From NCBI GenBank assembly GCA_021805885.1, contig JAJZDR010000083.1, positions 1 to 19,457 of the forward strand: 19,457 bases of DNA, given 5' to 3'. Shown piece after piece: positions 1-19,457 of the stretch. This DNA comes from a bacterium. GTDB taxonomy: Bacteria; Patescibacteria; Dojkabacteria; JAKAPS01; JAJZLI01. Both the position numbers and the translations under genes were made by a program. The notes under the pieces were generated by a model, which saw only the letters and a list, made by a program, of their open reading frames with translations, searched no databases and was not told the DNA's origin. The first letter of the stretch is position 1. Every line of letters starts with the position of its first letter.

Positions 1-917
1 GAAATGGTTAACTTTCCATTTTGATACTTTAATATGAGTATTACAAAACCATACCCACTCACAGGTACTGGTTTTTGATTATATATAATACTTATGTTTT
101 GTATATTTCCAACATTTAGTGTAATGATTGAATCACTTTTTAGAGTAGTTTTTTTACCGTTCTTTAATATATGATTAAAAAGGATAGTTTTCCCAGTAGT
201 TGCATTTATAAATGTAGATGAACTTTTATCTAAGATGGTAACAGTAAAAGTAGAGGCATTCTCTATCTTTAAAAGTTTTAAATTTACATATTTTATATCA
301 AATATATCATTGTTTTTTATTCCTAATGTATTTACAACTGATACATTTATCTTATTCAAACCATTTTGCAACCCTACAGTGATATTGAAGGATCCGTTAG
401 GATTAATATTGGTTACTTTATATCCCCCAATAAAAACATTATTTCCGGCATTAGTTTTTCCTATTATTTGTATATTAGAGTTATATGTTGTAAATGAAGA
501 TTCTTTTGGACTTGTTATATTTAGCGTAGGTGGTGTTTTAAAAACAATATATTCATGTATTGCATATATTCCTATTATTACTATTATTAAGGCAACAAAA
601 AATATAGTAAAAGCAATTTTCCCATTAAACATAAATGGTATTTTTACTTTTTTCTGCTTTTTTTCCATCATATGTGATTCCACTTCTTTGGATTCTCTTT
701 TATACAGGAGTCCAACTTTATTAGGATCTAGACCTAAATATTTTGCATATATTTTTATAAATCCTTTAGTTGTTGATATTGAAGGGAATTTACTAAAATC
801 TCCTTCTTCTATCGCCTGTATCAAAGGTTTTTTAATCTTTGTCTCTTCAGATACTTTGTCTTGTGAAAATCCTAGCTGTTTTCTTGTATTCTTTAAAAGA
901 TCAGATACATTTTTCAT
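1..917 (-). CDS. RodZ-like HTH membrane protein (3' end outside window)
   Basis: Reading leftward from ATG at 917, about 305 residues are visible and the frame is still open at the window edge. Residues 1 to about 65 form an XRE/HTH_25-type helix-turn-helix (LLKNTRKQLGFSQDKVSEET, ending in a YLGLDPNK motif typical of RodZ). A basic linker follows, then a single membrane span at about 100-122. Outside the membrane there is an Ig-like segment (about 128-205, starting PTLNITSPKES) and a C-terminal part resembling the DUF4115 domain of RodZ (NGKKT..LKSDSIITLNVGN, YNQKPVPVSGYGFVI). In the family, RodZ links the MreB cytoskeleton to the cell envelope; that role here is inferred. The Ig-like segment between membrane span and DUF4115 is an addition relative to E. 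coli RodZ. The gene starts 9 bases after tatD and is probably cotranscribed with it. Confidence 0.85.
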   Translation of the reverse strand, partial: MKNVSDLLKNTRKQLGFSQDKVSEETKIKKPLIQAIEEGDFSKFPSISTTKGFIKIYAKYLGLDPNKVGLLYKRESKEVESHMMEKKQKKVKIPFMFNGKIAFTIFFVALIIVIIGIYAIHEYIVFKTPPTLNITSPKESSFTTYNSNIQIIGKTNAGNNVFIGGYKVTNINPNGSFNITVGLQNGLNKINVSVVNTLGIKNNDIFDIKYVNLKLLKIENASTFTVTILDKSSSTFINATTGKTILFNHILKNGKKTTLKSDSIITLNVGNIQNISIIYNQKPVPVSGYGFVILILKYQNGKLTI

Positions 918-926
918 AGTCTAATG

Positions 927-1670
927 TTATATTTTAAATAATTTTTCTGCATTACTCGTTGTTATCTCTGTAGTATTAGTGATTCCTTTTAAATTATTAA
1001 TATTCTCAATTATATATATTAGATTTAAACTTGTATTAGGATAGTCACCTCTTTTAGGTTCTGGAGTAAGGAAAGGGGAGTCAGTCTCTACTAATATATT
1101 TTCTATACCTATATTATATATCAAATCTTTTATTAGTGTTGAATTTTTAAATGTAGAAATACCATTAAATGAAACATAAAATCCTAGGTCTATTATTTTT
1201 TTTAATATTGAAATATCTCCTGAGGCAGAATGTATAACTCCATTATTCTCCCCACCTTTATAATATTTTGATAATATTGTATAAGTATCCTTTAAGGCTT
1301 CCCTTGTATGGACTATTAAAGGAAGTTTGTGATCTAAAGCTATTTCTATTTGCATCTTGAATACTTCTTTTTGTAAATTCACATCGTATGGAGGTCTGTA
1401 ATAATCTAAACCACACTCTCCAATAGCTATGGTTCCTTTCCTTATTGTTGATTCAATAAGTTCCTTAGTTATAGTTTTGTCTGTCTCTGTAGGATGTATT
1501 CCAACTGCATAATAAACATTATCAATAACTTCTAATGGATTGGTCCTGCTATCTATGATGGTTGTTGCTGGGACTATAATTTTTGACACACCACTGTCTT
1601 TCGCTTTTTTTATTATATCTCTAGGGTTTTTGAAAAATTCTTTTGTTATATGTGCATGTGTGTCAATCAT
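927..1670 (-). CDS. tatD: TatD family metal-dependent hydrolase (DNase)
   Basis: The 247-residue protein has the full TatD pattern of a TIM-barrel amidohydrolase-type phosphoesterase. This includes the N-terminal HxH pair (H5, H7 in IDTHAH), E85 in GECGLDYY, H121 in IVHTRE, H147 in VIHSASGD (usually HCFSG), D197 in VETDSP and the late PEPKRGDYPN motif. These residues bind two divalent metals in the family, whose members act as Mg-dependent 3'-5' exonucleases or DNases; the cellular substrate is not shown by sequence. Length matches the family norm of about 250. It lies 16 bases downstream of metG, a metG-tatD order also found in Firmicutes. An AAGGA stretch sits 10 bases before the ATG and may serve as a Shine-Dalgarno site. 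That stretch belongs to a 15-base palindrome-like unit also present before the ATP-grasp/retropepsin gene. Confidence 0.95.
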   Translation of the reverse strand: MIDTHAHITKEFFKNPRDIIKKAKDSGVSKIIVPATTIIDSRTNPLEVIDNVYYAVGIHPTETDKTITKELIESTIRKGTIAIGECGLDYYRPPYDVNLQKEVFKMQIEIALDHKLPLIVHTREALKDTYTILSKYYKGGENNGVIHSASGDISILKKIIDLGFYVSFNGISTFKNSTLIKDLIYNIGIENILVETDSPFLTPEPKRGDYPNTSLNLIYIIENINNLKGITNTTEITTSNAEKLFKI

Positions 1671-1686
1671 TGGGTCTAGATCCTTA
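1671..1686 (-). repeat. Single 15-bp palindrome-like unit filling the metG-tatD gap
   Basis: The whole spacer between the metG stop and the tatD ATG is one unit (plus strand TGGGTCTAGATCCTT, 1671-1685) centred on TCTAGA. It differs at one position out of 15 from 5954-5968, which occupies the same place just before the ATP-grasp/retropepsin start codon. Read leftward it supplies the AAGGA that could be the ribosome binding site. Confidence 0.6.
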
Positions 1687-3357
1687 CTATAATTTGTCCT
1701 CTTCTAAAGCTATATTAGAAGTTTCTATTTTAGGAAAGATTATATATGGTTTATTTATCTTTGCATCAAATCTTTTGTATTTAAATTCAGAGATTTTAAT
1801 ATTTAATATTTTTGATAATTTTTCTGCACCATCAGGTGTAATAGGAGAAAGAATTATGTTAAGTGCATAGACGTACTGCATTAGTCTATATATATCTTCT
1901 TTAGAATTGCTTTTCCATATCGCTATATCATTAAATAATTTATTTGCATGATCAGAAAATTCCAAAATATTACGCACTGCATTTTGGAATTGAAAAGACT
2001 CTATATTTAAAGAAACTTTATTAATCATATCTTCTATGTATTTTTCATCATCTATTTCATGTGACTTAAGAGTTTCTCCATTAAAATTTTTATATAAGAA
2101 AGTAAGTGTTCTATTGATATAATTACCTATATTTGAAGAAAGATCAGAGTTTATAGATGTTATAAATTCCTTCCATGTAAAATTGAAATCTTTATTTTCT
2201 GGCATATTTGCTGTGAGATAAAACCTACTTTGGTCTGTCCCATATTTAGAAACTAGATATTCTGCTGGTAAAATATGATTGTTACTTTTTGACATTTTTT
2301 CTCCCTCTAAAAGAACATATTCATTGGCAACAATATTAGTTGGTAATGACAGTTCTTTGTTATATCCAATAAGAATTGAAGGCCATATAATAGTATGAAA
2401 TATTATATTATCCTTAGCCATGAAATATATGGATCTGGATCCAGATTTTGAGTTTTTAGAAAAGTAATCATTCCAATTATTTCTTTTGTATTCCTTAGTA
2501 GCAGATAAATATCCTATTACTGCTTCAAACCATACATATATAACTTTGTTTTCATATCCCTTTAAGGGTACAGGTATCCCATAATTGAGATCTCTTGTTA
2601 TTGATCTATCAAATAGTCCATCTTTCATATATGCAAGAGAGAAGTCTATAGTATTTTTTCTAAATTGGTGATTACCGTTTATATATTTTTTAATTTTTTC
2701 TTCAAAATTACCAAGTTTAAAGAAGAAGTTTTCAGTTTCTCTAAGCTCAGGAGTGGATCCACATATTTTACATCTTGGATCTTTTATATCATCAAAAGTT
2801 ATAAAGGAATTACAACGCTCACAACTTTCGCCAACTCTTACATTTTCTTTACCACATTTAGGACATGTACCTAGTACATATCTATCTGGTATAAACCTAT
2901 TATCATTCAAACAGAAAGGTTGTTTTTCTAAACCCTTTATTATGTGTCCTTTTTTATATAGATCAAGAAATATTTCTTGTACTGTATCTTTGTGGTTTTT
3001 AGTTTCCGTACTAGTCCATAGATCATAATCTATTTTAAATAATTTTAGTGTCTTATCCCAAATCTTGTTGGATGTTTTTGCAAACTCTGATGGGTCTTTA
3101 TTCTCAATTTCTGCCTGTAGTTGTACTGGAGCTCCATGCATGTCTCCCCCAGATACAAATATTGTATCCATACCTTTAAGTTTTAAATAGCGATGATATA
3201 TGTCTGCAGGTAGGTAACATCCCGCTATATGTCCCACATGTGGAGCCCCATTTACATATGGCCATGAGGTTGTAACCAGATACTTTGGATCTAGATCATT
3301 TGAGACAAGTCCCTTTGGATCTAGATCATTTTGGCTAAATTCCTTATTTGTCTTCAT
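1687..3357 (-). CDS. metG: Methionyl-tRNA synthetase
   Basis: This class I synthetase charges tRNA-Met. Visible signatures are the HVGH form of the HIGH motif (residues 40-43), the KMSKS loop exactly (354-358), the conserved entry sequence KYLVTTSWPYVNGAPHVGH, and three CxxC knuckles in the zinc-binding insert (C165/C168, C179/C182, C196/C199). The FVSGGDMHGAPV segment replaces the usual CGTDEHG. The chain ends after the anticodon-binding helical domain at 556 residues and lacks the C-terminal EMAP/tRNA-binding domain of many bacterial MetRS. An N-terminal extension of about 24 residues precedes the catalytic core and consists of pentapeptide units (KEFSQ, NDLDP, KGLVS, NDLDP, KYLVT) encoded by 15-base repeats. 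A TATAAT box lies only 7 bases before the ATG, supporting this start and suggesting a leaderless mRNA. A further palindrome (ATCTGGATCCAGAT, 2433-2446) encodes a Ser/Gly loop near residue 305. Confidence 0.96.
   Translation of the reverse strand: MKTNKEFSQNDLDPKGLVSNDLDPKYLVTTSWPYVNGAPHVGHIAGCYLPADIYHRYLKLKGMDTIFVSGGDMHGAPVQLQAEIENKDPSEFAKTSNKIWDKTLKLFKIDYDLWTSTETKNHKDTVQEIFLDLYKKGHIIKGLEKQPFCLNDNRFIPDRYVLGTCPKCGKENVRVGESCERCNSFITFDDIKDPRCKICGSTPELRETENFFFKLGNFEEKIKKYINGNHQFRKNTIDFSLAYMKDGLFDRSITRDLNYGIPVPLKGYENKVIYVWFEAVIGYLSATKEYKRNNWNDYFSKNSKSGSRSIYFMAKDNIIFHTIIWPSILIGYNKELSLPTNIVANEYVLLEGEKMSKSNNHILPAEYLVSKYGTDQSRFYLTANMPENKDFNFTWKEFITSINSDLSSNIGNYINRTLTFLYKNFNGETLKSHEIDDEKYIEDMINKVSLNIESFQFQNAVRNILEFSDHANKLFNDIAIWKSNSKEDIYRLMQYVYALNIILSPITPDGAEKLSKILNIKISEFKYKRFDAKINKPYIIFPKIETSNIALEEDKL
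3272..3346 (-). repeat. Tandem 15-bp palindrome-like units in the metG N-terminus
   Basis: On the plus strand the 15-base units are 3272-3286, 3287-3301, 3302-3316, 3317-3331 and possibly 3332-3346. Units 2 and 4 are identical (GGATCTAGATCATTT), giving an apparent 30-base period. Unit 1 (GTAACCAGATACTTT) and unit 3 (GAGACAAGTCCCTTT) have different arms but are again nearly self-complementary around a two-base centre. Because the length is a multiple of three, the array adds pentapeptides without breaking the metG frame. Confidence 0.65.
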
Positions 3358-3364
3358 AAAAAGT

Positions 3365-3370
3365 ATTATA
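3365..3370 (-). promoter_or_regulatory. Putative -10 box of metG (leaderless)
   Basis: Read leftward the hexamer is a perfect TATAAT, ending 7 bases before the metG ATG at 3357, so transcription would start at about the A of the start codon. No good -35 hexamer is seen at 16-18 bases upstream. It gives metG-tatD-rodZ a promoter of its own, separate from the ligase cassette upstream. Confidence 0.6.
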
Positions 3371-3387
3371 TCAAATATGTGGAGTTA

Positions 3388-3753
3388 CTATATAATGCTT
3401 ATTAAAAAATAGAGTATTATTGCTGTTGTAGGTATAGCAAATATCATTAGTATGTCTAATTCACCGAACACTCTTAAAAGTATCATTATAGATATTGTTA
3501 GAGGAATTATTATTGAATTTTTTATGAAATTTTTTGGGGTTGGTTTTATAAGGGAAACAAAAAAAGTTATAAAAAAGAATAATATAAAGAATATCTCTAA
3601 TACTACTATATATATATTTAAAGTAATAATATTTCCATTAGAGTTTTTGGGAGTTATAAGAAAATTAGTTGTTACAATGAATGCTATTATAAATAACAAT
3701 AGACCATATAAGATTTTTTTTATATGTTTTTTATGTTTAATCTTTTTTTCCAT
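3388..3753 (-). CDS. Small four-helix membrane protein of unknown function
   Basis: I do not recognise this family. The 121-residue protein starts with a very basic cytoplasmic stretch (MEKKIKHKKHIKK) followed by four hydrophobic segments at roughly 14-33, 46-68, 79-95 and 98-121, with short loops. This topology puts the N-terminus inside. Its start overlaps the end of the RimK-like gene by 17 bases on the same strand, so it is very likely translated from the same mRNA as the ligase cassette and may be its membrane partner; that is inference from position only. The opposite strand has an open frame of similar length (3452-3769). I prefer this one because of its clean membrane topology, its same-strand overlap and the lack of any promoter or neighbour logic for the other. 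Confidence 0.75.
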   Translation of the reverse strand: MEKKIKHKKHIKKILYGLLLFIIAFIVTTNFLITPKNSNGNIITLNIYIVVLEIFFILFFFITFFVSLIKPTPKNFIKNSIIIPLTISIMILLRVFGELDILMIFAIPTTAIILYFLISII

Positions 3754-4570
3754 TGAGGCAATATTCTAATATATCTTCTGCTATATTTTGTCCTACAGCC
3801 TTAGAAATTCCTGAAATGCCAGGTGTTCTATTTACTTCAAGTATGTAAGCCAAATTATTTTTCAAAAGTATATCTACTCCTGCAATTTTAGCATTTAGAG
3901 TATCTGCTGCAGAATGTGCAAGATTAATAATTTTTTTTGAAAGATCAATTTTTTTAACTGTTGCCCCCATATGATAATTAGCTTTAAATTCACCTTTTTT
4001 AGGAATTCTTTCCATGGCAAATTCTTTGTTACCTATTATGAACACTCTTAAATCTTTAGTATAAGGTATATATTCTTGTATTATATAATGGTGATTCAAA
4101 TCATAGAGTAATAATTTTTTAAGTTCATTTTTATTTTTAATCATAAATACTCCTTTCCCCTGCATTGAGTTTATTTTTTTTGCTATTACTGGGTATTCTA
4201 TATTTATATTATCATCATATTCATAAGTTTTTGGATGGGGTAATCCAGATTTTTGGATGATATAACTATCATATAATTTATTAATGGCATATTTAGTATA
4301 GAGCATATTATTATCAAAATATTTTACTTTGTTATCATTTAAATATTGTGATATAGTTACTGCTTTTTTTATATCATTAATTGCTCTGTAGATTATATAA
4401 TCAAAAAATTTTAATGGCTCTTTATTATATATAAATTCAGAAATATCTAGATATACTTTTTTAATATCTATTATGTCTATCTTATGTCCAATTTTCTCTC
4501 CAGCTTTAATAAAAAGTAAATTTTCTTTATTTTCAAGACTTGGGAGGGAAGTTAAAATACCTATTCTCAT
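3737..4570 (-). CDS. RimK-like ATP-grasp amino-acid/peptide ligase
   Basis: The 277-residue protein has a RimK/LysX-type ATP-grasp fold. It has an N-terminal pre-ATP-grasp domain (about 1-90, starting MRIGILTS), the glycine-rich loop SMQGKGV (135-141), the nucleotide-binding QEYI (165-168), DLRVFIIG (173-180), NYHMGA (198-203) and the metal-binding EVNRTPGI (245-252). Family members join an amino acid to a carboxylate through an acyl-phosphate, for example glutamate added to ribosomal protein S6 by RimK, or LysW modification by LysX/ArgX. The substrate here cannot be read from sequence. Its ATG overlaps the TGA of the upstream ligase/protease by 4 bases (ATGA), implying translational coupling. 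This suggests it works with that protein, perhaps adding a second kind of residue to the same target. Confidence 0.9.
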   Translation of the reverse strand: MRIGILTSLPSLENKENLLFIKAGEKIGHKIDIIDIKKVYLDISEFIYNKEPLKFFDYIIYRAINDIKKAVTISQYLNDNKVKYFDNNMLYTKYAINKLYDSYIIQKSGLPHPKTYEYDDNINIEYPVIAKKINSMQGKGVFMIKNKNELKKLLLYDLNHHYIIQEYIPYTKDLRVFIIGNKEFAMERIPKKGEFKANYHMGATVKKIDLSKKIINLAHSAADTLNAKIAGVDILLKNNLAYILEVNRTPGISGISKAVGQNIAEDILEYCLNGKKD

Positions 4571-5952
4571 TTTGTTACATCTAATAAAAAGTTTGAAAGA
4601 TCTTTCCTTCCTATAATTATAGGATACCTCATATACGATCTTTGAGCAATTGTAAATTCAGTATCAATAATTACATCTGTGTCACAGAATTCCAAAGATG
4701 TAGAAATTACAGGTCTTATTGAAAAACCATTTGCAGATCTAATAGATTTTAGGTTTAGAGTATACTTTTTTTTAAGTTCTTCTTCTTTGATATTGATATT
4801 TCCAATATTTAAATTTAAAGGCGTGTCAATTTTATTAAAATTTTCTAATATTTTGTCATACCCTAGTTCTTTTGCAATATCTTCTGATATTGAAGATGTA
4901 TATGCCCCACTATCCACTTTTGCCTCTGCTGGAGTTGTCATATTTCCTATTAAAACCTTTACTTTTTTTCCTATTATTATTTTTCCTGTAAGCTCATTTA
5001 CTTCTTCTTCAATCTCACCACCAAATATCTCTTTAGCTATTCTTATTGAAGATTGAGGGTTTTTTGTTTTTATTTTTGAGACAGATAATAATCTTTCCTT
5101 TAATCCATCATTATTTGCAATTTGTATTGCTAGCCCCGGCCTTGCATTTACTTCCAATATTAAAGGTCCATTATTTTTATCTATGGCAATATCAACTCCA
5201 AGGAATTTTGCATTAATAGCTATGGATGATAGTATGGACATCTCTAATATTTTATTCCAGTAAGGTATTTTTATTCCACCAAGTCTTTCTCCTGTATCTG
5301 GATGAACTTCTATAGAAGAATCTTTCAATATTGCATTTGTGGTTATTCCATTTGCAATATCAATTCCAACTCCAACACCTCCAGAGTGAAGATTTGCCTT
5401 CCCTTTGGATTCTATTGTAGGTATCCTACATTCAGCCATTATTGGAATATTTCTATATACAATAACCCTAATATCGGGCAATCCTTGTTTTGTAAATTTT
5501 GAAAATAAAGGAATTACTTTTATCCTTTCTTCAAAAAGAGCAATATCATCTCTTGAATTTATAGAGAAGTTGCCATTTAGAATGTCTAAAATGTGGTTTT
5601 TTAATTTTGTTAATGTCATAACCTCTTTGTTTGGCATTACCCAAGAATCTTCTTCTTCCTCACTCTTTTTTTTCTTTTTTCCATATACAATAATTATACC
5701 TTCTCCTCCTAGCCCTCTATTTGGTTTAAGTACAAAACTTAAAGGTAGAGTAGAAAAATCAAAATTATTAAATTCTGCTAAATCTTTAATTGTTGCAATA
5801 GTTTTTGATACAGGAATATTAAAATCTTTAAGTCTTTTTTTAGATCTTATTTTTGAGTTAGATATAACTGTAGCCTTTTTATCTATAAAGAGTAGATTTC
5901 TGGCATTCATGCCTAAAAGTCCTTTTGATTTTTCCTTTGATATACCTATCAT
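4567..5952 (-). CDS. Fused alpha-L-glutamate ligase-like ATP-grasp and retropepsin-like (RimB-type) protease
   Basis: Residues about 10-290 match the alpha-L-glutamate ligase-like ATP-grasp family (TIGR02291/ATPgrasp_ST): LGMNARN (13-19), KPNRGLGGEG (76-85), EERI (141-144), DIRVIVYR (160-167), KANLHSGGVGVGIDIA (185-200) and EVNARPGLAIQIAN (267-280). Residues about 325-461 match the RimB/Zn_protease family (Pfam PF05618), a retropepsin-fold aspartic peptidase despite its name. This part has the catalytic motif VDSGAYTSS (D347-S-G) and the terminal RSYMRYPIIIGRKDL. In most bacteria these are separate genes placed next to a 7TM protein; here they are one chain, with that 7TM gene directly upstream. 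A Lys/Glu-rich loop (about 91-102) interrupts the ATP-grasp part. The fusion suggests ligation and trimming of the same peptide tag, which is inference. A unit with AAGGA precedes the start; the stop overlaps the RimK-like ATG. Confidence 0.93.
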   Translation of the reverse strand: MIGISKEKSKGLLGMNARNLLFIDKKATVISNSKIRSKKRLKDFNIPVSKTIATIKDLAEFNNFDFSTLPLSFVLKPNRGLGGEGIIIVYGKKKKKSEEEEDSWVMPNKEVMTLTKLKNHILDILNGNFSINSRDDIALFEERIKVIPLFSKFTKQGLPDIRVIVYRNIPIMAECRIPTIESKGKANLHSGGVGVGIDIANGITTNAILKDSSIEVHPDTGERLGGIKIPYWNKILEMSILSSIAINAKFLGVDIAIDKNNGPLILEVNARPGLAIQIANNDGLKERLLSVSKIKTKNPQSSIRIAKEIFGGEIEEEVNELTGKIIIGKKVKVLIGNMTTPAEAKVDSGAYTSSISEDIAKELGYDKILENFNKIDTPLNLNIGNINIKEEELKKKYTLNLKSIRSANGFSIRPVISTSLEFCDTDVIIDTEFTIAQRSYMRYPIIIGRKDLSNFLLDVTK

Positions 5953-5999
5953 TTGGGTCTATATCCTTCGGTGCTGAGTACCTTGGTACTGAGTACCTT
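5953..5999 (-). repeat. Three tandem 15-bp palindrome-like units between 7TM and ligase/protease genes
   Basis: Units begin at 5955, 5970 and 5985 (plus strand GGGTCTATATCCTTC, GGTGCTGAGTACCTT, GGTACTGAGTACCTT). Each has a 12-13 base near-palindrome followed by a short pyrimidine spacer, and the second and third differ at one base. Together they fill essentially the whole intergenic gap. In the leftward mRNA they could form small hairpins or pair with each other just before the ligase/protease start codon. Confidence 0.7.
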
Positions 6000-6634
6000 T
6001 AGTCTTTTATTAATTTTCTAAATCTAAAATATTCTGTTAATTTTAAAGAAGTTACTCTTCCAATGTATAGATCAAATATTATTGCAATAAGTGATAAAAT
6101 AGGATACTTTAAAATTATAGTTCTAAAATCAGAAGATCCAATCATTATATATATCAATAGTCCAATTATTATAGTTTGGATATATATATAATTTCCATGT
6201 CGTTCACCTTTCTTAATTTTTATTGTAGCCAAAGATTCTCCAAGTAACATTAGTATTAATATTGCATATATTGACACTTCATGATGATAATTAAACAATG
6301 CATGTGCACTATATAAAGATGCTATTATTGCAAATGATATAAAAGATATTGTTAAAGCTTCTTTAGCTGTGTGATGTAGAGTGAAATTTTTGATTAAATA
6401 TCTTAATATAATCTCAAAAATCAGTATATATAAAACAAAAAATATACCATACAATAATCCTGTTGCAAAGAAAGCTAATATAGAGACTACTGTTATATAT
6501 AGATTAAATGTTTCAAATCCTATTATTTGCCTTATAAAAACTATAAATAATGCTATAACGGGTATGGCTAGCAATATATATAATGCGTTTTGGTTAATCC
6601 CAGATTGTATTAAAAACAAAGATAATTGTCCCAT
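5999..6634 (-). CDS. 7TM domain protein of the transglutaminase-linked family, without the transglutaminase part
   Basis: The 211-residue protein has seven hydrophobic segments (about 16-38, 41-59, 60-82, 90-112, 118-137, 148-166, 174-193). I recognise the pattern of the 7TM module (Pfam 7TM_transglut, PF14402) usually fused to an inactive transglutaminase. RQIIGFETF near residue 35 and the end IGRVTSLKLTEYFRFRKL correspond to the family's RQ.IG..TF and LGR.TG..L.E..RF.. motifs. Family proteins are encoded beside an alpha-L-glutamate ligase-like ATP-grasp and a retropepsin-like protease, exactly as found here downstream. Only the membrane module is present, with no room for the periplasmic transglutaminase-like part. 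It probably anchors or scaffolds the ligase/protease at the inner membrane, or moves its substrate; the family's biochemistry is unsettled. A TATTAT box lies 8 bases before the ATG, so this gene likely opens the cassette transcript. Confidence 0.85.
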   Translation of the reverse strand: MGQLSLFLIQSGINQNALYILLAIPVIALFIVFIRQIIGFETFNLYITVVSILAFFATGLLYGIFFVLYILIFEIILRYLIKNFTLHHTAKEALTISFISFAIIASLYSAHALFNYHHEVSIYAILILMLLGESLATIKIKKGERHGNYIYIQTIIIGLLIYIMIGSSDFRTIILKYPILSLIAIIFDLYIGRVTSLKLTEYFRFRKLIKD

Positions 6635-6642
6635 ATTGTCCT

Positions 6643-6648
6643 ATAATA
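6643..6648 (-). promoter_or_regulatory. Putative -10 box for the ligase/protease cassette
   Basis: Read leftward the hexamer is TATTAT, 8 bases before the 7TM gene's ATG. The 108-base gap upstream (6635-6742) holds no gene. It contains another TATAAT-like stretch near 6695-6700 and a weak AT-rich inverted repeat (ATAGA/TCTAT) but no T-tract terminator. Confidence 0.45.
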
Positions 6649-6742
6649 TTTTAAACTATCTGTATATACCATATTTTAGATAGATTTGTCTATTATTATA
6701 GTAGTGGATAAGAATATATTTGTAAATAAAATATACTTAATT

Positions 6743-7657
6743 TTATATTAAAAGTTGTAATAGATCTTTTAATTCTGGAGTTTTTAATTTTTTCAAGGCT
6801 TGATATTCAATATTTCTAACTCTTTCTCTTGTAATTCCCAATTTTAAAGCTATCTCTTGTAATGTTTTTTGAGAGTTTTCATCAAGTCCAAATCTAAGTT
6901 TGATTACAGTTCTTTGTTTTTCTGTTAAGTTTGCCCCATCTAAAATAGTGTAAAATTTCTCTTTAAATTCTTTCTGAACAACTATTTCTGTTGCAAGAAT
7001 ATCTGGTGGAGGAAAGCTTTTATCTTCTATAAAATCACCCAGTTCCGCCTCCATTTCATTTCCTATTGGCGTAGATAAAGAGATCGGTTGTATTGAGGTT
7101 ACATGAATGTCATGAATCTTTTTTTCTAGAATTCCTGTTTCTTCCCCAATTTCATCTTCATACGGAGATCTTCCAAGTGCTAATGATAAAGTATTTCTAA
7201 CACTTTGTATTTTATGTATTATTTCCGTACGATGTAGAGGTATTCGTATAACTTTATCTTTGTCTGCTATAGCTCTTGTTATAGCTTGCTTGATCCACCA
7301 AGAAGCATATGTTGAGAATTTAAATCCAAGTTTGTAATCAAATTTTCCTACAGCAATCATTAATCCTATATTACCTTCTTGTATAAGGTCAAGTAGCATT
7401 AATTTTTCGGTATGATATTTTTTTGCAATTGATACAACAAGCCTTAAATTTGACTCTGCTAAAGACTTTTTAGCTTTAATAACTTCCTCTGGAGTACCTG
7501 ATTCAATTTTCTTACCTAATTCTACTTCTCCTGCTCTAGTTAAAAGTGGAAATTGTCTGATTTCTTGTAGATAAATTTTTACTGGATCTAGATCGGTTGT
7601 GTTATCTAAGTACTCCACAAATTCATTACATTCTGATTCTTCTTTAAAAACTTCCAT
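6743..7657 (-). CDS. Sigma-70 family factor lacking region 1.1 (third of three)
   Basis: This 304-residue sigma factor has region 1.2 ([19 protein letters not shown]), region 2 ([45 protein letters not shown]), region 3 and region 4 ([27 protein letters not shown]). The residues that read the -12 base in E. coli sigma-70 (Q437, T440) are kept, so it should use a TATAAT-like -10. In the -35 helix the residue matching Q589 is Asn (RERVRNIE). It has only a short acidic N-terminus in place of autoinhibitory region 1.1, as in group 2 sigmas. It has diverged more from the primary factor than the second paralogue has in region 4. It is the last of three same-strand sigma genes, 54 bases after the middle one, and may share transcription with it. 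Confidence 0.93.
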
Positions 7658-7711
7658 AATATTTAATAGACCTTATAACTATATTACGACCCATAGTATT
7701 AGTCAATGATT

Positions 7712-8602
7712 TTAGATATAATCACGTAATGTCCGTAAAACTTCTTCAGTTCTTAATTCGTTCAAAACTTTAGATTCAATCTGCCTTATTCTTTCTTTTG
7801 TTAGTTTAAATTCTTTTCCAATCTCCTCAAGTGTTCTAGTTATGCCATCATTAAATCCAAATCTTAGTTCTATTATTCTTCTTTCTCTCTCTGATAATTG
7901 TGATAATAGTTGACTAATTTTTTCTTTTAGAAAATCTTGAGCTACTATTTCATCGGGGGGTATATTATTTTTTGATATAACAAACTCACCTATAGTAGTA
8001 GACGTAAAGGTAGAGGGAGCATAATTCTCTGTACTTACTGGAGTTGATAACGAGATAGGGTATTGAGACATGCTTATAATTTGTTGGATTTTCTCAGCAG
8101 GCTTTCCTATTTCCTCAGCTATTTCATTTAGAGAAGGTTCTCTTTGAAGGTTTTGAGAAAGTATATTTCTTAACCCATTTATTCTTTTACTATAGATTAT
8201 AACGTTGTGTGGTATACTAACGCTTCTGGCTTGTGGGCCTGCTCTTTCAATAAAATGTTTTATCCACCATGTCGCATAAGTGGAAAATTTATACCCTTTT
8301 TTATAATCAAATCTTTCCACGGCTTTTATGAGCCCAAGATTTCCCTCTTGTATTAAATCAAGTAAATCTAGTCCGCAAGAGTTATATGCTCTCTTTGCAA
8401 AATATACAACTAGCCTTAAATTAGCAATAGTTAATTGTTCTGCAGCTTCTATATCACCTTCTGCCATTTTTTGACCTAATTTTACTTCGGCCTCTTTTGT
8501 TAGAAGAGGTATTGTATAAACTTCTTCCAAGTAGGCATCTATAGGGTCTACCATAATCTTGCCTGGTTCATCTTGATAATATCTTGTTTTTAAAATCTCC
8601 AT
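7712..8602 (-). CDS. Sigma-70 family factor with altered -10 recognition residues (second of three)
   Basis: This 296-residue paralogue keeps sigma regions 1.2 (VDPIDAYLEEVYTIPLLT), 2.1-2.3 ([36 protein letters not shown]), 3 and 4.2 (LEEIGKEFKLTKERIRQIE). Region 2.4 is clearly changed. The [14 protein letters not shown] sequence of primary factors is WWIKHFIERAGPQ here, with one residue missing before SVSIP. The positions matching E. coli sigma-70 Q437 and T440, which read the -12 base pair, are His116 and Glu119. In the -35 helix the Arg matching R584 is Lys. The aromatic residues that melt the -11 position (Y104, F106, Y109, W112, W113) remain. It is therefore probably an active sigma with a shifted -10 preference. 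Region 1.1 is absent, and an extended Ser/Thr-rich loop follows SLSTPV in region 3.2. Confidence 0.93.
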   Translation of the reverse strand: MEILKTRYYQDEPGKIMVDPIDAYLEEVYTIPLLTKEAEVKLGQKMAEGDIEAAEQLTIANLRLVVYFAKRAYNSCGLDLLDLIQEGNLGLIKAVERFDYKKGYKFSTYATWWIKHFIERAGPQARSVSIPHNVIIYSKRINGLRNILSQNLQREPSLNEIAEEIGKPAEKIQQIISMSQYPISLSTPVSTENYAPSTFTSTTIGEFVISKNNIPPDEIVAQDFLKEKISQLLSQLSERERRIIELRFGFNDGITRTLEEIGKEFKLTKERIRQIESKVLNELRTEEVLRTLRDYI

Positions 8603-8627
8603 AATGAAATTATTAAATAACCTAGTG

Positions 8628-8633
8628 ATTATA
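8628..8633 (-). promoter_or_regulatory. Putative -10 box of the second sigma gene
   Basis: A leftward TATAAT lies 25 bases before the ATG at 8602, in the 79-base gap after the primary sigma gene. This would give a short leader of about 18 bases, unlike the leaderless spacing at other genes here. No ribosome binding site is obvious in that leader. Confidence 0.35.
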
Positions 8634-8681
8634 CTATATATTCATAAAATTTATTAATATTAGTGTTTGATATGGTTATTT

Positions 8682-9797
8682 TTATATATAATCTTGGAGG
8701 ATTTGTTTGACTTCTTTAGTGTTTAGTTTTTTTAAAGCCTTAGATTCAATTTGCCTAATTCTTTCTCTTGTTACTTTAAATTCTCTTCCAACCTCTTCAA
8801 GAGTTCTTGCAACACCGTCTTGAAGTCCAAATCTTAATTCTATAACTTTTCTTTCTCTATCAGATAAGCCTGATAAAACATCACTAATCTGATTTTTTAG
8901 AAAATCTTTTGAGGCTACTGCTTCTGGCAATGGGTTATCTTCATCTGCAATAAAATCAGCTATTGTACTTGATCCAGATCCGTCATCTCCTACAGGAGTT
9001 GACAGTGAAGTAGGGTATTGAGATATCTTTATAATCTCTTCAACTTGATCTACAGTTTTACCCATCTCTTTAGCTAATTCCTGTGACGATGGAGCTCTCT
9101 GTAGTTTCATAGATAATGTACTTCTAACTTTTTGAAGTTGATGAATAGTTTCAATCATATGAACAGGGATTCTGATTGTTCTTTCCTGATCTGCAATAGC
9201 TCTTGTTATTGCTTGTCTGATCCACCATGTAGCGTAAGTTGAGAATTTATATCCTCTTGTATAATCAAATTTATCAACAGCTCTCATTAATCCTATATTA
9301 CCCTCTTGAATTAGGTCAAGAAGACTCAAACTGCCCCCTTTATAATATTTTTTGGCAATTGATACGACTAGTCTTAAATTTGCAGTAGTTAAATATTCTG
9401 TTGCTTCTTTATCACCACTTTTTATTCTTTTAGCAAGTACTACTTCTTCCTTTCCTGTTAGAAGTGGGATTTTTCCTATTTCTTGAAGGTATGCTCTTAT
9501 TGGGTCTGAGTCAATATTAGATTGTATGCTTTTTAGTATCTTAATCTTGTCCTCTAGAGTTATATCTTCTTTTTTTACAGCTACTGGTTTTTTAGATTTA
9601 TCTTCGTAATCATCTTCCTCATATATAATTTCTAAATTTTGCTTTGCTAACTCAATAAAAAGCAAGTCAATATTGTCAATATTGTTTTCAATATATGGGA
9701 TTTCACTCAAAACGTCTGATTCTAATAGATATCCTTTGTTTAAAGCAAGAGTCAACAACTTTTGTATTGATTTTTGGGTAAGCTGAGGTTCCATCAT
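8682..9797 (-). CDS. rpoD: Primary RNA polymerase sigma factor (first of three)
   Basis: This is the housekeeping sigma. Region 1.1 occupies about residues 5-65 ([19 protein letters not shown], ending [10 protein letters not shown]). An acidic/basic linker follows, then region 1.2 ([17 protein letters not shown]), region 2 ([46 protein letters not shown]), region 3, and region 4.2 with a canonical TRERIRQIE. All -10 and -35 contact residues are standard, and it is the only one of the three paralogues with region 1.1. The frame can be opened further to a TTG at 9827. I chose the ATG at 9797 because a TATAAT box lies 10 bases upstream of it (inside the longer reading) and because region 1.1 begins normally from there. 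Its divergent neighbour starts at 9860. Confidence 0.95.
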
Positions 9798-9807
9798 AAG
9801 CTTCTTA

Positions 9808-9813
9808 ATTATA
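9808..9813 (-). promoter_or_regulatory. Putative -10 box of rpoD
   Basis: Leftward TATAAT, 10 bases before the ATG at 9797. If used, the mRNA starts only a few bases before that ATG and cannot include the upstream TTG at 9827, which decides the start choice. The -35 area (about 9831-9836) is a poor match. Confidence 0.5.
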
Positions 9814-9820
9814 TCATATA

Positions 9821-9848
9821 TTGTCAAATAATTTATATGTTATATAAT
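9821..9848 (+). promoter_or_regulatory. Putative promoter of the 6TM protein gene
   Basis: A -35-like TTGTCA (9821-9826), a 16-base spacer and a perfect TATAAT (9843-9848) stand 11 bases before the ATG at 9860, so the leader would be about 4-5 bases. It overlaps the upstream part of the leftward rpoD promoter region, making this a compact divergent control region. It is the best two-box promoter in the window. Confidence 0.6.
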
Positions 9849-9859
9849 CAATTCTACCT

Positions 9860-10762
9860 ATGAATAAAGATATTGCTATATCAGATATCCTAACCCAAAT
9901 AAGAGATTCTATTTTTATTATTTTTAGAAATACTAATCTTTTATCCCTTTCTTTTATTTCTTTAGCTTTGTTTTCATTGATACCACTTTTATACTTTTTA
10001 TTTACACATTATGTAGTTAAAAATCATAACACAAAATACATACTACATTTAATATCTAATTTTAATATTTTTATTATATTACTAATATCATTTATAGTAC
10101 TTATATACATTATACTAGGAACGTTTTTTTTCTATTTTATTCAAGCTTCTATAGTAAAAAGTATGCTTGATGAAAAATATTGGGGAAAAATATACCCTAT
10201 TAAATCTTTCATTTCAAATGGTAGAAAGATTGCAGTTTCATATTTTATATATGAGATTATTTTCGCTATAGTTACAACTTTTTTATTTATACTATATATA
10301 TTAGTTGTTATTGTGATAGCGCTTATTCCTTATATAGCATCTTTAATATTTTTGCTTGCACTGGTTCTGCTAGTTTTGTCTTTGCTATATCTAATATCAG
10401 TAAATATGCTAGGTATAATGCTTGTTTGTGATCAAGATATGGATATCATAGATGCTATGAGGATATCCTTTATGAGTGTTTATAAAAACATGAGAATATT
10501 TTTCAAAATAACGGGTATATTTATATTGTACCTATTGTTCTTTATAGTTTTAATAAGTTCAATTGGTAGCATGGCTATTTCAGTGATTTCGTATTATTCA
10601 CATATGGGTATAGCTATGTTTTCAATATTAATTATCTTAGATTTCATACTAATGACATTGCTATATTCTTTTATAAATATATTTATTTTAACTTTTTGGG
10701 TTGGTATATATATAAAACTAAAAACTTTCAATATATTCATGTTGACAAAAACTATGGGATAG
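9860..10762 (+). CDS. Six-helix integral membrane protein of unknown function
   Basis: The 300-residue protein consists of an N-terminal amphipathic stretch (MNKDIAISDILTQIRDSIFI) and about six long hydrophobic helices at roughly 27-50, 70-97, 127-155, 156-188, 212-242 and 247-285. A polar cytoplasmic loop lies around 98-126 (MLDEKYWGKIYPIKSFISNGRKI) and a second around 190-212 (VCDQDMDIIDAMRISFMSVYKNM). Paired helices and a polar loop ending in DAMRxS are reminiscent of the DUF975 or glycerophosphodiesterase-membrane-domain superfamily of six-helix proteins, but I would not assign it. It carries no catalytic motif. It is divergent from rpoD and is followed 38 bases later by two tiny charged-protein genes on the same strand. 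Confidence 0.85.
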   Translation: MNKDIAISDILTQIRDSIFIIFRNTNLLSLSFISLALFSLIPLLYFLFTHYVVKNHNTKYILHLISNFNIFIILLISFIVLIYIILGTFFFYFIQASIVKSMLDEKYWGKIYPIKSFISNGRKIAVSYFIYEIIFAIVTTFLFILYILVVIVIALIPYIASLIFLLALVLLVLSLLYLISVNMLGIMLVCDQDMDIIDAMRISFMSVYKNMRIFFKITGIFILYLLFFIVLISSIGSMAISVISYYSHMGIAMFSILIILDFILMTLLYSFINIFILTFWVGIYIKLKTFNIFMLTKTMG

Positions 10763-10785
10763 TTTATACTTTAAATCACTAACTT

Positions 10786-10791
10786 TATTAT
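10786..10791 (+). promoter_or_regulatory. Putative -10 box of the 60-residue protein gene
   Basis: TATTAT, 9 bases before the ATG at 10801. The next small gene (11008) also has a TAATAT box (10993-10998) 9 bases before its ATG. Both may be transcribed as leaderless mRNAs independently of the upstream membrane gene. Confidence 0.4.
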
Positions 10792-10800
10792 TTTAATATT

Positions 10801-10983
10801 ATGGATGAAAGATTGACTAGACTAAATGGTGATGAGTTACTTTCACCTAGTGAGGAACATGAGAGGAGATCTGAGAATGGATATTTGTTAGAGGTTGAAA
10901 AAGCTATAAAGGATTCTAGGACTGAGAATGAGAGAAGAAGAAGGATTCATGAAATAAATAGAAAATATTCAGAGTCAAGATAA
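10801..10983 (+). CDS. Tiny highly charged protein (60 residues), function unknown
   Basis: I do not recognise this family. The protein is almost entirely polar and charged, with a Glu/Arg-rich helix-forming second half (VEKAIKDSRTENERRRRIHE) and no hydrophobic core, membrane span, Cys or metal site. It is likely a short cytoplasmic helical or partly disordered protein. Support for coding comes from a clean ATG, a -10-like box 9 bases upstream, and a second gene of the same style 24 bases downstream. The base composition is visibly less AT-rich than in its neighbours, because of many GAG, GAT and AGA/AGG codons. The pair could be a two-part unit, but nothing shows toxin-antitoxin or phage origin. 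Confidence 0.65.
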   Translation: MDERLTRLNGDELLSPSEEHERRSENGYLLEVEKAIKDSRTENERRRRIHEINRKYSESR

Positions 10984-11007
10984 ATTTTAATTTAATATTT
11001 AAGTATT

Positions 11008-11208
11008 ATGGGAATAGAAGAAGAAATATATGTTGTAGAAGTTGATGAAAGTGCAAGAAGAATTTTGGAACAGAAGCGTGCTATAGTTGTGGGGAAAGCT
11101 ATAGATGGAACAGATTTAAGCTCAGATGAGCAGAGAATGTTAGAAGAACTGTATAGAGAGGTGGATGGAGTAAGAGAGGGAGATCCGGAAGGTTGGTATG
11201 GAGAATAA
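11008..11208 (+). CDS. Tiny acidic protein (66 residues), function unknown
   Basis: I do not recognise this family. The 66 residues open with an acidic stretch (MGIEEEIYVVEVDESARRIL), followed by a predicted helix, a GKAIDGTDLSSDEQRML segment and an acidic Gly/Trp tail (REGDPEGWYGE). It is soluble and strongly acidic, in contrast to the basic/acidic mixed protein encoded just upstream; the two might pair by charge, which is speculation. A -10-like TAATAT ends 9 bases before the ATG. The 3' end converges on the DNA glycosylase gene with a 12-base gap and no visible terminator. Like its neighbour it has a more G-rich coding sequence than the surrounding genes. Confidence 0.65.
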   Translation: MGIEEEIYVVEVDESARRILEQKRAIVVGKAIDGTDLSSDEQRMLEELYREVDGVREGDPEGWYGE

Positions 11209-11220
11209 AATTACTGGATT

Positions 11221-12060
11221 TTATATTTTTCTTGCTGAGGCGTATATATAGAGTTGAGCCCATCCAGCATATCCTGAATATTCATCGTTTACTATATCTT
11301 GTATTTCAGTAATTTTATAATTTTTATAAACATTCTTTACATGTTTTAATATCCAGGTATCTATAGGAAATGCTGAATTTACTCCCATAGAATAGAGTAG
11401 TATGCATTTTGCTATTTTATCTCCAACACCTTGGAACGAAATAAGTATCTTATATGCATCTTTTGGGTTTAAGTTATGGAGGTTATATAAATCTATATTT
11501 TCATCTAGGATTTTTTTTGCAGTGTTTTTTATATATTTTGCTCTAAAACCTAATTTTGCATTCTTTAATGTTATATCATCTGCAGATTCCAATCTTTTAA
11601 CTTCAGGAAATGTATAAAAGCTATCTTCTAATGCTGGATTTTTTGAATCAGTGAATTCTATTTTATCTCCTAAATACAAAGAGAGAAGTCTATAGGAAGT
11701 ATTTATTTTAGGCACATTATTGCAACTTGATATTAAGTATGCAAAAGTACATTCATATTCATCTTGGTTTATTATTCTTAAACCCCTATACTTATTTATA
11801 CTTGATTTTACTATAGTATCTTTAGAAATTTTTTTTATAATATCATCGTAGTTAACATTAAGATTGAAATAATTACTTATAGTTTCTTCTTTAATTTTTG
11901 GAGATGATTCTATATGAAGATAATTACCAATCTGTTTAACTTTTAAGGCATGTTTTCCTATAACACCTTTATACTCATTATCAGTAATTTTCACCCATGA
12001 AAAACATTGACCAGAATCAAGAGTATATTGCAGATTAAAATCTTCAGTTTTTATTACCAT
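11221..12060 (-). CDS. ogg: 8-oxoguanine DNA glycosylase/AP lyase, OGG1 type
   Basis: This 279-residue protein removes oxidised guanine from DNA and nicks the abasic site. It has the OGG1 N-terminal domain (LDSGQCFSW at 14-22, matching the GQSFRW motif of human OGG1), the SSCNN segment (111-115) at the OGG1 NNN position that reads the orphan base, GFRAKYI (171-177) and the helix-hairpin-helix GVGDKIAKCILLYS (211-224). The Schiff-base Lys is K215 and the catalytic Asp is D234 in FPIDTW. No iron-sulfur cluster Cys set is present, as expected for OGG1. Length and order fit the eukaryote/clostridial-type OGG1 and not the shorter bacterial Ogg2 or AGOG. It is a lone leftward gene between convergent and divergent neighbours. 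Confidence 0.92.
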   Translation of the reverse strand: MVIKTEDFNLQYTLDSGQCFSWVKITDNEYKGVIGKHALKVKQIGNYLHIESSPKIKEETISNYFNLNVNYDDIIKKISKDTIVKSSINKYRGLRIINQDEYECTFAYLISSCNNVPKINTSYRLLSLYLGDKIEFTDSKNPALEDSFYTFPEVKRLESADDITLKNAKLGFRAKYIKNTAKKILDENIDLYNLHNLNPKDAYKILISFQGVGDKIAKCILLYSMGVNSAFPIDTWILKHVKNVYKNYKITEIQDIVNDEYSGYAGWAQLYIYASARKI

Positions 12061-12122
12061 TATAAGTTGACAAATATATAGAAGTATTATACATTAATAT
12101 TGGTTAATTATAGACAATTTAA

Positions 12123-12749
12123 ATGGCAAAAAATTATACTAAACATATTGGAATTTTGAAAGTTTTACCCTTCGCTATTTTAAGTTTAGCACTTGCGACA
12201 TCTGTTTATGCCGCATCACACAATTCTAACGCACAACAATCTACAGGAAATCCAAATACGACTACAAATACTATAACTACGCCAGGAAATAATGTTGTCC
12301 CAACACCTTCTAATGGTAATGGAAAAACTGTAGGTCAGAATGCTAAAGCTAGTGGATTAGCAACATCTTGTAAAGCAAAGATAGTTGCTATTGTCCAAAG
12401 ATCTAACCATATGTATGATCTTGCAAAAGTACAAGAGAGAGCATTTACCAAAATTGCACTCAGTGTAGAATCTTTTTATTCAAGTAAGGTTACAGTAAAA
12501 AATATAACAGTTCCAAATTATCAAGTTCTAGTAGCTAACATACAGGCTGCAGAAGATTCTGTTCTTGCAGCAGAAACAAAAGTATCTGGGGATGCAGTAA
12601 ATCTTACTTGTAGTACTACAAGCCCACAAACAATGGTGTTGGTATTTAATACTGATATGAAAGCTCAAATATCTGCATTAAAATTGTATAGAATAAGTAT
12701 AGTTAATCTTATTGTGGCTGTTAAATCTAGTTTATCAACAAGGACTTAA
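12123..12749 (+). CDS. Exported protein with Ser/Thr/Asn-rich linker and helical domain
   Basis: The 208-residue protein starts with a basic n-region and a hydrophobic core (VLPFAILSLALATSVYA) ending in a signal peptidase I site after V-Y-A30. Residues about 33-75 are a low-complexity linker of Asn, Thr, Gly and Pro, likely an extended surface segment. Residues about 80-208 form a mostly helical domain with just two cysteines, C83 (ATSCKAK) and C163 (NLTCSTT), well placed for a disulfide bond. The helical part (YDLAKVQERAFTKI) resembles, from memory, a common class of uncharacterised secreted helical proteins in CPR genomes; I cannot name it. It shares a strand and a 19-base gap with the next gene, another envelope protein, and the two are probably cotranscribed. 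A TTGACA (12067-12072) and AT-rich stretches upstream may be its promoter. Confidence 0.82.
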   Translation: MAKNYTKHIGILKVLPFAILSLALATSVYAASHNSNAQQSTGNPNTTTNTITTPGNNVVPTPSNGNGKTVGQNAKASGLATSCKAKIVAIVQRSNHMYDLAKVQERAFTKIALSVESFYSSKVTVKNITVPNYQVLVANIQAAEDSVLAAETKVSGDAVNLTCSTTSPQTMVLVFNTDMKAQISALKLYRISIVNLIVAVKSSLSTRT

Positions 12750-12768
12750 GTTCAACTAAAAATTAATT

Positions 12769-13074
12769 ATGGATAACCAAAATACTGATATAGAAATGAA
12801 AAAAATGCACAATGATCTATTAGCCTACAAGGTTATAGCATTAGTTGTGTTTCTATTTCTTGCTTTAGCTATTATTTACATAGTTGATCTATTAAATAAT
12901 CCACAGTCTACAACTACCCAACAGACCCAGAGTATGACCACTAACACCCAGAATCAACCTCCTACAGTACCTACGGTTAATAATTCTACAGATTTAAATA
13001 GTGCATTAAACTACCTAAATGGTACGCATTTAAGCTCTATAACATCAGGTATATCCCAAAATACATTACAGTAG
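12769..13074 (+). CDS. Single-pass membrane protein with Gln/Thr/Asn-rich tail
   Basis: No family is recognised. A 20-residue acidic/basic cytoplasmic start (MDNQNTDIEMKKMHNDLLAY) precedes one hydrophobic helix (about 24-45, VIALVVFLFLALAIIYIVDL). The remaining 55 residues are low-complexity Gln, Thr, Asn, Ser and Pro, probably an extracytoplasmic flexible tail. It follows the exported protein gene with a 19-base spacer, so the two may act together at the cell surface. The last 9 bases overlap the end of the convergent sugar kinase gene. The composition of the tail resembles the linker in its partner. Confidence 0.75.
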   Translation: MDNQNTDIEMKKMHNDLLAYKVIALVVFLFLALAIIYIVDLLNNPQSTTTQQTQSMTTNTQNQPPTVPTVNNSTDLNSALNYLNGTHLSSITSGISQNTLQ

Positions 13075-14013
13075 TGAAGCTCCCTTTATATCAGCCTTGT
13101 TGTCTTTGGATATAAAAATGTTTTTATAATCTTTTAGGCCATTAGTTAATCTTTCATAAAAAATAGAATTTTTAGTTATAAATGATCCTTGCCCTAGTAA
13201 AGAAGTATTCTGATATTTGTTAGTGAATGCAATAATTAAAGCTGTAGTATATGATGCTGCAATAGAGGCAATTTCTACATATGATAAATCATACTTGCTT
13301 AACGCTTTATATGAAATATATTCTTCTAAAAGTTTACCTCCACTGGAACTGGTTCCAATGAGTCTGGACTCATTGAGTCCAGACTCAAGATTACTCATCT
13401 CTAATCTACCTACTTCAGAGTTTATGAAAAACCCATCCTTTATATAAGATAAGTTTACACCAGTTCCTGAGAGCACAGATATATATGTATCATAATTGGG
13501 GTTTTTATAATAATTATAAATATTACTAGCAACTGCATCATTCACAACGTTTATCTTTATATCTTGATTAATAATTTTTCTGAATTTTTCATTAATTGAA
13601 AAACTGGCATTTATAAAAGGTATTTCTTTTGATACTATATCAATTTTTTTATATATACCGTCAATATATCCATTAAGTCTTTTTGCTATAAATGGATAAG
13701 AAAATATTATATTTAATTTATCTGTTTTATCAGTAATATATAACCTTTCTCTACCATAATTTACTATGTATTCGAAAAAATTTTCTTTATCCCTGCTAAA
13801 CCTTATAATATCTTCTTTTAGAATTTCTGTATTTTTTACTTGAGCATAATATACATGTGATCCACCGATACCTATGATTATCTTCTCAGTATCTGTATCC
13901 ACAATTTTAATATCATCAATGATTATAGCTGAATTTATATTCAGTAATTTATCCCTATTTTCACTTATATGTGAAGAAATAGTTCTAATTTGATATTTGT
14001 TAAGTTGTTCCAT
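13066..14013 (-). CDS. Hexokinase-fold (actin-like ATPase) sugar kinase homologue
   Basis: The 315-residue protein follows the order of the hexokinase family: a phosphate-1 loop IIIGIGGSHVYYAQV (46-60), NIIFSYPF (101-108, compare FSFP in hexokinases), VVNDAVASN (156-164) with the catalytic Asp at D159, the phosphate-2 loop VLSGTGVNLSYI (180-191), FINSEVG (196-202, compare INxEWG), GKLLEEYIS (226-234, compare EKMISGxYLGE) and a C-terminal ADIKGASLL resembling the DGSGxGAAL adenosine motif. The Thr-Lys sugar-contact pair of true hexokinases is not seen and overall length is short, so the substrate is unknown. Between FINSEVG and GKLLEEYIS lies a 15-residue insert encoded by three palindrome-like units. 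The start overlaps the transporter gene's end by 14 bases, indicating an operon. Confidence 0.8.
   Translation of the reverse strand: MEQLNKYQIRTISSHISENRDKLLNINSAIIIDDIKIVDTDTEKIIIGIGGSHVYYAQVKNTEILKEDIIRFSRDKENFFEYIVNYGRERLYITDKTDKLNIIFSYPFIAKRLNGYIDGIYKKIDIVSKEIPFINASFSINEKFRKIINQDIKINVVNDAVASNIYNYYKNPNYDTYISVLSGTGVNLSYIKDGFFINSEVGRLEMSNLESGLNESRLIGTSSSGGKLLEEYISYKALSKYDLSYVEIASIAASYTTALIIAFTNKYQNTSLLGQGSFITKNSIFYERLTNGLKDYKNIFISKDNKADIKGASLL
13344..13387 (-). repeat. Three 14-bp palindrome-like units with 15-bp period inside the sugar kinase gene
   Basis: On the plus strand these are TGGAACTGGTTCCA (13344-13357), TGAGTCTGGACTCA (13359-13372) and TGAGTCCAGACTCA (13374-13387), separated by single bases. 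Each has perfectly complementary 6-base arms around TG or CA. The second and third units are also exact reverse complements of each other, forming a 29-base perfect inverted repeat with a one-base centre. They encode LESGL, NESRL and IGTSS in a surface-loop position. Confidence 0.8.
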
Positions 14014-14872
14014 TTTTACTTTGATATTTTTCTTTTATTTTATGCATATTTATATATATAGAACCTACCCCTATGAATAAAACTGTAGTCATAACCATAA
14101 CAAATGCTAGACCTAAATTATGTAGGTTGTGAATATTTAGTGGTGTAACAATGTGTAGATTTGCAATTTTAGGGAAAACTAGTCCAAATATTCCTCCTAA
14201 TATAAAAACTAAACCTCCTCCAAAAAGTGTATTACCTGCAACTTTAGACGCCAATTTTAACCCTTCTGATTCAGGAACTTTCATATTCCTAATCCACCTG
14301 CCAAAAATACTACCAAAAATAGCCTGAACAAACATAGTTCCTATGCCAAAAAATACTCCTGGTAGGAATGCTACATACATATTTGGCATTTTTGGGACAA
14401 GTACGGTATATAATATTAATGCAAAGGCTCCAAATCCCCACCCTGCTATAAATCCGTGTAAAAGTGCCATGGAAGGTTCTATTTGTCTTGGTGTATCATC
14501 AAATTCATGATGTTTATGTTTGCCTATCCAAGATGGAGGAATAAGTTCAATATGGAATATTTTATGAACCCTTAAAACATATATTCCTACTAAAAACATT
14601 GCTAATCCTACTACTATATATACATAATAATTTAAAGAAGGAAATTGCGACCAGTTTATAAGTGCAAAATAAGCTATTTCAGATGCTATTGCTCTTTGGA
14701 CTGTAAATGCTAGTGAAAATAGTATTGCTACATATAACCCCTTTCTAGATGAAAAACTTCCTATTGCATAAGAGAAAGTTATAGGCCAGGTATGTTCATC
14801 TGGAGTTATACCATGAACCAGTCCTAATAAAAATGCGTAGAATAATACTGTTAGAGTAGCTTCAAATACCAT
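14000..14872 (-). CDS. NicO/UreH-like metal-ion (or related) membrane transporter
   Basis: The 290-residue protein has about six to seven membrane helices (for example about 5-22, 46-70, 82-101, 134-160, 165-190, 215-235, 249-273). The first helix carries HGITPDEH (H20, D25, H27), similar to the His/Asp metal motif in helix 1 of NiCoT/NicO nickel-cobalt transporters and of UreH/DsbD-like proteins. A His-rich cytoplasmic loop (HKHHEFDD, about 119-126) and a second LLHGFIAGWGFGAF (about 137-150) also fit. The family moves transition metals or, in relatives, sulfur compounds or electrons; the substrate is not decided by sequence. It sits between an ATE-like transferase gene (13 bases upstream) and the sugar kinase gene (14-base overlap), so the three are probably one operon, although a shared pathway is not obvious. 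Confidence 0.75.
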   Translation of the reverse strand: MVFEATLTVLFYAFLLGLVHGITPDEHTWPITFSYAIGSFSSRKGLYVAILFSLAFTVQRAIASEIAYFALINWSQFPSLNYYVYIVVGLAMFLVGIYVLRVHKIFHIELIPPSWIGKHKHHEFDDTPRQIEPSMALLHGFIAGWGFGAFALILYTVLVPKMPNMYVAFLPGVFFGIGTMFVQAIFGSIFGRWIRNMKVPESEGLKLASKVAGNTLFGGGLVFILGGIFGLVFPKIANLHIVTPLNIHNLHNLGLAFVMVMTTVLFIGVGSIYINMHKIKEKYQSKNGTT

Positions 14873-14885
14873 TAAATCTAAATTG

Positions 14886-15542
14886 TTATTTAAGTTTTTC
14901 TTTTAATCCTTTAATATCCTTATTCCATATTTCTCCGTCAAACCAAGATAATCCTTTAAATTGTAATTTATATATTGACTCTTTTTTATATACACTTCCA
15001 AGGTAAATATACTTAAGATTATGCTCTTTTGCAAAAATTATTGCTTTTAACATCATACATATTCCCATATTTGAATTGAAATATGAAAGATCATAGAAAG
15101 GATATGAATAGTGTACCATAGAATTATTCATGTATGACAGTGCATATCCTTGTGCAGAACCTACATTATTTAAATTTTTATCTTTATAAATAAAAACTAT
15201 ATTCATGTTGGATTTATCCATATTCATAAACATTTCTCTGATTTTATTAGCAGTCATTACTTTATCTCCAAATCTTGTTTTATAATATATAAATCCCATT
15301 TTATGTATAGTATAAGCGTACTTATTATAAGGTAACTCTTGTTTTTCTATATATATATTTTCAGTTTTTTTTAAAATTCGTCTATTTTCACTTGTTAATT
15401 CAAAATCTTCTAAGTCTAACCTTAGGCTTCTTATCTTCTGCATAACATTTTTTCCTTTTCTTACAAAAACAAACCCTTCATTATAAAGGCTTGCTATATC
15501 ATCTGTATTTTTAATTGTTATCTCCTTATAATATTCATACAT
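14886..15542 (-). CDS. ATE/Bpt-like (GNAT-fold) aminoacyl-tRNA-protein transferase homologue
   Basis: The 218-residue protein resembles the arginyl- or leucyl-tRNA-protein transferase family. IRSLRLDLEDFELTSENRRI (37-56) matches the family's RxLRxDxxxFxxSxxxRRxLRR block. The later segment KYIYLGSVYKKESIYKLQFKGLS, with DGEIW after it, matches the YYLGYWIxxCxxMxYKxxFxP block. These enzymes transfer an amino acid from aminoacyl-tRNA to the N-terminus of a target protein, marking it for degradation. The N-terminal Cys cluster of true ATE proteins (CPGC) is absent, and the C within the YxI..C block is replaced by Lys/Glu, so substrate or even activity may differ. It could also be a FemX-like or plain GNAT acyltransferase. 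A perfect TATAAT lies 6 bases before its ATG, and it heads a three-gene leftward unit. Confidence 0.75.
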   Translation of the reverse strand: MYEYYKEITIKNTDDIASLYNEGFVFVRKGKNVMQKIRSLRLDLEDFELTSENRRILKKTENIYIEKQELPYNKYAYTIHKMGFIYYKTRFGDKVMTANKIREMFMNMDKSNMNIVFIYKDKNLNNVGSAQGYALSYMNNSMVHYSYPFYDLSYFNSNMGICMMLKAIIFAKEHNLKYIYLGSVYKKESIYKLQFKGLSWFDGEIWNKDIKGLKEKLK

Positions 15543-15548
15543 ATTTTT

Positions 15549-15554
15549 ATTATA
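15549..15554 (-). promoter_or_regulatory. Putative -10 box of the ATE-like gene operon
   Basis: Leftward TATAAT, 6 bases before the ATG at 15542, consistent with transcription starting at the start codon. The 73-base divergent gap (15543-15615) also holds TATAAT at 15608-15613 on the plus strand, close to the next gene. Confidence 0.5.
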
Positions 15555-15615
15555 ACAAAATTTGTAATTTTAAAATAAACATTGTATATACTAATATTCC
15601 ATTTTTTTATAATAT

Positions 15616-15987
15616 ATGATAACATCCATGTATATGAATTTTTTTAAAAGATCCGAAAGGAATTATTACTTAAAATTACTGAGCTTTGCTTTAGGTATAT
15701 TGTTTTTAGCAGTGGGTTATTCTATTGTATACATACCAGTTTTAGTAGTATTAATTATTATAGGTATAATATTTTTATACTTTTCTTTTTTTGAAAACCC
15801 TTTTTCCAAAATACATACAAAAACTAATTTATCTTTAGAAAATAAAGATGAGTCTAAATCTAATCTTAAAGTAGCTAAAATTGTAAAAACAGCTTCAAAG
15901 AAAAAAGTTACTAAAAAGGTTCCAGTAAGTGAATCAAAGAAAACTACTAAAGCTACTAAAAGTGTTTCCAAAAAATCTAAAAAATAA
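15616..15987 (+). CDS. Two-helix membrane protein with Lys/Ser-rich histone-like tail
   Basis: The protein is up to 123 residues. It has a basic N-terminus (MNFFKRSERNYY), two hydrophobic helices (about 20-37 and 39-56) and then about 60 residues dominated by Lys, Ser, Thr, Val and Ala (KKVTKKVPVSESKKTTKATK and similar). The tail is like that of bacterial H1-type histone-like proteins and would lie in the cytoplasm if the N-terminus is cytoplasmic. It could bind nucleic acid or the acidic membrane surface; this is inference. Three in-frame ATGs (15616, 15628, 15634) are possible. A TATAAT at 15608-15613 overlaps too closely with the first, so 15628 or 15634 is more likely the true start. The opposite-strand open frame is an artefact of the Lys-rich codons. 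Confidence 0.7.
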   Translation: MITSMYMNFFKRSERNYYLKLLSFALGILFLAVGYSIVYIPVLVVLIIIGIIFLYFSFFENPFSKIHTKTNLSLENKDESKSNLKVAKIVKTASKKKVTKKVPVSESKKTTKATKSVSKKSKK

Positions 15988-16048
15988 AGATCTAACTCCC
16001 AATGAAACATTTTACTGAAAATAGTGTATATATATACAGTTAAGAAAT

Positions 16049-17371
16049 ATGATTATGTTAAAGAACAAAAATTATTATATATTAGTTGTAATTTTATTTA
16101 TCATTGCAATAGTGGGACTTGACATATACAATTCAAATTCTACAAAAGTTATAAAACCACAAACAAGTTTTTTTTATAAAAGTTACTCACAATATTCTCA
16201 AAATCAAACAAATAATAATGTTGTTGGTAATGTTAATAGTGTACTAATATCAAAAGTATTAATGTCTAAAAACATTAACGGAGAAAATTTTGATACAACT
16301 CCTATAGTTGCAGGAGATGCTATATATGTTGGTACAATGAATAAGGCAAATTTATCTGGTGGGCTTTTAGCATTGTCTAGAGTTAATGGTAATATAATAT
16401 GGAAAGATAATTTTTCAAACTGGATAATGACTAACCCTGTTGTGGTACCTCAGATTAACATGGTTTTTATTGGATCAGGAAACAGTATTAAATATGGACC
16501 TAACAACTCTTATAGAGGATTAGGAAACAATTTTGTGTATGGTATTAATATTTCAACAGGAGCAATAATGTGGAAATATAAAACATTAGGAGAGAATATG
16601 CCTACCCCTATATACAATAACGGAATTTTATATTTTGTGAATGGAAATAGAACATTTTATGCATTGGACGCCATAACTGGAAAAGAGTTATGGACATTAA
16701 ATATTGGGTCTATTGTATCAATGTCATCTCCTATACTTATTGGCAATAATGTATTTTTTGGAGGATCTAAACCATATAAATTCTTTGATGTAAATATACA
16801 AACTAAAAGTATTAAATGGGCAATATCTTTCAAAAACCTCCCCGGAGGAGTTACTATAACAGGTGGACTTGATGATACAACACCAGTTTATTATAAAGGA
16901 TATTTATATACTAATGCTACAATGTTAAAGGATTATACTACCAATTCTGGGTATGAATATTTGTATAAAATTAATGCTGGGACGGGTAATATAGTATGGT
17001 CACTCAATGAAGGATATGGAGTTATAAATGAACTATCAGATCCAATGGAAGGTTCTGTTCCTACACTTAAAGGGAATACCATTTATACTGGATCTAATAC
17101 AACAAGGAGTATATTTGCGGTAAACATTAATACAAAGAAAGTAGACTGGTCATACAAGATTAATGGTATGATTAATGCGCCTTTTATTATAATAAAAAGT
17201 TATATATATGCTATAACAGGGAATGGGAACATTTATGTTATTGATAAGAGTAATGGAGCTTTTGATGCAAAAAGGACATTAGGAGGTCCAGAAATAGCAT
17301 CAGGGTTGAGTTTTTATTCAGGTAAATTCTATGTAACCACAGGAAACGGGAACTTCTATATTCTTCACTAA
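16049..17371 (+). CDS. Membrane-anchored PQQ-type beta-propeller (BamB/quinoprotein-like)
   Basis: The 440-residue protein has an uncleaved N-terminal signal anchor (YYILVVILFIIAIVGLDIY, about 9-27), a Ser/Asn/Gln-rich spacer, and then seven or so beta-propeller blades of the PQQ_2 type. Blade signatures are G..AL...NG.I.W, YGINISTGAIMWKY, YALDAITGKELW, FDVNIQTKSIKWA, YKINAGTGNIVW, FAVNINTKKVDW and YVIDKSNGAFDA. Propellers of this type form the barrel-assembly factor BamB and the quinoprotein dehydrogenases. No heme motif and no convincing PQQ-binding residues are visible, so an extracytoplasmic scaffold or binding role is more likely than dehydrogenase activity. A TATACA box (16033-16038) stands 10 bases before the ATG. 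A second in-frame ATG at 16055 is possible. The typA start follows after 23 bases with its own -10 box. Confidence 0.85.
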   Translation: MIMLKNKNYYILVVILFIIAIVGLDIYNSNSTKVIKPQTSFFYKSYSQYSQNQTNNNVVGNVNSVLISKVLMSKNINGENFDTTPIVAGDAIYVGTMNKANLSGGLLALSRVNGNIIWKDNFSNWIMTNPVVVPQINMVFIGSGNSIKYGPNNSYRGLGNNFVYGINISTGAIMWKYKTLGENMPTPIYNNGILYFVNGNRTFYALDAITGKELWTLNIGSIVSMSSPILIGNNVFFGGSKPYKFFDVNIQTKSIKWAISFKNLPGGVTITGGLDDTTPVYYKGYLYTNATMLKDYTTNSGYEYLYKINAGTGNIVWSLNEGYGVINELSDPMEGSVPTLKGNTIYTGSNTTRSIFAVNINTKKVDWSYKINGMINAPFIIIKSYIYAITGNGNIYVIDKSNGAFDAKRTLGGPEIASGLSFYSGKFYVTTGNGNFYILH

Positions 17372-17379
17372 AATCCCTG

Positions 17380-17385
17380 TATAAT
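17380..17385 (+). promoter_or_regulatory. Putative -10 box of typA
   Basis: TATAAT, 9 bases before the ATG at 17395, inside the 23-base gap after the propeller gene. This would give an mRNA starting within about 2-3 bases of the ATG. No clear -35 box. Confidence 0.55.
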
Positions 17386-17394
17386 ACAGAACGT

Positions 17395-19239
17395 ATGGAA
17401 AATTCTAAAATTAGAAATATAGCTGTCATTGCTCATGTTGATCATGGTAAAACTACTCTAGTTGACAGTTTTATGAAACAATCAAATATGTTTAGAGACA
17501 ATGAGGCTTTAATGACTCAATCTTTAATCATGGATAACATGGATCTTGAAAGAGAAAGAGGTATTACTATAACTGCCAAAAATATATTTATTAAATATAA
17601 GGATTATAAAATAAATATTATAGATACACCTGGTCATGCTGATTTTTCTGGAGAAGTTGAGAGAACTTTAAATATGGCGGATGGGTGTTTATTAATAGTT
17701 GATGCTCAAGAAGGGCCTATGCCCCAGACAAGGTATGTACTTCAGAAAGCATTGGAGTTAGATAAAAGAATAATAGTAGTAATTAATAAAATAGATAAGA
17801 AGTTTGCAGATATAGATAAAACATTGTCTGAAATAGATGACCTATTTTTGGATCTTGCAACTTCTGATAATCAATTGGAATTCCCTATATTTTATGCAAT
17901 TGCTAGAGAAGGTATAATTTTTGATAAGCTTCCAGATTTAAATACTAGAATGGAGTATAAATCAGGCTCTTCTGGATCTGATGTATCACTCCTTTTTGAT
18001 AGTATAATAAAAGATATTCCACCTCCTTCTGGAGATTTAAACTTCCCGTTTCTACTTCAAGTTTCGTCTATTGATTATGATGAATACACTGGATCTGGGG
18101 TTGTAGGAAAAATTTTACAAGGAGAGATACAAAGAGGAGACTCATTAGATATACTTGGCTCTGCATCTATAAAAAAGTTTAAAGTTCTAAAATTAATTGT
18201 TTCAAATGGTATAAAAAAAGAGGAAGTACAAAAAATGCAAGCAGGAGATATAGTGACTATAATTGGTGCTACGGATGCAAAAATTGGAGATACAATAACG
18301 ATGCCAGGAGAAAATGAGAGACTCCCAGATTTAGATATACAGGAACCATCTGTTAGGATAAAATTTGAGGCTAATACTTCACCTCTAGCAGGTAGGGAAG
18401 GTAAATTTATTACTTCAAGACAGTTACTTGCAAGACTAGAAAGAGAATTACAAAAAAATGTAGCAATGAAACTTGAAATTTCTGGGGATCAATTTTTTGT
18501 ATCTGGAAGAGGAGAATTGCATTTATCAATATTAATAGAGACACTAAGAAGAGAGGGATATGAATTTCAAATTTCAAAACCAGAAGCTATTACGAAGATA
18601 ATTGATGGGAAAATTTATGAAGGACAGGAAGATTTATTTTTAGAGGTTGGTAAAGATTCTATAGGTATTATAACAACTGCACTTTCAAAAAGAAAAGGAG
18701 AGCTTGTAAATATGCACACTGACAATAATGATATAGTTCATTTTCATTATAAAGTATTAACAAGAAATCTATTTGGCCTTAGAGGAGAGCTTGTAAATGA
18801 TACAAAGGGTACAGTTATTTTTAACAGTTCCTTTTCTGAATTTGTACTATCCAAAGGCGGTGCAATGTATAAAGATAGGAAAGGGGTTTTAATTGCATCA
18901 GAAGCAGGAAGTACAACATCATATGGGCTTAATAAAGCTCAAGAGAGAGGGACTTTATTTGTGGCTCCAGAAGAACAGGTTTACGAGGGAATGATAGTTG
19001 GTATAAACAAATATGATCAAGATATGGAAGTTAACGTATCCAGAGCAAAACATTTAACTGGATTACATTCAGATATAGGAGAGGAAACCATAGTATTGAT
19101 GAAAAATATAGAGCTTACTATCGAGCTTGGGATAGATTTTATAGCAGATGATGAATATTTAGAAATAACTCCAACGAATCTAAGATTAAGAAAAAAATAC
19201 CTTAGAAAGTCTGATAGAAGTAAATTTAATAAAGAATAG
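17395..19239 (+). CDS. typA: TypA/BipA ribosome-associated GTPase
   Basis: This is a translational GTPase of the EF-G class that binds the ribosome and helps 50S assembly and stress adaptation. The 614-residue chain has the G1 loop AHVDHGKTTL (13-22), the G2/switch I ERERGITI, G3 DTPGHADFSGEVERTLNMAD, G4 NKID, then domain II (VSSIDYDEYTGSGVVGKILQ, compare the TypA-specific DYNxYxGRxxxGRI), domain III (SGRGELHLSILIETLRREGYEFQISKPE) and a C-terminal domain with AEEQVYEGMIVG-like APEEQVYEGMIVGI. Order and length match TypA (about 605-615). The TypA motif usually reads EYxGRIGIGR; here it is EYTGSGVVGK, a mild departure. The terminal tail is basic (LRKKYLRKSDRSKFNKE). It appears to be transcribed from its own leaderless-type promoter. 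Confidence 0.97.
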   Translation: MENSKIRNIAVIAHVDHGKTTLVDSFMKQSNMFRDNEALMTQSLIMDNMDLERERGITITAKNIFIKYKDYKINIIDTPGHADFSGEVERTLNMADGCLLIVDAQEGPMPQTRYVLQKALELDKRIIVVINKIDKKFADIDKTLSEIDDLFLDLATSDNQLEFPIFYAIAREGIIFDKLPDLNTRMEYKSGSSGSDVSLLFDSIIKDIPPPSGDLNFPFLLQVSSIDYDEYTGSGVVGKILQGEIQRGDSLDILGSASIKKFKVLKLIVSNGIKKEEVQKMQAGDIVTIIGATDAKIGDTITMPGENERLPDLDIQEPSVRIKFEANTSPLAGREGKFITSRQLLARLERELQKNVAMKLEISGDQFFVSGRGELHLSILIETLRREGYEFQISKPEAITKIIDGKIYEGQEDLFLEVGKDSIGIITTALSKRKGELVNMHTDNNDIVHFHYKVLTRNLFGLRGELVNDTKGTVIFNSSFSEFVLSKGGAMYKDRKGVLIASEAGSTTSYGLNKAQERGTLFVAPEEQVYEGMIVGINKYDQDMEVNVSRAKHLTGLHSDIGEETIVLMKNIELTIELGIDFIADDEYLEITPTNLRLRKKYLRKSDRSKFNKE

Positions 19240-19269
19240 TCTCATATAGAAAGTAGAGACAAGCTTGTG

Positions 19270-19275
19270 TATAAT
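19270..19275 (+). promoter_or_regulatory. Putative -10 box of the GlsB-like gene
   Basis: TATAAT, 6 bases before the ATG at 19282. Upstream in the 42-base gap there is a weak inverted repeat (GTCTC 19239-19243, GAGAC 19256-19260) and a 10-base palindrome ACAAGCTTGT (19259-19268). There is no T-tract. Confidence 0.55.
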
Positions 19276-19281
19276 TAAATT

Positions 19282-19457
19282 ATGAATATATTAATATATG
19301 TTTTAATTGGAATTGTAATAGGACTTTGGTTTGCAAAAAAATATAAAACCAGGGGAGGGCTATTTATAGATATAATTACTGGAATTATAGGAGCAATGAT
19401 TGGAGGCCTTGCAGGTGATTCTTTTATATCTAGTACACTCTTTAGTATATTACTTTC
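19282..19457 (+). CDS. GlsB/YeaQ/YmgE-type (transglycosylase-associated) membrane protein, 3' end outside window
   Basis: The visible 58 residues begin MNILIYVLIGIVIGLWFAKK and continue with a second and third hydrophobic, Gly-rich segment (IITGIIGAMIGGLAGD). This is the pattern of the small GlsB/YeaQ/YmgE family (Pfam Transgly_assoc): short proteins of about 80-100 residues with three Gly-rich membrane helices and the motif GxxGAxxGG. Their function is unknown despite the historic name; several are linked to general or envelope stress. The gene runs off the window and is still open. The short polar turn KYKTRGGLFID between helices one and two also fits. Confidence 0.75.
   Translation, partial: MNILIYVLIGIVIGLWFAKKYKTRGGLFIDIITGIIGAMIGGLAGDSFISSTLFSILL

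Follow-up and report, generated by a model that had tools for sequence, protein, structure and literature searches.

The nearest known system to the locus described here is the rlo operon of Pseudomonas aeruginosa, in which rloA, rloB and rloC encode a retropepsin, a PF14402 membrane protein and a TIGR02291-like ATP-grasp, side by side on one strand (PMC12239564). According to that report, RloA is secreted, cleaves chains of eight or ten glutamates (8E and 10E) and not 6E or shorter, and contacts poly-Glu through K46, R114 and R137, with R114A/R137A as the mutants showing the strongest loss of cleavage. Loss of rloB or rloC restores the growth of a triple rloA mutant in hypo-osmotic stress, and RloB matches were reported as 96% proteobacterial (PMC12239564). 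An earlier note on our DNA called this neighbourhood functionally unsolved, but rloABC has now been studied genetically and structurally, and its cleavage of poly-Glu has been assayed (PMC12239564).

Two further systems bear comparison. RimB–RimK and a RimBK hybrid pair or fuse a cytosolic retropepsin with an ATP-grasp ligase; RimB is N-terminal to RimK in the hybrid, and the accessible text describes no PF14402 partner (PMC11957791). The tubulin modifiers are eukaryotic, separate proteins, in which ATP-grasp-related TTL/TTLL writers are opposed by MATCAP/TMCP erasers, and TMCP1/MATCAP and TMCP2 trim the glutamate chains of tubulin (PMC10499314).

A ligase–retropepsin fusion beside an RloB-like protein

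The window, the whole 19,457-nucleotide stretch that we analysed, comes from a very small uncultured bacterium and contains neighbouring genes of all three Rlo families in the same orientation. An ORF check confirmed four minus-strand ORFs at 3388–6634 with overlaps of 4 and 17 bases, as the earlier note had described, and Pfam and NCBIfam profiles bore out its family assignments (PF14402, TIGR02291-type ATP-grasp, PF05618 and RimK). The most upstream gene (5999..6634, minus strand) encodes an RloB-like polytopic membrane protein of 211 aa that matches PF14402 only (E = 1e-17, profile positions 52–247 of 248, 64.9 bits against a gathering score of 25). It has no transglutaminase or other extracytoplasmic domain, unlike Pseudomonas RloB with its inactive transglutaminase domain; four of five longer relatives scanned have PKD in its place. 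The 'seven' in 7TM is the name of the family: hydropathy counts six segments here, and in an AF2 model (mean pLDDT 90.3) these six are helical, as are stretches at residues 3–10 and 45–58, so that a seventh segment is possible. The following intergenic gap of 46 bases (5953..5998) holds two copies of GGTACTCAGYACC, whereas in the closest relative, L001, the gap is 1 base and both copies are absent.

The next gene (4567..5952, minus strand) encodes 461 aa, with an RloC-like ATP-grasp ligase domain (residues ~1–310; 5042..5952, ends approximate) ahead of a retropepsin domain (residues ~325–461; 4567..4980, ends approximate). PF14397 (6.8e-59) and PF05618 (1.4e-9; 38.4 bits against a cut-off of 27) lie within one polypeptide. 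The protease that the earlier note had listed as a separate component is thus the C-terminal domain of the ligase protein, a fusion that is absent from the rlo operon and is reversed in order relative to the RimBK hybrid, with a ligase of the TIGR02291 kind. NCBIfam E-values in the window were 2.3e-71 for TIGR02291, 2.2e-11 for RloA3, 3.6e-7 for RimB and 1.8e-15 for RloB, at scores below the curated cut-offs (240.4 of 314.2 bits for TIGR02291, 43.7 of 210 for RloA3 and 56.7 of 900 for RloB, with RimB also below); the TIGR02291 cut-off is exceeded in 0 of 286 phylum genomes. The fusion has a 91% identical homologue in a Patescibacteria MAG.

In an AF2 model of the fusion (pLDDT 85.7), the closest solved structures to the ligase domain are ArgX, RimK and LysX. 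Its residues K34, K76, D254, E267 and N269 are all kept in 55/56 plain phylum fusions and in 25/25 that carry a fused MATCAP-family metallopeptidase. The retropepsin has the catalytic motif D347-S-G, matching the catalytic Asp of RloA, and its conserved K345, R413 and R438 align with the poly-Glu-contacting K46, R114 and R137 (structures 9G58/9G59); the domain is predicted to form a poly-Glu-cleaving homodimer. By hydropathy, the fusion has no hydrophobic segment (highest 19-residue value 1.52, under the 1.6 threshold) and nothing resembling a signal peptide. The protein is therefore probably cytosolic, with ligase and protease in one compartment because both are parts of one soluble protein; the compartment differs from that of the model system, as Pseudomonas RloA is secreted. 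For the same reason, the cell-surface target that the earlier note had entertained is not favoured.

Two genes follow. A RimK-like ATP-grasp ligase of 277 aa (3737..4570, minus strand) overlaps the fusion gene by 4 bases and matches PF08443 (3.2e-35; 121.9 bits against a cut-off of 21) and, just under the cut-off, TIGR00768 (140.2 against 143.4 bits). PF03133 (TTL) scores above its cut-off with both ligases of the window. The last gene (3388..3753, minus strand), which overlaps the RimK-like gene by 17 bases, encodes a lineage-specific protein of 121 aa with four hydrophobic segments that matches nothing in Pfam or NCBIfam at E <= 1. It was found in seven loci including the window, in near relatives only, and a large protein database holds three such proteins, itself among them.

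Conservation of the core and its optional neighbours

Of 286 phylum genomes, the 86 that have RloB are precisely those with strong RloC matches, and the other 200 have neither. The two genes are adjacent in 83 of the 86 loci, the remaining three lying at a contig edge. Likewise, in 79 of 80 related loci the membrane gene precedes the fusion gene in the same orientation, at a distance of at most 488 bases, an agreement that puts the arrangement far beyond chance; the sole exception (L056) has just 289 bases of contig on its upstream side. All 81 phylum loci with an RloC ORF of at least 400 aa encode the ligase–retropepsin fusion or its MATCAP form, so the fusion is not private to the window genome. 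The co-occurrence that the earlier note proposed to check thus holds, as does its view of ligase, protease and membrane module as the core. The active-site counts below cover these 81 of 86 loci (56 without and 25 with fused MATCAP), leaving out four at contig ends (L118, L126, L127 and L154) and one that is broken (L129). Among the short membrane proteins, one (L193, 145 aa) is truncated by a contig end.

The RimK-like and 4TM proteins are present in the window, but both are optional across relatives. Further ATP-grasps occur downstream in 66/80 related loci, and none was found within 6 kb downstream in 14/80 related and 51/83 phylum loci, loci ending at contig ends included. The window RimK-like ligase has its best relative in L004, at 54% identity, and the two ligases of L001 are ~29% identical to each other. 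RuvC- and YebC-like genes also recur around related loci. Neighbour-gene families were defined by iterated profiles; doubled retropepsin labels in phylum loci are split matches of one domain, and some degenerate domains carry no label.

Loss of the retropepsin site beside a MATCAP peptidase

Loss of the retropepsin site goes with a MATCAP-family peptidase, either in the same protein or encoded next to it. Of the 56 fusions without a fused MATCAP, 54 keep D[TS]G; in the two others (L138 and L145), N replaces D and the next gene downstream encodes an HExxxH MATCAP. D[TS]G is found in 2 of the 25 fusions with a fused MATCAP (by alignment column, excluding an L133 match outside the site). The position of R413 (RloA R114) holds Arg in 52/56 without and 0/25 with fused MATCAP, and that of R438 (RloA R137) in 43/56 and 0/25; at K345 (RloA K46), K or R occurs in only 44/56 fusions without fused MATCAP. 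The relatives' fused peptidases match PF08014 and retain HExxxH in 24/25 copies. At least one intact peptidase site is present in each of the 81 loci, that of L140 lying in an overlapping second ORF.

The middle domain of the MATCAP fusions is still a retropepsin. Its profile, built from 23 of the 25 (L140 and L144 left out), matched stand-alone RimB-like proteins at E = 9.3e-12, against 0.19–0.88 for four controls with neighbouring domains. Retention of the dead domain also suggests a non-catalytic role, either in pairing or in stimulating the ligase as RimB does RimK. Across the phylum, PF08014 was found in 62 of 286 genomes, 50 of the 86 with RloB and 12 of the 200 without; the window's fusion gene has no MATCAP, either fused or nearby. 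The bacterial MATCAP relatives are QEGLA-like, also called DUF1704. The tree holds only three MATCAP fusion changes and five for D[TS]G, and a paired test on it gave 2–3 pairs, too few for significance. Nor are the peptidases mutually exclusive, as an intact retropepsin and a nearby same-strand HExxxH MATCAP gene coexist in 5/81 phylum and 8/80 related loci; an opposite-strand MATCAP gene lies nearby in 12 phylum loci. Because the disabled trimming half of these relatives is replaced by an unrelated enzyme, the exchange suggests that adding and trimming together are the purpose of the system.

A candidate writer and eraser of glutamate chains

We consider it an evenly balanced judgement that the operon is a membrane-coupled cytosolic writer and eraser of glutamate-rich peptide chains, in which a single fusion enzyme probably extends short amino-acid chains and cuts them back. 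The RloC-like domain would use ATP to attach amino acids, with L-glutamate the likeliest, to an acceptor, assisted in the window operon by the second, RimK-like ligase. The retropepsin domain would pair with a second copy to form an active site, and the pair would cut sufficiently long chains, limiting their length; the RloB-like protein may anchor the enzyme or report the state of the envelope to it, and a conserved C-terminal motif with the consensus RLSEYxRFR is the candidate interface between it and a fusion dimer. Polyglutamate is supported by the fact that both peptidase families, RloA and MATCAP, act on it elsewhere. Against this stand the profile scores below NCBIfam cut-offs, the few independent MATCAP and D[TS]G events and the report that a D. 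psychrophila RimBK hybrid cleaved polyglutamylated RpsF but showed no glutamylating activity on the RpsF of P. fluorescens (PMC11957791).

Among the alternatives, an envelope polymer fares best, although we think it unlikely. The ligases would make a poly-amino acid or peptide, the membrane protein would export or flip it to become a part or regulator of the wall, and the peptidase would release or size it. Pseudomonas rlo mutants are reported to show cell-shape and ampicillin phenotypes (PMC12239564), a PBP1A gene (named by eye) lies in 46/80 related and 11/86 phylum loci, and three other genes turn up repeatedly in the 81 neighbourhoods: a glycosyltransferase in 9 and a Mur-ligase-like gene in 4 (both by Pfam, one representative each), and a YdjC-like gene in 5 (by eye). 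However, PBP1A was detected neither in the window nor in the available stretches of 75/86 phylum loci; its linkage may be plain synteny within a few clades, as RuvC- and YebC-like genes recur likewise; and the model of the membrane protein neither matches a PDB entry at E <= 0.001 nor clearly resembles a transporter.

It is improbable that the retropepsin part mainly pairs with and stimulates the ligase, with trimming secondary or absent. RimB does boost poly-alpha-glutamate synthesis by RimK (PMC11957791), and the dead domain is retained in the MATCAP fusions, but a purely structural role does not predict that nearly all fusions without a fused MATCAP keep D[TS]G, or that both exceptions have an adjacent MATCAP gene. 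A cyanophycin-like storage polymer or peptide natural product, a mixed peptide built by several ATP-grasps and later degraded, is more improbable still. The frequent downstream ATP-grasps of related loci fit it: of nine representatives tested, two had TIGR02068 as their best match and so resemble the ATP-grasp part of cyanophycin synthetase, albeit at 182 and 252 bits, far under the cut-off of 850. Graspetide clusters are reported from CPR bacteria (PMC8939145). The window's own ligases do not resemble cyanophycin synthetase in this way, however: the second fits RimK models best and reaches only 29 bits with the synthetase, and most phylum loci show no further downstream ATP-grasp. Ribosomal protein S6 as the target, suggested by RimK and RimB homology, we discount almost entirely, as RimK-like and retropepsin pairs without the membrane protein occur separately in the same phylum and a C-terminal Glu of S6 was found in 1/20 RloB-positive and 2/19 RloB-negative genomes, no association in a small, non-random sample (strongest matches, with controls lacking RloB, PF05618 and PF08014; control L240 has no S6 ORF).

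Returning to the writer and eraser, we hold slightly less firmly its extension to Patescibacteria at large, as a membrane-coupled polyglutamate-type writer fused to an exchangeable eraser, mostly the retropepsin and elsewhere a MATCAP-family metallocarboxypeptidase beside a dead retropepsin. The Pseudomonas study did not settle what the Rlo proteases cleave (PMC12239564); with ligase and peptidase fused, the substrate is probably the product of the ligase. The MATCAP link is a second, unrelated line pointing to polyglutamate. Among the matches listed from open-licence PMC titles and abstracts, a set without subscription papers and preprints, none gave an earlier account of such a system in Patescibacteria or of a ligase–MATCAP fusion. 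The Rlo-type system now extends to 86 of 286 sampled genomes of this phylum, where, if our reading is true, it acts in the cytosol. It would then be a bacterial counterpart to the ligase writer and MATCAP eraser of the tubulin code, and the QEGLA-like bacterial relatives of MATCAP would gain a predicted job as deglutamylases.

A compact operon around a ligase–retropepsin fusion

Four genes on the minus strand fill positions 3388-6634 of the window; two of their junctions overlap, by 4 and 17 bases, as the earlier note had described. In order of transcription, they encode a 211-aa membrane protein (PF14402; 5999-6634), a 461-aa fusion (4567-5952) of an ATP-grasp ligase (PF14397, TIGR02291-like) to a C-terminal retropepsin (PF05618), a 277-aa RimK-like ATP-grasp ligase recognized by family match, and a 121-aa 4TM protein that matched no family among the Pfam and NCBIfam profiles. 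Three tandem sigma-70-like genes (304, 296 and 381 aa; 6743-9827, minus strand) lie directly upstream and metG-like and tatD-like genes downstream, as judged by eye from translations, which places the operon in a housekeeping neighbourhood. The closest relative, locus L001, shares 89% identity in the fusion and comes from a genome of about 0.8 Mb. Sigma-70-like genes also occur near related loci, three in L001 and one each in L002-L007.

Within the gap between the membrane and fusion genes (5953-5998), GGTACTCAGYACC occurs twice, both copies being partly self-complementary; allowing up to two mismatches revealed no further site in the window, and there was no match in L001-L006. A short direct repeat at about 3275-3345 (minus strand), AATGATCTAGATCCAAAG twice, encodes NDLDPK twice at the start of the metG-like gene. 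The product of 14886-15542 (minus strand) has a weak match to the C-terminal region of arginyl-tRNA-protein transferase (PF04377, 24.8 bits, cut-off 25) and may likewise be an enzyme that attaches amino acids to proteins or peptides.

Pairing of the membrane protein and the ligase

A protein search with the fusion yielded 4,803 relatives among 7,998 scored candidates; among the best 120 of these relatives, organism-named sources were mostly Patescibacteria lineages. In 79 of the 80 related loci, which are the best 80 of 312 confirmed, the membrane gene shares the strand of the fusion and lies no more than 488 bases upstream of it. Because this set is skewed to Moranbacteria-like genomes, we took an even sample of 286 genomes across the phylum to which the L007 genome belongs. 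PF14402 was present in 86, and strong TIGR02291 matches (best piece of at least 170 bits) fell in the identical 86, bearing out the co-occurrence that the earlier note had proposed to look for; 20 other genomes gave weak TIGR02291 matches only (43 bits or less). The two genes adjoin in 83 of the 86 phylum loci, and the remaining three (L126, L127 and L154) end at a contig edge, with the ligase on another contig. Flanking genes, assigned by eye, vary by group (RuvC-YebC-like, ribosomal proteins or sigma factors), so mere synteny does not account for the pairing.

Proposed exchange of the retropepsin for a metallopeptidase

In 25 of the 81 phylum loci with an RloC open reading frame of at least 400 aa, a MATCAP-family metallopeptidase follows the ligase in frame. 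Profile comparison of 23 of these 25 identified the domain of about 110 residues between ligase and MATCAP as a retropepsin (E = 7.3e-18 against intact retropepsins and 9.3e-12 against stand-alone RimB-like proteins; with neighbouring domains as controls, E was 0.19-0.88 in four comparisons). Its catalytic D[TS]G motif is intact in only 2 of the 25 MATCAP fusions (L164 and L169), versus 54 of the 56 loci without fused MATCAP. In the two exceptions among the 56 (L138 and L145) the catalytic Asp is replaced by Asn, and a MATCAP gene with an HExxxH site lies directly downstream.

Mutation of R114 or R137 in Pseudomonas aeruginosa RloA is described as impairing poly-Glu cleavage and in vivo rescue (PMC12239564); alignment to the family profile and structures 9G58 and 9G59 equates them with R413 and R438 of the window (spacing of 23 residues in the structures, as from 114 to 137, and 25 in the window). 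Without fused MATCAP, Arg occupies these positions in 52/56 and 43/56 loci; with it, in 0/25 and 0/25. The K345 position is Lys or Arg in 44/56 and 9/25, respectively, and all five ligase residues checked are present in 55/56 and 25/25. The related locus L071 encodes a 956-aa ligase–retropepsin–MATCAP triple fusion (3891-6761) with the reverse pattern: D[TS]G is intact, the fused MATCAP lacks HExxxH, and an additional MATCAP gene with HExxxH lies downstream.

Fisher's test of D[TS]G against MATCAP fusion gave 9e-16 but ignores kinship, and a paired test on the ligase tree had too few pairs to be meaningful; the case for a swap therefore rests on the tree pattern. On the 90-row tree, MATCAP fusion requires three changes and D[TS]G five, and the retropepsin site was lost at three places, each time with MATCAP fused or adjacent. 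Against a strict either-or count loci in which both sites are intact and a same-strand MATCAP gene is nearby (5/81 phylum and 8/80 related loci), and 12 phylum loci with an opposite-strand MATCAP gene.

MATCAP occurs in 50/86 RloB-positive versus 12/200 RloB-negative genomes. Eighteen phylum genomes have PF05618 and lack RloB; in the 17 stretches taken (L201-L217; G144 was left out), a RimK-like ATP-grasp lies beside or is fused to the retropepsin in 16, and a MATCAP gene shares the stretch in 8. MATCAP thus travels with ligase–retropepsin pairs in general, also where PF14402 is absent.

Location, accessory ligases and candidate substrate

PMC12239564 describes P. aeruginosa RloA as secreted, and RloB as having an inactive transglutaminase domain with a predicted periplasmic orientation. 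In contrast to RloA, the window's retropepsin forms the C-terminal end of an ATP-dependent ligase in which hydropathy shows no hydrophobic segment, and so should be cytosolic. Membrane proteins of the 86 phylum loci are short (27, the window type, including one cut by a contig end), middle (14) or long (45). Unlike RloB, none of five long proteins scanned matched transglutaminase; four carry a PKD domain, as does a sixth (L023). The extracytoplasmic part can thus be exchanged, and is absent in the window.

At least one further ATP-grasp lies within 6 kb behind the fusion in 66/80 related and 32/83 phylum loci, so this position is variable. The window's RimK-like ligase shares 54% identity with that of L004 and about 29% with two L001 ligases, against 89% for the fusion. 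The ligase cassette changes more quickly than the core, the behaviour expected of a specificity module. The near relatives L002, L003, L005 and L006 keep the 4TM protein without the RimK-like gene, which there assigns it to the core and not to RimK. Three proteins (L036:9403-11175, L072:2345-4168 and L171:5792-7417), 541-607 aa long, have a RimK-like domain at the N-terminus and cluster together; the C-terminal half of the L036 protein, the one scanned, had no Pfam match at 0.001.

The solved structures nearest to the ligase domain are ArgX, RimK and LysX. RloA (PMC12239564) and RimB (PMC11957791) are described as cleaving polyglutamate, and MATCAP/TMCP enzymes as shortening tubulin glutamate chains and also removing tyrosine (PMC10499314). 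Two unrelated peptidases behind one ligase would point, convergently but indirectly, to polyglutamate; other acidic or mixed chains are possible.

Scores fall below the curated cut-offs for Rlo membership; as a variant of the Rlo system, the operon is real, conserved and informative. As the fusion unites both predicted activities in one protein, function lies only a short step away.
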